From the NCBI RefSeq assembly GCF_023336935.1, contig NZ_JAMBLR010000001.1, positions 372,001-436,000 of the forward strand: a DNA stretch of 64,000 nt, in the 5' to 3' direction. The position numbers and the translations under genes were made by a program. How positions within the stretch are numbered: position 1 is the stretch's first letter; the number at the start of each line of letters is the position of its first letter. Positions 1-64,000 of this stretch are shown here, one piece after another. This stretch comes from Phascolarctobacterium sp. ET69. Lineage in GTDB: Bacteria; Bacillota; Negativicutes; Acidaminococcales; Acidaminococcaceae. The notes under the pieces were generated by a model. That model did not search any database, was not told the origin of the DNA, and saw nothing but the letters and a program-made list of their open reading frames with translations.

Positions 1-282
1 AAAATAAATTTCATAAACTGCCAGGCGTAAAATATTACGGTCTACGGCAGGCATGCGGCTTACTTCCCAGTCAATGGAAAATTCCGTAATTTTTGCATCA
101 ATTTCTGCCAGCGAATTTAAAATGCCGTTTAAAGCAATCTGTGCATAGTTCTGCGCTTTCAGCGCATTTTTGCTGTTTTGTTCTTCAACTGCCGCATTTA
201 AAGCTTCTTCTGCGCTGCAGGCGGAAAAATCTATTTGGAATAAACTTTGTACTACAAGTTCTCTTGATATTCTGCGAATCAT
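1..282 (-). CDS. nusB: Transcription antitermination factor NusB (partial, C-terminus off the window)
   Basis: The reverse strand encodes 94 codons from an ATG at 282, preceded by an AACGAGG ribosome-binding sequence, and the frame stays open to the window edge. The start MIRRISRELVVQSLFQ and the segment DRNILRLAVYEI are characteristic of NusB, a small RNA-binding protein that works with NusE (S10) on boxA RNA to prevent premature termination, chiefly of rRNA operons. NusB is usually 130-150 residues, so about the last third is missing here. It is the last visible gene of the asp23-amaP-DUF2273 unit, an arrangement common in Firmicutes. Seen: sequence motifs. Inferred: co-transcription with the upstream envelope genes. 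Confidence 0.9.
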   Translation of the reverse strand, partial: MIRRISRELVVQSLFQIDFSACSAEEALNAAVEEQNSKNALKAQNYAQIALNGILNSLAEIDAKITEFSIDWEVSRMPAVDRNILRLAVYEIYF

Positions 283-302
283 GTTTAACCTCGTTCTTTT
301 AG

Positions 303-530
303 TTATTTATGGTAGCCTGGAGGCAGCAGCCTGTCCAGCCATTCAAGCAGGTCTTCCTTTTTATCAATTTTGTTGCCGATAAAAAAGCCTGCCGAAATAC
401 AAATCAGTAAAAATATAGTTTGCAAAAAACCCAAAATTAAAAACATGGCCCCGATAAACAGGCCGAACACAGAGCCTAAAAGACGGCCGCGATATACTCT
501 CCACAAATCATTGAGAATTTCATTCCACAT
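303..530 (-). CDS. DUF2273 small membrane protein
   Basis: This 75-residue protein has a short amphipathic N-terminus, a hydrophobic stretch at about residues 16-53 able to form one hairpin or two membrane segments, and a charged tail (NKIDKKEDLLEW). This matches the DUF2273 family of small integral membrane proteins, found next to asp23 and amaP. The exact function is unknown; the family is presumed to be part of the membrane-anchored Asp23 envelope-stress assembly. It sits 16 bases after amaP and 20 bases before nusB on the same strand, so it is almost certainly in the same transcript. Confidence 0.85.
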   Translation of the reverse strand: MWNEILNDLWRVYRGRLLGSVFGLFIGAMFLILGFLQTIFLLICISAGFFIGNKIDKKEDLLEWLDRLLPPGYHK

Positions 531-546
531 CGCCTGTGCCCCCTTC

Positions 547-1065
547 CTAATTCTTGGCCTTAATCTGTTTAAAGAACAATTCTATTTCTTTAATTTCCAT
601 GCCCAATACTTTTTTTATGGTATCACGCACATTGTATTTTATTTCTTCCGTTGTTTCCGGAATGTTTATGCCCGGCTCTATCGAAGCGTTAATGCGCACG
701 CTGATGCTTTCATCATCAAGCTTGGTATCACATTTTACGTTGTAAACACCGTAAACTTCCTGTGCAATTTCACAAATATAATCTTCAATAGCGTTTTTGC
801 CTACAAAAATTTTACCGGCATCGCTGCTTTTTAAAATTAAGGAGCTAACACCGGTTGCGCCTATACCGGCAATTAAAAGGCGCAGGCTTACCAAAAGTAT
901 TATAATGCCGCCGACGGCATACTCCCAGTTGCCGGGAATGGTTGCCAGAAACTGATTGATTGCAGCCTGCGAAATAATGCTGAGGCTACATAAAACTACA
1001 AGTACGGCAACGACCGCCATTAAAAATGTATATAATGTCAAAATTATTCTGTCAGGAATTCCCAT
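547..1065 (-). CDS. amaP: Alkaline shock response membrane anchor protein AmaP
   Basis: A protein of 172 residues with two transmembrane segments at about 7-32 and 50-70, followed by a cytoplasmic domain with Asp23-like sequence (SVRINASIEPGINIP). In Staphylococcus AmaP anchors the abundant Asp23 protein to the membrane, and the same two-helix plus soluble-tail layout is seen here. The start at 1065 follows a good GGGAGG site. It lies directly between asp23 and the DUF2273 gene. Identity rests on topology, size and neighbourhood; the sequence itself is only moderately conserved in the family. Confidence 0.85.
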   Translation of the reverse strand: MGIPDRIILTLYTFLMAVVAVLVVLCSLSIISQAAINQFLATIPGNWEYAVGGIIILLVSLRLLIAGIGATGVSSLILKSSDAGKIFVGKNAIEDYICEIAQEVYGVYNVKCDTKLDDESISVRINASIEPGINIPETTEEIKYNVRDTIKKVLGMEIKEIELFFKQIKAKN

Positions 1066-1086
1066 TGATTTTCCCTCCCAATGAGT

Positions 1087-1533
1087 TTAATTATTATCAG
1101 ACGCTTCAAGGCTCTGTTCAAGTTCCGTTTTATGGCGGCGCTGCACGCCCTGCACATGTACGTCAACAATTTTAACTTCGTATCCTGTCATGTCTTCAAT
1201 GGCTTCGCGTACTTTTTCCTGAATTTCCAAAGCTATTTCCGGTATGCAGCCGCCGTATTCAATGTTTACATACACTTCAACACTTACAACATGCCCTTCT
1301 ACCGTAACGCGCACGCCTTTTGAGACATTTTTATTGCCTAAAAATTCACTCAAATCTCCGGCAAAACCGCCGTTCATGCCTGCCACGCCTTCAACTTCCT
1401 GGGCAGCAAGGCTTGCCACAATGCTCAGCACCTCATCGGCAATCTGCACGTCGCCTATTTCTTCAGGTGCTGCTCCGCCTGCGGCTTCTTCGTTAGCCTT
1501 TTCGTTGGCCTGCAAAATTTCCTTATCAGCCAT
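1087..1533 (-). CDS. Asp23/Gls24 family envelope stress response protein
   Basis: A soluble 148-residue protein. After an acidic, low-complexity N-terminus (to about residue 28) comes the Asp23 domain with the family motifs IADEVLSIVASLAAQEVEGV and VRVTVEGHVVSVEVYVNIEYG, and the C-terminus VKIVDVHVQGV. Members form membrane-proximal polymers at the cytoplasmic face and respond to cell-wall stress. It is the first gene of the operon; a GGAGG site lies 7 bases before the ATG at 1533, and an extended -10 promoter is seen at 1593-1601. The protein carries no signal peptide, consistent with anchoring through AmaP. Confidence 0.92.
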   Translation of the reverse strand: MADKEILQANEKANEEAAGGAAPEEIGDVQIADEVLSIVASLAAQEVEGVAGMNGGFAGDLSEFLGNKNVSKGVRVTVEGHVVSVEVYVNIEYGGCIPEIALEIQEKVREAIEDMTGYEVKIVDVHVQGVQRRHKTELEQSLEASDNN

Positions 1534-1592
1534 GCCACATCCTCCAATGCTGCAAGACTTACTGTCTTTGCTTACAGTTTACTATCTTTTAT

Positions 1593-1601
1593 ATTATAAC
1601 A
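1593..1601 (-). promoter_or_regulatory. Extended -10 promoter of the asp23 operon
   Basis: On the minus strand TGTTATAAT gives an extended -10 with a consensus TATAAT, about 60 bases before the asp23 start. The -35 region (around 1616-1621) is poor, as is usual for extended -10 promoters. Confidence 0.55.
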
Positions 1602-1625
1602 TACCTGTACGTTAAATACCACGCC

Positions 1626-1643
1626 GCAGGTTTTAAAACCTGC
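1626..1643. repeat. Perfect 18-base palindrome between thrC and asp23
   Basis: GCAGGTTTTAAAACCTGC reads the same on both strands and could fold into a short hairpin. It lies 47 bases after the thrC stop, but no run of T follows on either strand, so it is not a convincing intrinsic terminator. An operator is equally possible. Confidence 0.4.
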
Positions 1644-1689
1644 ATAAAAATAAAATGGCACGGCCGCAAAGGGCAATGCCATAATAAAA

Positions 1690-3174
1690 CTAAATGCTGT
1701 TTTTAACTGCTTCCGCCATGTTTCCCGGCTCAATAACTTCTTTATGAAGAACCGGCATATTTTCAAGCTGAAGCATTTTTTCCGGCACAGGCACACCGGT
1801 AAGCTCGTGCAGTTTATGCAAAGCGTCAAAAGATTGTAATTCTTCGCCGCCGTTTTTAACCGCTTCATAAACGCTGCCGCTGAACTTATACGGGCTTGCG
1901 GTTGAAACAACAACTGCATATCTGTCATCGCTTGTTACAAGGCGGTATTTTTCACATGCTCTCCAGGCAACGGCGGTATGTGGGTCAAGCAGGTATTTGC
2001 TGTCGTTGTAAACACGTCTGATGGTTTCGGCAGTTTCCTGTTCGTCCACCCACGCACCAAAGAAAGCTGAAGTAATTTTTTTGTGTATCTTTTCGCCTAC
2101 GTTGTATACGCCTTCGGTGTTAAGCTGCTGCATCCATTCCGTTACTTTTTCGGAATCTTCGTCGGTTACACTGTACAGCAGGCGTTCCAGATTGCTGGAA
2201 ACCAGTATATCCATAGACGGCGAAATGGTCTTTTTAAATTCACGGCGTTTGTCATAAATGCCGGTGTTGATGAAATCGGTAAGTACATTATTGCTGTTGG
2301 ACGCGCAAATAAATTTGTGTACCGGCAAACCCATCATTTTGGCATAATAGCCTGCCAGAATATCGCCGAAGTTGCCTGTCGGCACGGCAAAGTTAATTTC
2401 ATCACCGGCTTTAATGCGCCCTGCTGCCACTGCGTCGCTGTATGCGCTGAAATAATAAACAATCTGCGGTACAAGGCGGCCCCAGTTAATGGAGTTGGCA
2501 GAACTTAAAGTGCAGCCCTGAGCGGCAATTTCTTCGTTTAAACCGGCATTGGCAAAAATTTGTTTTACGCCGGTCTGGGCATCGTCAAAATTGCCTTTAA
2601 CGGCAAATACATGCACATTTTTGCCGGCCTGCGTTACCATCTGCTGTTTCTGAATATCGCTTACGCCGCTTTCAGGGTAGAATACAATTATTTCCGTACC
2701 GTCAACATCGGCAAAGCCTTCCAGTGCAGCCTTGCCGGTATCACCGGAGGTTGCTGTTAAAATAACTATTTTCTGCTGCTCTCCCGTTTTTGCAATTGCC
2801 TTGGTTAAAAGCAGCGGCAAAATCTGAAGCGCCATATCTTTAAAAGCGGATGTAGGACCATGCCACAATTCAAGCGCGTCTGTATTGTCGTTAACCTGCA
2901 CAACAGGTGCCGGGCAGCTGCCGAATTTAGCTGCGTCATAAGCTCTGGCAGCGGCATCTGCAAGTTCTTCTTCGGAATAATCCGTTAAGAACAGCGAAAT
3001 AATTTTTACCGCACGCTCCTGATAGCTTAAATTATGCAAAGCAATAATATCTTCAAGCGGAACCGCTACAAATTTCTGAGGCACAAAAAGCCCGCCGTCA
3101 TCTGCCATACCGCGCGTTATGGCGTGGGCACTGCAAACAAGGTCGGTTTTGCCGCGTGTACTTAAAAATAACAT
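1690..3174 (-). CDS. thrC: Threonine synthase
   Basis: PLP enzyme that converts O-phosphohomoserine to threonine and phosphate. The 494-residue protein begins MLFLSTRG, typical of the longer threonine synthase group, and carries the PLP-lysine motif TSAFKD (Lys about 112) and the cofactor-phosphate segment PTGNFGDILAGYYA. The start at 3174 is chosen because AAAGGA lies 8 bases upstream; a frame extension to 3234 would run through the promoter. No homoserine kinase or homoserine dehydrogenase gene adjoins it, so it appears monocistronic. Transcription is likely from the promoter at 3206-3234. Confidence 0.95.
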   Translation of the reverse strand: MLFLSTRGKTDLVCSAHAITRGMADDGGLFVPQKFVAVPLEDIIALHNLSYQERAVKIISLFLTDYSEEELADAAARAYDAAKFGSCPAPVVQVNDNTDALELWHGPTSAFKDMALQILPLLLTKAIAKTGEQQKIVILTATSGDTGKAALEGFADVDGTEIIVFYPESGVSDIQKQQMVTQAGKNVHVFAVKGNFDDAQTGVKQIFANAGLNEEIAAQGCTLSSANSINWGRLVPQIVYYFSAYSDAVAAGRIKAGDEINFAVPTGNFGDILAGYYAKMMGLPVHKFICASNSNNVLTDFINTGIYDKRREFKKTISPSMDILVSSNLERLLYSVTDEDSEKVTEWMQQLNTEGVYNVGEKIHKKITSAFFGAWVDEQETAETIRRVYNDSKYLLDPHTAVAWRACEKYRLVTSDDRYAVVVSTASPYKFSGSVYEAVKNGGEELQSFDALHKLHELTGVPVPEKMLQLENMPVLHKEVIEPGNMAEAVKNSI

Positions 3175-3205
3175 AAAAGCCATCCTTTCATCTTTCCATG
3201 GAGTC

Positions 3206-3234
3206 ATAATAGCATATTTATGTACTTTGGGCAA
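3206..3234 (-). promoter_or_regulatory. thrC promoter
   Basis: Minus-strand -35 TTGCCC (3234-3229), 17-base spacer, and extended -10 TGCTATTAT with the hexamer at 3211-3206. It lies just upstream of the thrC ribosome-binding site. Confidence 0.6.
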
Positions 3235-3246
3235 GTATTTACACGT

Positions 3247-3729
3247 TCAGGAATGAATAATGTTTACTACAACTGCACCTGTTGCCTTCACCAAATCGTC
3301 AGGGTTTAAAAAAATCTGCATGCCGCGCAGCCCTGCGCTGATGGCAATTTTATCCCACAAAATGCAGGTTTCGTCAAGGTAAACAGGGTAATTCTTTTTA
3401 GCGCCAAGCGGAGAACATCCGCCGCGGATATATCCTGTCAGCGGCAGCACTTCTTTTAAATGAACCATCTCTGCCCTTTTGTTGCCGCTTGCTTTGGCAA
3501 GAGCCTTTAAATCAAGCTCGCCGTTGCCGGGAATAACAGCAAAAACCGGGCCTGTCTTATCGCCGCGCACAACAAGGGTTTTAAAAACCTGTTCCGGCGG
3601 CAGCCCAACTTCCCGGGCAACGTGAACGGCATCAAGATGTTCTTCATCCACTGCGTATTCAATCAGAGTGTATTCTATTTTCTTTTCGTCCAAAATGCGT
3701 GCAGCATTGGTTTTTTTCTGCTTTGGCAT
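3247..3729 (-). CDS. ybaK: Cys-tRNA(Pro) deacylase, YbaK/EbsC family
   Basis: A single-domain trans-editing enzyme that hydrolyses Cys-tRNA(Pro) mischarged by prolyl-tRNA synthetase. The 160 residues span the whole YbaK/aaRS-associated domain; visible family features are TNAARILDEKKIEYTLIEY at the N-terminus, the lysine in EQVFKTLVVRG (catalytic Lys in the family), and GGCSPLGAKK followed by the IFLNPDDLVKATGA segment. It is transcribed away from nadE and lies 72 bases upstream of thrC, which has its own promoter, so it is probably an independent unit. Confidence 0.92.
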   Translation of the reverse strand: MPKQKKTNAARILDEKKIEYTLIEYAVDEEHLDAVHVAREVGLPPEQVFKTLVVRGDKTGPVFAVIPGNGELDLKALAKASGNKRAEMVHLKEVLPLTGYIRGGCSPLGAKKNYPVYLDETCILWDKIAISAGLRGMQIFLNPDDLVKATGAVVVNIIHS

Positions 3730-3770
3730 TGCTTATCGCCTCCATTTGTATGGTATTACATGCCTTTATT

Positions 3771-3779
3771 TGTTATAAT
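3771..3779 (+). promoter_or_regulatory. Extended -10 promoter of nadE
   Basis: TGTTATAAT lies 41 bases before the nadE start in the divergent ybaK/nadE intergenic region. No good -35 is seen at normal spacing. Confidence 0.5.
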
Positions 3780-3819
3780 AACATCATAAACATATAAACG
3801 CAAACCGGAGAGATGCAAA

Positions 3820-5727
3820 GTGCTGATAAAATTTGCCTGCGCCCAGCCGGAAATTACCGCAGGGCGGCCAGACCTTAATACACAAAAAATTATAAATTTA
3901 ATTAAAGAAGCTGCTTTAAATAAAGCAGATATTTTATTATTGCCGGAACTTGCCGTACCGGGCTATTTAATCGGCGATTTATGGGAGCAGAAATCTTTTC
4001 TGGAGGACTGCGAAGCCTTTGGCGAAGAAATAATAAACGCCACTGCCAATTATGATATCTGCGTTATTTTCGGCAACATTGCCATTGACAGAAGCAAAGT
4101 TAACGAGGACGGGCGCGTGCGCAAATACAACGCCGCTTTTGCTGCTTACCGCGGCAAAGCCCTTGGCAACGGCAAACTGCCCTATAACTGCATTATTAAG
4201 CACTCGCTGCCCAATTACCGCGAATTTGATGACAGCCGCTATTTTTACAGCCTTGCACAGCTGGCGGCAGAACTTGAAACCACTCCACAGCAGCTTGCAC
4301 ATCCTGTTGAAGTGGAAATAAAAGGGCAAAAACTCAAGCTCGGCATTATGCTTTGTGAGGACGGCTGGACGGAAAACTATCATTTCAGCACACCTTCGGC
4401 ACTTGCCGAAAACGGTTCGGATATTTTATGCAACCTCTCCTGCTCTCCGTTTACCTTAAATAAAAATGCCAAGCGTCACCGCTTGTTTTCCGCACAGGCG
4501 CAAAAACTTGCACTGCCTCTGGCTTACTGCAACAACACGGGTATTCAAAATAACGGCAAAAACATTTTTACTTATGACGGATGCAGCTGTGTTTACAATA
4601 ACAACGGCACTTTAATTGCCGAAGCGGATGCGTTTAAAGAAAGCCTGCTGTACTTTTATTTTGATACGGCAGATAAAACAGTTAAGGCAGATTCGCAGCC
4701 CGTTGCTGCTGCCAAAGATGATACTGCCGATATTTATAAAGCCGTACGCTACGGCACGCAAAAATTTTTGCAGCAGCTTGGCATAACAAAAATGGTGGTT
4801 GGCCTTTCCGGCGGCATTGATTCTGCCGTTACGGCCGCGCTTTACACCGATATTTTAGGCCCGCAAAACGTGCTTTTGATAAACATGCCCGGGCGTTACA
4901 ATTCCGGCCTTACCAAAGATATGGCGCTTAAAACCGCGCAGGCACTTAAAACAAACTATATGGTGGTGCCCATTACCGAAAGCGTTGAACATACATACAG
5001 CCAGCTTACGCAAATAAGCGCAGAAGCGTATTACAACAACAGCACCTTTAATTTAAGCGTTACCCCTTACGTTATGGAAAACATACAGGCCCGCGACCGC
5101 GGCGCACGTATTCTTGCAGGCGCGGCAGCAGCTTTTGGCGGCGCGTTTTCGTGCAACTCCAACAAAACGGAAATCACCATTGGCTATGCCACCTTCTACG
5201 GCGATATCTGCGGCGCAGTAGCCCCTATCGGCGATTTGTGGAAGCATGATGTTTACGCCATAGGGCGTTACCTTAACGAAAACGTATTTAAAAAAGCCGT
5301 AATACCGGAAGAAATTTTTACCATGCGCCCCAGTGCGGAGCTTTCACCGGAGCAAACTGTCGGCAACGGCGGCGACCCGCTGGTTTACCCCTACCACGAC
5401 AAACTGTTTGCCATGTTTGTTGAAAGCTGGCAAAAAACTTCACCGGCCGATATTTTGCGCTGGTATGCCGAAGGAACATTGGCTGAACACTTAAACTGCC
5501 CGCCGGAAATTATAACTGCTACCTTTAAAAACGCCGTTGAATTTATTGCCGACCTTGAACGCTGGTGGAAATTATTCTGCGGGCTTGCAGTTGCCAAACG
5601 CATTCAGGCACCGCCTGTCATCAGCATTACGCGCCGCGCCTATGGCTACGACCACCGCGAAGCACAGCTTCCGGCATATTTTTCACGCGAATACTATAAA
5701 TTAAAAAACGAGCTTCTAAAAAAATAA
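3820..5727 (+). CDS. nadE: Glutamine-dependent NAD+ synthetase
   Basis: Last step of NAD biosynthesis: ATP-dependent amidation of deamido-NAD using glutamine. Domains in order: an N-terminal nitrilase-like glutaminase (1 to about 270) with Glu43 in LLPELAVPGY and the nucleophile Cys179 in LCEDGW, then a synthetase domain with the pyrophosphatase-type P-loop SGGIDSAV (residues 330-337). The 635-residue length is typical of the two-domain form. The start is a GTG with CCGGAG 9 bases upstream. It stands alone between divergent ybaK and two terminators. Confidence 0.95.
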   Translation: MLIKFACAQPEITAGRPDLNTQKIINLIKEAALNKADILLLPELAVPGYLIGDLWEQKSFLEDCEAFGEEIINATANYDICVIFGNIAIDRSKVNEDGRVRKYNAAFAAYRGKALGNGKLPYNCIIKHSLPNYREFDDSRYFYSLAQLAAELETTPQQLAHPVEVEIKGQKLKLGIMLCEDGWTENYHFSTPSALAENGSDILCNLSCSPFTLNKNAKRHRLFSAQAQKLALPLAYCNNTGIQNNGKNIFTYDGCSCVYNNNGTLIAEADAFKESLLYFYFDTADKTVKADSQPVAAAKDDTADIYKAVRYGTQKFLQQLGITKMVVGLSGGIDSAVTAALYTDILGPQNVLLINMPGRYNSGLTKDMALKTAQALKTNYMVVPITESVEHTYSQLTQISAEAYYNNSTFNLSVTPYVMENIQARDRGARILAGAAAAFGGAFSCNSNKTEITIGYATFYGDICGAVAPIGDLWKHDVYAIGRYLNENVFKKAVIPEEIFTMRPSAELSPEQTVGNGGDPLVYPYHDKLFAMFVESWQKTSPADILRWYAEGTLAEHLNCPPEIITATFKNAVEFIADLERWWKLFCGLAVAKRIQAPPVISITRRAYGYDHREAQLPAYFSREYYKLKNELLKK

Positions 5728-5749
5728 GAGGGCCTCTGTCCTCTTTTTT
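5726..5749 (+). terminator. Intrinsic terminator after nadE
   Basis: AAGAGG / CCTCTT stem (5726-5731 with 5740-5745) running into TTTTTT, overlapping the nadE stop codon. Confidence 0.7.
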
Positions 5750-5757
5750 ATACGCAA

Positions 5758-5785
5758 AAGGCTGCCTGCATTAACAGACAGCCTT
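5758..5785. terminator. Bidirectional terminator between nadE and panF
   Basis: Stem of 11 positions with one mismatch, AAGGCTGCCTG (5758-5768) with CAGACAGCCTT (5775-5785). T-rich sequence follows on the plus strand and TTTT on the minus strand, so it can end both converging transcripts. Confidence 0.75.
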
Positions 5786-5807
5786 AATTTTTTAATATTT
5801 TACTAAA

Positions 5808-7304
5808 TCAGTCCGGATATCTTTCCGGGAAAAATACACGCAGCACTTCTTCATCCTGCGTTTTGCCGATACATGTGCCAATCAGGAACAAAATCAGCGA
5901 AACGCCAATACCGATAACAATCTGGTGCAAATCAAAAACTTTAATCTGCATGGCCATACATACGCAGTAGCTTACCACGCCGCCCAGCATTGCCAGTATT
6001 GCGCCCATACGGTTGGCCTTAGGCCAGAACAGCCCAAACAGCAGCACCCAGAAAAACGCCGTTTCCAAACCGCCGAAGGCAAACATATTTATCTGCCAGA
6101 TTACGCTTGGCGGGGCAATGGCCACAACATACACAATTAAGCCAAGCACAACGGTTGCCAGCATACTGAGCCTTTTTATTTTATCGTTGCTTACTTCAAC
6201 ATTGCGTTTTTCCATTTCGCGCATGTACACATCTTTAATGATTGAAGAAGAAGAAGAAAGCAAAAGCGAAGAAACCGTCGATACCGTTGCCGCAATAGGC
6301 CCTATAATGGTAATGCCTGCCCAAAGCGGCCCCATGGTTTTTACAATCGTCAGCGGGGTAATGTTATCAACGCTGTTTCCATATGCCGCCAAAGTGTCGG
6401 TTAAAATACCTTTGGAAAGCACGCCAATCCAGGTAGCTACAAGCGTCATGGCGCCAATGGTAATAGTTCCTATCAGCATGGCGTTATGCAGCGCTTTGGT
6501 ATTTTTATAGCTTATGCCGCGCACAACGGACTGCGGCAAAGCCAGCGTACAAATGCCAACCAGCAGCCACTGGCTGATATACAGCGACATCGGCATTTTA
6601 CCCTGCGAAAGCGGCTCCAGCATATCATGGTGATTGGTATTAATGTAATTCATAATATTATCGTAGCCGCCGCCTGCGCTGAGCATGGAACTGAACAAAA
6701 TTCCCAGCCCTACAAGCATGGCAACAGCGCAAATGGCATCGGTAATGGCAACGCCCTTAAAACCGCCAATGGTAGTGTAAAAAACTACAATCAGCCCAAA
6801 AAGGCTGAGGCCTGTAAGATACGAAAACCCGGTAACGGCTTCAAACAATTTTGCCGCGCCTACAAACTGCGCAACCATTGTGCCGCAGAAAAACATTACA
6901 ATAAACAGCGCCGACATGTTGGCAAGAAAATCAGACTGATAACGCCTGCGGATAACATCTATAACCGTAATGGCATTAATTTTACGCGAAATAAGCGCAA
7001 TTTTTTTGCCGAAAACACCCAAAACCAAAAATACAACAACAACCTGCACAATGGCCATATACAACCAGCCGTAACCAACCAGCCACGCCATGCCCGGCCC
7101 GCCAACAAACGTGCTTACGGAGCTGTACGTTGCCACAGTTGTCATGGCAAGCACAAAACCACCCAGGCTGTAACCGCCGATAAAATAATCGCGCGCAAAA
7201 TTGGTGCTGCGCTCTTTGCGCGAAGCATACTGAATGTAAAAACTTACGCCCAGCATAAACATTAAAAAGCAGAAAACAGGAAGAAGATTAACCCAGTTGC
7301 CCAT
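5808..7304 (-). CDS. panF: Sodium/pantothenate symporter
   Basis: Na+-coupled uptake of pantothenate, the precursor of coenzyme A, at the cytoplasmic membrane. The 498-residue protein is a sodium:solute symporter (SSS) family member with about 13 hydrophobic segments and the N-terminal signature DYFIGGYSLGGFVLAMT; the segments STFVGGPGMAW and the repeated-fold TTIGGFKGVAITD are PanF-like. The start at 7304 (MGNWVN) is one base after the yhdT stop and has GGGAGGA upstream. The yhdT-panF order is the diagnostic context for PanF within this broad family. Confidence 0.88.
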   Translation of the reverse strand: MGNWVNLLPVFCFLMFMLGVSFYIQYASRKERSTNFARDYFIGGYSLGGFVLAMTTVATYSSVSTFVGGPGMAWLVGYGWLYMAIVQVVVVFLVLGVFGKKIALISRKINAITVIDVIRRRYQSDFLANMSALFIVMFFCGTMVAQFVGAAKLFEAVTGFSYLTGLSLFGLIVVFYTTIGGFKGVAITDAICAVAMLVGLGILFSSMLSAGGGYDNIMNYINTNHHDMLEPLSQGKMPMSLYISQWLLVGICTLALPQSVVRGISYKNTKALHNAMLIGTITIGAMTLVATWIGVLSKGILTDTLAAYGNSVDNITPLTIVKTMGPLWAGITIIGPIAATVSTVSSLLLSSSSSIIKDVYMREMEKRNVEVSNDKIKRLSMLATVVLGLIVYVVAIAPPSVIWQINMFAFGGLETAFFWVLLFGLFWPKANRMGAILAMLGGVVSYCVCMAMQIKVFDLHQIVIGIGVSLILFLIGTCIGKTQDEEVLRVFFPERYPD

Positions 7305-7305
7305 A

Positions 7306-7557
7306 TTATTTTTCCTCCCCGTCTTCCAAGTCAAAATCTTTAAAGACAAACCGAACCAGCACCCAGCAAACCAAAACTGCAAAAAGCCAGGTACCTATGC
7401 AGCCGCCGATAACCCAGATGGGTGTATGGAAAAATTCAACCGTTGAATTTTCCAGCCCGAAGCCTGCCACATACCAAAACAAAATTACAAGTGCGAGTGC
7501 TATCCATGTAGCCTTGGCTTCACGGTTAGCCTGAACAAATTTTTCACTGCGTTTCAT
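7306..7557 (-). CDS. yhdT: YhdT family small membrane protein (DUF997)
   Basis: An 83-residue protein with two transmembrane helices (about 15-35 and 47-72) and a charged C-terminus ending DLEDGEEK. DUF997/YhdT proteins occur immediately upstream of panF in many bacteria and are thought to be an accessory of the symporter, though no molecular role is established. Separation from panF is one base, so the two are translationally linked. Confidence 0.85.
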   Translation of the reverse strand: MKRSEKFVQANREAKATWIALALVILFWYVAGFGLENSTVEFFHTPIWVIGGCIGTWLFAVLVCWVLVRFVFKDFDLEDGEEK

Positions 7558-7622
7558 AATACGCTCCTTCTGGCGTCGCCACAGATGTTGCCGCGCCGTT
7601 TATTAGGCCTAAGCCTCTCCAT

Positions 7623-7650
7623 ATTGTACCATATTTTCAGAATAAACCAA
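7623..7650 (-). promoter_or_regulatory. Putative yhdT-panF promoter
   Basis: Minus-strand -35 TTGGTT (7650-7645), 16-base spacer, -10 TACAAT (7628-7623). Confidence 0.45.
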
Positions 7651-7692
7651 CACCTTAAAAATGAAAAGTTTTATGTTTTTATTATTTTTAAG

Positions 7693-7701
7693 TGTTATAA
7701 T
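7693..7701 (+). promoter_or_regulatory. Extended -10 promoter of the M20 peptidase gene
   Basis: TGTTATAAT, 33 bases before the start codon; the -35 region is AT-rich without a good TTGACA match. Confidence 0.55.
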
Positions 7702-7733
7702 ATAAAAGATGTTATATCACACGGAGGTAAAAT

Positions 7734-8864
7734 ATGATTAACGAAGAACGTCTTTTAAATGAATTTATTGAACTTGTCAGCGTTCCCTGCCCCAGCCTTG
7801 ATGAAAAAGCGGAAGCTGATTTAATTGTAAAAAAACTGGCAGAACTCGGCATTAAAGCCGAAATTGACGACGCAGGCAAAAAAGCAGGCGCCACCACCGG
7901 CAATGTATGGGCATTTATTCCTTCAAACCTGGATTACAAAGTTCCCGGCCTGATGTTTGAAGCACATATGGATTCTGTTGCCCCCACTACCGGCACCAAA
8001 GTTGTGCGCAAAGACGGCGTGCTGTATTCCGACGGCACAACCACTCTCGGCGGCGACGATAAAGTAGGCATTGCCGCAAGCCTCGAAGCAGTAAAAGTAA
8101 TCCTCGAAAACAAACTGCCACACGGCGATATTCAGCTGTGCTTCACTATCGGCGAAGAAATAGGCAGCGTCGGCGTAAGATATATGGACCCTTCATGGAT
8201 TAAAGCCGATATAGGCTACTGCCTTGATGAAGGTTTTGAACCCGGCCTTGTAAACAACGCCGCACCGCGCGCTGTAAAACTGTTTGTAAAAGTTATCGGC
8301 AAAGCTGCACATGCAGGCGTAGAACCAGAAAAAGGCATTAACGCCATTATGCTGGCCGCCAAAGCCTTAACCGCCCTGCCCGCTTACGGACGTTTAGACG
8401 AAGAAACCACACTCAGCGTCGGTAAAATTGAAGGCGGCCTTGCCAGCAATATTGTTGCGCCGAGCGCCGAATTTGTTATTGATATGCGCTGCCTGAGCCC
8501 GGAAAAGCTTGACGTTTTAATTAGCGATACCAAAAAAACTCTTACCGAAGCTGTTGAAGCAGGCGGCGGACAAATTGAAATTAACGTTGAAGAAGGCTCG
8601 CCCGCAATGCGCATCAGCGAAGATGACCTTGGCGTTGTATTTGTAAAGGAAGCAACCAAAAAACTCGGACTGCCGTTTAAACTGTTCAGCAGCGGCGGCT
8701 GCACCGACGGCAACTACCTGTGCGGCATGGGCCTGCCCTGCGTTGCGCTTTCCACCGGTATGGATAAAATCCACTCTACCGAAGAATGCTTAAAAGAAAA
8801 AGACCTTTACAACCTAGCGCGCCTCGTTTTGGAAATCATCAGCGCAGCAGCTAAAAAACAATAA
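7734..8864 (+). CDS. M20 family metallopeptidase, PepT-like
   Basis: A 376-residue cytosolic zinc exopeptidase. Metal ligands and catalytic residues are visible in order: EAHMDS (His78, Asp80), LGGDDKVG (bridging Asp), GEEIGSVG (general-base Glu about 141), the Asp in CLDEGFEP, and the C-terminal His in KIHSTEE. A lid/dimerisation domain with IGKAAHAGVEPEKGINA separates the two halves of the catalytic domain. The family is related to tripeptidase PepT and is often called peptidase T-like; the substrate cannot be read from the sequence. A strong CGGAGG site precedes the ATG. It is monocistronic with promoter and terminator. Confidence 0.88.
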   Translation: MINEERLLNEFIELVSVPCPSLDEKAEADLIVKKLAELGIKAEIDDAGKKAGATTGNVWAFIPSNLDYKVPGLMFEAHMDSVAPTTGTKVVRKDGVLYSDGTTTLGGDDKVGIAASLEAVKVILENKLPHGDIQLCFTIGEEIGSVGVRYMDPSWIKADIGYCLDEGFEPGLVNNAAPRAVKLFVKVIGKAAHAGVEPEKGINAIMLAAKALTALPAYGRLDEETTLSVGKIEGGLASNIVAPSAEFVIDMRCLSPEKLDVLISDTKKTLTEAVEAGGGQIEINVEEGSPAMRISEDDLGVVFVKEATKKLGLPFKLFSSGGCTDGNYLCGMGLPCVALSTGMDKIHSTEECLKEKDLYNLARLVLEIISAAAKKQ

Positions 8865-8886
8865 TTAATTAGTAAAAAGCCAAACA

Positions 8887-8924
8887 AAAAATGGCAGCAT
8901 ACTCAAAAAGTATGTTGCCATTTT
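8887..8924. terminator. Bidirectional terminator between the peptidase and the toxin-antitoxin pair
   Basis: A long stem, AATGGCAGCATACT paired with AGTATGTTGCCATT around a CAAAA loop, flanked by A-rich sequence on the left and T-rich sequence on the right. It can serve both converging units. Confidence 0.8.
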
Positions 8925-8929
8925 AATTT

Positions 8930-9223
8930 TTAAATTGTAATTTTTCCCATATCTAACAGCCATAGAAGCCTGTTAGAAGGTCCGGAAGGTTTATTGCGCC
9001 CGGCTTCCCACGCTTCTACTGTTTTTGTAGAAACACCGATATATTTGGCGAACAGTTTCTGCGTTAAACCGATTTTTTCTCTAATATTTTTTACCTGAGC
9101 AGATGTATAAACACCGGCAGGTTCTATTTCTATACTTCTGACATTTCTTGGTAATTTTTTTGTTTTGGTATCATTTATAGCTTCATCTAAAGCTCCGCTT
9201 AAAATTGCAAATGCTTCACTCAT
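8930..9223 (-). CDS. HigA/NadS-like helix-turn-helix antitoxin
   Basis: A 97-residue XRE-family DNA-binding protein. The helix-turn-helix lies at about residues 43-75 (IREKIGLTQKLFAKYIGVS then TVEAWEAGRNKPSGP). The N-terminal part (MSEAFAILSGALDEA) resembles the arm used by this antitoxin type to contact the toxin. It is the second gene of a toxin-first pair, 13 bases after the toxin stop, with AAGGGG before its ATG. It is expected to neutralise the toxin and repress their shared promoter at 9597-9626. Confidence 0.85.
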   Translation of the reverse strand: MSEAFAILSGALDEAINDTKTKKLPRNVRSIEIEPAGVYTSAQVKNIREKIGLTQKLFAKYIGVSTKTVEAWEAGRNKPSGPSNRLLWLLDMGKITI

Positions 9224-9236
9224 TATAATTCACCCC

Positions 9237-9575
9237 TTATAAATTATCCTCCAATATATCAATTTGATGTTTTAATTTTAGCCGTTCTTCCATTGATAAA
9301 TTTTCTATTTCATTTTTAGCAAATACAGCCAATAAAAATATGGTTTCTTTAATTTCAAAATCTACGTAACATACTCTGGTACTGCCGCTTTTGCCCCTGC
9401 CTTCAAAAGCAAAACGCATTTTTCGCAATCGCCCTGTTCCTCTGATAACATTTCCTACTTTTGGATTTTGTAAAAGTTCGTTTTCAAGCCTTCTTAAATC
9501 ACTGTCATTAAAACCTAATTCTTTCCATGATTTTGTAAATGCACTTGTCTGAATAAAAGTTCTTTTAATTATCAA
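9237..9575 (-). CDS. RelE/HigB-type mRNA interferase toxin
   Basis: A 112-residue protein of the RelE-like group with the signature GTGRLRKMRFAFEGRGKSG followed by RVCYVDFE and IFLLAVFAKNE. Basic and aromatic residues in these segments form the RNase site in the family, which cleaves mRNA on the ribosome. The start is a TTG at 9575 with GGAAGG 9 bases upstream. Toxin-first order with an XRE antitoxin is the HigBA arrangement. The pair is isolated between two strong terminators, consistent with a mobile cassette. Activity is not shown by the sequence. Confidence 0.85.
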   Translation of the reverse strand: MIIKRTFIQTSAFTKSWKELGFNDSDLRRLENELLQNPKVGNVIRGTGRLRKMRFAFEGRGKSGSTRVCYVDFEIKETIFLLAVFAKNEIENLSMEERLKLKHQIDILEDNL

Positions 9576-9596
9576 AAATTTTCACCTTCCAGTTTT

Positions 9597-9626
9597 ATTA
9601 TACCCTATTCAATAGTAGTTAATCAA
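9597..9626 (-). promoter_or_regulatory. Toxin-antitoxin promoter
   Basis: Minus-strand -35 TTGATT (9626-9621), 18-base spacer, -10 TATAAT (9602-9597), starting just upstream of the toxin ribosome-binding site. Confidence 0.6.
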
Positions 9627-9639
9627 GAAATTTAGCATA

Positions 9640-9681
9640 AAAACAGCCTTTTACCTATTTTTGTAAGTAAAAGGCTGTTTT
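9640..9681 (-). terminator. ileS terminator
   Basis: AAAACAGCCTTTTAC paired with GTAAAAGGCTGTTTT (15 base pairs, 12-base loop), with A/T-rich flanks on both sides. It lies 30 bases after the ileS stop. Confidence 0.8.
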
Positions 9682-9710
9682 GTCATTTTATTTATTTGTT
9701 AAAAGCTGTT

Positions 9711-12494
9711 TTATTTAACTGCTTCGGCGCAGCGTGCGCACAGGGTTGGGTGTTCTGCGTCCTGGCCAACGGTATCGCTGTAAATCCAGCAGCGTTCGCA
9801 TTTATGGCCTTCAGCAGCTTTAACGGCAACTTTCAAATCTTCACGGGTGGTTGCTTCGCCTGCTTCACCAACGCCTTCATGCAGTTCTGCCTGAGATACG
9901 ATTAAGAGTGCAGGCAAATCTTTTTCTACGGATTTGAGCACTGCAAGCGCTTCGCCTTCAGCATAAAGTTCAACTTTAGCATCAAGGGAATGGCCAATGG
10001 TTTTGGCTTTGCGTGCAACTTCCAGAACTCTGGTAATTTCACTGCGGATGCCGATGAAATCTTCCCATTTCTTTTCCAGAGCCGGGTCGATGTATTCTTC
10101 TTTAACTTCCGGCCAGGGCATCATCAATACGGATTCCGGCATATCGGAGGTTTTCTTCATGAACTGCCATACTTCTTCCATGGTAAAGCTCAGTACCGGA
10201 GCCAGCATTACAACCAAATCAACCATAATTTCATACATGGCAGTCTGGGCGCTGCGGCGTTCAATGCTGTCTGCTTTGTAAGCGTACAGTCTGTCTTTTA
10301 AAATATCCAGATAGTAGCTGCTCATTTCTACGGTGCAGAAGTTATGAATTGCATGGTACAGTACATGGAAATCGTAATCTTCGTAAGCCTGCTGTACTTC
10401 TTTTTTCAGCAGCTGCATGTGCATTAATGCCCAACGGTCAAGCTCCTGCATTTGTTCAAACGGTACTTTGTCTTTTTCGTAGTCAAAGTCGTTGGTGTTG
10501 CCCAAAATGTAACGGATGGTGTTGCGGATTTTGCGGTATACTTCGGAAAGCTGTTTCAAAATATCTTTGGAGATACGGATATCAGCTTTGTAATCGCTGG
10601 AAGCAGCCCACAGACGGATAATATCTGCGCCGTATTGTTTGATAACGTCCTGCGGAGCAACGGTGTTGCCTACGGATTTGGACATTTTGCGGCCTTCGCC
10701 GTCAACAACATAACCGTGGGTTAAAACGGATTTATACGGAGCGTGGCCGGTGGTGGCAACGCTGGTTAAAAGCGAGGACTGGAACCAGCCGCGATGCTGG
10801 TCGCTGCCTTCAAGGTACATATCAACAGGCCAGCTGAGTTCCGGGCGTACTTTGGCAACAGCTGCATGAGAAGAACCGCTGTCGAACCAAACGTCCATAA
10901 TGTCGCTTTCTTTGGTAAAGTGCTTGCCGCCGCAGTGCGGGCAGGTTGTGCCTTCCGGCAGAATTTCTTCGGCTTCGTGTTTCCACCATGCGTCGGAGCC
11001 TTCTTTTTGGAACAAATCGGCAACGGCGTTAATGGTTTCGTCGGTAATCATCGGTTTGCCGCATTCTTCGCAGTAGAACGCCGGAATAGGAACGCCCCAT
11101 ACGCGCTGACGCGAAATGCACCAGTCGTTGCGGTCGGCAACCATGTTATGGATACGGCTTTCGCCCCAGGACGGAATCCATTTAACTTCGTTGGCAATAG
11201 CAGCAAGTGCGTCATCGCGGAAACCGTCGATAGATGCGAACCACTGCTCGGTTGCACGGTAAATAATCGGGTTTTTGCAGCGCCAGCAGTGTGCGTACTG
11301 ATGGCGGATGTTTTCTTTGCCGAACAGCATGCCGAGTTCAGCAAGGTATTTTAAGATAGGAATGTTGGCATCAAATACAAACATGCCTTCAAACTGTTTT
11401 GCTTCTTTGGTAAATTTACCGGATTTATCTACCGGGCAGATAATCGGCAGATGATATTTGATACCGGTTTCAAAGTCGACATCGCCGTGGCCGGGAGCGG
11501 TATGTACACAGCCGGTACCGGCATCAAGCGTTACATAGTCGGCAAGTACAACGATGGATTTGCGTTCAATGGTATCGAACGGATGGCGGCATTCGGCAAA
11601 TTCCATATCTTTGCCTTTGCAGGTGCCAAGCACGTTGCTCAAATCTTTCTTGCATACTTTGCCAACCTGTTCCAAAAGTTCTTTGGCAAGGAACAGAACT
11701 TCGCCTTCACATTCAACCCATGCATATTCAATATCAGGATGCAGGGCTACGGCAACGTTGGCAGGCATGGTCCACGGAGTGGTTGTCCAGATTACCATAT
11801 ATGCCGGTTTGCCTTTTGCTGCTTCAGGCATCATGCCGTTGTCTTTTACAATCGGCATTTTTACGTAAATAGCCGGAGTTTTCTGTTCAGCGTATTCAAT
11901 TTCTGCTTCTGCCAAAGCGGTTTCGCAGTGCGGGCACCAGTAAACTGATTTCTGGCCTTTATAGATATAGCCTTTTTTAGCCATTTCGCCGAATACATGA
12001 ATCTGTACGGCTTCGTAATCAGGCACAAGGGTTACATAGGGATGATCCCAGTCGCCCAAAACGCCAAGGCGTTTAAAATCGTTGCGCTGAATGTCAATCC
12101 ACTGCAAAGCGTAGTTTTTGCATTCGTTGCGCAGTACCAGCGGGTCAAGCTCGTTGCGGTTCAGGCCAAGGTTTTTAATGGCAGCATGTTCAATCGGCAT
12201 GCCGTGGGTATCCCAGCCGGGAACGTACGGAGTATCATAACCCTGGGTATATTTATATTTCATGATAATGTCTTTTAAAATTTTATTAAGAGCAGTGCCC
12301 ATGTGAATTTGTCCGTTGGCATACGGAGGGCCGTCATGCAGAACAAATTTTTTGTGGCCTGCGTGCAGTTTTTGTTTCTTTTCGTAAATGTTGTTGTCAT
12401 ACCAGTATTTTAAAATTTCCGGTTCACGTTCCGGCAGTCCGGCACGCATGGGAAACTCTGTTTCCGGTAAGTTAAGCGTTTTGCTGTAATCCAA
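9711..12494 (-). CDS. ileS: Isoleucine-tRNA ligase
   Basis: Class I aminoacyl-tRNA synthetase charging tRNA(Ile). The 927-residue protein has the HIGH-type motif HMGT (about 64-67), the CP1 editing domain with WTTTPWTMPAN, the KMSKS motif in GRKMSKSVGN, and a C-terminal zinc site (CERC and CARC, about residues 899-922), which is the bacterial type. It is transcribed with a T-box leader at 12509-12765 whose specifier reads AUC. The gene is a single-gene unit ended by the hairpin at 9640-9681. Confidence 0.97.
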   Translation of the reverse strand: MDYSKTLNLPETEFPMRAGLPEREPEILKYWYDNNIYEKKQKLHAGHKKFVLHDGPPYANGQIHMGTALNKILKDIIMKYKYTQGYDTPYVPGWDTHGMPIEHAAIKNLGLNRNELDPLVLRNECKNYALQWIDIQRNDFKRLGVLGDWDHPYVTLVPDYEAVQIHVFGEMAKKGYIYKGQKSVYWCPHCETALAEAEIEYAEQKTPAIYVKMPIVKDNGMMPEAAKGKPAYMVIWTTTPWTMPANVAVALHPDIEYAWVECEGEVLFLAKELLEQVGKVCKKDLSNVLGTCKGKDMEFAECRHPFDTIERKSIVVLADYVTLDAGTGCVHTAPGHGDVDFETGIKYHLPIICPVDKSGKFTKEAKQFEGMFVFDANIPILKYLAELGMLFGKENIRHQYAHCWRCKNPIIYRATEQWFASIDGFRDDALAAIANEVKWIPSWGESRIHNMVADRNDWCISRQRVWGVPIPAFYCEECGKPMITDETINAVADLFQKEGSDAWWKHEAEEILPEGTTCPHCGGKHFTKESDIMDVWFDSGSSHAAVAKVRPELSWPVDMYLEGSDQHRGWFQSSLLTSVATTGHAPYKSVLTHGYVVDGEGRKMSKSVGNTVAPQDVIKQYGADIIRLWAASSDYKADIRISKDILKQLSEVYRKIRNTIRYILGNTNDFDYEKDKVPFEQMQELDRWALMHMQLLKKEVQQAYEDYDFHVLYHAIHNFCTVEMSSYYLDILKDRLYAYKADSIERRSAQTAMYEIMVDLVVMLAPVLSFTMEEVWQFMKKTSDMPESVLMMPWPEVKEEYIDPALEKKWEDFIGIRSEITRVLEVARKAKTIGHSLDAKVELYAEGEALAVLKSVEKDLPALLIVSQAELHEGVGEAGEATTREDLKVAVKAAEGHKCERCWIYSDTVGQDAEHPTLCARCAEAVK

Positions 12495-12508
12495 TTTTTT
12501 ACACCTCC

Positions 12509-12765
12509 AAAAAAATAAAGTCTCATCCCAAAGGGACGAGACTGTATAACCCGTGGTACCACCCTAATGACGCAGAATTTACGCGCCACTCTCAACGCCG
12601 TTAACGTGCGTTACCCCGTCCGTACTTACTGCTGTTTCTGTACGGAAGCTCCAAAGTGATTTTCACCGGCCTTCTGTCCTGTTCCGGCTTGCACTGTCCC
12701 GGAATCGCTGCGCTGCTTCGTGCCGGCTACTGTCTTTATCATAGCCTGTAAGAATATTTAAAAAC
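12509..12765 (-). promoter_or_regulatory. T-box leader (isoleucine) upstream of ileS
   Basis: Reading the minus strand: stem I region with GACAGTAGCC, the AGCGA-type bulge and GTGCAAG loop; a specifier context GAAAATCACTTTGGAG with ATC at 12660-12658; the conserved antiterminator sequence GGGTGGTACCACGG at 12551-12565; then the terminator AGTCTCGTCCC / GGGATGAGACT (12519-12543) followed by TTATTTTTTT. Uncharged tRNA(Ile) should stabilise the antiterminator and switch ileS on. The start is inferred from the promoter. Confidence 0.93.
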
Positions 12766-12771
12766 ACAATC

Positions 12772-12800
12772 ATTATACAACACCGGCGAAAAACCGTCAA
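12772..12800 (-). promoter_or_regulatory. ileS T-box promoter
   Basis: -35 TTGACG (12800-12795), 17-base spacer, -10 TATAAT (12777-12772). The -35 hexamer overlaps the TGA stop codon of the upstream histidine phosphatase gene. Confidence 0.8.
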
Positions 12801-13471
12801 TGTTTTTTGTAATACTTATACGAAAAAATTCCGTATCCTTCGCCTTTATGTAAATGCGATGTATCATTTAACAAAAAGATGCTGTGTTCCAGCCATTTGT
12901 TAATGCCAAGTACGGTTACGCTGCCAGGCAGGATATCGACGGAAAAGTTATATTTGTTTACTTCTTCGATATCAAAGCCAAGCCAGTAAAAAATAATGTT
13001 TTGAATAGTGCCCTTGTGCGCAACGATAATCAGGTTTTCTTTTTCCATATCAGCACAGGCTTTAATGCCTTCAACGCAGCGGTCATAAAATTCCTTGCGC
13101 GTTTCTCCGCCCGGATAGTTGCGGTGGTGCAGTTCTTTCAGCGTCGCTGCCGGACGGTAAATTGCCTTTGCTTCGCTTTCGGTCATTCCGGCGGCAAGGC
13201 CGTTGTTTTTTTCGCGCAGAAACGCGTGCTTTTCAACTTTACCGTCCATATGCAGGCGTGCGGCAATAATGGCAGCACTTTCGGCAGCGCGTTTTAAATC
13301 GCTCGCCAAAATGCGGAATTTTTCGCTGCGCCCTTTAAAATCCAGTGCCAGTTTTTCCGCAAGTGCTTCCAGCTGCCTGCGCCCGGCTTCGGTAAGGTCA
13401 GAATCAGTCCAGCCGCCTGTTAAATGCTGAGTATGATGTGTTGCTTCTCCGTGCCTCACAAGGATTATCAT
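12797..13471 (-). CDS. Histidine phosphatase family protein
   Basis: A 224-residue member of the phosphoglycerate mutase-like superfamily with the phosphohistidine motif VRHGEA (Arg6, His7), the mid-domain Arg/Glu segment and the second catalytic histidine in IIVAHKGTI. Substrate cannot be told from the sequence; members include phosphoglycerate mutases, broad phosphatases and alpha-ribazole phosphatase (CobC). Because the cobalamin operon in this window lacks cobC, this gene is one candidate, but it lies far from that operon and downstream of divIVA. The ileS promoter overlaps its 3' end. Confidence 0.8.
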   Translation of the reverse strand: MIILVRHGEATHHTQHLTGGWTDSDLTEAGRRQLEALAEKLALDFKGRSEKFRILASDLKRAAESAAIIAARLHMDGKVEKHAFLREKNNGLAAGMTESEAKAIYRPAATLKELHHRNYPGGETRKEFYDRCVEGIKACADMEKENLIIVAHKGTIQNIIFYWLGFDIEEVNKYNFSVDILPGSVTVLGINKWLEHSIFLLNDTSHLHKGEGYGIFSYKYYKKH

Positions 13472-13482
13472 AATCGTTCCGC

Positions 13483-14301
13483 CTATTCTTCAGTATTTTT
13501 ATCAAAGCTCTTTAAAAGCTCAAGCTGCGATTCCAGCAAATTTATCATGTGCTGGCGGTGTACATTGGCTTTTTTTACCTGGTCATCAAAACTGTTTTTG
13601 GCAAGCGCTGCTTTGTTTTCAGCGTCAAACATCAGCTTGCGTGCCCTTGCGTCAGCGTCGCTAACTGTTTTTTCTGCCTGCATGCGTGCTTTGCCAAGGG
13701 TTTCAACAGCGTCTTTCCTTGCTTTATCAATAATATTTTTACAGGATTCTTCCGATTTTACCTTTAATTTTGCCACTTCAACTTCGGCGGCAATGCGCAT
13801 TTTGTTAACAAACTGCTGCGTGTCTGCTTTAAGCTTGTTCATTTCGGCTTCGGTATCGTTGCGCAGTTTATCCGCTTCGGCATTGGCTTCGTTGCGCACT
13901 TTTTCGGCATAGCTGTCGGCTTCGGCCTTAGCCTGCGCTGCGGCAGTACCGGCTTCGTTAAGCAGGCGGTCTGCCTCGTTTTTGGCATCTGTTTTCATGC
14001 CTTCGCATTTGGCGGTGGTTTCGTCAAGCAAAACCTGTGCTTTCTTTTCGCTTGTTTTTTTAACTTCGTCCGCCGTTTCCTGCGCCACAACCAAAGTGTT
14101 CTGCATGGTTGCTTCCATTTGCTGGTAATATTCCAGCTTGGCGCTGACGCGTTCAACGGTTTCTTTCAGTTCGATATTATCCTGATACAGACGTTCAAAA
14201 TCTTTTACAACCTGCGCAAAAAACTTGTCTACTTCTTCGGTTTCATAACCGCGGAAGCCTTTGGTAAAGGTTTTATTTTTTAAATCGAGAGGTGTAAACA
14301 T
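13483..14301 (-). CDS. divIVA: DivIVA domain-containing protein
   Basis: A 272-residue cytoplasmic coiled-coil protein. Residues 1 to about 60 form the conserved DivIVA membrane-curvature-binding domain (FTPLDLKNKTFTKGFRGY, then EEVDKFF), and the remainder is a long Ala/Glu/Lys-rich coiled coil. DivIVA recruits partners to the septum and poles. It is the fourth gene in the minus-strand run yggS-sepF-proC-ylmH-divIVA, the classical ylm cluster. Its C-terminal coil is longer than in Bacillus DivIVA (about 164 residues). Pole or septum role here is inference. Confidence 0.92.
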   Translation of the reverse strand: MFTPLDLKNKTFTKGFRGYETEEVDKFFAQVVKDFERLYQDNIELKETVERVSAKLEYYQQMEATMQNTLVVAQETADEVKKTSEKKAQVLLDETTAKCEGMKTDAKNEADRLLNEAGTAAAQAKAEADSYAEKVRNEANAEADKLRNDTEAEMNKLKADTQQFVNKMRIAAEVEVAKLKVKSEESCKNIIDKARKDAVETLGKARMQAEKTVSDADARARKLMFDAENKAALAKNSFDDQVKKANVHRQHMINLLESQLELLKSFDKNTEE

Positions 14302-14320
14302 CTGCCTCTTTCCTCCAACA

Positions 14321-15106
14321 TTAAATATAGCGTTTTAAAGTAATGCTCATGCGTCCCTTTTTGGTTGTGCCGCGTATTTCGGCAACTTCTACACGCCCGC
14401 GGCTGCGGAAGGATATTACATCGCCTTCGTTTACGCTTTGCGATGGCTTTTTGGCTTCCTTCCAGTTTACACGTACATTAAGGCTTTTTATTTCATCGGC
14501 CATGCGCGAGCGGGAAACACCGTAACCTGCGGCGGCAACGGCGTCAAGCCTTAAATCGGCCACTGTGGCACTGATGATTTTTACTTTTTCTTCACGCTGG
14601 GCAAGGTTTTCGCGCGGTATTTCGGTTATGGTAACCGGCGCGCTGCCAATCTGCGTAAGGTTGCTTTCAATGTAATTGGCAAAACTTTTATCGGCAACAA
14701 AATGCGCGCCTTCCGGCGTAATAACAATATCGCCCAAAATTTCGCGCTTGCAGCCCATGCCCATAAACGCCCCCAGAACATCACGGTGCCCGATGGTATA
14801 AAAACGTTTGTCCCATTTAACTTCAAAGCAGCTGATGCCGTAATCGGGTGCGCCCATAAAGTTTTCGTCTATAAATGCCGCTTTTACTCTTTCGGCATTG
14901 TTAAAACCGCCGTCAGCTTCAATTTTTATGTTTTCGTAGTTAGCGGCAACAATTTCCGCTATATTATAGCTGTGCGGGTCTAAAAAATCAGTTATGCGGA
15001 ACTTTTTGCTTTTTCTTGCCCCTTCGGCAAGGTCAAGCAGTTTTGCTGCCAGTTCTTCATCGCCGCCGGCTTTAAAATAACGCAGTATTTTTTCTCTGTC
15101 TGCCAT
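14321..15106 (-). CDS. ylmH: YlmH/S4-domain RNA-binding protein
   Basis: A 261-residue protein whose N-terminal two thirds match the YlmH domain (GCKREILGDIVI, PVTITEI) and whose C-terminal part, about 180-245, is an S4 RNA-binding domain (LRLDAVAAAGYGVSRSRM, then KSLNVRVNW). YlmH in Bacillus acts in ribosome-associated quality control as a peptidyl-tRNA/RNA-binding factor. It overlaps or abuts proC and precedes divIVA, the standard neighbourhood. Function in this organism is by family. Confidence 0.9.
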   Translation of the reverse strand: MADREKILRYFKAGGDEELAAKLLDLAEGARKSKKFRITDFLDPHSYNIAEIVAANYENIKIEADGGFNNAERVKAAFIDENFMGAPDYGISCFEVKWDKRFYTIGHRDVLGAFMGMGCKREILGDIVITPEGAHFVADKSFANYIESNLTQIGSAPVTITEIPRENLAQREEKVKIISATVADLRLDAVAAAGYGVSRSRMADEIKSLNVRVNWKEAKKPSQSVNEGDVISFRSRGRVEVAEIRGTTKKGRMSITLKRYI

Positions 15107-15934
15107 TTATTTGCCCTGCAGCTCCCTGCTGCGCTGCATTGCTGCCAGTACAGCGTCGTAAATAGCAGCTCTTACGCCGCGGTTTTCAAGCGCATGTATG
15201 CCGGCAATGGTTGTGCCGCCCGGTGATGTTACCTGGTCGCGCAAAACAGCCGGGTGCAGCCCGGTATCCAATACCATTTTGCCGCTGCCGGCAAAAGTCT
15301 GCGCCGCCAGTTTTATCGCCATGGCGCGCGGCAGGCCTGCGTTTACACCTGCGTCAGCCAGAGCGTCAATCATCATAAATACATATCCCGGCCCGCAGCC
15401 GCTTACTGCCGCAATAGCTTCTATGGCGCTTTCGGCAATAATTTCAATTTCGCCGCAGCTGCCAAAAACAGCTTTGGCAACGTCAAGCATTTCTTCGCTT
15501 ACGTTTTCGTCAGGAGCAATGGCCGTCATGCCGCAGCCAACCGCCAGCGGGGTGTTGGGCATAACGCGGATAACTGCATGCCCGGGAACAAGTTTATGCA
15601 GCTTGTCAAGGTTAACGCTGCCCATAATGGAAAGCACCGTTGTATTTTGCGGAATTGCATCGGCTACTTCTTTAGTTATGGCCGCATCAGCCACCTGCGG
15701 TTTTACGGCAAGAATTACAAAGCCTGCTGCTTTAACTGCTTCCGCATTGCAGCCGGTGGTATTAACTTTATAAGTTTTTTCAAGGTATTCGCGGCGCCCT
15801 GCCGAAGGGTCACTGATGATTATCATTTCAGGCTCGGCAATTTCCTTATGCAGCATGCCTTTTAAAATGGCTTCTGCCATCATGCCGCCGCCAATAAAAG
15901 CTATACGCCCTGTTTTATCAGTTATTTTTTCCAA
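15107..15934 (-). CDS. proC: Pyrroline-5-carboxylate reductase
   Basis: NAD(P)H-dependent last step of proline synthesis. The 275-residue protein has an N-terminal Rossmann motif (IAFIGGGMMAEAI), the middle IRVMPNTPLAVGCGM segment, and the conserved C-terminal block VTSPGGTTIAGIHALE that binds the substrate. The start overlaps the end of sepF by 13 bases, and the stop abuts the ylmH start, so the cluster is translationally coupled. Its place inside a cell-division cluster is common in Firmicutes. Confidence 0.95.
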   Translation of the reverse strand: MEKITDKTGRIAFIGGGMMAEAILKGMLHKEIAEPEMIIISDPSAGRREYLEKTYKVNTTGCNAEAVKAAGFVILAVKPQVADAAITKEVADAIPQNTTVLSIMGSVNLDKLHKLVPGHAVIRVMPNTPLAVGCGMTAIAPDENVSEEMLDVAKAVFGSCGEIEIIAESAIEAIAAVSGCGPGYVFMMIDALADAGVNAGLPRAMAIKLAAQTFAGSGKMVLDTGLHPAVLRDQVTSPGGTTIAGIHALENRGVRAAIYDAVLAAMQRSRELQGK

Positions 15935-16455
15935 GGCTGTCCCCCTCTTTCGTCATAAATATTATCATCTGCATTAATATCAACGTTTTTAGGCGCGCAT
16001 ACCAAAATATTATGGCCTATTTTTTTCATGCTGCCGCCCAAAGCATAAACTACGCCGCTGATAAAGTCAGTCATTCTTTTCATAACAACTTTATCGGTAG
16101 CTTCAAAATTAACAACTACCGGCTGGCTGCCGTTAAGGTAATCGGCAATTTTCTGCGAATCGTCAAACGATACCGGCTCCAGCACAATTACTTTAACCTG
16201 CTTTTGCGCCATTGGTATGGAAATGGTTTTTGACGCTGGCATAGCAGTTGTTTTGCTTTTGAAAAACGATTTGCGCTCAGGTTCCGGTTCTGCAGGAGCA
16301 GCCGGTACTTCTCTTACCGGCGCTGCGCTTTTGCGTGAAAACAGGCTTTTTTTAGCCGGTTTTTCTTCCGGTTGTTCACTTGGGGTTTCTTCAATTATTT
16401 CATCGTCTTCTTCATACAATCCGAGAGCTTCCGAAATACGGTCCAATAATTTCAT
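15922..16455 (-). CDS. sepF: Cell division protein SepF
   Basis: A 177-residue FtsZ-binding protein. The N-terminus (MKLLDRISEALGLY) is a membrane-targeting amphipathic helix, followed by a disordered acidic and Pro/Ser/Lys-rich linker to about residue 78, and the SepF core at about 82-165 (VLEPVSFDDSQKIADYL, VVVNFEATDKVV, GHNILVCAPKNV). SepF polymerises into rings that tether FtsZ to the membrane. It lies between yggS and proC as in Bacillus and relatives. Confidence 0.94.
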   Translation of the reverse strand: MKLLDRISEALGLYEEDDEIIEETPSEQPEEKPAKKSLFSRKSAAPVREVPAAPAEPEPERKSFFKSKTTAMPASKTISIPMAQKQVKVIVLEPVSFDDSQKIADYLNGSQPVVVNFEATDKVVMKRMTDFISGVVYALGGSMKKIGHNILVCAPKNVDINADDNIYDERGGQPWKK

Positions 16456-16472
16456 AAAATTATCACCTCAGG

Positions 16473-17174
16473 TTAAAATTTTAAACTGTAATCACGCTGC
16501 CCGAAAAGCGCCGTGCCTATGCGCACCATATTTGCGCCTTCTTCAATAGCAGTTTCGTAATCATGCGTCATACCCATGGAAAGAGTATCTATATCCGAGC
16601 GCTGCTGTTTCAGTTTGCAGTAAAGCTTGTAGCCTTCCGCAAACACCCAGCGTATATCTTCGGAATTTTCCGCCGCAGGCGCAATAACCATCAGCCCGCG
16701 CACGTGCAGGTTTTTAAAATTGTCAAGTTCGGGCACAACCGCCTCATAATCTTCCGGGCTGAACCCTGTTTTTTGTTCTTCGCGCGCAATGTTAACCTGC
16801 AAAAGTATTTCCTGAACTTTGCCCGCTTTGGCGGCTTCTTTATCGACAGCCTGCATTAAATGTACGCTGTCCGCCGATTCAATCATATCAAAAATGGCAA
16901 CTGCCTGTTTGGCCTTGTTAGTTTGCAGATGCCCTATTAAATGCCACCTGCCGCTGCCTTTGCCGACAATTTCGCGTTTGGCTTTGGCTTCCTGCACACG
17001 GTTTTCACCGATTACCGAAACGCCAAGATTAAAAGCGTCGGTAATTACCTCAGCCGGGTGATTTTTGGTTACTGCAACCAGAGTAACTTTATTGCCTGTA
17101 ATTTTTTCTTCTGTGCGCCTTAAAAGCGCAGCATCTATTTTGGCTTGTACATTAATTAAATTTTCCTGTAACAA
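16473..17174 (-). CDS. yggS: YggS/PLPBP family pyridoxal phosphate homeostasis protein
   Basis: A 233-residue protein with an alanine racemase-like N-terminal barrel binding PLP through Lys37 in LVAVTKNHP. Other family motifs visible are IGENRVQEAKAK, WHLIGHLQTNK and LSMGMTHDYETAIEEG. It is not an amino-acid enzyme but maintains PLP and amino acid balance. The start is a TTG at 17174 with GGGGG about 9 bases upstream. It follows pgeF by 51 bases and heads the division sub-cluster. Confidence 0.94.
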   Translation of the reverse strand: MLQENLINVQAKIDAALLRRTEEKITGNKVTLVAVTKNHPAEVITDAFNLGVSVIGENRVQEAKAKREIVGKGSGRWHLIGHLQTNKAKQAVAIFDMIESADSVHLMQAVDKEAAKAGKVQEILLQVNIAREEQKTGFSPEDYEAVVPELDNFKNLHVRGLMVIAPAAENSEDIRWVFAEGYKLYCKLKQQRSDIDTLSMGMTHDYETAIEEGANMVRIGTALFGQRDYSLKF

Positions 17175-17225
17175 TATAAAGACCCCCTAAAGGTTTTATA
17201 TTCGCCGTTAATATAATTTATCCTT

Positions 17226-18029
17226 TTACTTTTTCCAAATAGTTACGCCCATGCGCCCTGTTTTGCCGTTTTCTGCGCGGTACGAAAAAAACAGCTCTTT
17301 GCTGCACTGCGTGCAAATACCGGCATTGTAAATATTTTGCGGCAGTAAACCGGCATCTAAAAGTGCAAGGCGGTTCCAGGCCTGTAAATCTGCCATGTAT
17401 CTGCCGTTTTCTTTTGCCGTAAAACATCCGGCATATTTTTTGCCGGCTTCAAAAACTTTATCGTCAACTTCATAGCAGCATTGCCCAATGCTGGGGCCAA
17501 TGCCTGCCAAAATATTTTCCGGCTTTGCTCCAAATGCTTCCTGCATTTTTGTTACAGTGCTTGCAGCAATACCGGCAACGGTTCCGCGCCAGCCTGCGTG
17601 TGCCAGCCCTATGCTGCCGCTGACCGGGTCAGCAAAAATAACCGGAACGCAGTCGGCAAAAAACAGCATAAGCGGCAGCTGCGGAAGGTTCGTTACCAGC
17701 GCATCGGTATTTTTTACGGCATCACTGTATGCTTCAGCGCCTTTACCTGCCAAGGCTTCAACTACAACGGCAACATTGCTGCCGTGCACCTGTTCGCAGC
17801 AGGTAAATTTACCGGCATCAAGGCCGAACGCCGCGGCATAGGCACGCCTGTTTTTTAAAACAAGTCCGGCTTCGTCGCCAACATGAAGGGCAAGGTTTAA
17901 CCCGCCAGATATTAGCGCGCTTTCGCCGTGCAGGCGGCAGCTGAATGCATTGCCGAAGCCTAATGCGTCAAATGCAGCAAAGCTGCCATACCAGATATTT
18001 TTATTATTTTGCAAAACGAATCCGTTCAT
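17226..18029 (-). CDS. pgeF: Peptidoglycan editing factor PgeF / multicopper-like purine nucleoside phosphorylase (YfiH family)
   Basis: A 267-residue YfiH/DUF152 protein with the zinc-binding motif set QVHGSNV, FADCVPV and HAGWRGTV. Family members have been described as peptidoglycan precursor editing factors and as purine nucleoside phosphorylases/deaminases. The start at 18029 (MNGFVLQNN) is one base after the stop of the upstream radical SAM gene, and is preferred over an in-frame extension inside that gene. Immediately upstream of yggS, as in the usual ylm cluster (ylmD). Confidence 0.9.
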   Translation of the reverse strand: MNGFVLQNNKNIWYGSFAAFDALGFGNAFSCRLHGESALISGGLNLALHVGDEAGLVLKNRRAYAAAFGLDAGKFTCCEQVHGSNVAVVVEALAGKGAEAYSDAVKNTDALVTNLPQLPLMLFFADCVPVIFADPVSGSIGLAHAGWRGTVAGIAASTVTKMQEAFGAKPENILAGIGPSIGQCCYEVDDKVFEAGKKYAGCFTAKENGRYMADLQAWNRLALLDAGLLPQNIYNAGICTQCSKELFFSYRAENGKTGRMGVTIWKK

Positions 18030-18030
18030 T

Positions 18031-19758
18031 TTACCCCTCACAAACTCCGCAGCGTTTGCAGCCGTCAAAACACATCGGCGTAAAGCGCTGCGCTTTGGCA
18101 TTTTCCCATTCTTTAATTAAATATGCTTCTTTAAAGCCCATATCCAAATGCTTCCACGGCAGTGGGCAGCCGGGTTCATATTCCGCACCGGCAAGCTTTT
18201 CGATATCAAGCCCGCTGTTTTTAAGCGCCTGTTTCAAGGGTATGCCTTCCGTAAAGGCCTGCAATAAAAACTGCCCTGTTTTTCTGTTTCCGCGCGCCAG
18301 TGCAGCCTGCAAAACAGTTTCTTTTAAAGATTCCGTTAAAAGTTTTATATGCTTTTCTTTTTTAAAAGCTGTTTCTAGCATTTTAAAACGCTTTTTCAAA
18401 ATTTTGGTATTGCAAAGCGGCGACCATTGGAACGGCGTAAACGGCTTGGGTACAAATGCGTTTACGGAAATAATTAAATCGCCTTTATTGCCTGCTTCAT
18501 CCATTTTTTTACGGATGCGGCGCACCATTTCCGTCATTTCGTCAATATCGGCATCTTCTTCCTGCGGCAGCCCAATCATGTAATAAAGCTTTACGTTTTT
18601 CATGCCGCTGGCTGCGGCAAGCGTAACTGCTTTGTAAATGTCTTCTTCGGTAATGCCCTTATTAATAATATTGCGCATTTTTTCGCTGCCTGCTTCCGGC
18701 GCAACGGTCATTGTCTGCTGACCGCTCTGCGCAAGGGCATCTGCAAGCAGGCTGTCCAAAGTATCTGCACGCAGCGAGGCCACCGTAAACGGCATCTTAT
18801 TTTGAATAAGCGCCGAAGTTAATTCGTGTATCTGAGGATAATCGGAAACCGCAGCACCCATTAAACCAACTTTTTCCGATACGGCAGGCCTGTTTAAAAT
18901 TTTATCTAAAAGCAAGTCGTAATTTCTTGCACGCGGCTTGCGGAAACAGTACCCTGCCATGCAGAAACGGCAATGACGCCCGCAGCCTCTGGCAACTTCG
19001 GCAATAAACATATTCTGAAATTCCGTTTCGGAAGTTAAAATTGCTGAAGTATTGGGATATTTGTCCAAGTCGCGCACCCAGCGCCGTTTAACCATTGCAG
19101 GCACACGGCTGTCATGCTCCAAGCCGGTAAAATTGCCGTCAGCATCATATTGCGATGTATAAAAACGCGGCACATACAAGCCTTCAACCTGCGCCAGATT
19201 AAGCAGCAGTTCTTCTTTGCCAAGGCCCTGTTCCCTGCCTTTATAAACAACATCAAGCAAATCGTTAATTACTTCTTCGCCTTCGCCTATAACAAAAACA
19301 TCGGCAACCTCTGCCAATGGTTCAGGGTTAAAGGTTGCACACGGCCCGCCGATAACAATCAGCGGTTCTTTTTCGTTACGTTCTGCCGCACGCAATTTTA
19401 TATTGCTCATTTGCAGCATGGCAAGCAAATTTGCATAGTCCATTTCAAAGGACATCATTACGCCGATAATTTCAAAATCGGCTAGCTGCCGCTGAGTTTC
19501 CATACTCATTAACGGCGTTTTGGTTCTTTTGTACTCGGCCAGCGTTTTGCCGTCCGGCAGAAAAAAGCGTTCACAGGCCGTATCGCCGCGGCCATTGATA
19601 ATCTGATACAAAATGTGCATGCCTAAATTTGACATGCCTACCTTATAACTGTTAGGGTACAAAAAAGCAAAGGCGCGCCTTGCCCCCGGTGCAAAGCACT
19701 GCGCGCCTGTTTCTTTTGCCAGTATTTCCTGAATTTTATTTTTTAATTCCCAAGTCAA
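18031..19758 (-). CDS. B12-binding-like radical SAM protein, TIGR03960 type
   Basis: A 575-residue protein. An N-terminal region (to about 200) has a cobalamin-binding-like fold (YPNSYKVGMSNLGM, IIVGGPCATFNPEP-like segment, FVIGEGEEV), followed by a radical SAM core with the 4Fe-4S motif CGRHCRFC at about 260. A C-terminal cysteine cluster CFDGCKRCGVC ends the protein. The substrate is unknown. In many Firmicutes a second radical SAM gene (TIGR03936) and an RNase G gene follow; here the next gene is pgeF. Start: a TTG at 19758 has AGAGG 8 bases upstream; another TTG at 19764 is too close to it. Confidence 0.85.
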   Translation of the reverse strand: MTWELKNKIQEILAKETGAQCFAPGARRAFAFLYPNSYKVGMSNLGMHILYQIINGRGDTACERFFLPDGKTLAEYKRTKTPLMSMETQRQLADFEIIGVMMSFEMDYANLLAMLQMSNIKLRAAERNEKEPLIVIGGPCATFNPEPLAEVADVFVIGEGEEVINDLLDVVYKGREQGLGKEELLLNLAQVEGLYVPRFYTSQYDADGNFTGLEHDSRVPAMVKRRWVRDLDKYPNTSAILTSETEFQNMFIAEVARGCGRHCRFCMAGYCFRKPRARNYDLLLDKILNRPAVSEKVGLMGAAVSDYPQIHELTSALIQNKMPFTVASLRADTLDSLLADALAQSGQQTMTVAPEAGSEKMRNIINKGITEEDIYKAVTLAAASGMKNVKLYYMIGLPQEEDADIDEMTEMVRRIRKKMDEAGNKGDLIISVNAFVPKPFTPFQWSPLCNTKILKKRFKMLETAFKKEKHIKLLTESLKETVLQAALARGNRKTGQFLLQAFTEGIPLKQALKNSGLDIEKLAGAEYEPGCPLPWKHLDMGFKEAYLIKEWENAKAQRFTPMCFDGCKRCGVCEG

Positions 19759-19770
19759 AAGCAAAACCTC

Positions 19771-21252
19771 TTATTTTATAGCTTTTTCAATAGCATTAAT
19801 TACTGTTTTTAAAACTTTAATTCTTGCATAATATTTGGAGTTAGCTTCAACTACCGTCCACGGTGCGTAATCTGTGCTGGTGCGTATCAGCATTTCGTTA
19901 ACAGCCGCTTCATAAGCAGGCCATTTTTCGCGGTTGCGCCAGTCTTCTTCGGTAATTTTCCACTCTTTGTCCGGGTCGTTTTCGCGCTCTTTAAAGCGTT
20001 TATACTGTTCGTCCTGGTCAATATGCAGCCAGAATTTACACAAAATAATACCGTGTTCAGCCCATTGCGCTTCGGTTTCGTTAATTTCGCCATAAGCGCG
20101 CTGCCATTCAGCATCCGTTGCAAAATGCTCAATGCGTTCAACCATTACACGCCCATACCAGGTTCTGTCAAAAATGGCAATTTCACCGGCGCGCGGCATT
20201 TTAATCCAAAAACGCCACATATAGTGGAATTGTTTTTCAACCTGGTTCGGCGCCGCAACCGGATTTACAGCATAACCAAGCGGGTCAAGTGCTCTTGCAA
20301 GACGCTTGATGGCGCCGCCTTTGCCGCCTGCATCCCAACCTTCAAACGCTACAATCAGCGAGCGCTGTGATTCGTATAAATCAAGCTGCAAAGATTTTAA
20401 TTTTTCCCTGCATTTATCAAGCTGAACTTTATATTCTTCCTTGGTAAGCGATTTGGAAAGGTCTACCTTATCAAGAACATTATATAAAGCTACATGGCGC
20501 GGCGGCAGCACAATGCTGCGGCTTTGGGATTTTATTTCTGCCGCTGCCAGTGCGCTTTGCAGTGATTTTACCATGCTTTCTATAATTTGAATGGTTGCAA
20601 AGCGTTCGTCATCACCGGCAATTAAATGCCAGGGTGCGTTTTCGGTATCAGTTTCGGCAAACATCTGCTCATAAGCATTAATAAAGTTATCGTAGTCTTC
20701 GTCATTATGCTCCTGAACATCCAGTTTTTTCCAGTTTTTGCCATATACTTTATTCAGCTTTTCCATGTTTTCCTTTTGCTGCTTTTTGGAAACATGCACA
20801 AAGTATTTCAAAAGCACATAGCCGTCATCGGTAAGCTGCTTTTCAAACGCACGGATGTGTGAATAGGAGGTATTGAGCAAATGCCCTACCTGGCTTTTAT
20901 CCGAAACATTATGTTCATTTTTTAAAAAGTACCAGCTGCGGTGGTATACTGCAATATTGCCGTAGCTCGGAAGCTGCTTCCAAAAGGATGTAAAAAACGG
21001 CTGCCTGCGCTGTTCGTCAGTCATTTTGGACGCGGAAAATACCCTGAAACCACGGGAGTCCATTTTCTGCATCATTTCATTGATAATATCTGTGCGCATG
21101 GCTCCGCGCCAGCCTTCAACCAGCACTATTACAGGCACTTTTGCCGCGCGGCATTCCCTTTGCAGTTTACCGAGCAAATCGCCGTAATAATCCATTTTTT
21201 TATCATACTCTTTTTTATCCAGCTTTTGTTTTAAATCGAGTTTCTCAAGCAT
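19771..21252 (-). CDS. pap: Polyphosphate:AMP phosphotransferase, two-domain PPK2 class
   Basis: Transfers phosphate from polyphosphate to AMP, forming ADP. The 493-residue protein consists of two PPK2 domains. The C-terminal one carries an intact Walker A, EGWDAGGKGGAIKRL, and the lid/Walker B region FDRTWYGRVMVER. The N-terminal one has a degenerate version, EGWRGAMRTDIIN, lacking the GKG lysine, though it keeps YHRSWYFLKNE; this is usual for PAP-type enzymes. The start at 21252 has AGAGG 7 bases upstream. It lies 12 bases upstream of the radical SAM gene and after a small hypothetical gene. Confidence 0.9.
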   Translation of the reverse strand: MLEKLDLKQKLDKKEYDKKMDYYGDLLGKLQRECRAAKVPVIVLVEGWRGAMRTDIINEMMQKMDSRGFRVFSASKMTDEQRRQPFFTSFWKQLPSYGNIAVYHRSWYFLKNEHNVSDKSQVGHLLNTSYSHIRAFEKQLTDDGYVLLKYFVHVSKKQQKENMEKLNKVYGKNWKKLDVQEHNDEDYDNFINAYEQMFAETDTENAPWHLIAGDDERFATIQIIESMVKSLQSALAAAEIKSQSRSIVLPPRHVALYNVLDKVDLSKSLTKEEYKVQLDKCREKLKSLQLDLYESQRSLIVAFEGWDAGGKGGAIKRLARALDPLGYAVNPVAAPNQVEKQFHYMWRFWIKMPRAGEIAIFDRTWYGRVMVERIEHFATDAEWQRAYGEINETEAQWAEHGIILCKFWLHIDQDEQYKRFKERENDPDKEWKITEEDWRNREKWPAYEAAVNEMLIRTSTDYAPWTVVEANSKYYARIKVLKTVINAIEKAIK

Positions 21253-21279
21253 ATTTACGCCTCTGTTCACTTTGATATT

Positions 21280-21816
21280 TTAATACGGCTCTTTATAAGG
21301 CCTTAATGCGCGCGGCTTGTTGAGTATTTCTGCCATTATAATACCTTCACGCAGCCTCCGGCGGTTTATTTTGCCGTTAAAGAGCGCAGCTTTTTTCTGC
21401 GTGCGCGGCATGGCAAACACGGGTGCAGCAGGCCGTTTTTTTAATGACGGCGGCGTTATAAATGCCGGTTCATTGTAAACTTTATAAGTTGACTGCACCT
21501 TCGGCTGTTCAAAAACTTTTCCGCGCTGTTTTGCTTCCCGGTCTTCCGGAAACTCTACATACCAGGGCTTTTTACTTTCCCTGCCGGATGCGGGAGCTTC
21601 TTCTTTATATACAGTTTTATCCGTACTTTCGTTCTGGCTTTGCTGCGTGCCTGTAACGTCATAAGTTTCTCGGTTTTCCCGGCTGCTGTCCATATCCGGC
21701 AGCGGCGGAAAATGCCCCGTTCTGTTACGGCGTTTTTTGCGGTTCGATTTATCAATTACAACGGTAATTACAAAAATCAGCAGCGGCAAAAAGCCCATAA
21801 AGTTTTCAAAGTCCAT
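21280..21816 (-). CDS. Hypothetical single-pass membrane protein
   Basis: I do not recognise this 178-residue protein. Residues 5-23 (NFMGFLPLLIFVITVVI) form one membrane helix, followed at once by a basic stretch KSNRKKRRNR, so the bulk should be cytoplasmic. The remainder is polar, Pro- and charge-rich and probably disordered, ending in a more ordered basic region (RRRLREGIIMAEIL). It lies between floA and pap in an unbroken minus-strand run, 27 bases before pap, so it may belong to the membrane-organising floA-nfeD unit. No function proposed. Confidence 0.65.
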   Translation of the reverse strand: MDFENFMGFLPLLIFVITVVIDKSNRKKRRNRTGHFPPLPDMDSSRENRETYDVTGTQQSQNESTDKTVYKEEAPASGRESKKPWYVEFPEDREAKQRGKVFEQPKVQSTYKVYNEPAFITPPSLKKRPAAPVFAMPRTQKKAALFNGKINRRRLREGIIMAEILNKPRALRPYKEPY

Positions 21817-21829
21817 AGTAATCCCTCAT

Positions 21830-22846
21830 TTATTTTTGAACGGGATTTTTATCTACTTCAACATCCTGTTCATTGCCGGCAATCATTTTTCGCATATCGG
21901 TATCTGCAATAATGTTGTTCATACGGTAATAATCCATAACGCCAAGACGGCCTTTTTCCAGCGCTTCCGCAAGGGCGGCAGGTACTTTGGCTTCCGCTTC
22001 AACAACCTTGGCCTGCATTTCCTGCGTATAGGCTTTCATTTCCTGTTCTTTGGCCACAGCCATAGCACGGCGTTCTTCGGCACGGGCCTGGGCAATGCGT
22101 TTATCGGCTTCCGCCTGGTCGGTCTGCAATGCTGCGCCAATGTTGCGTCCTACGTCAACGTCGGCAATATCAATCGAAAGAATTTCAAAAGCAGTACCGG
22201 CATCAAGGCCTTTGGCAAGAACAGTACGCGAAATGTAATCCGGGTTTTCCAAAACATCAGTATGGCTTGCGGCAGAACCTACATTAGTTACAATGCCTTC
22301 GCCTACACGGGCAATAATTGTTGCTTCACCGGCACCGCCTACCAGCCTGTCGATATTGGCGCGCACGGTAACACGGGCTTTAACTTTCAGTTCAATGCCG
22401 TTTTTGGCTACGGCAGAAACAACCGGGGTTTCAATTACTTCCGGGTTAACGCTCATCTGAACCGCTTCAAGCACATTGCGCCCTGCAAGGTCGATAGCAC
22501 AGGAACGTTCAAAGGTAAGAGGAATCTGCGCACGGTGCGCTGCAATTAATGCGTCAATAACGCGGTCTACGTTGCCGCCTGCCAAATAGTGCGCTTCAAG
22601 CTGGTTTACGTTAACATTCATGCCTGCTTTATTGGCTTTAATTAACGGCAGCACAATCTGCGAAGCCGGTACGCGGCGCAGGCGCATGCCTATCAAATTA
22701 AAAATTCCTACGTTAACTCCGGCGGCAATGGCCGAAATCCATAATCCCAGCGGCACAAAATTAAAGAATAAAGCTATAACGGCGATAATTATAATTACGG
22801 ATATTAAACCGCCGCTGAATAAAAAACTTAACAAAAAATCTGCCAT
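21830..22846 (-). CDS. floA: Flotillin-like protein FloA
   Basis: A 338-residue bacterial flotillin that organises membrane microdomains. The N-terminus has a hydrophobic hairpin (about 5-45), then the PHB/SPFH-like domain with [20 protein letters not shown] and [20 protein letters not shown], and an Ala/Glu-rich coiled region ([18 protein letters not shown]). The C-terminal sequence [16 protein letters not shown] is typical of FloA. It follows nfeD by 13 bases, the universal partner arrangement. Confidence 0.95.
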
Positions 22847-22859
22847 TTACAACACTCCC

Positions 22860-23327
22860 CTACTCATATTTTTTAACAAGCAGCTTGCTGCCTTCAATCT
22901 TTACAACTTCAATTTCCGAATCTTTGTCTATGTAATCGCCGAAGCTGACCACGTCTACGCGTTCACCGTCAATTAAAGCGGTTCCCGCAGGGCGCAGCGG
23001 CGCAATTACTTTACCTTTTTTGCCTAAATAACAGGAATAATCTGCCGCGCCGGTATAACCTTCGCTGTTTTTCTGCTTCTCGCGCAGCACAAAAGGATTC
23101 CAGCTTGACGATGACGGTATAAACCAGAACAGCAGCGCGCAAATTGCCGCAAGCACCGCAACAGTGCCGCCAACAATGCAAAACGCATTCCAGCCGCCGC
23201 CAAGGAAGAAAAAGAACCCTGCTGTCAGCGATAATAAGCCGATTGCGCCAAGTATGCCTCCGGGCACAACAATCTCCAGCCCTATCAAAACTACCCCGGC
23301 CACAAGCAGAACCGTATCAAGCGACAT
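22860..23327 (-). CDS. NfeD-like membrane protein, short form
   Basis: A 155-residue protein with an N-terminal membrane helix (about 4-22) and two more hydrophobic segments to about residue 72, followed by an OB-fold domain at about 95-155 (YLGKKGKVIAPLRPAGTAL and VDVVSFGDYIDKDSEIEVV). This is the protease-less short NfeD form that accompanies flotillins. It is the first gene of the nfeD-floA operon, preceded by an extended -10 promoter at 23357-23386. Confidence 0.92.
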   Translation of the reverse strand: MSLDTVLLVAGVVLIGLEIVVPGGILGAIGLLSLTAGFFFFLGGGWNAFCIVGGTVAVLAAICALLFWFIPSSSSWNPFVLREKQKNSEGYTGAADYSCYLGKKGKVIAPLRPAGTALIDGERVDVVSFGDYIDKDSEIEVVKIEGSKLLVKKYE

Positions 23328-23356
23328 CCAATCACCTCCGCAAAGTATATATTATT

Positions 23357-23386
23357 ATTATAACATACAACAAAAGCATACAGCAA
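23357..23386 (-). promoter_or_regulatory. nfeD-floA promoter
   Basis: Extended -10 TGTTATAAT with the hexamer at 23362-23357; a -35-like TTGCTG (23386-23381) sits 18 bases upstream. Confidence 0.6.
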
Positions 23387-23440
23387 AATTAAGCGTTTAA
23401 AAGTACAAAAATTATAAATTAAAATTTATTCTTTCTGAAA

Positions 23441-24805
23441 TTACAATTCAGGAAAAGCATTATTTAATATGGCGCTACACACCTTTTCCTCCCACAAATA
23501 CATACCGCTGTAAGCACCGGCGTTTGCACTTTCCGGCCCTGGCATGCCGTTCATAATATAAATAAACCCGTTTTTATGTTCCCGGTCTATAAACATGCCT
23601 GCCAGTAAACCGTAGGCTTCAGCAAAATGCCCGGACATTTCTATATCCCTGTCCGGCAGAAAACGGTCTTTATCAATGTTTTTTACATTCTGAATACCGA
23701 GGCCGAAGCAGTTCATTAACCCGCCGTAAGTATCGCCGTTGGTTTTAGCTTCGTTTAAAGTCCAGTAAGGCTTAAACATTTCATCAATGCTTTTTTCCGT
23801 TAAAATGCGTTTTCCGTTATATTTGCCGTTATCAATAAGCATTTGCATCCACTTTTCCAGCCCGATAAGGCTTATCCTCAAGCCGCCGTGCGGAAAAAAT
23901 ATTGTGGCATTGGTTCCTGTTATGTATTCATCGTAATTATATATGTTGTACAGATTATTGCCGTATATTTTTAACGTGGAATAATCGTCAACCTGCGCAA
24001 TCCACGGGCCGTCAGTATTCCAGACGCCGTATTCCTGCTTCTGATAAATCAGCCCAAAATCGCTCAGCGCAGCTTCGTTAAAATCGGTTATATTAAAGCT
24101 GGCATCAATTCCTATTGGTTCAAAAATTGCCTGCTTCATATATTTATCAAACCGCGTCTGGGTAACTTTTTCTATAATAGTTCCTAAAATTCCGTAATTT
24201 AAATTTGTATAGCAGAAAAATTCGCCCGGTGCTTCACCATAAGGCGCATAATGCGCCCCGCCTTCATAAAATACCCCGTCCGGGCGGAATAATTCCTGTA
24301 AGCTGTATTTTGAAGGTATTGTATAAACTTCACCGTCGCGCAGCGAAGAAGTATGGCTTAACAGCATTTTAGAAGTTATCGGCGTATCAGGATAGTTTGG
24401 GTTGCGCAGCGTAAAGCCAAGGTAACGGCTTATATCTGCGTCCAAATCAATTTTACCCTGTTCGGCAAGCTGCATATATGCCGCCGCAACAAAAACTTTG
24501 GAAAGAGAAGCAATGCGCAGTTTGGTATCACGCGTAAGCGGCAGGTTATTTTGAGGATTTTCGTTATCAATGTATCTGCTGCCCAAAGTCTTTTCATAAA
24601 CCAGGCGGCCGTTTTTAATAACCGCCGCACCAACACCGGGCACGCCGTTTTTGTTATCGTCAATTAATAATTGCAAATCAGTGTTCAGTTTGGTAAAGTT
24701 TTCATTTTCTGCCGCCGCGGCAGATACCTTTAACTGGCAGGGTATACAAATAATGCCGCAAATAATAAAAGCAGTTAAAAATATTATGTTTTTAAAATTT
24801 TTCAT
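23441..24805 (-). CDS. Secreted serine hydrolase, beta-lactamase/DD-peptidase class C-like family
   Basis: A 454-residue protein with a cleavable signal sequence (hydrophobic 7-22, cleavage near residue 31 in VSAAAAE). The catalytic tetrad SLSK (Ser100, Lys103) and the YxN motif YTN in GEFFCYTNLNYG are clear; a third KTG-like box is probably HxG-type (MSGHFAEAYG). Such proteins act as D,D-peptidases, esterases or amidases on cell-wall or peptide substrates; beta-lactamase activity is not implied. It is a lone gene with its own promoter; no confident terminator is visible after it. Confidence 0.88.
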   Translation of the reverse strand: MKNFKNIIFLTAFIICGIICIPCQLKVSAAAAENENFTKLNTDLQLLIDDNKNGVPGVGAAVIKNGRLVYEKTLGSRYIDNENPQNNLPLTRDTKLRIASLSKVFVAAAYMQLAEQGKIDLDADISRYLGFTLRNPNYPDTPITSKMLLSHTSSLRDGEVYTIPSKYSLQELFRPDGVFYEGGAHYAPYGEAPGEFFCYTNLNYGILGTIIEKVTQTRFDKYMKQAIFEPIGIDASFNITDFNEAALSDFGLIYQKQEYGVWNTDGPWIAQVDDYSTLKIYGNNLYNIYNYDEYITGTNATIFFPHGGLRISLIGLEKWMQMLIDNGKYNGKRILTEKSIDEMFKPYWTLNEAKTNGDTYGGLMNCFGLGIQNVKNIDKDRFLPDRDIEMSGHFAEAYGLLAGMFIDREHKNGFIYIMNGMPGPESANAGAYSGMYLWEEKVCSAILNNAFPEL

Positions 24806-24843
24806 TCTTATTCCCCTGTCTTAAAACAAAAAAGTTAAAAACA

Positions 24844-24852
24844 ATTATAACA
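24844..24852 (-). promoter_or_regulatory. Extended -10 promoter of the serine hydrolase gene
   Basis: TGTTATAAT on the minus strand (hexamer 24849-24844), about 39 bases before the ATG. Confidence 0.5.
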
Positions 24853-24995
24853 TTAAACCGCCTGCTTATAATACATGTTTTTTGGTGCAAATATGGTATT
24901 TTTTGTGAATTTTAAAGAAAACAGCAAACAAACGCAGCAGCAGCCAAAGCCAGAGAAAAATCTTAATACAGCTTAATTCCTGCGCAATTAAACTA

Positions 24996-25024
24996 TTGAC
25001 AGAGGTTTGAGAAAATATTATAAT
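24996..25024 (+). promoter_or_regulatory. tRNA-Asn promoter
   Basis: Perfect consensus: TTGACA (24996-25001), 17-base spacer, TATAAT (25019-25024). The start would fall about 12 bases before the mature tRNA. Confidence 0.88.
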
Positions 25025-25042
25025 ATCTTTCGTCAACAAAAT

Positions 25043-25118
25043 TCCCCGATAGTTCAGCCGGTAGAACACCTGACTGTTAATCAGGGCGTCGTAGGTTCGA
25101 GTCCTACTCGGGGAGCCA
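25043..25118 (+). tRNA. tRNA-Asn (GTT)
   Basis: Cloverleaf read directly: acceptor stem TCCCCGA (25043-25049) with TCGGGGA (25108-25114), anticodon stem CCTGA/TCAGG with loop CTGTTAA and anticodon GTT at 25076-25078, T arm GTAGG-TTCGAGT-CCTAC, discriminator G and an encoded CCA at 25116-25118. It is a single-gene unit with consensus promoter and its own terminator. Confidence 0.97.
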
Positions 25119-25128
25119 GAAAATCATG

Positions 25129-25157
25129 TCCCGGACGTTTTTCGTTCGGGATTTTTT
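25129..25157 (+). terminator. tRNA-Asn terminator
   Basis: TCCCGGACG (25129-25137) pairs with CGTTCGGGA (25143-25151) around a TTTTT loop, followed by TTTTTTATTTTT. Confidence 0.85.
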
Positions 25158-25199
25158 ATTTTTATGTATGCTTTTCTGCTCTTTTTATAAAAAGCACAA

Positions 25200-25260
25200 A
25201 ATAAAATACGGAACCAGTTTTCAGAGTATATAAACACACCTTAAAATACTGATTCCGTAT
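25200..25260 (-). terminator. Terminator of the cobalamin operon
   Basis: On the minus strand ATACGGAATCAGTATTTT pairs with AAAACTGGTTCCGTAT across a loop of about 22 bases and is followed by TTTATTTT. It lies 36 bases after the cbiC stop. Confidence 0.7.
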
Positions 25261-25296
25261 GTAAAGTTTAAAAATATTCAGCTTTTTATTTCCGGC

Positions 25297-25923
25297 TTAT
25301 CTTGTCAGTTTATAAATAAGCGCGTTGCAGATTGCAGCCGCAACGTTGCTGCCGCCCTTGCGCCCAACTGCAACGATATAAGGAATGCCCGTCTGCATAA
25401 TAATTTCTTTTGATTCCACTACATTAACAAAACCTACCGGCACGCCGATTACCAGTGCCGGTTTTATTTTGCCTTCTTTTACAAGCTCATCAAGGCGTAC
25501 CAGCGCGGTAGGTGCATTGCCAACGGCAATAATTACAGGGCCTTCAACGGTGCAGGCTTTTTCCATGCAGGCTGCCGCACGTGTGGAGCCTGCTTCTTTG
25601 GCTCTTGCTGCAACATCGGCATCTGCCATAAAGCAAACGGCTTTGGCACCGAGCTTGGCAAGCCCTGCTTTATTAATTCCGGTGCAGGCCATATTGGTAT
25701 CGGTAATAATGGTTGCACCGTTTTTTAAAGCCTCCAGTGCTTTTTCAACTACGCCTTCAGAAAAACGCATATTGCGTGCATAGTCAAAATCAGCAGATGT
25801 ATGAATAACACGTTTAACAATGCTTATTTTTTCAGGGTCAATTTTTAATTCACCCAGTTCTTCACCGATAATTTCCATGCTGCGTTTTTCTATATCCGCA
25901 GGCAGTACATTTTGTAATTTCAT
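25297..25923 (-). CDS. cbiC: Precorrin-8X / cobalt-precorrin-8 methylmutase
   Basis: Moves the C11 methyl group to C12, giving (cobalt-)hydrogenobyrinate/cobyrinate. The 208-residue protein has the family motifs VKRVIHTSADFDY with the catalytic histidine (about 41), ATIITDTNMACTGINK, and IAVGNAPTALVRLDELV, plus VGVPVGFVNVVESKE. Last gene of the cobalamin operon, 12 bases after cobO and just before a terminator; the enzyme acts before CbiA, so gene order does not follow pathway order. Confidence 0.96.
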   Translation of the reverse strand: MKLQNVLPADIEKRSMEIIGEELGELKIDPEKISIVKRVIHTSADFDYARNMRFSEGVVEKALEALKNGATIITDTNMACTGINKAGLAKLGAKAVCFMADADVAARAKEAGSTRAAACMEKACTVEGPVIIAVGNAPTALVRLDELVKEGKIKPALVIGVPVGFVNVVESKEIIMQTGIPYIVAVGRKGGSNVAAAICNALIYKLTR

Positions 25924-25935
25924 ATAAACCTCCTA

Positions 25936-26460
25936 TTATTTTTCAATACCTTCACGCGCCATAATTCCCTTATCCATCGGATGTTTTACCTTACGCATTT
26001 CCGATACATAATCGGCAATTTCTACAAGTTCCGGAGCGGGATTGCGCCCTGTTAAAACAATTTCCAGATTTTCCGGCTTATGCCGCAAAAATTCAATGAG
26101 TTTCGGCATTTCAAAAACTTTTGCGTTCAGTGCGCCTATTACTTCGTCCAAAATTAAAAGCGAATAGCCGCCGTTTTTTATTTTTGCCAAAACCTGCTCA
26201 AACATTTTATTATGCTCGATAAGCAAAGCATGTTTTTCTTCTTCATTCATTTGAAAAGTAAATTTTTTGCTTTCTTTGCCGCGCATTACTTCAATATCCG
26301 GCAGTTTGGCAAGCGAATAAAGCTCCCCGCTGTCGCGGCTTTTTAAAAACTGCACCAGCAAAACCTTATTGCCGCGCCCTGCACAGCGTACTGCCAGGCC
26401 AACGGCAGCGGTGGTTTTTCCCTTGCCGTCGCCGCAGTAAATATGTATTAACCCAAACAT
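25936..26460 (-). CDS. cobO: Cob(I)yrinic acid a,c-diamide adenosyltransferase (CobA/CobO/BtuR type)
   Basis: Attaches the 5'-deoxyadenosyl group from ATP to Co(I) corrinoid. The 174-residue protein has the modified P-loop GDGKGKTTAAVG near the N-terminus, RCAGRGNKVLLVQFLKS, and LLILDEVIGALN followed by EIVLTGRNPAPEL, all diagnostic for the CobA/BtuR fold. It starts immediately at the cobQ stop. Besides de novo synthesis it can adenosylate salvaged corrinoids. Confidence 0.96.
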   Translation of the reverse strand: MFGLIHIYCGDGKGKTTAAVGLAVRCAGRGNKVLLVQFLKSRDSGELYSLAKLPDIEVMRGKESKKFTFQMNEEEKHALLIEHNKMFEQVLAKIKNGGYSLLILDEVIGALNAKVFEMPKLIEFLRHKPENLEIVLTGRNPAPELVEIADYVSEMRKVKHPMDKGIMAREGIEK

Positions 26461-27990
26461 TTAAATACCAGCCTCTAAAATTTCGTAAACTTTCTTCATG
26501 TCGATATTCTTTCTGATATTGTCGGCAAGAATATCATACTGCTGTTTTTTATATTCATCAAAATTGATAACTTTAATATCATCGCTGCTCATGCCTTTTT
26601 TGGCAAGCAGTGCTTCAACAACGGCAGCTGCCGCGCCTTCACTGTCGAAAATGCCGTGTACATAAGTGCCGTAAACATTAAGCTGCCCTTCAATATGCTG
26701 GGAACCTTCCGGCATAACGCCGCCTTCTTCGTAAATAGGCTGCATCTGGGTCAGCGCATTATCTTTATCAAATTCGGTTACGCCGGAATGAATTTCGTAG
26801 CCGTAAAAATCTTTGCCGCTGAGGTTTGCAAAAACGCCCTGCACGCTGCCGAAACGGCCTTCCACACGGATAGTGCGTTTCTTTTCGGCAAAAATGGTTT
26901 CAACATTCAAAAGACCGATACCGGCAGTATCGCCGCCTTCTTCAACACCATACGGGTCGCTCAGGTTTTTGCCGAGCATCTGGTAACCGCCGCAAACGCC
27001 GAAAATAACAGTCCCTTTATGCGCGTGCTTCAGAATTTCCGCTTCAAAACCGCTCTGGCGCAGCCATTTCAGGTCGCCAATAGTATTTTTGGTGCCGGGA
27101 ATGATAATCATATCGGGATTTTTCAAATCCTGCACTTTATCTACATAACGCAGGGAAACGCCGGGAATAAGTTCAAACACGTTAAAATCGGTATAGTTGG
27201 ACATGCGCGGAATACGCACAACGGCAATATCAACCGCTTTAACTTCAGTATGTTCGGTTAAGCGTTCGGAAAGGCTGTCCTCGTCTTCTATATCGACATG
27301 CAGCATCGGCACTACGCCTACAACTGGCACGCCTGTTTTTTCTTCAATCATTTTCAAACCCGGGCGCAGAATTTCCACATCGCCGCGGAATTTATTAATG
27401 ATAACGCCTTTTACCATTGCGCGTTCATCCGGCTCAAGCAGCATTAACGTTCCGTAAATGGAGGCAAATACGCCGCCGCGGTCGATATCCGCAACCAAAA
27501 GTACAGGAGCTTTAGCCATTTTGGCCATGCCCATGTTTACAATATCGTCGGTTTTAATGTTAATTTCCGCCGGGCTGCCGGCGCCTTCGATAACGATAAT
27601 ATCATTTTTATCTGCGAGGCCGTTAAAAGCTTTCATAATTTCCGGCTTCAGCGTATGTTTCATTTTAAAATATTCAGCCGCTGTCATTGTGCCGATAGGC
27701 TCACCGTTTACAATAACCTGCGAACCGCAGTCACTGGTAGGTTTTAACAAAATCGGGTTCATGGCAACGTCAGGTTCAATACCGGCAGCTTCCGCCTGCA
27801 CAACCTGCGCCCTGCCCATTTCCGCGCCGGTGCGCGTTATAAAAGAATTAAGGGCCATATTCTGCGATTTAAAAGGCGCCACCTTATAGCCGTCCTGATT
27901 GAAAACACGGCACAAGCCCGCAGTCACAAGGCTTTTGCCTGCATTTGACATTGTTCCCTGAACCATTATTGTTTTGGCCACGTTAATCAC
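26461..27990 (-). CDS. cobQ: Adenosylcobyric acid synthase (glutamine-hydrolysing)
   Basis: Amidates the b, d, e and g side chains of adenosylcobyrinate a,c-diamide (also called CbiP). The 509-residue protein has a dethiobiotin synthetase-like ATPase domain with [10 protein letters not shown] and a C-terminal class I glutamine amidotransferase domain with the nucleophile in [11 protein letters not shown] and the histidine in [10 protein letters not shown]. The start is GTG; candidates at 27990 and 27981 are both in frame. It overlaps the ApgM-like gene by 8 bases, so they are probably coupled. Confidence 0.96.
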
Positions 27991-29113
27991 TCGCTCCCAT
28001 TAAAAATTTATGTATATCATGGTAACCGCCAATAATAGGCGCATTATTATCACAGTTAACTGCGGCGGCAATTACCGGCACATTACCGGCGCTGTGTTTG
28101 CCTGTTACGCAGCTTGTTACATGGTCGCCGCAAATAAGTATTTTAAGCGGCTCTTTAACGCTTTTTAAAACAGGGCCGATAAAGTCTTCATCAATGCGTG
28201 TTATAAAATCCGCTTTGCCGGTGTAATCATACCTGTGCGCCGCTTCGTCGCTGCCGTTAAAATGCGTAACCACAAAATCGTAATCCTTTAAAAATTTTAT
28301 GGTTTGCCCTGCCTTGGCGCAAACATCAGTATCAATATCCGCCGTTGCCGTTGGCAAATCAGGCACCGGCATTTTCAGCGCGCGGGCAATGCCGCGTACA
28401 ATTTCGGCCTTGCATACGGCTGCGCCTTTAATGCCATGTAAATCATGAAATGCAGGCAGCAGCTTTCTTTCAGAAGGCCCCCAAGGATAAATTCTGTAAC
28501 TGATGCCGTTTCTGGCAAAAGGTTTAAGTTTTTCAGTGGTTTCATCTATAAATGTTTTTAAAAGCAATGACCTTGCTTTCAAATCACTCAAAAGCATGTC
28601 GATATTAAGCCCCATGCTCTCGTGCGGAGGCGCAATACGGCAGTCATGCAGAATCTGCCTGTCGTTATCCAGAATCAATAAATTGCGGTACTCGGAAAGA
28701 TGCAAAAACTCAATTCCCTGCCACAGCTTATTGCATACGGCGGCAGCTTCTGCCATTTCTTTTGCTGTAAGCCCCATTGCGTTAAAGGAAACAAGCCTTC
28801 CGGCTTCGTCAACGGATGCCAGATTGCAGCGCAGCACCATTTCGTATTCACTGATGTCACGCCCGTTTGCCAAAAGTTCCAGATAGGCACGGTTAAGCGG
28901 AAAATCCTTCTGCTCAACGCCCAGCAGCCTTAAAATACAGCCCAGGCTTTCCGCCGGAAAATCGCTGCCGCAAATGCTTATTTCCGAATATGAACCTTTT
29001 TTCAACAGTTTGTCAATATTATGATGCCGGGCATATTCAAACGGCGTCCTGCCCCCAAAAGCATCTATCGGGTCATCTCCCAACCCGTCAATTATCACCA
29101 TTAATAAGCGCAT
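27983..29113 (-). CDS. ApgM-family (cofactor-independent phosphoglycerate mutase-like) protein in the cobalamin operon
   Basis: A 376-residue member of the alkaline phosphatase superfamily resembling archaeal-type phosphoglycerate mutase. Metal-site motifs in order: [10 protein letters not shown] (Asp near 8), a nucleophile region [14 protein letters not shown] (Ser), the family block [26 protein letters not shown] (Asp and His), [17 protein letters not shown] (Asp, His, His). Relatives of ApgM are known to act as homoserine kinase analogues. It overlaps cobD by 26 bases and cobQ by 8, so it is integral to the operon. The operon has no PduX threonine kinase or CobC phosphatase; either role would fit, and glycolytic mutase activity is unlikely from context. 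The role is inference. Confidence 0.75.
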
Positions 29114-30170
29114 TATTTTGTACTTCCTTTAATGCTTTGATAAATCTTATATTAACGGCATGCCTTTTAACGGCAATGCGGTAATAATTTCCATTTAAGT
29201 TATGGTAATTGGCGCAGCTGCGGATTAAAAAGCCCTTCTTTAAAAGCTGTTCTTTTAAATCCTGCGGCTGTTCCAGTTTGAAAAATATATAATTAGCCTC
29301 AGAACCATAGGTTTTAGCGCCGAGCCTGTTCAGCGCAGCGGTAAGATAACGGCGTTCTTTTGCTATAAGTTTTTTTGCCTTTTTGACATATGCAGTTTCA
29401 TCCAAGGCAGCACAGCCTGCTTCCTGCGCCGGTACGGAAACATTCCAGTCCTGACCGCATTCATGCAGGCGCAAAAGCAAATCCGTATCTGCCGTAAGGC
29501 AGTAGCCAAGGCGCAAACCCGGCATGGCATAGGTTTTGGTAAAGGCCTTTAATATAATAAGATTATTATTGCTTGGCAGCTTTTCAATCATGCTGTAAGC
29601 ATTTTCGTCAGCCACAAAATCCATAAAACATTCGTCAATTAAAATTTTTATGTTAAGTTTTTTGCATTTGGCAATTATCTCTGTTAAAAGTTCTTTATTA
29701 ATAAGTTTGCCGGTAGGATTATTGGGGTTGCAGATAACCACAAAATCAATATCCGGCGTTAACTGCCTCAAAATATCGCTTTGAGGTTCAAAATTATTTT
29801 CTTCCCGCAGCAAGTAATAATCTATCCCGCAGCCAACACTGCGCAGAGCCTTTTCATAATCGGCAAAGGTAGGCGCCAGAAGCAGTGCTTTTTTCGGCCT
29901 TAAGGCCAGCGCCAGTTTAAACAGTACATCTGCTGCACCGTTGCTGAAAAAAATGTATTCCCCGGGCACGGCTAAAAATCCGGCCAGTTTTTCCGTTAAG
30001 CGGCGGCAGAACGGGTCCGGATAATCCGCACAACCTGCAATGGATTTTACAATTGCTTTTTTTACAGACTGCGGCAAACCAAGCGGATTAATATTTGCAG
30101 AATAATCAGCAAGGTTCTTTTTGCCGCTGGCGGTATATACATCGCCGCCATGCACATAGGTATACATCAT
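29088..30170 (-). CDS. cobD: L-threonine-O-3-phosphate decarboxylase
   Basis: PLP enzyme (aspartate aminotransferase fold) making (R)-1-amino-2-propanol phosphate for the cobalamin nucleotide loop. The 360-residue protein begins MMYTYVHGGDVY, has SANINPLGLP (CobD-like N-terminus), ICNPNNPTGKLI, and the PLP-lysine motif KAFTKTYAMPGLRLGY. It resembles histidinol-phosphate aminotransferase, but the operon context and N-terminal motif favour CobD. The substrate L-threonine phosphate must come from a threonine kinase; the downstream ApgM-like gene is the obvious candidate. Confidence 0.92.
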   Translation of the reverse strand: MMYTYVHGGDVYTASGKKNLADYSANINPLGLPQSVKKAIVKSIAGCADYPDPFCRRLTEKLAGFLAVPGEYIFFSNGAADVLFKLALALRPKKALLLAPTFADYEKALRSVGCGIDYYLLREENNFEPQSDILRQLTPDIDFVVICNPNNPTGKLINKELLTEIIAKCKKLNIKILIDECFMDFVADENAYSMIEKLPSNNNLIILKAFTKTYAMPGLRLGYCLTADTDLLLRLHECGQDWNVSVPAQEAGCAALDETAYVKKAKKLIAKERRYLTAALNRLGAKTYGSEANYIFFKLEQPQDLKEQLLKKGFLIRSCANYHNLNGNYYRIAVKRHAVNIRFIKALKEVQNNALINGDN

Positions 30171-31142
30171 TTACTCTCCAATTATAAAAATCTTAATTAA
30201 ATACACCAAAGAAAAAGTTAAAATGCTTAAAATACAGGTCATGTACATTAAGCCATTCATTTTTACAATGTCTTCGACATCCGTTTTTTTCACTTCGTCG
30301 CCAATGGTATCTTTAGGCACCCATTTGCCAAAGTAAAAATGCCCGCCGCCAAGTTTAATGCCAAGCGCACCGGCTGCCGCCGATTCCGTCATGGCCGAAT
30401 TGGGGCTTAAATGATGGCGCCTGTCGCGCTTAAAAATACGCCACGAACCGGAAGCATCCATATTCAGAAAATACGCTGCCGCTACCATTAACAAACCGGA
30501 AATACGCGCCGGTATAAAGTTGGCAACGTCATCCAGCTTTGCTGCACAGCGCCCGAAATACAAATATTTATCGTTTTTATAGCCAACCATGGAATCCATG
30601 GTGTTAATTGCTTTATACAAGAATGCCAGCGGCGCCCCGCCGATAAACATGAAAAACAGCGGTGCAATAACGCCGTCAGAGGTATTTTCCGCAACTGTTT
30701 CCACGGCAGCCTTTGCAACTTCTTCATCGGTAAGTTCTGCCGTATCGCGCCCTACAATCCACGAAAGTTTTTTGCGCGCTTCCTGCAAATCGCCGCTTTT
30801 CAGTGCATCGTACACCTGCAAACTTGCTTCTTTAAGGGAACGCATTGCAAAAATCTGATAAAACATAAATGTTTCAACGGCAAACGCCAGTACCGGGCTG
30901 TACATTTCTGCCAGCGTTAAAATAAAATACGGCACGGCAAAAGCTACCGTTAAAACAATAACCACCATCACAAAGCCACCCATCAGCAAACCTTCCGGCT
31001 TTTCTCCGCAAAAGCGGCGCACGGCCTTTTCGGTTATGCTTATCAGTTTGCCTATAAAGCAAATAGGATGCGGCAGCCAGCGCGGGTCGCCAAAAATAAA
31101 ATCTAAAATAAATCCCAAAATTATTGCTGTTAAAAGAACCAT
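30171..31142 (-). CDS. cbiB: Adenosylcobinamide-phosphate synthase (CbiB)
   Basis: Integral membrane enzyme joining aminopropanol (phosphate) to adenosylcobyric acid. The 323-residue protein begins with the family motif FIFGDPRWLPHPICFIG, has several membrane segments, and carries VAENTSDGVIAPLFF and KAINTMDSMVGYKN, then SPNSAMTESAAAGALGIKLGG. Directly follows cbiA by 29 bases and abuts cobD. Called CobD in the aerobic nomenclature. Confidence 0.96.
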   Translation of the reverse strand: MVLLTAIILGFILDFIFGDPRWLPHPICFIGKLISITEKAVRRFCGEKPEGLLMGGFVMVVIVLTVAFAVPYFILTLAEMYSPVLAFAVETFMFYQIFAMRSLKEASLQVYDALKSGDLQEARKKLSWIVGRDTAELTDEEVAKAAVETVAENTSDGVIAPLFFMFIGGAPLAFLYKAINTMDSMVGYKNDKYLYFGRCAAKLDDVANFIPARISGLLMVAAAYFLNMDASGSWRIFKRDRRHHLSPNSAMTESAAAGALGIKLGGGHFYFGKWVPKDTIGDEVKKTDVEDIVKMNGLMYMTCILSILTFSLVYLIKIFIIGE

Positions 31143-31171
31143 ACTACAAACCCTTCATCATCAACCAATCA

Positions 31172-32533
31172 TTATTTATCCCTGTATGCGCGGCAGGCTT
31201 TTACAAAATTTACAGCAAACTCTGTATTGCCCCACAAATGAATGTGCGGATAGCCTGCGTAAAGGTTCGGCGTTGTGTAAACCGCTTCCCATGCTTTTGT
31301 TCCGGAAGCCTTGGCAACGGCAAAAGTATCGCCGTTATTGGTGCTGTCGGAATAATGGAACTCGTGCCCGTTAATTTGCCCGCCTTTTTTGCACAGCATA
31401 TTATCGCGCTTGGCCGTTAAAACAACATAGCCAAAACGGTTCAGTTTCTGCGTCATATAAGTTTCGCCGTCTACAACGCCAGCCCAGTCATAAACCTGCC
31501 CGCTCTTATCGCGGAAAGCCTTCATCAGGTACATAAAGCCGCCGCATTCAGCAATGCACGGCAGCCCGGAATCTACCGCATTTTTTATGCTTGCGCGCAT
31601 GGAAAAATTGTCCTGCAGCACTTTGGCATACAGTTCCGGATAGCCGCCGCCAAGATACAAGCCGTCACATTCCGGCAGCTGTTTATCTTCCAGCGGGCTG
31701 AAATATACAAGCTCAGCACCGAGGCTTTCCAAAAGTTCCAGCGCGTCCTGATAATAAAAGCAAAAAGCCTTGTCGTAAGCAACGGCAATTTTTACACCGG
31801 CAATTTTTTCCTGCTGCAAATCAGTATAGGTTAATGCCGGAGCCGCTGCCGCAATTTCAAGCAGCCTGTCAAAATCAATGCTTTTTTCTGCCTGGGCAGC
31901 AAGCGTATTGATAATTTCCTGCAAACCGGTAATTTCGCCCGCTGTTACAAGCCCTAAATGGCGGCTTTCAAAATTGCAGTTTTCCATATGCGGCATATAG
32001 CCGAGCAAAGGTATGCCGGTTTCTTTTTCAATGGCTTCTTTATAAAAAAGATAACTCATTGCCGTTACATTATTTAAAACCGCACCGGCAACATTTACAT
32101 CTTTACGGAAGTTTTTAAAGCCTTCAATCATAGCGGCAATGGAAAGAGCAGCCCCTTTGGCGTTTACAACCAAAATTACAGGCGTTTTGGTAAGACGCGC
32201 CAAATCGTAGGCACTGCCTTTAAACGTAGTGCCCATGCCGTCAAAAAAGCCCATAGCCCCTTCCAAAACCGCAATATCGCAATCTTTGCCGTTTTTGGCA
32301 AGCAGATATTTGGCAGTTTCTTCCGGAAGCATGAATAAATCCATATTGCGTGATTTTGTGCCGATAACACGGGAATGAAACATCGGATCGATATAATCCG
32401 GGCCGGATTTAAACGCCGCCGTTTTCAGCCCTTTGTTCATTAACGCTTTCAGCACGGCACAAGTTAAAGTTGTTTTGCCGCTGCCGCTGGCAGGTGCAGC
32501 CAGCATAAAACGCGGCAGCTTCAGTTCAGCCAT
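31172..32533 (-). CDS. cbiA: Cobyrinate a,c-diamide synthase
   Basis: Glutamine-dependent amidation of the a and c side chains of cobyrinate. The 453-residue protein has an N-terminal ATPase with APASGSGKTTLTCAVL, a DRTB-like middle segment, and a glutamine amidotransferase domain with the Cys nucleophile in IAECGGFMYL and a His near the C-terminus (LYAGYPHIHLWG). The start ATG at 32533 is chosen because AAGGG lies 8 bases upstream; it is one base past the cbiET stop. An upstream GTG at 32542 is too close to that site. Confidence 0.95.
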   Translation of the reverse strand: MAELKLPRFMLAAPASGSGKTTLTCAVLKALMNKGLKTAAFKSGPDYIDPMFHSRVIGTKSRNMDLFMLPEETAKYLLAKNGKDCDIAVLEGAMGFFDGMGTTFKGSAYDLARLTKTPVILVVNAKGAALSIAAMIEGFKNFRKDVNVAGAVLNNVTAMSYLFYKEAIEKETGIPLLGYMPHMENCNFESRHLGLVTAGEITGLQEIINTLAAQAEKSIDFDRLLEIAAAAPALTYTDLQQEKIAGVKIAVAYDKAFCFYYQDALELLESLGAELVYFSPLEDKQLPECDGLYLGGGYPELYAKVLQDNFSMRASIKNAVDSGLPCIAECGGFMYLMKAFRDKSGQVYDWAGVVDGETYMTQKLNRFGYVVLTAKRDNMLCKKGGQINGHEFHYSDSTNNGDTFAVAKASGTKAWEAVYTTPNLYAGYPHIHLWGNTEFAVNFVKACRAYRDK

Positions 32534-32534
32534 T

Positions 32535-33746
32535 TTACTCACCCTTTTTCAATGCCGTCATTATATAAACAGGGTTCTGGGACATCATCAAATTATAAGC
32601 GCCAAGTTTTTTGGCACGCGCCGCAAACACATTTACAATATCAAGCGCGTAGGCTTCATGCTGCTTGTAATACTCCACCACTTCTATCAAAGTTTCAACG
32701 GTAATGGCATTAATTACCACACGGCAGTTTTCGTTTTTGGCATAAATGGTGTCTAACATTTTGCACAAATTACCGCCGCTGCCGCCGATAAACACGCAGT
32801 CCGGCACCGGCATTTCTTCCATTTTTTCCGAAGCCTCGCCTGAAATTACGGTAAGGTTCTCCACGCCGAACAGCTCTTTATTTTTTTCAATAAGCTGCAC
32901 CGCTTCCGGATTGCGTTCAAACGCATAAACCATGCCGCGTCCGGCCTGCAAAGCAAGTTCAATGGAACAGGAACCTGTACCGGCGCCAATATCATAAATA
33001 ACATCGGTTTCCTGCGGCATCAATTTGGAAATGGAAACCGCACGGATTTCCTGCTTCGTCATCGGCACTTTGCTGCGCATGAACAAATCGTCATTCAAAC
33101 CGTGAACATTATGTGCCAGAGTTTTGGCGTCTTTATTAATAATCATCATTACAGAAAGCGAAGAAAACTGTTTCTGCGCAGCTTCTTCCGCCTTCATGGA
33201 ACTGATATTTTCGTTATCATAAGAAAGGTTTTCACCGACATAAACCTGTACGCCGCCAAGCCCGAAACGGCACAGTTTGGCGCACAGAGCCTGCGGCGAA
33301 TTTTCTCCGCCGGTAAGGGCAAATACTTTTTCATTATGGGCAACGGCTTCAATAAAATTCTGCCTGCGGCCGTGCATGCTGATAATTTTTGCGTCATCCC
33401 AGGACATTTGCAGCTGCTGCGCAAAATAAACAAGGCTGCTGATACCGCAAAAACGCACACATTCACAATCCGGCAGCTTGCCGCTGATAGTTTTGGCAAG
33501 GCTGAAAAAGCCTACATCGCCGCTTACAAGTATGCTGACAATATCTTTTTCAGGATTGGCATTTGCGCAAATATTGCATATTTCTGCCGTCTTGATGGTG
33601 TCATAAAAACGCTTTTCAGACGCAAAATTTGCAAGCATACGCTTGTCGCCAATCAAAATCGTACTTTGGTTTATTGCTTCAAGGGCTGCGCCGGTTAACA
33701 GTTTGGGGTTGCCCGGCCCAATGCCTACAATATTAACCCTTAACAT
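32535..33746 (-). CDS. cbiET: Fused cobalt-precorrin-7 C5-methyltransferase / C15-methyltransferase-decarboxylase (CbiET)
   Basis: A 403-residue bifunctional enzyme. Residues 1 to about 205 are the CbiE SAM methyltransferase (NIVGIGPGNPKLLTGAA); residues about 215-403 are the CbiT domain with the SAM-binding motif YDIGAGTGSCSIELAL and DCVFIGGSGGNL. Together they methylate C5 and C15 and decarboxylate the C12 acetate chain, as in CobL. The fusion is common in bacteria. It lies between cbiJ and cbiA. Confidence 0.95.
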   Translation of the reverse strand: MLRVNIVGIGPGNPKLLTGAALEAINQSTILIGDKRMLANFASEKRFYDTIKTAEICNICANANPEKDIVSILVSGDVGFFSLAKTISGKLPDCECVRFCGISSLVYFAQQLQMSWDDAKIISMHGRRQNFIEAVAHNEKVFALTGGENSPQALCAKLCRFGLGGVQVYVGENLSYDNENISSMKAEEAAQKQFSSLSVMMIINKDAKTLAHNVHGLNDDLFMRSKVPMTKQEIRAVSISKLMPQETDVIYDIGAGTGSCSIELALQAGRGMVYAFERNPEAVQLIEKNKELFGVENLTVISGEASEKMEEMPVPDCVFIGGSGGNLCKMLDTIYAKNENCRVVINAITVETLIEVVEYYKQHEAYALDIVNVFAARAKKLGAYNLMMSQNPVYIMTALKKGE

Positions 33747-33756
33747 TTCTTCACCT

Positions 33757-34524
33757 TCATTCTGCGGTCTGGTAACGCTTTTTCATCAGCGCCGCTATAT
33801 CTGCATAACCGCTGCCGTGTTCGTTTTCGCTTCTGGCAATTATAACAAGTTCCGCCCCTGCTTTATGTGCTGCGGATATTTTTTCTTCAAAGCCGCCGAC
33901 TTTGCCGGAATCCTTTGTTACAAGGTATTTTGCATTAAAATGCTTAATCATGGCTATGTTCAAATCTTCTTCAAACGGGCCCTGCATGCAGACCACGTTA
34001 GCAGGCTTATAGCCAAGTTCCACAGCTTTGGCCAGGGAATCCTGCATCGGCAGAATCCTCAGCGCTATACGCTCACTGTAATCCGGCACAGCCGTAAAAT
34101 CAGGCAGATTTTTACTGCCGGTTGTTAAAAATATTTTGCCTTCGGTATGGCTTAACAATTCGGCTGCTTCTGCGGCGTCGTGCACAACTATGGCACTGCC
34201 GTAGCCTGCTTCCGCCGGGCGTACAAGCCGCAGATACTCCGTATTGTTTAAAGCGCAGGCTTCTTTTACGGTTTGCGTAACCACCGTAGCATACGGATGT
34301 GTAGCGTCAATTACACAGTCCGGCTTGTGTTCTGCCAAAAAGCTGCACATAGCCGTTAAATCCATACGCTCCGGCAGAACTTTAACATTATTGTGTTCTT
34401 CAATAAGGCCGGCTCCGTACAAGGTCGCCACCGAAACATAAATTTCAATATCAAGCGCGGCAAGTTCTTTTACAAGGCCGCGTCCTTCGCTTGTACCGCC
34501 GATAATCCAAATGCGTCTGTTCAC
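33757..34524 (-). CDS. cbiJ: Precorrin-6A / cobalt-precorrin-6A reductase
   Basis: NADPH-dependent reduction of the corrin macrocycle. The 255-residue protein has an N-terminal IIGGTSEGRGLVKEL nucleotide-binding segment, VIDATHPYATVVTQ, YLRLVRPAEAGYG, IFLTTGSKNL and MIKHFNAKYLVTKDSGKVGG, all CobK/CbiJ hallmarks. It shares 4 bases (ATGA) with the end of cbiH. Confidence 0.95.
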   Translation of the reverse strand: MNRRIWIIGGTSEGRGLVKELAALDIEIYVSVATLYGAGLIEEHNNVKVLPERMDLTAMCSFLAEHKPDCVIDATHPYATVVTQTVKEACALNNTEYLRLVRPAEAGYGSAIVVHDAAEAAELLSHTEGKIFLTTGSKNLPDFTAVPDYSERIALRILPMQDSLAKAVELGYKPANVVCMQGPFEEDLNIAMIKHFNAKYLVTKDSGKVGGFEEKISAAHKAGAELVIIARSENEHGSGYADIAALMKKRYQTAE

Positions 34525-35249
34525 AGCTTATAGCCTCTGGGGGTAACCAGTTTGCCGTTAATAACTTCGGTTTGCGAGTTGCCGATAATTACAGTGGAGA
34601 ACATATCTACCTGTTTATCGCGCAGTTCCTGCAAAGTAGTAATTTCATAAGTTTCGCCGTCGCGGCCGATGTTGCGCACAATGCCTGCCGGTACATCCGG
34701 GCGCTGGTTTTTCAGCATAATGTCGCAGGCTTTCTGCAAATAATCGTGGCGCTTAAAGCTGGAAGGATTGTACAGGCAAATGCAAAAATCAGCCTGAGAT
34801 GCGCAGTCGAGGCGTTTTTCAATTTTTTCCCACGGAGTCAGCAAGTCGCTTAAAGAAATAAGGCAGAAATCACTGATGAGCGGAGCGCCGAGCACTGCCG
34901 CACCGGAGCAGGCTGCGGTAATGCCGGGAACTACTTCAATATCCAGTTCCGGATGGTCTGCCGCTACCTGGTACATAATGCCTGCCATGCCGTAAACGCC
35001 TGCATCGCCGCTGGAAATCATGGCTACGGTTTTGCCTTTCAGAGCTTCTTCAACAGCAAGGCGGCAGCGGTCAACTTCCTTACGCATGCCGGTTGATAAA
35101 AATTCCTTGCCGGGAAAATCATTTTTAATCAAATCTATATAAACATGGTAACCCGCAATAACATCACACTTTTCAAGCGTGTTTTTAGCGCGTGCTGTCA
35201 TTTGCTCCACACCGCCAGGGCCTAAACCTACTACATAAACTTTCTGCAT
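34521..35249 (-). CDS. cbiH: Precorrin-3B / cobalt-factor III C17-methyltransferase
   Basis: SAM-dependent methylation at C17 with ring contraction. The 242-residue tetrapyrrole methyltransferase has VVGLGPGGVEQMTARA, MISSGDAGVYGMAGIMYQ, and VVPGITAACSGAAVLGAPL, which are CbiH/CobJ signatures. In the anaerobic pathway it works on cobalt-containing intermediates. It overlaps cbiJ by 4 bases and follows cbiG by 22 bases. Confidence 0.95.
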   Translation of the reverse strand: MQKVYVVGLGPGGVEQMTARAKNTLEKCDVIAGYHVYIDLIKNDFPGKEFLSTGMRKEVDRCRLAVEEALKGKTVAMISSGDAGVYGMAGIMYQVAADHPELDIEVVPGITAACSGAAVLGAPLISDFCLISLSDLLTPWEKIEKRLDCASQADFCICLYNPSSFKRHDYLQKACDIMLKNQRPDVPAGIVRNIGRDGETYEITTLQELRDKQVDMFSTVIIGNSQTEVINGKLVTPRGYKL

Positions 35250-35271
35250 TTTACACCATCCTAAATTTATT

Positions 35272-36306
35272 TTAAAAATCTATTATCAGCGGTTCTTCGG
35301 CAACCGCTAAGGTAACACCGTCATGAGCTGTTTTCCGCAATTTAAGGCAGCCGCCGCTTGCAAGCACTGCTGAACGCTCACAAACGTTATCAACGCCTGC
35401 AATGCTTTTTACAAAAGCGCTCGGCGTAAAATCACCCTTTGCCTGCTGCAGTTCTGCGGCGGTATAAAATTTTACCGGCACATTATGCTTTGCCGCAAAA
35501 GCAAGCAGCCCGGCTTCATCTTTTTTTAAATCTACCGAAGCTATGCTTTTTACGCAGCGCATGTCAAACCCATGCTTTTCCATTTCAGCAAGCACAAAAT
35601 TTTCTATTTTTTCTAAAGGCGTATTTCTGCGGCAGCCAATGCCCAAATGTAAAATTTTAGGCATTAAAACAACTGTTGTGCCAAACGGCTTCTTGTTTTT
35701 GCAGGTTGTTACAGCCATGCCGGTTTCTCCGCTGCCGGCAAGTTCCACGCCGGAAGGCAGAGCACCTTTAATTGCGTAATCGCTGCATAACCCTGCCGTT
35801 TTGCCCGCAACAAGCGCCGCTGCAAAATCTTTGGCAGCCTGCATGCTTTCAATAACCATGCCGCGCCTTGCCGCCCATTCGTCAACCGCAAACAGGTTAT
35901 TAACATCGGTTGCGGTGGTAACAACGGGCACGGCTTTAATTGCGGCGGCAATCTGCCTTGCAAGCTCGTTGGCACCGCCGATATGGCCCGAAAGAAGAGA
36001 TATTACAAAGTTTGCACATTCATCAATAACAAGCACTGCCGGGTCGGTGGTTTTGCTTTTAACATACGGCGCAATGGCGCGCACCGCAATGCCGCTGGCA
36101 CCAATAAATATCAGCGCGTCAGCCTTATTAAAATACTCCGCGCAAACAGCCTTGTAATCATCAACAGCAGTTAAACCTTCGCATACACCGGCAAACTTCG
36201 ACATAGTGCAGCATTTTGCCTCGCAGCCAATGCCTGCCAAAAACCTGCCTATAGCGGCGTTAAGCAGCCCGCCGCGTTTGCTGAAGGAAAAAATAACTGC
36301 CAGCAT
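35272..36306 (-). CDS. cbiG: Cobalt-precorrin-5A hydrolase
   Basis: Opens the delta-lactone ring of cobalt-precorrin-5A, releasing acetaldehyde; specific to the anaerobic (early cobalt) pathway. The 344-residue protein shows the three CbiG parts: an N-terminal region (ALIFIGASGIAVRAIAPYV), a central VVTTATDVNNLFAVDEWA region, and a C-terminal domain with LGIGCRRNTPLEKIE. It shares one base with the end of cbiF. Confidence 0.95.
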   Translation of the reverse strand: MLAVIFSFSKRGGLLNAAIGRFLAGIGCEAKCCTMSKFAGVCEGLTAVDDYKAVCAEYFNKADALIFIGASGIAVRAIAPYVKSKTTDPAVLVIDECANFVISLLSGHIGGANELARQIAAAIKAVPVVTTATDVNNLFAVDEWAARRGMVIESMQAAKDFAAALVAGKTAGLCSDYAIKGALPSGVELAGSGETGMAVTTCKNKKPFGTTVVLMPKILHLGIGCRRNTPLEKIENFVLAEMEKHGFDMRCVKSIASVDLKKDEAGLLAFAAKHNVPVKFYTAAELQQAKGDFTPSAFVKSIAGVDNVCERSAVLASGGCLKLRKTAHDGVTLAVAEEPLIIDF

Positions 36307-37091
36307 TATTTAACCTCAGGTTTAATATCCAGTTTGCTGGGGTCTGCTTCGCGGTAGCCGTGTGCAAAGGTCGGATTATACAGTTCGCTTCTGTCGTATT
36401 CGCTGCCAAGGAAATAGCCGACAGTAATGAGCGCGGTTTTGGTAATATTGTATTTGGCCGCGGTTTCGGCAATAGTGCCTACCGTGCAGCGGCAAACTTT
36501 TTCATCCGGCCAGGAAGCCTTATAAACAATGGCTGCCGGGGTATCTTCCTTATAACCGCCTGCAATGAGTTCTTTCTGGAGTTTTTCCAGCATGCTGGAG
36601 CTTAAAAAGATTACCATTGTTGCATTGTGCGCAGCATAATCGGCAATTTTTTGTTTTGAAGGAACAGGAGTGCGCCCTTCCATACGGGTAATAATAACCG
36701 ACTGGCTTACATTCGGCAGAGTGTATTCTGCTTTTAAAGCGGCTGCAGCAGCGCAGAAGGAACTTACGCCGGGCACAATTTCATAATCGAGCCCATAGCT
36801 GCGCAGAAGGTCAATCTGCTCGCGGTGAGCGCCGTAAATACTGGGGTCGCCAGTGTGCAGGCGTACAACAAGCTTGCCGCTCTGTGCTGCCGGTACCATG
36901 GCTGCAATAACTTCTTCCAAAGTCATTTTTGCGCTGTCCATAATTACGCAGTCAGGTTTCGCATATTTTAAAAGTTCTGGGTTAACTAAGGAACCGGCAT
37001 AAATAATAAGGTCAGCCTTTTCCAAAAGTTCTTTGCCTTTCACCGTAATTAAATCCACGGCACCCGGGCCTGCGCCAATAAAATAAATCAT
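36306..37091 (-). CDS. cbiF: Precorrin-4 / cobalt-precorrin-4 C11-methyltransferase
   Basis: SAM-dependent methylation at C11. The 261-residue protein has YFIGAGPGAVDLITVKG, YAGSLVNPELLKYA, VVRLHTGDPSIYGAHREQ, and VPGVSSFCAAAAALKAEYTL, all CbiF/CobM hallmarks, and the SQSVIITRMEGRTPVP segment. It overlaps the end of cbiL by 4 bases (ATGA). Confidence 0.96.
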   Translation of the reverse strand: MIYFIGAGPGAVDLITVKGKELLEKADLIIYAGSLVNPELLKYAKPDCVIMDSAKMTLEEVIAAMVPAAQSGKLVVRLHTGDPSIYGAHREQIDLLRSYGLDYEIVPGVSSFCAAAAALKAEYTLPNVSQSVIITRMEGRTPVPSKQKIADYAAHNATMVIFLSSSMLEKLQKELIAGGYKEDTPAAIVYKASWPDEKVCRCTVGTIAETAAKYNITKTALITVGYFLGSEYDRSELYNPTFAHGYREADPSKLDIKPEVK

Positions 37092-37789
37092 TTGTCAAAC
37101 TCCTTTTCCTTAACTAAAATTATCGAAAAATAACTGCTTTTTTCGTCAATCTCATTCAAATCACGGTAAACTTTTTCGCCTGGCAGTCCGCAGCGTTCTA
37201 CCATTGCGGCATGGCTCAAAAGGCCGCGCTCTTTAAGTTCATCACGCACACTGGCAATCTGGCTGGCCGATTTCATCAGCACCTTGTTGCCGGGCGCGTC
37301 TAAAAATTTACTCGATTCTTTATAACTGCCTGGCAGGATGATTAAAGGCTCTGCCTTTTCGCACAGCGATACGTTAAGCTTTGCGGCAACGGCGCAGAAG
37401 CTGGTTACACCGGCAACGAGCTCTGCATCATAGCCTGCTTTAAGCACCAGTTTATGCACATAAATGCAGGTAGCGTAAACAGTCGGGCAGCCAAGCGTGA
37501 TGAACACCACGTTTTTGCCTTCATCCAAAAGTTTGGTAATGGTATCGGCGCCTTCCTGGTGTGCCTTGGCCAAAGCGTCTTTATCCTTCGTCATCGGCAT
37601 GTAAATAACAACCTGTTCCTTTTCGTCGATATTTACAATCTGATTAACGATATTTTTTGCAGTCATAATATCGCCGTCGCCTTTGGGAAGTGCCACAACA
37701 TCGCATTCCTTCAAAAGGCGTACTGCCTTCAGCGTCATCAGTTCCGGGTCGCCGGGGCCAATGCCTACGCTGTACAATTTACCTCGCAT
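37088..37789 (-). CDS. cbiL: Precorrin-2 / cobalt-factor II C20-methyltransferase
   Basis: SAM-dependent methylation at C20, the first committed methylation after cobalt insertion. The 233-residue protein has LYSVGIGPGDPELMTLKA, FITLGCPTVYATCIYVHK, and LVAGVTSFCAVAAKLN. The start at 37789 (MRGKLY) is preferred because the GGAAGG site is 9 bases away and family members begin this way; an ATG at 37798 is also in frame. It overlaps the cbiD 3' end. Confidence 0.95.
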   Translation of the reverse strand: MRGKLYSVGIGPGDPELMTLKAVRLLKECDVVALPKGDGDIMTAKNIVNQIVNIDEKEQVVIYMPMTKDKDALAKAHQEGADTITKLLDEGKNVVFITLGCPTVYATCIYVHKLVLKAGYDAELVAGVTSFCAVAAKLNVSLCEKAEPLIILPGSYKESSKFLDAPGNKVLMKSASQIASVRDELKERGLLSHAAMVERCGLPGEKVYRDLNEIDEKSSYFSIILVKEKEFDK

Positions 37790-38933
37790 TATCTTCATCC
37801 TTCCTTTTCATCTGATGCAGTTTTATAAGTTCATCTGCATGGGCTGTTTTGCCCAAGATGCCATATACGTTGGAGAACATCAGCGCGCCGGTTTTTAATT
37901 TGCCATGCACGCGGTGCTGCATATAATAATCTATCTTTTCCGTAACGGCAGGCATAACTTTGTCAAACAGGTTTTCTGCCTTTAAAATTTTAATAACTTC
38001 GTCAGTAGTCAGCGCTTCGTAAATTTTACGCCCTGTTTCAAGGCCAGCGCCGTTAAACAGCGCCTGCAAGGCAAACAGTTCGGTGCGGCAGTCCGCATAC
38101 TTGCTGTGCGTATTCATTACGCCCTGCGCCAGTTTTACCAGCTTGCCGCTGTGCCCTATTAAAAGCAGGCTTTCAAAGCCTTTATACACGGCGTAGTCCA
38201 AAAGCTCGCCTACAAAATTACTGCATGTAACGGCGTTGTCAATATCCACCTGCAAATTATCACGTGTAAAATCTTCGCCGTAGTTGCCAAAAAATACCAA
38301 TAAATCTTTATTGCCCTTTTCGGCCTGCACATTTATTTCGGTGTACATGGTTTCAATCAGCGCTGTGTCGCTCATCGGCTCAACTATGCCGCTGGTGCCC
38401 AAAATGCTGATGCCGCCTTCAATGCCAAGGCGCGGGTTAAAAGTTTTCGGCGCTATCTGTACACCTGCCGGGGCAGATATTGTAACCTTCAAGCTGCCGC
38501 TGTAATTAAACTGTTCTGCTGCATCGCGCAGGCTTTTTAAAATCATTTTGCGCGGCACAGGGTTAATGGCAGGGCCGCCCACGCTGCACGCAAGGCCCGG
38601 CTTTGTTACCCTGCCGACGCCTTCGCCGCCTTCGATAATATCTTCCGGCGCGTCAGTTTTTTCTACTTTAGCATAAATTAAAATGCCATTGGTGTCATCA
38701 GGGTCGTCGCCGCTGTCTTTTTGTATGGCGCAGCAGGCGTAATCCGGCGTCATTTCAACCTCGTGCGTTTCAAGGTGCAGCCGCACGCCTTTTGGTGTAT
38801 CTATATCGGCAAAATCAATGCGGCGCCCCGAAAGCAGCATCATAGCCGCAGCTTTGGCAGCAGCGGCGGCGCAGCTTCCGGTTGTGTAACCGCAGCGCAT
38901 TTGTTTGCCCTGCGAAAATGTGTATTCTTCCAT
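37779..38933 (-). CDS. cbiD: Cobalt-precorrin-5B (C1)-methyltransferase
   Basis: Methylates C1 in the anaerobic pathway. The 384-residue protein has the signature RCGYTTGSCAAAAAKAAAM, the glycine-rich VTKPGLACSVGGPAINPVPR, GGISILGTSGIVEPMSD and LLIGHSGKLVKLAQGVMNTH. The start at 38933 (MEEYTFSQ) has AAAGGA 5 bases upstream; any frame extension to 39086 lies within the riboswitch. It is the first gene of the cobalamin operon and directly follows the riboswitch terminator. Confidence 0.96.
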   Translation of the reverse strand: MEEYTFSQGKQMRCGYTTGSCAAAAAKAAAMMLLSGRRIDFADIDTPKGVRLHLETHEVEMTPDYACCAIQKDSGDDPDDTNGILIYAKVEKTDAPEDIIEGGEGVGRVTKPGLACSVGGPAINPVPRKMILKSLRDAAEQFNYSGSLKVTISAPAGVQIAPKTFNPRLGIEGGISILGTSGIVEPMSDTALIETMYTEINVQAEKGNKDLLVFFGNYGEDFTRDNLQVDIDNAVTCSNFVGELLDYAVYKGFESLLLIGHSGKLVKLAQGVMNTHSKYADCRTELFALQALFNGAGLETGRKIYEALTTDEVIKILKAENLFDKVMPAVTEKIDYYMQHRVHGKLKTGALMFSNVYGILGKTAHADELIKLHQMKRKDEDNAR

Positions 38934-38984
38934 AAAAATCCTTTCCAACTCCGGCATATCCTGCCGGAAACAGCTGCCTTTAAT

Positions 38985-39016
38985 AATAAAAAAGGCTCCT
39001 GCCCTACGGCAGAAGT
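38985..39016 (-). terminator. Riboswitch expression-platform terminator before cbiD
   Basis: Minus-strand CTTCTGCC (39015-39008) pairs with GGCAGGAG (39003-38996) around a GTAG loop, followed by CCTTTTTTATTATT. The element CCGTAG of this hairpin (39009-39004) can instead pair with CTACGG of the aptamer side (39076-39071), giving a plausible antiterminator. Confidence 0.75.
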
Positions 39017-39165
39017 CACAAATACCAACAACACCGCTTGCGCAGTGTTCTTTTTTGCTCTCTCCATCGCCCGTAGATACAGCCATTATCAGCCATGCTT
39101 CCGGCTAAAACCGGCGGCGGGACCGCTGCGGGCTTGCACCGCAGTACACAGGCCGATTTATTCAC
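39017..39165 (-). promoter_or_regulatory. Cobalamin riboswitch controlling the cbi operon
   Basis: The minus-strand leader contains the B12 aptamer core: GCGGTGCAAGCCCGC (P3 hairpin) followed by AGCGGTCCCGCCGCCGG, which matches the conserved cobalamin-riboswitch block GGTnnAAnnCC...GnCCCGCCnCtG, then a GCCGG hairpin. A further stem AACACTGC-GCAA-GCGGTGTT (39049-39030) follows and may be the regulatory kissing hairpin. Boundaries are approximate. Bound cobalamin should favour the terminator at 38985-39016. The usual upstream GGGAA element is not obvious. Confidence 0.75.
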
Positions 39166-39175
39166 TTACCGTACC

Positions 39176-39204
39176 ATTATAACATAGAATTTTTAAAAAT
39201 CCAA
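39176..39204 (-). promoter_or_regulatory. cbi operon promoter
   Basis: Extended -10 TGTTATAAT (hexamer 39181-39176), with a weak -35 TTGGAT (39204-39199) at 17 bases. It directly precedes the riboswitch. Confidence 0.65.
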
Positions 39205-39232
39205 TAAAAAATAATCCTACGCAAGTTAAATA

Positions 39233-39261
39233 TTGCCCGCTTTGCGCGCCCCTGCTATAAT
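39233..39261 (+). promoter_or_regulatory. Promoter of the DUF896-rluA unit
   Basis: TTGCCC (39233-39238), 17-base spacer, TATAAT (39256-39261) with an upstream TGC extension. It is divergent to the cbi promoter. Confidence 0.7.
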
Positions 39262-39287
39262 AATACAGATACAGGAGGACGATATTT

Positions 39288-39479
39288 ATGAATATGCAGG
39301 AAATGATTGCACGCATTAACTTTCTGGCGCGCAAAAAACGCACCGAGGGCTTAACCGAAAGCGAACTTATTGAGCAGAAAGAACTTTACGAGCTTTACCT
39401 TGGCAACATCCGTGCGCAGGTAAAACAAAAATTGGACAGCATTACCTTTGTTGATAAAGAACCGCCGGTGCAGCACTGA
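39288..39479 (+). CDS. DUF896 domain protein (YnzC/UPF0291 family)
   Basis: A 63-residue helical protein matching the UPF0291/DUF896 family (MIARINFLARKKRTEGLTE and EQKELYELYLGNIRAQVK). These are small cytosolic alpha-helical-hairpin proteins of Firmicutes; YneA-operon homologues occur near SOS genes, but no function is established for this one. An AGGAGG site precedes the ATG. The stop overlaps the start of the next gene (TGATG). Confidence 0.9.
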   Translation: MNMQEMIARINFLARKKRTEGLTESELIEQKELYELYLGNIRAQVKQKLDSITFVDKEPPVQH

Positions 39480-40126
39480 TGTTTACTTTAGGCCCCGGAA
39501 CCGTTTATTATGAAGACGAATTTTTGCTTGTCATCAATAAGCCTGCCGGAATGCTGGTACACCCAACGGTAAAAGAGGACGGCGGCACTTTATATAATTT
39601 TGTTAAGCGCTATTATGAAGCCAGCCATATAGAAAGCGGCCTGCACCCCGTTTCAAGGCTCGACCGCAATACCTCCGGGCTAGTTGTTTTTGCCAAGCAG
39701 CCGCGCATACAGTTTTTGCTTTCGCAGCAGCAAATGGTAAAAAAATACCTCGGCATTACGGCAAACCTTCCGCCTGCCGCAGAAGGCATTATTGAAGCGC
39801 CCATTGCCCGCAAGGAAGGCAGCATAATTGAGCGCTGCATCAGCGAAAGCGGCAAATATGCCCGCACCGATTACCGCGTGCTTTTTACAAATAAAAACAT
39901 GGCACTTGCGGAGCTTACGCTGCACACGGGGCGCACCCACCAGATACGCGTTCACCTTGCGCATATAGGCTGCCCGCTTTATAACGACAACCTCTACGGA
40001 ACGCCCGGTCCGCAGAGCCGCCACGCGCTGCACGCCAGTTATTTAAAATTTACCCACCCCGTTACCGGCAGGGTTTTGGAAATTTCCTGCGGGCTTCCGG
40101 AAGATTTGCGTAAAATTATATACTAA
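39479..40126 (+). CDS. RluA-family pseudouridine synthase
   Basis: A 215-residue RNA pseudouridine synthase with the catalytic motif HPVSRLDRNTSGLVVFAK (Asp in RLD) and the RTHQIRVHLAHIGCPLYND block. It lacks the N-terminal S4 domain and is short, like RluA-type rather than RluD-type enzymes; the target rRNA or tRNA site is not deducible. Translation is coupled to the DUF896 gene through a TGATG overlap. Confidence 0.88.
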   Translation: MFTLGPGTVYYEDEFLLVINKPAGMLVHPTVKEDGGTLYNFVKRYYEASHIESGLHPVSRLDRNTSGLVVFAKQPRIQFLLSQQQMVKKYLGITANLPPAAEGIIEAPIARKEGSIIERCISESGKYARTDYRVLFTNKNMALAELTLHTGRTHQIRVHLAHIGCPLYNDNLYGTPGPQSRHALHASYLKFTHPVTGRVLEISCGLPEDLRKIIY

Positions 40127-40140
40127 TTATCAATATAGTA

Positions 40141-40149
40141 TGCTATAAT
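40141..40149 (+). promoter_or_regulatory. Extended -10 promoter of fba
   Basis: TGCTATAAT, 35 bases before the aldolase start, with no clear -35. Confidence 0.55.
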
Positions 40150-40181
40150 TAACTTATAAAATTCTTGAAAAGGAGTTGTAG

Positions 40182-41114
<933 letters not shown>

Positions 41115-41144
41115 TAATCACAATTTTAAACCTGAATTAAACTT

Positions 41145-41188
41145 AAAGCACTTGTATATAAGGTTCACCCTAATGCAAGTGCTTTTGT
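41145..41188 (+). terminator. fba terminator
   Basis: AAAGCACTTG (41145-41154) pairs with CAAGTGCTTT (41176-41185), followed by TGTT; the loop is 21 bases. Confidence 0.65.
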
Positions 41189-41402
41189 TCTGCCTGTTTA
41201 CTTAATATTTCAGCAACGGGTATTTTTTTAATATCAAATCACTATGCCAAAACTGATTTTTCACTCCGTTTTCCGTACATTATTTCAAACTTTTTAATCA
41301 TAACAAATAAAAATGCGGACACATCATAGTAAAATGAGTTTTAATTTATATTTCACCTTTTAACGTTACTATAAACACATCTGACAAGGAGTGTGATTTA
41401 AG

Positions 41403-42590
41403 ATGATTTACCGCCTCAAAAGATGGAGCGCCGCCCTGCTGCTGGGAATGTTTTTAAGCCTGCTAAGTATATTGCAATGCTTTGCGGCAGGCACCGTCAG
41501 CCAAGTTAACTTGCATATCGGGCAAACGCCGGATGCTGTTTACCTCACCTATTCCGCGCCGGACGCAGCACAGGGAGCGTTTTCCGTAACAGGGCCAAAG
41601 GGAACTGTTGATTATGCCGCCAATCCTGTCTGGTCGGATTCAGCAGGCAAATACCTTTATTCTGCCAAAGTAGATGGGCTTGCACCTGATAGTAACTATA
41701 CCTATAACATTGCAGGCTCTTATTCCGGCACGTTTAAAACACCGGCAGAAACAGGTGCTTTTACCTTCGCCTTTTTAACCGACACACAGATTGGTTTTGA
41801 AGCTGACGCCAAAGCAACTGGAGCCATGTTCTCTCTGCTGAACAGCCGTGATGATTTGGCTTTTGCCTATATTGCCGGTGATATAACAGACTCCTCCCGT
41901 AATGAACGGCAATGGGAAATGCTTTTTGAAAACGGCGGTATAAATGCCAATGCCGGGCAAACCTTTTTCGGCAGCCACCTTATTGCTGCCGCACAGGGCA
42001 ACCACGACAACAGCAGTTTCAGCGGCCACATTACTGCTCCCTGCGCCAACAGCGGCGTAGGCCCTGTTGTTTATGCTTTTGATTACAGCAACGTAAAATT
42101 TGTAGTTCTTAACATGAACAACCCGGACACCTGGGCAGCACAGGCAGATTTTCTGCGCCAGCAGGCAGCCGATGCCAAAAATAACGGCAAGTGGCTTGTT
42201 GCCTGTTTTCACCAATCGCTCTATTCCGGCGCCGCACATATCGTGGATTCCGGCATTATATCCGCACGTAAATTCTGGTCACCCCTGCTGGCAGAACTTG
42301 GCGTAGATTTGGTTTTGCAGGGGCATGACCATGTATATGCCAGAGGCTTTGTAACCGGCACTGGCAGCAATGCAAACCTAAGTGCGGAAAATAATACCTA
42401 TCGCAGTGTTTCCGGTATTCCTCTCTACATTACCGGCGGGCATTCCGGCGCGGTTAAATGGTATGCGGCACGCAATTACCAGATTTCTGCCGGTGACCCA
42501 CTGACACCCAATTACAGCTTTCTGGATGTAAATTCCGCAGCGCCTGCCCAAAATCCTTGGGGCACAGATACCAGCAAAACACATGAATAA
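41403..42590 (+). CDS. Secreted calcineurin-like metallophosphatase, ended by an internal in-frame stop
   Basis: 395 residues before the first stop. A signal sequence (hydrophobic 11-25, AFAA-type cleavage near 29), a purple acid phosphatase-like Fn3 N-terminal domain (to about 118), then a two-metal phosphoesterase core with FLTDTQIG, AGDITD, GNHDN, CFHQSLYSG and GHDHVYARG. All metal ligands are present. The frame continues after TAA (42588-42590) for 42 codons of family-like sequence to a second stop at 42717, so the gene is either a recent nonsense mutant, a sequencing error or a stop-suppressed ORF. The core appears complete and may still fold. Confidence 0.85.
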   Translation: MIYRLKRWSAALLLGMFLSLLSILQCFAAGTVSQVNLHIGQTPDAVYLTYSAPDAAQGAFSVTGPKGTVDYAANPVWSDSAGKYLYSAKVDGLAPDSNYTYNIAGSYSGTFKTPAETGAFTFAFLTDTQIGFEADAKATGAMFSLLNSRDDLAFAYIAGDITDSSRNERQWEMLFENGGINANAGQTFFGSHLIAAAQGNHDNSSFSGHITAPCANSGVGPVVYAFDYSNVKFVVLNMNNPDTWAAQADFLRQQAADAKNNGKWLVACFHQSLYSGAAHIVDSGIISARKFWSPLLAELGVDLVLQGHDHVYARGFVTGTGSNANLSAENNTYRSVSGIPLYITGGHSGAVKWYAARNYQISAGDPLTPNYSFLDVNSAAPAQNPWGTDTSKTHE

Positions 42591-42719
42591 TCATATATTT
42601 TAATTAATGTTGACGGTGATACCATGACTATTTCCACCTATATGTTCCGTTACGACGGATTATCCGATAAAATGGCAACTCCTCCCTATCTGTACGACAG
42701 TTTAACCATAAGCAGATAA
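42591..42719 (+). other. In-frame continuation of the metallophosphatase after the stop codon
   Basis: Same reading frame as the upstream gene: after TAA the translation reads SYILINVDGDTMTISTYM and then FRYDGLS, ending at TAA 42717-42719. Ser-Tyr-x-hydrophobic followed by VDGDT and TYM is typical of the C-terminal beta strand of purple acid phosphatase-like proteins, so it is former coding sequence. Confidence 0.75.
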
Positions 42720-42744
42720 GATACAATCTTATAAATTTTAATGC

Positions 42745-42790
42745 AAAAAGTGCTTGTATTCAGAGCAACATCTGATACAGGCGCTTTTTT
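42745..42790 (+). terminator. Metallophosphatase terminator
   Basis: AAAAGTGCTTGTAT and CAGA pair with TCTG and ATACAGGCGCTTTT with one bulge, running into TTTTTT. Confidence 0.7.
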
Positions 42791-42792
42791 AT

Positions 42793-42826
42793 ATAAAAAA
42801 TAAGGCTCCGCAAACCACGGAACCTT
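42793..42826 (-). terminator. trp operon terminator
   Basis: Minus strand AAGGTTCCG (42826-42818) pairs with CGGAGCCTT (42810-42802) around TGGTTTG, followed by ATTTTTT. It lies 12 bases after the trpA stop. Confidence 0.8.
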
Positions 42827-42837
42827 TGTGAATTTAT

Positions 42838-43620
42838 TTATTGAACTTTATGTACTGCTTCCGCCATTTCTTTTACGTAATCGCTAACGGGCTGTACGCA
42901 GTCCGTACCGTATTTGCCAACTATTTTTACAACTGCGCTGCCAACAATGGCGCCATCACTTACTGCCGCCATTTCTTCGGCCTGCTTAGGCGTTGCTATG
43001 CCAAAACCAACTGCCGCCGGCACATTCGTTGCCTGGCGTATTTTTTCCGTCATAGCGGCAATGTCGGTGGTAATGTCGCTGCGCACGCCTGTAACACCAA
43101 GTGAAGAAACAATATACACATACCCTTCCGCATCTTTGGCAATCATTTTAATGCGCTCGTCAGAGGTCGGCGCTACCAGCGGAATTAAATCCACGCCGTA
43201 CTTACGGCAAAGCTCTGACAGCGGCGCTTTTTCTTCGTAAGGCACGTCCGGTACAATAATTCCGTCCAGCCCAACGCTTTGGCAGTTTGCCAGAAATTTT
43301 TCCGTGCCATAGGTAAAAATGGGGTTGATATAAGTTAAAAACACCAGCGGCACATCCGTTTTTGTGCGTACGTTTTTTAACATGGCAAAAATTTTATCGG
43401 TTGTGGTACCTGCGCTTAAAGCACGGATGTTGGCTGCCTGAATTACTTCGCCCTCCGCCACCGGGTCGGAAAAAGGTATGCCCAGTTCAACAATATCCGC
43501 ACCGGCGTTTGCCATGGCAACAATAAGCTGCTCGGTAACATCAAGGTTCGGGTCGCCTGCCGTTATAAAAGGTATGAAACATTTACGCTGTTTTTTGAAA
43601 GCTGCTGCTATTTTACTCAT
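42838..43620 (-). CDS. trpA: Tryptophan synthase alpha chain
   Basis: Cleaves indole-3-glycerol phosphate to indole. The 260-residue barrel has the catalytic Glu in [14 protein letters not shown], the YINPIFTYG stretch, and [16 protein letters not shown] near the C-terminus. The start at 43620 (MSKIAAAF) overlaps the end of trpB (ATGAGTAA) by 8 bases, which supports it over an upstream in-frame ATG at 43647. Last gene of the trp operon. Confidence 0.96.
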
Positions 43621-44806
43621 GCAAATCCACCCCCATGTATCTTGCAATGGCTGCTACGTCTTTATCGCCGCGGCCGGAAACATTTACTACGATAATTTTA
43701 TCTTTCGGCAAAGTAGGCGCCAGCTTTTGTGCATAGGCAATAGCGTGTGCGCTTTCGATAGCCGGAATAATGCCTTCTGTTCTGGAAAGATAGCTGAACG
43801 CCGCTACCGCTTCGTCGTCAGTTGCCGATACATACTGTGCACGCCCGCTATCATAAAGAGCCGCGTGTTCAGGCCCTATGCCGGGGTAATCAAGCCCTGC
43901 CGAAATGCTGTATACCGGTGCAATCTGGCCGTATTCATCCTGCAAAAAGTAAGATTTCATGCCGTGGAAAATGCCGAGGCTGCCGCGGGCAATGGTTGCC
44001 GCCGTCTGCGCCGTATTAACGCCGCGCCCTGCTGCTTCCACGCCGATAAGCTGTACTTCCTTGTCGGGAATGAAATCATAAAACAGGCCCATGGCGTTAG
44101 AGCCGCCGCCCACGCAGGCCATTACAATATCCGGCAGGCGGCCTTCTTTTTCAAGAATCTGGGCTTTCACTTCCTTGCCGATAACGCTCTGAAAATCGCG
44201 TACCATTTCCGGATACGGGTGCGGACCCATAACGGAACCAAGCACATAATAGGTGTCGTTTACATTGGCAGTCCACTGGCGCAGCGCTTCGTTAACGGCA
44301 TCTTTAAGGGTTTTGGTGCCGCTTTCCACCGCTACTACCTTTGCCCCCAAAAGTTCCATGCGGAATACGTTCAGAGCCTGACGTTCGGTATCTTCGCGCC
44401 CCATATAAACCGTACATTCCATATCCATCAGCGCAGCCGCCGTTGCCGTTGCCACGCCGTGCTGGCCTGCGCCTGTTTCCGCAAGCACACGCTTTTTGCC
44501 CATTTTTTTGGCCAGCAGCACCTGCCCCAGCACGTTGTTTATTTTATGCGAGCCGGTATGGTTCAGGTCTTCGCGCTTTAAATAAATTTTAGCGCCGCCA
44601 AGGTCTTTGGTCATCTTTTCGGCATAATACAAAAGTGAAGGGCGGTTGGCATATTCATGAAAAAGTTCCTGCAATTCTTTGTTAAACTGCGGGTCGTTTT
44701 TATAATATTCATAAGCCTTTTCAAGCTCTATAACCGCGTGCATCAATGTTTCCGGTATATACTGCCCGCCGTGTATTCCGTATCTTCCTTTAGTCATCAT
44801 ATTCAT
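43613..44806 (-). CDS. trpB: Tryptophan synthase beta chain
   Basis: PLP enzyme condensing indole and serine. The 397-residue protein has the PLP lysine motif [16 protein letters not shown], the channel segment [15 protein letters not shown], the phosphate loop [10 protein letters not shown] and the late [11 protein letters not shown]. The ATG at 44806 forms an ATGA overlap with the trpF stop; ATGs at 44800 and 44797 are also possible given the AAAGG spacing. Directly upstream of trpA. Confidence 0.96.
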
Positions 44807-45423
44807 CCTTTCACCTGTTTTATAAAATTTTTAATTTTAACTTCATCCTTACTGCCGCCGCTTTCCACTCCGCCGCTTACGTCAACGGCGTAAGGCTTTA
44901 AGCCTTTTAATGCACTGCGCACATTTCCGGCATTCAGCCCGCCGGCTAAAAAGTAAGGTTTATTTATTTTAACGCCCTTTAAAAGCTGCGTGTCAAACTG
45001 CCTGCCCGTTCCGCCGTATGAGGCTGTGCTGTAAGTATCGAACAAAAAATACTCGCAGTTGTAAAACGCGGCTTTTTTTATGTCTGCTTCTTCCCTTACG
45101 CGCACGGCTTTAATAATTGGCAGCGTGCATATTTTGCGCAGTTCCGCAATATAGGCGTTGGTTTCATCTCCGTGCAGCTGCACCATGTTTATTATGCCAA
45201 GTTCGGCAGCCGCGGCAATTTCCTCCGGCGGGGCATTTACAAAAACCCCAATGCTCTTTATTTTTTTATTCAGTTTTGCTTTCAGGATGCGTGCCGTTAT
45301 TAAACTTACATACCGTTTGCTTAACGGATAAAACACAAAGCCGGTAAAATCAGGCTTTTGCCTGTTTACCAATTCCACGTCCTGCAAAGTTTTTATGCCG
45401 CAAATTTTTACCTTTACCATCAC
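44803..45423 (-). CDS. trpF: Phosphoribosylanthranilate isomerase
   Basis: Amadori isomerisation of phosphoribosylanthranilate. The 206-residue barrel has the N-terminal [15 protein letters not shown] with the catalytic cysteine, [37 protein letters not shown] at the C-terminus. Overlaps trpC by 4 bases and trpB by 4 bases. Confidence 0.95.
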
Positions 45424-46199
45424 TCAACACCTGCCAGTTGTTTCAGCGCACCTGCTGCATCACCGCTGCGCATCAGCGTTTCACCTATTAATACAGCGTC
45501 TGCACCGGCGTTTTGCAGTTTTATAATATCATTGCGCGTTTTTATGCCGCTTTCCGCCACAAAAGTTATGCCCGGCGGCACCAGCTTTTTTAAACGCAGG
45601 CTGTTGTTAAAATCAACCGTAAAATCCTTTAAGTTGCGGTTATTAACGCCTATAATTTCCGCACCGGCTTTCAGCGCCGTTTCCAGCTCCGCTTCATCAT
45701 GCACTTCCGTTAAAACATCAAGCCCAATACTTTTTGCCGCGGCAAGATATTCGCGCAAAACGCTTTCTTCCAAAAGTGCCGTTATTAAAAGTATGGCGTC
45801 AGCGCCGATAAGTTTTGCTTCGTAAATCTGCGCTTCGTGTACGGTAAAATCCTTACGCAGAACAGGAAGCGAAATGCTTTGGCTGATTGCCTTTAAATAT
45901 TCGTTGCTGCCTAAAAAATACTGCGGTTCCGTAAGGCACGACACGGCTGCCGCACCAGCTTTTTCGTAAGCCCCGGCCTGCAAAACCGGGTTAAAATCCT
46001 TTGCGATAAGCCCTTTGAAAGGCGAGGCTTTTTTTACTTCGCAGATAAAAGAAAGCCCCTCCTTTTTTAACGCCTGCCCAAACCCGCGGTTTACCTGCGG
46101 CAGCGCTTCCGCCTCACGGCGCAAAGCATTTAAACCATATTTTTTTATCAGTTCACCGGCACGTTCTTTAGATGCCGCCGCTAAAGTATCAAGTATCAT
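45420..46199 (-). CDS. trpC: Indole-3-glycerol phosphate synthase
   Basis: Ring-closing decarboxylation of carboxyphenylamino-deoxyribulose phosphate. The 259-residue barrel has the catalytic lysine motif CEVKKASPFKGLI, VLRKDFTVHEAQIYEAKLIGADAILLI region, GVNNRNLKDF and VAESGIKTRNDI. It starts 7 bases after trpD ends. Confidence 0.96.
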   Translation of the reverse strand: MILDTLAAASKERAGELIKKYGLNALRREAEALPQVNRGFGQALKKEGLSFICEVKKASPFKGLIAKDFNPVLQAGAYEKAGAAAVSCLTEPQYFLGSNEYLKAISQSISLPVLRKDFTVHEAQIYEAKLIGADAILLITALLEESVLREYLAAAKSIGLDVLTEVHDEAELETALKAGAEIIGVNNRNLKDFTVDFNNSLRLKKLVPPGITFVAESGIKTRNDIIKLQNAGADAVLIGETLMRSGDAAGALKQLAGVE

Positions 46200-46206
46200 A
46201 AAAGCC

Positions 46207-47214
46207 TCACATATTGCTTAATTTTACAAGCTGCTGCAATTTTTTGTAAGCCCTGCCGCTGTCAATGGTTTCTTCTGCCAGAGCTGCACATTCCTTAATG
46301 CTGCCTTTGCCGCCGAGATATAAACTTACGGCACTGTTTAAAACAACTGCATCGCGTTTGCTGCCGCGTTCCGTGCCGTTTAAAATATTCGTGGTTATCT
46401 GCGCGTTTTCCTGTGCATCTCCGCCTACAAGGTCGGCTTTGGAGCAGCGTTTAAAGCCCAAATCAGCAGGGTCGAAAATATATTCCGTAACTTTGCCGTT
46501 AATAATTTCGGCCATTGTGTTGGTTGAAGAAACCGTTACTTCGTCAAGCCCGTCGTTGCCGTAAACCACTATGCCGCGTTTAACGCCGAGGTTTGAAAGC
46601 ACGCGCGCCAGCGGCAGCACCAGTTCCTTCTGGTAAACGCCCAAAAGCTGCAAACTTGCAAAGGCCGGGTTTGCCAAAGGCCCTATGATATTAAAAATGG
46701 TTCTGATGCCGATTTCCTTGCGCACCGGGCCTGCATAACGCATTGAAGCGTGGCAGGACTGCGCGAACAAAAAGCAAAGGTTAATTTTTTGCAGCAGTTC
46801 TTCGTTTTTCTCTGCCGGCAAATCTATTTTTACACCCAAAGCTTCAAGTACATCGGCGGCGCCACTTTTGCTTGATACGCTGCGGTTGCCGTGCTTTGCC
46901 ACCGGCTGCCCGGCCGCACTTATTACAAAGGCACTGGTTGTGGATATATTAAAAGTATTCGCGCAATCGCCGCCTGTGCCTACTATATCAAGAACGTCAC
47001 CCTGAGTATGGATGCGGCTGCATTTTTCGCGCAGCACCTGCGCACAGGCGGTAATTTCGTCTATTGTTTCACCTTTCATGCGCATGGCGGTAATAAAAGC
47101 CGCAATCTGGGCATTGGTTGCGCCGCCGCTCATAATCTGGTCAAAGGCTTCGCGTGTTTCTGTTCCTGCAAGGTTCTGCCCTGCTGCAAGTTTGGCAATT
47201 GCTGTGTTAATCAT
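46207..47214 (-). CDS. trpD: Anthranilate phosphoribosyltransferase
   Basis: Joins anthranilate and PRPP. The 335-residue protein has the PRPP-binding GTGGDCANTFNIST motif, the HGNRSVSSKSGAADVLEALG loop and RTIFNIIGPLANPA. With trpE and trpG missing just upstream, anthranilate would have to be supplied from outside or by enzymes elsewhere in the genome. It is the first intact gene of the operon. Confidence 0.96.
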   Translation of the reverse strand: MINTAIAKLAAGQNLAGTETREAFDQIMSGGATNAQIAAFITAMRMKGETIDEITACAQVLREKCSRIHTQGDVLDIVGTGGDCANTFNISTTSAFVISAAGQPVAKHGNRSVSSKSGAADVLEALGVKIDLPAEKNEELLQKINLCFLFAQSCHASMRYAGPVRKEIGIRTIFNIIGPLANPAFASLQLLGVYQKELVLPLARVLSNLGVKRGIVVYGNDGLDEVTVSSTNTMAEIINGKVTEYIFDPADLGFKRCSKADLVGGDAQENAQITTNILNGTERGSKRDAVVLNSAVSLYLGGKGSIKECAALAEETIDSGRAYKKLQQLVKLSNM

Positions 47215-47234
47215 TTTTTAATCCACCTTAAATA

Positions 47235-47386
47235 TCAGTCACTCAAAAAATTTGCAAGTATTTTCATGCCGTCCGGCGTCATTACCGATTCCGCGTTACC
47301 ATATCGGCAAAACATTCCTTTGCAACCGGTACAACCATATAATCAGCGGCATAGGCTTTTACTTCATCCAAACTTAAATTCAACAT
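47235..47386 (-). pseudogene. trpE-trpG deletion remnant
   Basis: An ATG at 47386 with a strong GGGGGG site opens a 34-codon frame that starts MLNLSLDEVKAYAADYMVV then PVAKECFADMVT, matching the N-terminus of anthranilate synthase component I (TrpE), then stops at 47282. Overlapping it in another frame, ESVMTPDGMKILANFLSD ends at a TGA (47237-47235), matching the C-terminus of TrpG (consensus HPES-TxxGxxILxNF). The fusion point is near 47300. So trpE and trpG (about 2 kb) have been deleted between these points, leaving both ends. Confidence 0.85.
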
Positions 47387-47429
47387 TTTGTCCCCCCTGA
47401 AAGTTTTTTGTTGGAAATGGCTGCCGCGC

Positions 47430-47725
47430 TAAATAAAAAAGCCTGTCCCTGTAAATATACAAGGACAGGCAATAATGCTATAAACCTGCGGTACCACCTT
47501 GATTCGCGGAAGATTCCGCGCACTTTAGCAGAGTGCCAACACACCCCTCGCCCGTAACGCTGGCGCTGCGTTGCAGAATACTCACAGAAAAACCTGCTTT
47601 GACTGCACCCTCAACGGTCCATTTATCAGACTGCATTTCTATCCGTTCCCAGCAACCGGACTCTCTGTGAGCGCATTTTCTGACTTGATCTCCGTCTCGT
47701 AGGTTTAGTGGTAATTATTAACTTG
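47430..47725 (-). promoter_or_regulatory. T-box leader (tryptophan) of the trp operon
   Basis: Minus-strand leader with stem I sequence, a specifier context GATAAATGGACCGTTGAGG with the Trp codon TGG at 47621-47619, the antiterminator element AAGGTGGTACCGCAGG (47500-47485), and the terminator GCCTGTCC / GGACAGGC (47470-47441) followed by TTTTTT. Uncharged tRNA(Trp) should allow read-through into trp genes. The leader is complete even though trpEG are gone. Confidence 0.93.
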
Positions 47726-47730
47726 TGTAT

Positions 47731-47759
47731 AGTTTACGCACAATACTGTAATTAGTCAA
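47731..47759 (-). promoter_or_regulatory. trp operon promoter
   Basis: -35 TTGACT (47759-47754), 17-base spacer, -10 TAAACT (47736-47731). Confidence 0.65.
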
Positions 47760-47839
47760 CAAATTTTTATCAAAAGCCTTAAAATTTTTAATTTTGCTGT
47801 AAATGTGTAAAGCAGTTTACAAATTTATGCACATAAACG

Positions 47840-48595
47840 TTAATCGTCTTTGCGCAAAACTATTTTACTTACACGGTCATTGGCATCAATATAAAAATCA
47901 AGCCCGGCATCTTCATAATCACCGTCATTCGGAAAATCATATCCAAGCATCATGGTTTGCTTTAAACTTTCGTCATTTTTATCAGGCGTAAAATAAACCA
48001 CTCTGTTAGGCATGCCGTACTGTCCTACAACACGTGCGGCTTCATCGCCGTTGCTTACGCCGCGCATGGTTGCAAACAAGGACGATTTGCCTTCCATAGC
48101 CGTAATAATATGTTTTTTACGGTTAACGCTGATTTTTACATCTGCATACTCATAAACATAATCACCGTGTTCTTTGCCTTCTTTAAGCAGTTTGCCGAGA
48201 GCCGCGTTTTCCGGCACAAAAACATCGTCAAGTTTCCATTCGCCAAAATTAATATCCTCGTCATTAAGCAAGGGTTCAGCTTCCGCAGGCGTTAAATATT
48301 CGGTTGCAATGTAACCCTTATGCCCGTTCCATACGGCTTCAGCCCAGGGCTGCTCGTCTTTTGTAATGCGCAGCAGCGAATGGCGCGGCAGGCAGCTGAT
48401 TATGTTATTGCTTACGGCAGGATTGGCACGGAAATTAACGTCATCTTCTGCCAAAATCATAAATTCGCCGCTTTTGTAGCCGCTTACGCGTTCGGTTGAA
48501 TAAAATTTTGTCAAATCTTCTGCCGATGCAGAATTTGCAAATACGGCAAGGCTGATTGCCGCCGTAGCCGTCAAAGCCAAAACTCCCTTAAACAT
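47840..48595 (-). CDS. Secreted SH3-domain protein of unknown function
   Basis: A 251-residue exported protein. The signal sequence (hydrophobic 5-18, SASAED cleavage near 25) precedes a bacterial SH3b-like domain at about 45-103 (NFRANPAVSNNIISCLP, WAEAVWNGHKGYIATEYL). The remaining about 150 residues have no domain I recognise. It lies 21 bases after ctpA on the same strand, at the end of the ftsEX-envC-ctpA run, so it may act on peptidoglycan. Role unknown. Confidence 0.8.
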   Translation of the reverse strand: MFKGVLALTATAAISLAVFANSASAEDLTKFYSTERVSGYKSGEFMILAEDDVNFRANPAVSNNIISCLPRHSLLRITKDEQPWAEAVWNGHKGYIATEYLTPAEAEPLLNDEDINFGEWKLDDVFVPENAALGKLLKEGKEHGDYVYEYADVKISVNRKKHIITAMEGKSSLFATMRGVSNGDEAARVVGQYGMPNRVVYFTPDKNDESLKQTMMLGYDFPNDGDYEDAGLDFYIDANDRVSKIVLRKDD

Positions 48596-48616
48596 TACTG
48601 CTTTGCTGCTCCTTTC

Positions 48617-49768
48617 TTATTTTGCAAGCTGTTCTTTTAAATAGTTTTCTGCTGCTTCCAGCTGAGTGTCTTTCATGCTTTGCAGGTCAAGCTCAACCTC
48701 AACATCCGGCTTAATGCCGGTGCCGTGAATGGAACGCCCGCTCGGCGTATAATATTTGGCTGTTGTAAGTTTCAGCCCTGTATTTTCACTTAATTTATAA
48801 ACGGATTGAACCGACCCCTTGCCAAAAGTCTGCACGCCGAAAAGCTTGCCCGCACCCGTATCCTGCACGGCACCGGCAACAATTTCAGCCGCACTGGCGC
48901 TGCCGTGGTCAACAAGCACAGCCAGCGGATATTTGACTTTTTCAAGGTTTGATTCTTCAACAAAGGTATTGCCGCTGCGGTCCTTAATAGATACCACCGT
49001 GCCTTTGGGAACAATGTACTGCGCAACTTTTACGCATTCGCCCAAAATGCCGCCGGGGTTATGGCGCAAATCAAGCAGCAAGGCCTGCATGCCTTCTTTT
49101 TCAAGCTCTATATACTTTTTGGCAAAATCGGCGCCGGTCTGTTCGTTAAATACCGAAATGCGTATATAACCGATTTTTGTACCGGGCAGCATCTGCCCAC
49201 CTACCGATTCTACCTTAATATCGCCGCGGATAACGCGCACGGTGCGCTCTGCGCCGTCTGCGCTTTCAAGAAGCAGCTCCACTTCCGTGCCCTGTTTGCC
49301 GCGTATTTTGGCAACAACATCCTCCAGCTGCATACCGTCAACATTCGTGCCGTCAACGGCAAGAATTTTATCTCCAGCTTTTATTCCGGCTTCATCGCCC
49401 GGTGTTCCTTTCATTGGCGCAACTACAACAAAATCATCGTCCTTTTTGCCAAGAACCACGCCAATACCGCCAAAAACACCGTCCGTCAAATCAGTAATTT
49501 CGCTGAAGCTTTTCTTGTCAAGGTAAGCGGAATACGGGTCGCCCAAAGCCTTAACCATGCCGGAAGTAGCACCGTCAAACAGTTTTTCGCTGTCAACCGG
49601 CTCCACATAGTTATCGCGCACGGTAACAAGTGTTTTTAAAAATACCATGCCTCCGGCAGAACTGCCGGCCGCTTTCTGCACCAAAGCCATGATAACGGCC
49701 AAGGTAATTACTGCTGTACAGGCACATGCCAGCAGCAAAGTTAAAAAGTTAAACCTTTTTTTCAGCAT
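48617..49768 (-). CDS. ctpA: S41 family carboxyl-terminal processing peptidase
   Basis: A 383-residue membrane-anchored serine protease. One transmembrane helix at about 9-31, a PDZ domain at about 95-165 (GVFGGIGVVLGKKDD), and the S41 catalytic domain with LRHNPGG, the serine region DHGSASAAEI (about 289-296) and the lysine in TFGKGSVQ (about 317). Family members trim exported or envelope proteins, often peptidoglycan hydrolases; sitting after envC supports that. Start at 49768 has GGAG. Confidence 0.92.
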   Translation of the reverse strand: MLKKRFNFLTLLLACACTAVITLAVIMALVQKAAGSSAGGMVFLKTLVTVRDNYVEPVDSEKLFDGATSGMVKALGDPYSAYLDKKSFSEITDLTDGVFGGIGVVLGKKDDDFVVVAPMKGTPGDEAGIKAGDKILAVDGTNVDGMQLEDVVAKIRGKQGTEVELLLESADGAERTVRVIRGDIKVESVGGQMLPGTKIGYIRISVFNEQTGADFAKKYIELEKEGMQALLLDLRHNPGGILGECVKVAQYIVPKGTVVSIKDRSGNTFVEESNLEKVKYPLAVLVDHGSASAAEIVAGAVQDTGAGKLFGVQTFGKGSVQSVYKLSENTGLKLTTAKYYTPSGRSIHGTGIKPDVEVELDLQSMKDTQLEAAENYLKEQLAK

Positions 49769-49792
49769 TTATGCCCCTCCAATTGCAGCCCA

Positions 49793-50926
49793 TTACGGCA
49801 GATAGTTCATCGGGTCGGTAAGTTCACCGTTCAGGCGTGCTTCAAAATGGCAGTGCGGGCCGGTAGACCAGCCGGTGCTGCCTGCAAGAGCTATCGTCTG
49901 GCCCTGCTGCACATACTGGCCTTCAGATACCCACAGTTCACTGTTATGCCCATACAAACTTACAAGCCCGCCGCCATGGTCAATCATTACGCAGTAGCCA
50001 TAACCGCCCAGCCAGCCGGAATATACAACCGTGCCGCTGTCCGCCGCAGCAATAGGCGTACCGGTGTCACAGGCAATATCATAACCGGAATGGTAACGGG
50101 TAGTGCCGAAAATAGGATGTGTACGCCAGCCATAGTAGGAAGTAATTTCGCCCTGCACCGGCCAGATAAATTTGCCCGTGCCTCCGCCGCCCGGCATACC
50201 GCCCGCATTTTGCAGGCTGCGCAGCATGCTGGCAATGTTTTCGCTGATAGCGGCAAGGCGGTCGTACTCGCCTTCAACCTGGCTGCGTTCTTCTTCGGCA
50301 GCATATAAAAGCTGCGCTCTTTCTTCACGCCGTGCTTCTGCTTCCTGGCGTTTTACTTCAAGTTCTGCCCTCAAAGCATCAAGCTCCTTTGTCTGGGCAT
50401 CAAGTTCTTCCTGCCGCTTTTCAATTTCAGCCATTGATTTGTTAATGGCATCAAGCATTGCAATATCGCGGCTGATTATTTTTTGCAGCAGGAACATACG
50501 GGACGAAAAATCGGAAAAATCTTTCGCACCCAAAAGTACGTCCAGATAGTTAATCTGTCCGTTGATATAAATATCGCGCAGGCGCTTTTTAAAAATGTTC
50601 ATCCTGCGTTCAAGGTTGGCTTTTTCTTCTGCCAGTTTAGCCTGATTATCGGCAATGGCAGCATCAAGTTCCGCCTGGCGGGCATTAATCTCGTCAAGGC
50701 GTATCTGCAGCTGGCGCAGTTCACTTACTACTTCTTCCATACGGCTGCTGGCCGCATCGGCAGCACGCCTTGCTTCTTCGCGCTGCGTTTCCATATCGCG
50801 CATCTGCTGCTGCACCCTGTCATATTCAGCTTGTTTTTCAGAAAGTTCGTCGGCGTAACCATGCAGCACCGGCAGGCCTGCAACACATGCCGCCAGAACT
50901 GCCGCCAGAACTTTACTTTTCAACAT
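49793..50926 (-). CDS. EnvC-like murein hydrolase activator with M23 domain
   Basis: A 377-residue exported protein: signal sequence, a long coiled coil to about 240, and a C-terminal LytM/M23 domain with RYHSGYDIACDTG and GPHCHFEARLNG. Unlike E. coli EnvC, the zinc ligands (His-x3-Asp and HxH) are kept, so this protein could itself be a zinc endopeptidase. It follows ftsX by 14 bases. FtsEX-EnvC controls septal or lateral peptidoglycan hydrolysis. Start at 50926 has GGGAGG 7 bases upstream. Confidence 0.9.
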   Translation of the reverse strand: MLKSKVLAAVLAACVAGLPVLHGYADELSEKQAEYDRVQQQMRDMETQREEARRAADAASSRMEEVVSELRQLQIRLDEINARQAELDAAIADNQAKLAEEKANLERRMNIFKKRLRDIYINGQINYLDVLLGAKDFSDFSSRMFLLQKIISRDIAMLDAINKSMAEIEKRQEELDAQTKELDALRAELEVKRQEAEARREERAQLLYAAEEERSQVEGEYDRLAAISENIASMLRSLQNAGGMPGGGGTGKFIWPVQGEITSYYGWRTHPIFGTTRYHSGYDIACDTGTPIAAADSGTVVYSGWLGGYGYCVMIDHGGGLVSLYGHNSELWVSEGQYVQQGQTIALAGSTGWSTGPHCHFEARLNGELTDPMNYLP

Positions 50927-50940
50927 GCGCAGCCCTCCCG

Positions 50941-51828
50941 TCAAACGCGCAGGAACTTGCGCAAAGATACGTAACTGCCGGCCGCACCAATAGCTGTACC
51001 GCTGATGATAATAAACAAATCAACATAAATCAGCATCGGGTAAGGAGGCAGCATCGGCAAAAACGCCAGCGTGGAATAAATACGCGACAGCAGTGCCGAA
51101 TAAGAAATATCTATTATGGTAATGGAAATAAGCGAACCGAAAAAGCCCAGCGTCATGCCTTCCAACATGAACGGCCAGCGGATAAACCAGTCGGTTGCGC
51201 CTACGTATTTCATTATGTTAACTTCGCGCCTGCGGGCAAAAACCGTCAGGCGGATGGTATTTGCAATAATAAACAGCGTTGCAAAAGCAAGCAGCACTAC
51301 CAGCAGAATACCGCCAATACGCAGTATTTTGGTAATCTGAAACAGCTGCTCAACAACTTCCTGCCCGAATTTTGCGGTTTCCACGCCTTCCATCTCGCCT
51401 ATCTGCGGAGTAAGCTCGGCTATGCGTTCAGGAGCGTCCACTTCCACTTCAAAATAATACGGGAATGGATTATCCGTGCCAAGCGAGTTAAGCAGGTTCT
51501 GCTGTTCGCCAAGGCGTTCTTTAAAACGTTCCAGCGCTTCTTCTTTGGTTACCGGAGTAACTTTTTCGACACCTGGAAGCCCTTCCAGTTTGGTACGCGT
51601 TGCTTCCAGCACATCGCCGTCTACTTCATCCTGCATATAAACGGTTATCTGTACCTGGCTTTCCAGATATTGGGCAAGGTTATTGGTATTTAAAAATAAT
51701 AAAAGAAACATACCCAAAACCAACAGCGACAAAGCAACGGTCGATACAGAGGCTACGCTCATCAGGCCGTTGCGCCGTATGGATTTATATGTTTCTCTTA
51801 CAAAATATTCTTTCGTACTAAGACTCAT
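50941..51828 (-). CDS. ftsX: Cell division protein FtsX
   Basis: ABC transporter-like permease that transmits FtsE ATP hydrolysis to periplasmic or wall hydrolases. The 295-residue protein has an N-terminal segment YFVRETYKSIRRNGLMS, one membrane helix, an extracellular loop (about 45-165), and three C-terminal helices. Start at 51828 (MSLSTKEY) has AAAGGAG 9 bases upstream and overlaps the ftsE end by 11 bases. Directly precedes envC. Confidence 0.94.
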   Translation of the reverse strand: MSLSTKEYFVRETYKSIRRNGLMSVASVSTVALSLLVLGMFLLLFLNTNNLAQYLESQVQITVYMQDEVDGDVLEATRTKLEGLPGVEKVTPVTKEEALERFKERLGEQQNLLNSLGTDNPFPYYFEVEVDAPERIAELTPQIGEMEGVETAKFGQEVVEQLFQITKILRIGGILLVVLLAFATLFIIANTIRLTVFARRREVNIMKYVGATDWFIRWPFMLEGMTLGFFGSLISITIIDISYSALLSRIYSTLAFLPMLPPYPMLIYVDLFIIISGTAIGAAGSYVSLRKFLRV

Positions 51829-52504
51829 AGCCGTATACTCCTTTTGCATCATCGCGCACAATATGTCCGTGCTCAATGGCTATAACCCTTTTTTCCATTT
51901 CATCAACTATTTCCCTGTCGTGCGTAGCCATTACAATAGTGGTTCCGCTTTTGTTTACCTCGCGGAAAATATCCATAATTTCCCAGCTGGTTTCCGGGTC
52001 GAGGTTGCCGGTAGGTTCATCGGCTATTAAAAGGATAGGGTCGTTAACAATGGCGCGTGCAATGGCAATGCGCTGCTGTTCGCCGCCGCTGAGCTCGGTA
52101 GGATAAGCATGCGCACGCTTGCGCAGCCCTACAAGGTCAAGCACATCGTTAACGCGGCGTTTGATTTTGCGGTACGGAGTTTCGATAACCTGCATTGCAA
52201 ACGCAACATTGTCATATACGGTACGGTCAGGCAGCAGGCGGTAATCCTGAAAAACTATGCCCAGCTGCCTTCTGAAATACGGAATTTCCTTATCTGTCAT
52301 TTTTACAAGGTCATGCCCGTTTACGATAACTTTACCGCTGGAAGGCAGAACCTCACGGAACAGCATTTTAAAGAAAGTAGACTTTCCTGCGCCGCTCGGG
52401 CCTACAATAAAAACAAATTCGCCCTGCTCAATACGGACGTTAATATCCTGCAAAGCGACTGAACCGCCTGGATAAATTTTGCTTACGTCTATCATTTCCA
52501 GCAT
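51818..52504 (-). CDS. ftsE: Cell division ATP-binding protein FtsE
   Basis: ABC ATPase partner of FtsX. The 228-residue protein has the Walker A GPSGAGKSTFFKML, the signature LSGGEQQRIAIARAIV, the Walker B LLIADEPTGNLDP and the H-loop MATHDREIVDEM. The start at 52504 has AAAGGAG 8 bases upstream; an in-frame ATG at 52522 lies before this site. It follows csaB with 14 bases between stop and start. Confidence 0.95.
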   Translation of the reverse strand: MLEMIDVSKIYPGGSVALQDINVRIEQGEFVFIVGPSGAGKSTFFKMLFREVLPSSGKVIVNGHDLVKMTDKEIPYFRRQLGIVFQDYRLLPDRTVYDNVAFAMQVIETPYRKIKRRVNDVLDLVGLRKRAHAYPTELSGGEQQRIAIARAIVNDPILLIADEPTGNLDPETSWEIMDIFREVNKSGTTIVMATHDREIVDEMEKRVIAIEHGHIVRDDAKGVYGYES

Positions 52505-52518
52505 ACGGCCTGCTCCTT

Positions 52519-53613
52519 TCATTCTTCACCGCGCAGCAGCGCAAAAGTTCTTTCCAAATTAAGCTGTGCCTTACTGCGCAGCTGCTCCATCCGTTCATTC
52601 TGTACAACCGGCGGCTTGCACCACGCGGCTTTAAGTACGTTTACAAGCTGCTCTTTCTTTATATCATCCACACTTCCGGCAAGCACCCCACCGGCGGTAT
52701 TTACAAATGCGTCAACCTTGGGGTCGTACGAAATTGCCAAAAGCGGCACCTTCATAACTGCCGCAAAAACCAGTGCGTGCAGGCGCATGCCCAAAAGCAG
52801 CTTAAAATTGCCTATCAGCGATAAAAATTCTTCCGTGTTATATGCGGAATCCAAAAAATAAATGTCTTTTTCGTCTTTTAAAAAGCTGTTAACGGCAGCA
52901 CAGCTTTTTAAATCTGCCGGATACTGCAATGGCAAAAGCACTATCTGCGCGTCATGCTCCGATTTAAACTGTTTTAAGGCAGCTGCAATTACCTTAAAGC
53001 AATTTATATCATTTGCCCACGGGCGTACGGAAATACCAAGCACCGGCCTGTTAATGTCAATACCGGCATTTTGCAGTATTTTTTGCCCTATAGTTTTATC
53101 TGCAACGGGCAAAGCCAGCACAGAATCGGCAGTTACAATAATATTTCTGCCGCTGAGGCCCATTTTTAAGAGTTCAGTCTGCGAATCTGCATCTCTTACA
53201 GTAATTAAATCTGCCTTGCTGCAGACAATTCTTGTCAGCTTTCTTGCCAGCGTATTGCGGATTGGACCAATGCCGTGCGAATACAGCATAACCTTTTTGC
53301 CTGCCATTTTGCCCATTAAAATAATGAACAGATAATAAAAAAGGCTGCGCAGGCTGGTTACATCCTGCAAAAGGCTGCCGCCGCCGCTTAAAAGCATATC
53401 GGCATTTTTTACAGCACTGTATATTTTAAAAAAGTTAAAACGGTAAATGCTTTTTACTTTATGTTTGGCAGATGTTTCGGCAGGATTACCGGAAATAACC
53501 GTCAGGTCAATTTCCGGCTGTACGCCGCGCAAAGCCCTTACAATAGATGTAAGCATGGCTTCATCACCCGCGTTGGCAAATCCGTAATATCCGGAAATGA
53601 CAATTTTATTCAT
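52519..53613 (-). CDS. csaB: Polysaccharide pyruvyl transferase CsaB
   Basis: Transfers pyruvate from phosphoenolpyruvate to secondary cell wall or peptidoglycan-linked sugars, making the ligand for SLH domains. The 364-residue protein has YYGFANAGDEAMLTSI, MLLSGGGSLLQDVTS, YSHGIGPIRN and the C-terminal MRLHALVFAAVMKVPLLAISYDPKVDAF. In Negativicutes pyruvylation is thought to help anchor the OmpM-type outer-membrane proteins; that is inference here. It overlaps the DUF5693 gene by 8 bases. Confidence 0.93.
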   Translation of the reverse strand: MNKIVISGYYGFANAGDEAMLTSIVRALRGVQPEIDLTVISGNPAETSAKHKVKSIYRFNFFKIYSAVKNADMLLSGGGSLLQDVTSLRSLFYYLFIILMGKMAGKKVMLYSHGIGPIRNTLARKLTRIVCSKADLITVRDADSQTELLKMGLSGRNIIVTADSVLALPVADKTIGQKILQNAGIDINRPVLGISVRPWANDINCFKVIAAALKQFKSEHDAQIVLLPLQYPADLKSCAAVNSFLKDEKDIYFLDSAYNTEEFLSLIGNFKLLLGMRLHALVFAAVMKVPLLAISYDPKVDAFVNTAGGVLAGSVDDIKKEQLVNVLKAAWCKPPVVQNERMEQLRSKAQLNLERTFALLRGEE

Positions 53614-55690
53614 TACCCAAATATCTCCTTTGCCACTTCTGCAAATAAGGCATTAACAAATTAAGCACAACTACTGCTGCTATGCCTATTACGGCGCCAA
53701 GCCAGTAGCCGTCCAGCGCACGGATATAGCTCATGATAACCGGCGTGCGCATATGTGCAAAGGTCTGCACAAGGCTGCCCTGCCCGATAACCGCTCCTGC
53801 CACAAGTATCATCTGCCACAGGCGCGGAGCTTTGTAATAAGCCGCGTAAGCCGCTACAAAAAATGCAGGATGCCCAATCATAAATTCTTTGGTACGCGGG
53901 CGTGCATACATCAGCTGTTCCAGCAGGGCACGCATTTTAAGCTCAATGCCCCAAACCGGCACACCGGAAGTATGGCCGCTGCGGCCTACAAAAATATAAG
54001 CTACAAAAGCCAGAACACCCAGAATAAATAAATGTTCAAGTTTAATATGGGTCGATAAAAGATAGCGGATATCGGCAATAAGGCCGCCGCCAGTTTTGCC
54101 GCCGAAAATATTAAACCGTTTGACATACCATAACAGCATTAATAATACCGGCATAATAAACGTTAATTTTACGCCGCGGTAAATGTCAATTTCCAAAAAG
54201 AAACGGATATCGCCCAAAAGTGCGGAAATCATTGCCGCACCGCACAAGGACATGGCAACTGCCGCGCCAAGCTGTACGGTAGTGCGCATTAAAAACTGCA
54301 CCATGCATTTGCAGCGTACTTTTACGCTCTCCCACCATTCCACAACTACAATCATTGAAAGTACCGGGAATACGCAGGCAGAAACAAATGCCAGAAGCTG
54401 TCTCGGCAAAGGCGAAGACATTTTTACAACCAATGCAGCAGCTGCGGCACCAAAAACCGCAAACAGAATATACTGCAATTTACTGCCAAGCCCCAAAAGC
54501 AGTGCAAGATACATTACGCCTGCTGCAACAACGGCAAGTGCAGGCAGAACCAACAGCATTTTATCGGGGAAATATGCCTGATAGCCATCGGCATCCGCGT
54601 TAAACACACCGCTGGTGCCAAGCTTAAAGCCGCGCGACTGAACATCAGCGGCAATGCTTTTAACATAATCAAGGTTAAGCTCTAAAATATCCTGCCCGTT
54701 CTGCGGCAGCATAAAAGGTTTAATATAATTGATGCGGATATTGCGTTCTTCATCGGTAAGTGCCCAGCGGCGCAAAGCCTCGGGCATTTTCAGCTTGCGC
54801 TGTTCGGCTTTGTCGATAATATAAGAACGCGCTACCTGGTAATCCATTTTTTCAGCCATGGGAATAAGGCCTTCCATGGGCGCAAACTGGAGCTGGGTAT
54901 AGTGTTCAACCATACCGAAAACCATGTTATGGCTTAACAATTTTTCGGCCATGTAATCGAGTTTATCGGGAAAACCAACTACTTCCTTGCCGCAGCCGAT
55001 ATAAGAAACAACATTCGCGCCGGATTCATCAATACGGCTGAAAATGCTGTCTATCTGCTGTTCCGTTACCGGCAAATAATTTTGCGGGCGGACGATAACG
55101 TTAAACCCGGCAGCTGCAATCTGGCGCATTTCTTCGGTGGAAAGGCCAAGAGGCGCCTGCATCAGCGGCATTTTGGTGTCATAGTTGTCACCTTCAATAA
55201 TACGCGGGTCACCCAAAACACGGATAATACGCGGAGATTCACTTACAACGGCAATACGTTCCGGCGCGTAGCGCAGATACAGGTCTTTCTCTGTTTCTTT
55301 AAAAGTTACAGGCGATTTACCCTCTGTAATATAAACTGCATCGGGAATTATATCCTGCTGCTTCAAAGCCGCAAACTGCGTTCCGGCAGTTCCGCCGTGC
55401 AAAAGCTCACGCCCAGGAGCGGCATAAACAAGCCCTTTGTTGTCAAGTTTTTGCAGGGTAGTGTCAAAAACTATCAGCGAAGTAACACCGGCATCTTTAA
55501 AATCTTTCAATACGGAATCAAGCGGCAGGCCTTCCCAGCCGGCAAGCTGCTGCAAACCTTCGTATTCCATAGCCATTTCTACGGTATTGTTTTTTTCTTC
55601 TATTTCATATCTGCTGTAATTAAGCCATAAAGCACAAACAAGCCCTATAACAATAACTGCCAGCAAAACCGGATTATAACGGCTTTTCAT
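53606..55690 (-). CDS. DUF5693 multi-pass membrane protein
   Basis: A 694-residue protein. An N-terminal helix (about 6-24) is followed by a long extracellular region (about 30-385) with repeated barrel-like features (FKDAGVTSLIVFDTTL, LVYAAPGREL), then about eight membrane segments to the C-terminus. This matches the DUF5693 family, found next to csaB in Negativicutes and Clostridia and suspected of acting in envelope polymer export or modification. The start at 55690 has GGAG 7 bases upstream. Function unknown. Confidence 0.85.
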   Translation of the reverse strand: MKSRYNPVLLAVIVIGLVCALWLNYSRYEIEEKNNTVEMAMEYEGLQQLAGWEGLPLDSVLKDFKDAGVTSLIVFDTTLQKLDNKGLVYAAPGRELLHGGTAGTQFAALKQQDIIPDAVYITEGKSPVTFKETEKDLYLRYAPERIAVVSESPRIIRVLGDPRIIEGDNYDTKMPLMQAPLGLSTEEMRQIAAAGFNVIVRPQNYLPVTEQQIDSIFSRIDESGANVVSYIGCGKEVVGFPDKLDYMAEKLLSHNMVFGMVEHYTQLQFAPMEGLIPMAEKMDYQVARSYIIDKAEQRKLKMPEALRRWALTDEERNIRINYIKPFMLPQNGQDILELNLDYVKSIAADVQSRGFKLGTSGVFNADADGYQAYFPDKMLLVLPALAVVAAGVMYLALLLGLGSKLQYILFAVFGAAAAALVVKMSSPLPRQLLAFVSACVFPVLSMIVVVEWWESVKVRCKCMVQFLMRTTVQLGAAVAMSLCGAAMISALLGDIRFFLEIDIYRGVKLTFIMPVLLMLLWYVKRFNIFGGKTGGGLIADIRYLLSTHIKLEHLFILGVLAFVAYIFVGRSGHTSGVPVWGIELKMRALLEQLMYARPRTKEFMIGHPAFFVAAYAAYYKAPRLWQMILVAGAVIGQGSLVQTFAHMRTPVIMSYIRALDGYWLGAVIGIAAVVVLNLLMPYLQKWQRRYLGNE

Positions 55691-55713
55691 TGCTATCTCC
55701 ACCCATTAGCCAG

Positions 55714-56821
55714 TTAAATTTTCTTTTGCTGTGACCTTAAATAAGCCTCAATAAACATATCCAGGCCGCCGTCCATAACAGCCTGCACGTTGCCTGTTTC
55801 GGCACCTGTACGGTGATCTTTAACCATTTTATACGGCTGGAAAACATACGAGCGTATCTGGCTGCCCCATTCAATGTCCTGGTAATCACCGGCAATATCA
55901 TTTTTCAGCGCTTCCTGTTTGGCGCGTTCATATTCGTACAGTTTGGCGCGCAGAAGCTGCATGCAGCGTTCACGGTTCTGAATCTGCGAGCGTTCGTTCT
56001 GGCACTGTACAATTATGCCGGTAGGAATATGCGTCATACGCACGGCGGAACTTGTTTTGTTTACATGCTGTCCGCCTGCGCCGCTGGCACGGTAAGTATC
56101 AACCTTTAAATCGGACGGGTCGATTTTAATATCGACGGTATCGTCAAGTTCAGGCATAACGTCAACAGCCGCAAAAGAAGTATGGCGGCGTGCGTTGGCG
56201 TCAAACGGAGAAATGCGCACAAGGCGGTGTACGCCCTTTTCGCTGCGCAGATAGCCGTAAGCATTATGGCCGTTAATTTGCAGTGTAGCACTTTTTACGC
56301 CTGCTTCATCGCCGGGCAGATAGTCCAGCATTTCAATGGCAAAGCCCTGGCGCTCGGCATAACGGGTAAACATGCGCAGAAGCATGCTTGTCCAGTCCTG
56401 TGCTTCGGTACCGCCGGCACCGGCATGCAAGGTTAAAATAGCATTGTTGGCATCATATTCGCCGTTTAAAAGCATTCCCAGTTCTAAATGCTCTATTTCT
56501 GCTTTTGCAGCTTCCAGTCCGGCTTCAAGTTCTTCTTCCATGCCGGATTCCGGTTCTTCCAAAGCAAGCTCTACCATAACCTCAAGGTCATCAAGCCTTT
56601 GTTCAAGGTTATGTACAATGCCCACTTCTTCCTTCAGCTGCGTAACAGCCTGGGCGGTTTTCTGCGCGGCATCCGGGTTGTCCCAGAAATCCGGCGCACC
56701 CATTTTATGTTCTAATTCAGCAATGCGGTCCTCTTTGGCAGCGACGTCAAAGAGATCCCCTCATTTCCTCTAATTTTTGCTTCAATGCGGATATTTCAGG
56801 TTTGTATTCCTCTATCAGCAC
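55714..56821 (-). CDS. prfB: Peptide chain release factor 2 (programmed +1 frameshift)
   Basis: Recognises UGA and UAA. The gene is in two frames: 24 codons from about 56821 (start GTG; TTG at 56827 is an alternative) to an in-frame TGA at 56749-56747, then 344 codons in the +1 frame. Translating through the shift gives about 368 residues, the usual RF2 length. The SPF tripeptide (RISPFDANA) and the GGQ motif (GAGGQHVNKT) are both present. The shift site is CTT TGA C after AGGGGA, so the frame break is natural autoregulation, not damage. It lies 44 bases after secA. Confidence 0.95.
56744..56760 (-). promoter_or_regulatory. RF2 programmed +1 frameshift site
   Basis: On the minus strand AGGGGATCTCTTTGACG: a Shine-Dalgarno-like AGGGGA, a slippery CTT, and the TGA stop followed by C. 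The canonical site is AGGGGG-TAT-CTT-TGA-C, so this copy differs in the last G and the spacer. Confidence 0.9.
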
Positions 56822-56865
56822 CAAATTCACATCCCTTCGTAGGTAATTTATTTTAAATTTTGTTT

Positions 56866-59382
56866 TTATTTATCTTTGCCGCAGCAGTTTTTATATTTTT
56901 TGCCGCTGCCGCAGGGACACGGGTCATTGCGGCCCGGTTCTTCCTTCTTAACAACAGGCTGTTTGGTGCCTTCGTCACCGGCATTGGTAGAAGCATTTTC
57001 CAGACGGTCTTCCACTTTAGGCTGGGTAATAACGTTTACGCGGTAAATGTAACGTACAACGTCGTCCTGAATAGCGTCAATCATAGCCTGGAACATATCG
57101 TAGGCTTCAAATTTATATTCAACCAGCGGGTCTTTCTGCCCGTATGCACGCAGGCCAACGCCTTCACGCAGCATATCCATGGCATCAAGATGTTCCATCC
57201 AGTGGTTGTCTACAACCTTAAGCATTACAAGGTTTTCCAGTTCACGCATCAGTTCCGGCGTAATGGCGGCTTCACGTTCTGCGTAATGCTCGTCGGCAAC
57301 TTTGTACAGATATTCTTCCAGTTCCTCACGGCTGAGGTTCTGCAGATATTCAACGGTTAAAAGCCCGCGCGGAGCGTAGAATTCTTCGGCATAGTTAATA
57401 AGTGCCTGCAAATCCCAGTCTTCAGAATATACTTCCGGCGGAGCATACATTGCCATAGTGCGGTCTACAACCTTATGCACCATTTCCATAATGGTATCGC
57501 GCAGGTTGGCCTGCTGCAAAATTTTGCGGCGCTGGCTGTAAATAACTTCACGCTGCTGGTTCATAACGTTATCATATTCCAGAACCTGTTTACGGATGGT
57601 AAAGTTACGGGCTTCTACCTTCTTCTGCGCAGATTCGATGGACTTGGTTACAAGTTTATGTTCGATAGGCTCGTCCTCTTCCATGCCCAGCTTATCCATA
57701 ATGCCGGAAATGTTGTCCGAACCGAACAGGCGCATCAAATCATCTTCCAGCGAAAGGAAGAATTTGGAAGAACCCGGGTCACCCTGACGGGCGCAGCGTC
57801 CGCGCAGCTGGTTATCAATACGGCGGCTTTCGTGGCGTTCCGTACCGATAATGTGCAGGCCGCCGAGTTCCGGAACGCCTTCGCCAAGCATAATATCGGT
57901 ACCGCGGCCTGCCATATTGGTGGCAATGGTTACAGCGCCGTACTGGCCTGCTTTGGAGATAATCTCCGCTTCTTTTTCATGGTATTTGGCGTTAAGTACA
58001 TTATGCGCTATGCCGCGGCGTTTGAGCATTGCGGAAAGTTCTTCGGACTGTGCGATAGAAGTTGTGCCGACCAGTACCGGTCGCCCGGATTTATGGCATT
58101 CTTCAATTTCCGCAACGGCGGCTTTGTATTTGGCGCGTTTTGTTTTATAAATAACGTCCGGATAGTCAATACGGATCATAGGTTTGTTGGTAGGAATAAC
58201 AATTACATCCAAGCCGTAAATTTTCTGGAATTCCTGTTCTTCCGTTTTGGCGGTACCGGTCATGCCGCTGAGCTTGTTGTACATACGGAAGTAATTCTGG
58301 AAGGTAATAGTTGCCAGAGTCTGGCTTTCGCGTTCAACCTTAACACCTTCTTTGGCTTCAATAGCCTGATGCAGGCCTTCGGAGAAGCGGCGGCCGAACA
58401 TCAAGCGGCCGGTAAATTCGTCGACGATAATTACCTGTCCGTCTTTTACAACGTAATCCCTGTCGCGGTGCATAATGGCCTTGGCCTTTAATGCGCACAT
58501 CAAATGGTGCGAAAAGTCTACGCCGTGTTCAGCGTCATAAAGGTTGGCGATGCCGAGCATTTTTTCTGCCTTGGCAATACCAGTTTCGGTAGGCGCAACG
58601 GTTTTTAATTTTTCGTCTACCGTATAGTCCTCGTTTTCGTTCATGTTGGCAACTACATGCGCCAGCACGCGGTACAAATCGGTAGATTTTTCGCCCGGGC
58701 CGGAAATAATCAGCGGTGTACGCGCTTCGTCAATTAAAATACTGTCAACTTCGTCGACAATGCAGAAATTAAGTTCGCGCTGAACCATCTGATTTTCGTC
58801 AACTACCATGTTGTCGCGCAGATAGTCGAAACCAAATTCGTTATTGGTGCCGTAAGTAATATCGGCAGCATAAGCAGCCTTGCGGTCGGGGTAATCCATA
58901 TCATGCACAATAAGGCCTACGGAAAGTCCGAGCGCTCTGTAAATGCGTCCCATGTCCTCGCTGTCGCGGCGGGCAAGGTAATCGTTAACGGTAACAACAT
59001 GTACGCCTTTGCCGGTAAGGGCATTCAAATAAGCAGGCAGGGTTGCAACAAGGGTTTTGCCTTCGCCTGTACGCATTTCGGCAATTTTGCCGCGGTGCAG
59101 AACAACGCCGCCTATAAGCTGTACATCAAAATGGCGCATGCCGGTAATACGGCGCGAAGTTTCGCGCACAACGGCAAACGCTTCCGGCAGGATATCATCA
59201 AGCGTTTCGCCTTTGGCAAGGCGCAGTTTAAACTCGCCGGTTTTAGCAGCAAGATTTGCTGAACTCAGCGCCTGCATCTCCGGCTCCAGTGCATTGATTT
59301 TATCGACAATGACCTGAATATTTTTTAATTCTTTGGCATTCGGGTCACCGAAAATCTTTTTTAATATGCTTTCGAGCAACAC
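56866..59382 (-). CDS. secA: Preprotein translocase ATPase SecA
   Basis: Motor of the Sec secretion pathway. The protein is about 838 residues with the Walker [35 protein letters not shown], the helicase C domain [16 protein letters not shown] and [14 protein letters not shown], and a C-terminal zinc tail [13 protein letters not shown] that binds SecB or ribosomes. Start: in-frame GTG at 59388 abuts the AAGGAG site, so GTG at 59382 or TTG at 59379 is more likely. Followed by prfB. Confidence 0.96.
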
Positions 59383-59430
59383 ACTCACTCCTTAAAATTC
59401 CCTGTTTTATAAACACTATACTAATATAAA

Positions 59431-59459
59431 ATTTTACCAAAAACCGCGCAAAAAGTCAA
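59431..59459 (-). promoter_or_regulatory. secA promoter
   Basis: -35 TTGACT (59459-59454), 17-base spacer, -10 TAAAAT (59436-59431). The -35 lies in the T-rich tail of the preceding hpf terminator. Confidence 0.65.
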
Positions 59460-59460
59460 A

Positions 59461-59484
59461 AGCCCGGGCCTTTTGTCCCGGGCT
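59461..59484. terminator. hpf terminator
   Basis: AGCCCGGG (59461-59468) pairs with CCCGGGCT (59477-59484); T runs follow on both strands (TTTTT on plus, TTTGACTTTTT on minus). Confidence 0.75.
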
Positions 59485-59507
59485 TTTTTGTGAAATCAAT
59501 GTAAAGA

Positions 59508-60038
59508 TTATTTTAATTCAGGCTGCAGCAAACCATAGTTGCCGTCTTTGCGGCGGTATACAACATTTACTCCGCCATAATCGGGGTCAAAGTATACAAA
59601 GAAGTCATGGTCAAGCAGGTTCATCTGCAAAATTGCTTCTTCAGCCGTCATCGGGTTCATCGAGAACTTCTTGTTCTTGATAATCTTGAATTCTTCATCC
59701 GGAGCCGCTTCTACTTCGGGAGCAGGTACAGGCTCTACAAAGTTGCTATATTTACGTTTGGCAAGACGTGTTTTATATTTATGTACCTGGCGTTCAATTT
59801 TTTCTACTACCAAGTCAATGGACGAATACATATCTTTGGTAGATTCCTGGGCTCTGATTAAAATTCCGCTGGCAGGAACGGTAATTTCCACAATGTGGTT
59901 GCCTTTTTCAACTTTAAGTACTGCACTGATATCGCCAACGGTTTTAAACTGCCTCGTGATTTTCGTAATTTTCTTTTCAACATACTCTTTGAGCGCCGGT
60001 GTTACAACAATGTTCTTTCCTCTTACGTTTACGTTCAT
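59508..60038 (-). CDS. hpf: Ribosome hibernation promoting factor, long form
   Basis: A 176-residue protein that dimerises 70S ribosomes in stationary phase. The N-terminal RaiA/HPF domain (1 to about 95: VNVRGKNIVVTPALKEYVE, MYSSIDLVVEKIERQVHKYK) is linked to the C-terminal dimerisation domain (about 118-176: KKFSMNPMTAEEAILQMNLL, FFVYFDPDYGGVNVVYRRKDG). Start ATG has GGAGGG upstream. It lies just upstream of secA, as in many Firmicutes. Confidence 0.95.
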   Translation of the reverse strand: MNVNVRGKNIVVTPALKEYVEKKITKITRQFKTVGDISAVLKVEKGNHIVEITVPASGILIRAQESTKDMYSSIDLVVEKIERQVHKYKTRLAKRKYSNFVEPVPAPEVEAAPDEEFKIIKNKKFSMNPMTAEEAILQMNLLDHDFFVYFDPDYGGVNVVYRRKDGNYGLLQPELK

Positions 60039-60055
60039 AAATTATCCCTCCTTAA

Positions 60056-60093
60056 TCCCGAGGTCCGGGATAACAAACTCTTTAGTTTGTTAT
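60056..60093 (-). other. Two hairpins in the hpf 5' leader
   Basis: TCCCG/CGGGA with loop aggtc (60056-60070) and ATAACAAAC/GTTTGTTAT with a 6-base loop (60070-60093) are contiguous, sitting 17 bases before the hpf start. No T run follows. They could affect RNA stability or translation; no known motif is recognised. Confidence 0.5.
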
Positions 60094-60139
60094 TATTTGT
60101 ATTCGCCATAATAATTAAAACTCCTGCAAAAAATTACAA

Positions 60140-60176
60140 AAACTCGTGCAAAAAAGTCTTTTTTCTGCACGAGTTT
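60140..60176 (-). terminator. Terminator of the amino acid ABC transporter operon
   Basis: Minus strand AAACTCGTGCA (60176-60166) pairs with TGCACGAGTTT (60150-60140), followed by TTGTAATTTTTT. Confidence 0.85.
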
Positions 60177-60205
60177 ACAATCTGCTACTATTGTAACAGT
60201 TTCAA

Positions 60206-60937
60206 TTATAAAATTTTGGAAAGGAAACTGCGGGTACGTTCTTCTTTGGCATGTAAAAAAATGTCGTCAGGTTTACCCTGTTCCAGAATTTTACCGCCGT
60301 CAACAAACAACACCCTGTCGCCAACTTCGCGCGCAAAGCCCATTTCGTGAGTAACGACCACCATGGTCATGCCTTCGTTGGCAAGGCGTTTCATAACGTC
60401 CAGTACTTCTTTAATCATTTCCGGGTCAAGCGCAGATGTCGGTTCATCAAACAAAAGTGCTTTCGGCTTCATAGCAAGCGCACGCGCAATAGCAACACGC
60501 TGCTGCTGCCCGCCGCTAAGCTGGTCCGGATAAGAATCAGCCTTGTCAGAAAGGCCAACCTTGCCTAAAAGCTCCATAGCCGTTGCTTCCGCGGTTTTGC
60601 GGTCAATGCCGCGTACTTTCATCGGGGCAAGCACAAGGTTTTCAAGCACCGTCATGTGCGGGAACAGGTTAAAACGCTGGAACACCATGCCTACTTCTTT
60701 GCGCACTTCGTTAATGTTGGCTTCGCCGTCCAGCTTAATACCGTCAACAACAATCGTGCCCTCAGTCGGTTCTTCAAGGTAGTTCATGCAGCGCAGAAGC
60801 GTACTTTTGCCGCTGCCGGATGGGCCTATAATTACCACTACTTCCTTTTCGGCAATGGTAAGGTCAATGCCCTTTAAAACTTCAAGGCTGCCGTAGCTTT
60901 TTTTAAGGCCTGTAATTTTAATCATTTCTGTACTCAT
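60206..60937 (-). CDS. glnQ: Polar amino acid ABC transporter ATP-binding protein (GlnQ-like)
   Basis: A 243-residue ABC ATPase with Walker [19 protein letters not shown], signature [18 protein letters not shown], Walker [14 protein letters not shown] and the H-loop [12 protein letters not shown]. The LRCMNYLE and [10 protein letters not shown] features place it in the polar amino acid (glutamine/glutamate, His, Arg) group. It overlaps the permease gene by 4 bases. Substrate cannot be fixed from the ATPase. Confidence 0.92.
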
Positions 60938-61590
60938 TTTGTTTCAAACCTCCGCTCCATCAGCCCTACCAGGCGCGCAACCGTAAAGGTCATAATAAGG
61001 TAAATTACGGCAACTGCCAGCCAGATTTCAAAAGAAGCATAGGTACGCGCAATAATCAGCTGGCCGCGTCTTGTCAGTTCTTCAAAACCGATAACGGAAA
61101 CCAGCGAAGAATCCTTCAGCATAGCAATAAATTCATTGCCCAGCGGCGGAATAATGCGCTTAAAGGCCTGCGGCATAATTACATAGCGCATGGTCTGGTA
61201 CCAGGTCATGCCCAGAGAGCGCCCGGCTTCCATCTGCCCTTTATCGATAGACTGGATGCCCGCGCGGAAAATTTCGGCAATGTATGCACCGCTGTTGATG
61301 GAGCAGGCGCAGATAGCCGCAAAAAACGGGTCAATGCGCTGTCCGATAATGGTAGGCAGCGCAAAATATACCAGAAAGATTTGTACCAAAAGCGGCGTGC
61401 CGCGAATAAAATCTACATAAAAGTTAGCTGCATAACGCACCGGTTTAATGCTGGCAAGCCTTGCAACGCCGATAATCATACCTATCAATAAGCCAAAGCC
61501 TACGCTCATGGCGGTTATTTCAAGGGTAATTCCGGCACCGGCCAGCAAAAGCGGTATCGCATCTTCAATAAGTTTAAAATTCAGTTCCAT
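60934..61590 (-). CDS. Polar amino acid ABC transporter permease (GlnP-like)
   Basis: A 218-residue membrane protein with about five helices and the HisM/GlnP-family motifs [38 protein letters not shown] and [15 protein letters not shown], which is the EAA loop contacting the ATPase. Normally such a permease forms a homodimer. It lies directly upstream of glnQ and downstream of the SBP gene at 61689 with a hairpin between them. Confidence 0.92.
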
Positions 61591-61635
61591 TAGGCTTGTC
61601 TTTCCTTCCAGTCAGCCTGCGCTTTAATAAATAAA

Positions 61636-61675
61636 ATACGGGGCACACCTTCGTTGCCGTTGATGTTCCCCGCAT
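61636..61675 (-). terminator. Hairpin between the substrate-binding protein and permease genes
   Basis: Minus strand ATGCGGGG (61675-61668) pairs with CCCCGTAT (61643-61636) with one G-U pair, followed by TTTATTTATT. A partial terminator would lower permease/ATPase expression relative to the binding protein. Confidence 0.6.
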
Positions 61676-61688
61676 TCAGGCGCAATGC

Positions 61689-62468
61689 TTATTTTTTCAC
61701 TTCACCGAACCAGGTTTTGTAAATCTTGTCATATTCGCCGTCTTTTTTCAGTTCTGCCAAAGCTTTGTTAATGTCTTCAAGCAGCTTGGTGTTGTCTTTT
61801 TTAACGGCAATGCCATATTGTTCTGCTTCCATAACATCACCAACGGTTTTGGCAACTTCGCTGCCGCCCTGTGCCAGATAATAACCGATAACTGGGCTGT
61901 CGTTGATAACAGCGTCAACGCCGCCGTTGGTCAGTTCCATTGCAGACTCGGTATTGGTATTGAAAAGTGTTACTTTGGCATCTTTAACGCTGTTTGCTTT
62001 GTCAGCGCCGGTAGTGCCAATCTGTGCGGCAATGCGTTTGCCGGCAAGGTCCTCAATGCTCTTGATGTCGTTGTTGTCTTTTTTAACCATTACAATCAAG
62101 CCGGAAGTATAGTAAGGGTCGCTCATGCCTACAGCCTGTTTTCTTTCGTCGGTAATGCTCATGCCAGCAATGGCAACATCAATATTACCGGTGTTCAGCG
62201 CAGGAATCAATGCATCAAAACCCATATTGGCAATTTCAACTTTGTAGCCGAGTTTTTTGCCGATAGCGCGGATTAAATCCATATCAAAGCCTGCCAGTTC
62301 ATCGCTGCCTTCTTTCTGGAATTCAAACGGAGCAAAAGTCGGTTCAGTTGCTACGCGCAAAACTTTCTCCGGCTGAGCCTTAGCTTCATCCTTGCTGCCG
62401 CCGCAGCCTGCAACTGCCAGTGCCACAAGCATTAAAGCAGCCATTAAAAACACCAAATACTTTTTCAT
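61689..62468 (-). CDS. Polar amino acid ABC transporter substrate-binding lipoprotein (copy 1)
   Basis: A 259-residue lipoprotein: signal peptide MKKYLVFLMAALMLVALA with the lipobox LAVAGC (Cys near 23), then the SBP family 3 fold (EPTFAPFEFQ, FDMDLIRAIGKKLGYKVE, IGTTGADKANS, GVDAVINDSPV). The start at 62468 has GGAGG 8 bases upstream. It belongs with the permease and ATPase downstream and has its own promoter. Closely similar to the upstream copy at 62580. Confidence 0.93.
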   Translation of the reverse strand: MKKYLVFLMAALMLVALAVAGCGGSKDEAKAQPEKVLRVATEPTFAPFEFQKEGSDELAGFDMDLIRAIGKKLGYKVEIANMGFDALIPALNTGNIDVAIAGMSITDERKQAVGMSDPYYTSGLIVMVKKDNNDIKSIEDLAGKRIAAQIGTTGADKANSVKDAKVTLFNTNTESAMELTNGGVDAVINDSPVIGYYLAQGGSEVAKTVGDVMEAEQYGIAVKKDNTKLLEDINKALAELKKDGEYDKIYKTWFGEVKK

Positions 62469-62517
62469 AAACATAACCTCCAACAGCATAAATTTACAAA
62501 CTTTTATCTGTTAAAAT

Positions 62518-62546
62518 ATTATAGCTCTAAAATACAGGTTAAGCAA
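62518..62546 (-). promoter_or_regulatory. Promoter of the SBP1-permease-ATPase operon
   Basis: -35 TTGCTT (62546-62541), 17-base spacer, -10 TATAAT (62523-62518). It overlaps the terminator of the preceding gene. Confidence 0.7.
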
Positions 62547-62570
62547 CAAAAACTTTCAAAAAACCTGTAT
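62532..62570 (-). terminator. Terminator after the second substrate-binding protein
   Basis: Minus strand ATACAGGTT (62570-62562) pairs with AACCTGTAT (62540-62532), then TTTTAG. The loop is 21 bases, so efficiency is uncertain. Confidence 0.5.
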
Positions 62571-62579
62571 AAAAAACCA

Positions 62580-63353
62580 TTATTTAGCTTCGCCGAACCA
62601 TTTATTGTAAATTTTATCAAATTCACCGTTCTGCTTCAGCTCATTAAGAGCCTTGTTAATATCGGCAGCCAGTTTGTCGTTGCCTTTCTTAACGGCAATA
62701 CCGTAATCTTCGGCATTCAAAACTTCGCCGACGGTTTTAGCGTATTCACTGCCGCCCTGCGCTAAAAAGTATTTCAGCACAGGAGCATCATTAATAACAG
62801 CGTCAGCCGCGCCGTTTTTCATTTCCAGCACAGCGCTGCCGTTATCGTTAAACGCAGTTACCTTGGCTCCTTCAACTTTTTCTGCGCGGAATGCGCCGGT
62901 AGTGCCAATCTGCACGGCAATACGCTTGCCTTTTAAATCGTCAATGCTTTTAATATCGTTGTTATCTTTCGGTACCATTACCAAAAGTCCGGATTTATAA
63001 TACGGGTCAGAAAAAATTACCTGCTGCTTGCGTTCTTCAGTAATGCTCATGCCTGCCAGCGCAACATCAATGTTGTCTGCCTGCAAAGCAGGAATTAAAG
63101 CGTCAAAACCCATCGCGCTGATTTCCACTTTATAGCCGAGCTGTTTGCCGATAGCACGGATTAAATCCATGTCAAAACCGGTAAGTTCCTCGCTGCCTTC
63201 CGCCTGCATTTCAAACGGCGCAAAAGAAGGTTCAGTACCGACACGCAGTAATTTTTCACCGCCCGCCTGTTTCTCATCATTGCCGCCGCAGCCGGACGTA
63301 ACAAGCGCCATTGCCAGCATGGCCGCCATTAATAATGCCAAAAACTTTTTCAT
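62580..63353 (-). CDS. Polar amino acid ABC transporter substrate-binding lipoprotein (copy 2)
   Basis: A 257-residue paralogue of the next protein with the same layout: signal peptide MKKFLALLMAAMLAMALVTS with lipobox VTSGC, EPSFAPFEMQ, FDMDLIRAIGKQLGYKVE, IGTTGAFRAEK, AADAVINDAPV. It has its own promoter and a terminator, so it seems to be expressed apart from the transporter genes. It probably feeds the same permease with a different substrate or affinity; this is inference. Confidence 0.93.
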   Translation of the reverse strand: MKKFLALLMAAMLAMALVTSGCGGNDEKQAGGEKLLRVGTEPSFAPFEMQAEGSEELTGFDMDLIRAIGKQLGYKVEISAMGFDALIPALQADNIDVALAGMSITEERKQQVIFSDPYYKSGLLVMVPKDNNDIKSIDDLKGKRIAVQIGTTGAFRAEKVEGAKVTAFNDNGSAVLEMKNGAADAVINDAPVLKYFLAQGGSEYAKTVGEVLNAEDYGIAVKKGNDKLAADINKALNELKQNGEFDKIYNKWFGEAK

Positions 63354-63404
63354 CAGGTTATCTCCCTCCAATATTCTGCCAACAGGCAGGTTATAATAAT
63401 GTAT

Positions 63405-63433
63405 ATTATAAAACTAAAAGCCCTTCTGCACAA
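63405..63433 (-). promoter_or_regulatory. Promoter of the second substrate-binding protein gene
   Basis: -35 TTGTGC (63433-63428), 17-base spacer, -10 TATAAT (63410-63405). Confidence 0.6.
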
Positions 63434-63464
63434 GCAAAAATATGCAAAAAAGGCTAATTTTTAT

Positions 63465-63676
63465 AAAATAAAGCAACTCAGCTGACCTGGTCTTCGCCCC
63501 CACACCCGCCTGCTGGGAGGTTCGCTCCTAAGCAACATGCTCCCCACTACTGCTCCTCTCGCTTTTCGCGGCAGGACTTACTTCTAAGCTGCGCCGTGCT
63601 CACAGTAATTTTTACTGCTTACGTGGATCGTTTTGCCCGCAACTGGCATCGACTTTCAACCACAGACCTGAGCTGC
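63465..63676 (-). ncRNA. Probable structured non-coding RNA of about 210 nt, family not identified
   Basis: No plausible protein covers this stretch. A promoter (-10 at 63688-63683) predicts transcription to begin at 63676, exactly at the first base of GCAGCTCAG (63676-63668), which pairs with CTGAGTTGC (63481-63473) to close the whole element; a T-rich tail (TTTATTTT) follows. Inside: CAGTAA/TTACTG (63617-63603), TGCT..GGAG/CTCC..AGCA (63534-63511), TGCC/GGCA and GCGCAG/CTG-CGC hairpins. Purine-rich single-stranded parts remain. Size resembles 6S or raiA-type RNAs but no canonical motif was recognised. It does not look like RNase P, SRP RNA or tmRNA. Confidence 0.65.
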
Positions 63677-63682
63677 ATTTTA

Positions 63683-63710
63683 ATTATAGCGACTAATAGA
63701 TTTTTTGCAA
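63683..63710 (-). promoter_or_regulatory. Promoter of the ncRNA
   Basis: -35 TTGCAA (63710-63705), 16-base spacer, -10 TATAAT (63688-63683). Confidence 0.7.
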
Positions 63711-63742
63711 TACCTGTGGCTAAAAAATTTATAAAATGCTCT

Positions 63743-63770
63743 TTGATATTTTGCCGCGTTGTAGTATACT
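63743..63770 (+). promoter_or_regulatory. Promoter of the HD-domain gene
   Basis: TTGATA (63743-63748), 16-base spacer, TATACT (63765-63770), about 50 bases before the start codon. Confidence 0.6.
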
Positions 63771-63819
63771 ATTATGTGCAAGATTTGATTGGACGGATTT
63801 TTTACAGGATGGTTGTTTT

Positions 63820-64000
63820 ATGATTGCTTTACCCCAGACACTGGATTTTCCACGCGAAAATAACATACGTGAAATATGCAACTCGCTTTTAACGCTGCTG
63901 CAAAAAAAGGATACGGGTTTATACATGCACAGCCAGCAGGTTGCCAACTATTCGGCATGCATTGCGGCCAAGCTCGGCCTGCCCGCCGCAGAAATAGCTT
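63820..64000 (+). CDS. HD-domain (HD-GYP-like) phosphohydrolase, partial 5' end
   Basis: Sixty codons from an ATG at 63820 to the window edge. After a leader MIALPQTLDFPRENNI comes LYMHSQQVANYSACIAAKLGLPAAEI, which matches the first helices of HD/HDIG domains (hydrophobic-His-Ser-xx-Val-xxx, the metal-ligand His). An AGGA lies about 10 bases upstream. If complete it would be an HD-GYP type cyclic-di-nucleotide phosphodiesterase or a related sensor; the rest is outside the window. Confidence 0.75.
   Translation, partial: MIALPQTLDFPRENNIREICNSLLTLLQKKDTGLYMHSQQVANYSACIAAKLGLPAAEIA

Follow-up and report, generated by a model that had tools for sequence, protein, structure and literature searches.

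The tryptophan operon of Phascolarctobacterium sp. ET69 has lost the genes for its first step, trpE and trpG, and carries the scar of their deletion between a tryptophan T-box leader and an intact trpD. The best explanation, and one that we consider likely, is a lasting, anthranilate-fed pathway that is still under tryptophan control. The operon lies on the minus strand of the window, i.e., the whole stretch of 64,000 nucleotides that was analyzed, and its features are as follows:

47458..47709, minus strand: tryptophan T-box leader RF00230, specifier UGG (cmscan, 83.6 bits, E 1.8e-18)
47431..47470, minus strand: terminator-like hairpin and T run at the T-box 3' end (by reading of the sequence, GCCTGTCCTTG...CAGGGACAGGCTTTTTT)
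47294..47386, minus strand: trpE remnant, the ATG and first 31 codons (identity to G006 TrpE; shuffles)
47282..47386, minus strand: scar-made ORF of 34 codons, consisting of the trpE start, three out-of-frame codons and a stop (frame 0 ends TRNR*)
47292..47294, minus strand: deletion junction, uncertain by 1-2 bases (end of the TrpE frame, start of the TrpG frame)
47235..47291, minus strand: trpG remnant, the last 18 codons and stop, in a frame other than that of the trpE remnant (TrpG-end alignments; shuffles)
46207..47214, minus strand: trpD, anthranilate phosphoribosyltransferase, intact (PF00591, E 2.1e-91; PF02885; TIGR01245, E 2.0e-120)
45420..46199, minus strand: trpC, indole-3-glycerol phosphate synthase (PF00218, E 1.2e-82)
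44803..45423, minus strand: trpF, phosphoribosylanthranilate isomerase (PF00697, E 1.5e-44)
43613..44806, minus strand: trpB, tryptophan synthase beta (PF00291, E 8e-45)
42838..43647, minus strand: trpA, tryptophan synthase alpha (PF00290, E 6.2e-90)

The trpE-trpG scar and the retained operon

The minus strand from 47386 to 47294 holds 31 trpE codons, reading MLNLSLDEVKAYAADYMVVPVAKECFADMVT, with 74% identity to the first 31 TrpE residues in G006 (tblastn, E 6.7e-9), a related genome with an intact trp operon that served as the reference for the scar comparison. The trpG remnant follows in another frame of the same strand (47291 to 47238, with the stop running to 47235), reads ESVMTPDGMKILANFLSD, and aligns with the end of G006 TrpG, ESIMTPDGLSILKNFLAI, as well as with the TrpG ends of G010, G014, and G009. 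Both matches to the G006 proteins were tested against 1000 dinucleotide shuffles each. The match of the TrpE remnant scored 119 (shuffle maximum, 51) and that of the TrpG remnant 67 (shuffle maximum, 36); since none of the 1000 shuffles reached the score in either case, neither scar match is a chance effect. The gene order of G006 is trpE-trpG-trpD-trpC-trpF-trpB-trpA, its leader aligns to the window's T-box, and its trpE and trpD start codons are 2057 bases apart vs. 172 in Phascolarctobacterium sp. ET69. G006 is the sister of the genus in one tree, and its placement is left open in a tree of RpoB and AroC. A preliminary description of this DNA had read the region below the Trp T-box as a scar of some 31 TrpE residues followed, in a different frame, by some 18 of TrpG. 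The G006 matches and the shuffles confirm that reading for 47235-47386 (minus strand) and place the join at 47292-47294, and the comparison with a relative that has intact trpE-trpG before trpD, whose TrpE and TrpG the scar peptides match, bears it out.

Downstream of the scar, trpD, trpC, trpF, trpB, and trpA are open frames with matches to their Pfam families, which, together with the RF00230 match, supports the earlier statement that trpDCFBA and the T-box had been kept. The GTGGD, KHGNR, and DE columns of TrpD are invariant across 11 TrpD proteins of the family, and the window's TrpB is 95-96% identical to TrpB in five congeners.

The leader is a full-length RF00230 match, and its 83.6 bits lie below the Rfam gathering score of 93, at which the scan does not list it. 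Its specifier is read as UGG, in a AAATGGACC context common to the congeners; the TGG context and AAGGTGGTACCGC upstream of the trp genes are likewise common to them. As few leaders came up when the gathering score was applied (none in 11 loci; three in 13, namely L166, L207, and L083), short stretches were scanned for T-boxes by E-value. A T-box was then seen immediately upstream of trpD (of trpB in G003) in all 20 of the trpE-less loci fetched; 19 of the 20 score below the gathering score, all have E <= 6.6e-12, and the UGG context is exact in 19, with a variant in G068. The T-box before trpD in G009, the sole locus tested that has trpEG behind trpA, scores 93.4 bits. A DNA search of the window's genome for another close copy of this leader, with 18 of 77 first-look candidates scored, gave nothing beyond the operon and 25 bases that match its trpD part. 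The window also holds a second T-box at 12529-12751 (minus strand; 109.1 bits, above the gathering score), directly upstream of a 927-aa ORF that we take to be isoleucyl-tRNA synthetase, an ordinary arrangement, and a raiA RNA at 63473-63676 (minus strand; 200.2 bits).

Anthranilate synthase in the whole genome

The genome of Phascolarctobacterium sp. ET69 consists of 11 contigs (1.88 Mb; 1,884,175 bases), is listed with a completeness of 100% and a contamination of 0.08, and has the scar inside a 539 kb contig. A search for PF00425 (Chorismate_bind) gave no match in the 1.88 Mb, and the same search was positive in 14 of 14 control genomes; there is therefore no TrpE, PabB, or isochorismate synthase of that family. 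The TrpG/PabA profile TIGR00566 found just two matches in the genome, which score 66 and 44.7 bits where the cut-off is 121.05, and these glutamine amidotransferase (GATase) matches sit in ORFs of 366 and 526 aa that, going by length, would be carA and guaA. The earlier proposal that the strain cannot make anthranilate by this route is thus upheld genome-wide: anthranilate synthase is gone, and neither trpE/trpG nor pabA/pabB was found over cut-off. Since aroC, for chorismate synthase, is present in all six genomes of the genus that were sampled, chorismate can be made. Kynureninase was rejected as a source of anthranilate: TIGR01814 had no match in the window's genome and none over cut-off in any of 59 family genomes, 11 of which gave weak, sub-threshold matches. 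Anthranilate is therefore probably of outside origin. A search of a phage collection gave no match.

A side observation concerns p-aminobenzoate. Of the 31 family genomes that bear PF00425, 30 have one match only, which in the loci inspected is the operon's trpE. PabB is probably missing widely in the family, and p-aminobenzoate may be of outside origin too.

Junctions and shrinkage in congeners

The window's genome (G000) was compared with five sampled congeners (G001-G005). PF00425 was found in none of these six genomes, trpD in five, and a tryptophan-sensing T-box in all six. Four congeners (G001, G002, G004, and G005) have the leader joined straight to trpD, with a ribosome site present and no scar. 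The fifth, G003, has the leader joined to trpB; trpD, trpC, and trpF are gone from this locus, leaving trpBA only, and no trpD was found anywhere in the G003 genome. In the RpoB and AroC tree, the genus (SH-aLRT 100) divides into G000 and its sister group, the five congeners (SH-aLRT 86). This pattern fits either a single old loss, after which the scar was trimmed away in the congeners, or two separate deletions. Since the clean junctions of G001, G002, G004, and G005 can be aligned, the differences among these four genomes most likely arose after the loss.

Selection on the genes that remain

We compared dN/dS between species with clean junctions by the NG86 and YN00 methods, with aroC as the comparison gene. 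For G001-G005, NG86 gave 0.144 for trpD, 0.184 for trpC, 0.209 for trpF, 0.047 for trpB, 0.165 for trpA, and 0.138 for aroC; the values for G002-G004 were 0.053, 0.162, 0.102, 0.011, 0.081, and 0.129, respectively. YN00 gave 0.115 (trpD), 0.240 (trpC), 0.237 (trpF), and 0.112 (aroC) for G001-G005, and 0.023, 0.290, 0.140, and 0.106 for G002-G004. With values of at most 0.29 by either method, trpD, trpC, and trpF are under purifying selection among the species that share the loss. Selection on trpD is as strong as on aroC, and that on trpC and trpF perhaps less so; the excess of trpC and trpF over aroC by YN00 may reflect some relaxation.

Distribution of the loss in the family and class

We examined every one of the 59 available family genomes. 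PF00425 occurs in 31 of them (22/37 and 9/22), and one search, which took in G000, found it in 41 of 61 genomes. trpD was over cut-off in 52 of the 59, and 21 of these 52 were without PF00425; in one of the 21, G007, trpG runs into a contig end and the genome may just be incomplete. Going by rounded figures, completeness is 90% or more and contamination 5% or less in ten of the 21. A draw of 150 genomes from the class, 26 of them in the family and 124 outside, showed trpD without PF00425 in 6/26 vs. 1/124 (G180), respectively (Fisher p 1e-4). The species tree held 53 of the 59 family genomes, six with TrpE being left out, and states were counted on 46 rows, the exclusions being four genomes of unknown state and the three of genus g15, in which neither TrpE nor TrpD was found. 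Presence or absence of TrpE changes seven times on this tree, and five times without six genomes that are <87% complete, counts that give no direction to the changes.

Full-length matches to all five genes were found in 14 of 20 trpE-less genomes, and G076 adds one with a shorter trpC match. Among the remaining five, G067 is without trpB in the locus, G074 meets a contig end, and G004, G079, and G082 have broken frames in trpA, trpB, and trpD, respectively, which are decay or draft errors. A different truncation is seen in G012 (L216:3403-5939, also L114), where trpE is whole and trpG, cut to ~25 codons, runs in a different frame into trpD at around codon 5; in the congener G025, trpG is complete.

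We also surveyed the best 80 of 586 named trpD loci, 17 of which were without a TrpE match, some of them being short contigs. Ten of the 17 were checked genome-wide (L186, L146, L148, L152, L158, L178, and L179 were left out); the domain lay elsewhere in eight genomes and was absent for L125 and L166. At L125:7200-8001, from Candidatus Mediterraneibacter intestinavium (Lachnospiraceae), a UGG T-box motif precedes trpDCFBA in a genome without PF00425. The TrpG remnant here is clear (residues 142-186, E 1e-15) and the TrpE start, of 16 residues, is only suggestive, with 8 of 300 shuffled peptides scoring as high; the locus is probably a parallel of the window's scar. At L166:4523-9775, from an uncultured Lachnospiraceae bacterium, a T-box is followed by trpD-C-F-B-A with no adjacent trpE, and PF00425 was not found in the 4.1 Mb genome.

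Apparent regain of trpE

A TrpE tree took in 20 of the 31 TrpE-bearing family genomes. Eleven of these 20 proteins, that of G006 included, form one clade. The TrpE of G009 and five g13 genomes fall within clostridial TrpE, near Papillibacter, and a second clostridial group unites G014, G026, and G035 with G051, a member of the class from outside the family. A single clade for the 20 family TrpE was rejected by the AU test (dlnL 209, p 2.7e-53), for which the group was picked after the first tree had been seen and 22 of 101 rows were dropped (one duplicate and 21 named or linked loci). Gene order differs as well: trpE and trpG stand behind trpA in G009, G017, G033, G077, and G080, on a contig separate from that of trpD in the case of trpE in G075, and, as trpEG, ahead of trpD in G014, G026, and G035.

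By trpC and trpF (support 0.87 and 0.63, respectively), G009 and g13 group with the window's genus; by trpD, g13 does not, and the trpB and trpA clades are weak; the trp operons of G009 and g13 are mosaics. In the TrpG tree, one family clade was not rejected (p 0.53), a tree too weak to decide. Since the TrpG tree and the g13 trpD lend it no support, the case for regain rests on TrpE and on the gene order of operons that are mosaics in any case. The nine sampled relatives with a clostridial-type trpE, five of which have it behind trpA, look as if they had regained the gene. Loss of the native pair and later gain of another fits these data, and so does a gain that preceded the loss.

UbiD, UbiX, and TrpB2 genes in relatives

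Several trpE-less g13 genomes have further genes after trpA. These are ubiD-ubiX, an unnamed gene of 129 aa, and trpB2 in G028, G081, and G079, with the trpB2 of G081 in two pieces; ubiD-ubiX in G078; and trpB2 alone in G072, G073, G076, and G082. The sequence of G074 ends before this region. None of these genes was found in the loci of the trpE-bearing G017, G033, G077, and G080. In the trpE-less G036 (genus g17), ubiX, a relative of the 129-aa gene, and ubiD are preceded by a T-box of their own whose specifier is UGG, and a T-box of this kind precedes trpB2 in G007. The module is not exclusive to trpE-less genomes, as the trpE-bearing G075 has ubiX and the small gene just upstream of trpEG. 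The UbiD/UbiX loci noted in trpE-less relatives are:

L088:10564-14001
L203:8015-11678
L210:8726-12001
L202:1997-4059
L091:3317-5964

Three of these five also have a TrpB-like enzyme (TIGR01415).

The best PDB chain for the UbiD of G028 and of G078 was AnInD, 7p9q (E 1.6e-102 and 3.6e-109, respectively). Passages of the AnInD paper describe an indole-3-carboxylic acid decarboxylase whose activity is severely cut by a change of Asp169 (PMC8988006), and by our reading of the alignment this residue is matched by an Asp in G078 UbiD. In the ~45% of the window's genome that was read (contig C1 minus its last 4 kb and contig C2, 505 kb long, as far as 310 kb; in all 853,000 of 1,884,175 bases, counted with overlaps and the window), the UbiD, UbiX, and 129-aa queries had no match, the TrpB2 query matched only trpB, and the trpE query matched only the scar.

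It is possible, and we put this forward tentatively, that the family's tryptophan regulon has interchangeable entry points, namely an anthranilate feed, a regained trpE-trpG, or UbiD-UbiX-TrpB2. trpEG would be lost repeatedly, after which the T-box-controlled core would run on anthranilate, acquire a clostridial-type trpE and trpG anew behind trpA, or, in some relatives, be joined by UbiD-UbiX-TrpB2, placed in the operon or behind a tryptophan T-box of its own. Judging from the resemblance to AnInD, the latter enzymes would decarboxylate indole-3-carboxylate to indole and then join indole to serine. A literature search found no description of such a route to tryptophan.

Explanations for an operon without its first step

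A deletion took most of trpE and trpG out of a T-box-trpEGDCFBA operon like that of G006 and left the scar behind. As far as profile searches can tell, there is no other enzyme of the TrpE/PabB type, and the known route from chorismate to anthranilate is closed to the cell. The remainder of the operon has been kept below an intact tryptophan T-box, with purifying selection in the congeners that share the loss. Retention of trpDCFBA, selection, and the T-box together make anthranilate uptake most likely. The cell would import anthranilate made by neighbors or the host, and TrpD, TrpF, TrpC, and TrpBA would convert it to tryptophan whenever uncharged tRNA-Trp builds up. In the longer term, the trees and gene orders suggest that this state recurs in the family, that it may shrink to trpBA, as in G003, and that arrival of a clostridial-type trpE, along with trpG, may reverse the loss.

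The preliminary description had suggested life on anthranilate or indole from neighbors, or else early decay. Anthranilate is the best reading, as a stable and recurrent state of the lineage. Since trpD, trpF, and trpC act before indole, salvage of indole by TrpB alone would not need them, and indole alone leaves their retention unexplained; indole use does fit the trpBA-only congener G003. Early decay is not supported, as the loss is genus-wide and dN/dS of trpD, trpC, and trpF is well under 1 among the species sharing it. It is also unlikely that the operon is decaying in the broader sense that loss of trpEG made the pathway useless, with the rest persisting by inertia and tryptophan being imported. 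The further loss of trpDCF in G003, the broken trp frames of three other trpE-less drafts, the three g15 genomes with neither TrpE nor TrpD, and the YN00 values of trpC and trpF above that of aroC are what decay would leave. However, a dN/dS of no more than 0.29 is far under 1, all five genes are full-length in most of the trpE-less genomes (14/20), and the T-box persists, newly connected to trpD and followed by a ribosome site.

We regard as improbable, more so than decay, that an unrelated enzyme still makes anthranilate in the cell and that the pathway is complete. Displacement would also produce repeated loss of precisely the first step, and UbiD/UbiX genes do lie in or beside the trp regulon of relatives. 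Nevertheless, the searches for PF00425 and for a kynureninase above its cut-off were both negative, the UbiD resembles an indole-3-carboxylate decarboxylase and would give indole, not anthranilate, and UbiD, UbiX, and TrpB2 were not seen in the ~45% of the genome read. Finally, although collapse is possible in short-read assemblies and several relatives are fragmented drafts, an assembly or binning artefact that hides trpEG, as had earlier been considered, is scarcely credible given that five separately assembled congeners share the absence with other junctions, and that a genome listed as 100% complete (0.08 contamination) has no PF00425 and carries the join within a 539 kb contig.

The label "auxotroph" is thereby recast as a claim, open to testing, about a metabolite that is traded. 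If the first committed step, and it only, has been dropped time and again in a family of gut-type anaerobes, anthranilate must be reliably available there as a shared good. Together with the clean junctions and G003, which keeps trpBA only, the scar records step by step how a biosynthetic operon shrinks from the top with its tRNA-sensing switch retained; to judge from the foreign trpE, such a loss may be reversible.

Comparison with known systems

The gene content itself, trpABCDF without trpEG, is already known. Among human gut genomes, variant A3 (38 genomes) is described as having TrpA, B, C, D, and F without TrpEG, and anthranilate salvage was proposed for it (Ashniev et al., 2022; PMC9026213). 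The window's genome has the same composition, with trpA, B, C, D, and F present and trpE and trpG absent. The passages on variant A3 contain no scar, operon wiring, selection test, loss count, or regain, and neither Phascolarctobacterium nor Negativicutes appears in the main text (PMC9026213). A literature search, which excluded most subscription papers, found no further description of trpE-less trpDCFBA in free-living bacteria.

Chlamydia, as described in parts of PMC10242142, has trpR-trpDCFBA-kynU-prsA operons, with trpBA remnants in C. trachomatis. The likeness lies in the lost first step, the downstream genes under tryptophan control, and a trpBA stage like that of G003. In contrast, kynU makes anthranilate from kynurenine in Chlamydia (PMC10242142), whereas the window's genome has no kynureninase over cut-off, and control is by the repressor TrpR in the former and by a T-box leader in the latter. 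New to this analysis are the scar and the clean re-wiring, the recurrent loss with its apparent rescue, and, in relatives, a possible second entry by UbiD/UbiX/TrpB2. Insect endosymbionts offer a third comparison: in the account given in passages of PMC5702781, the pathway is split between trpEG of Buchnera and trpABCD of Serratia, so that one partner makes anthranilate and another finishes tryptophan, much as proposed here. Those partners, however, are a fixed pair of symbionts in one insect, whereas Phascolarctobacterium sp. ET69 appears to be a gut-type bacterium, with a genome of 1.88 Mb.
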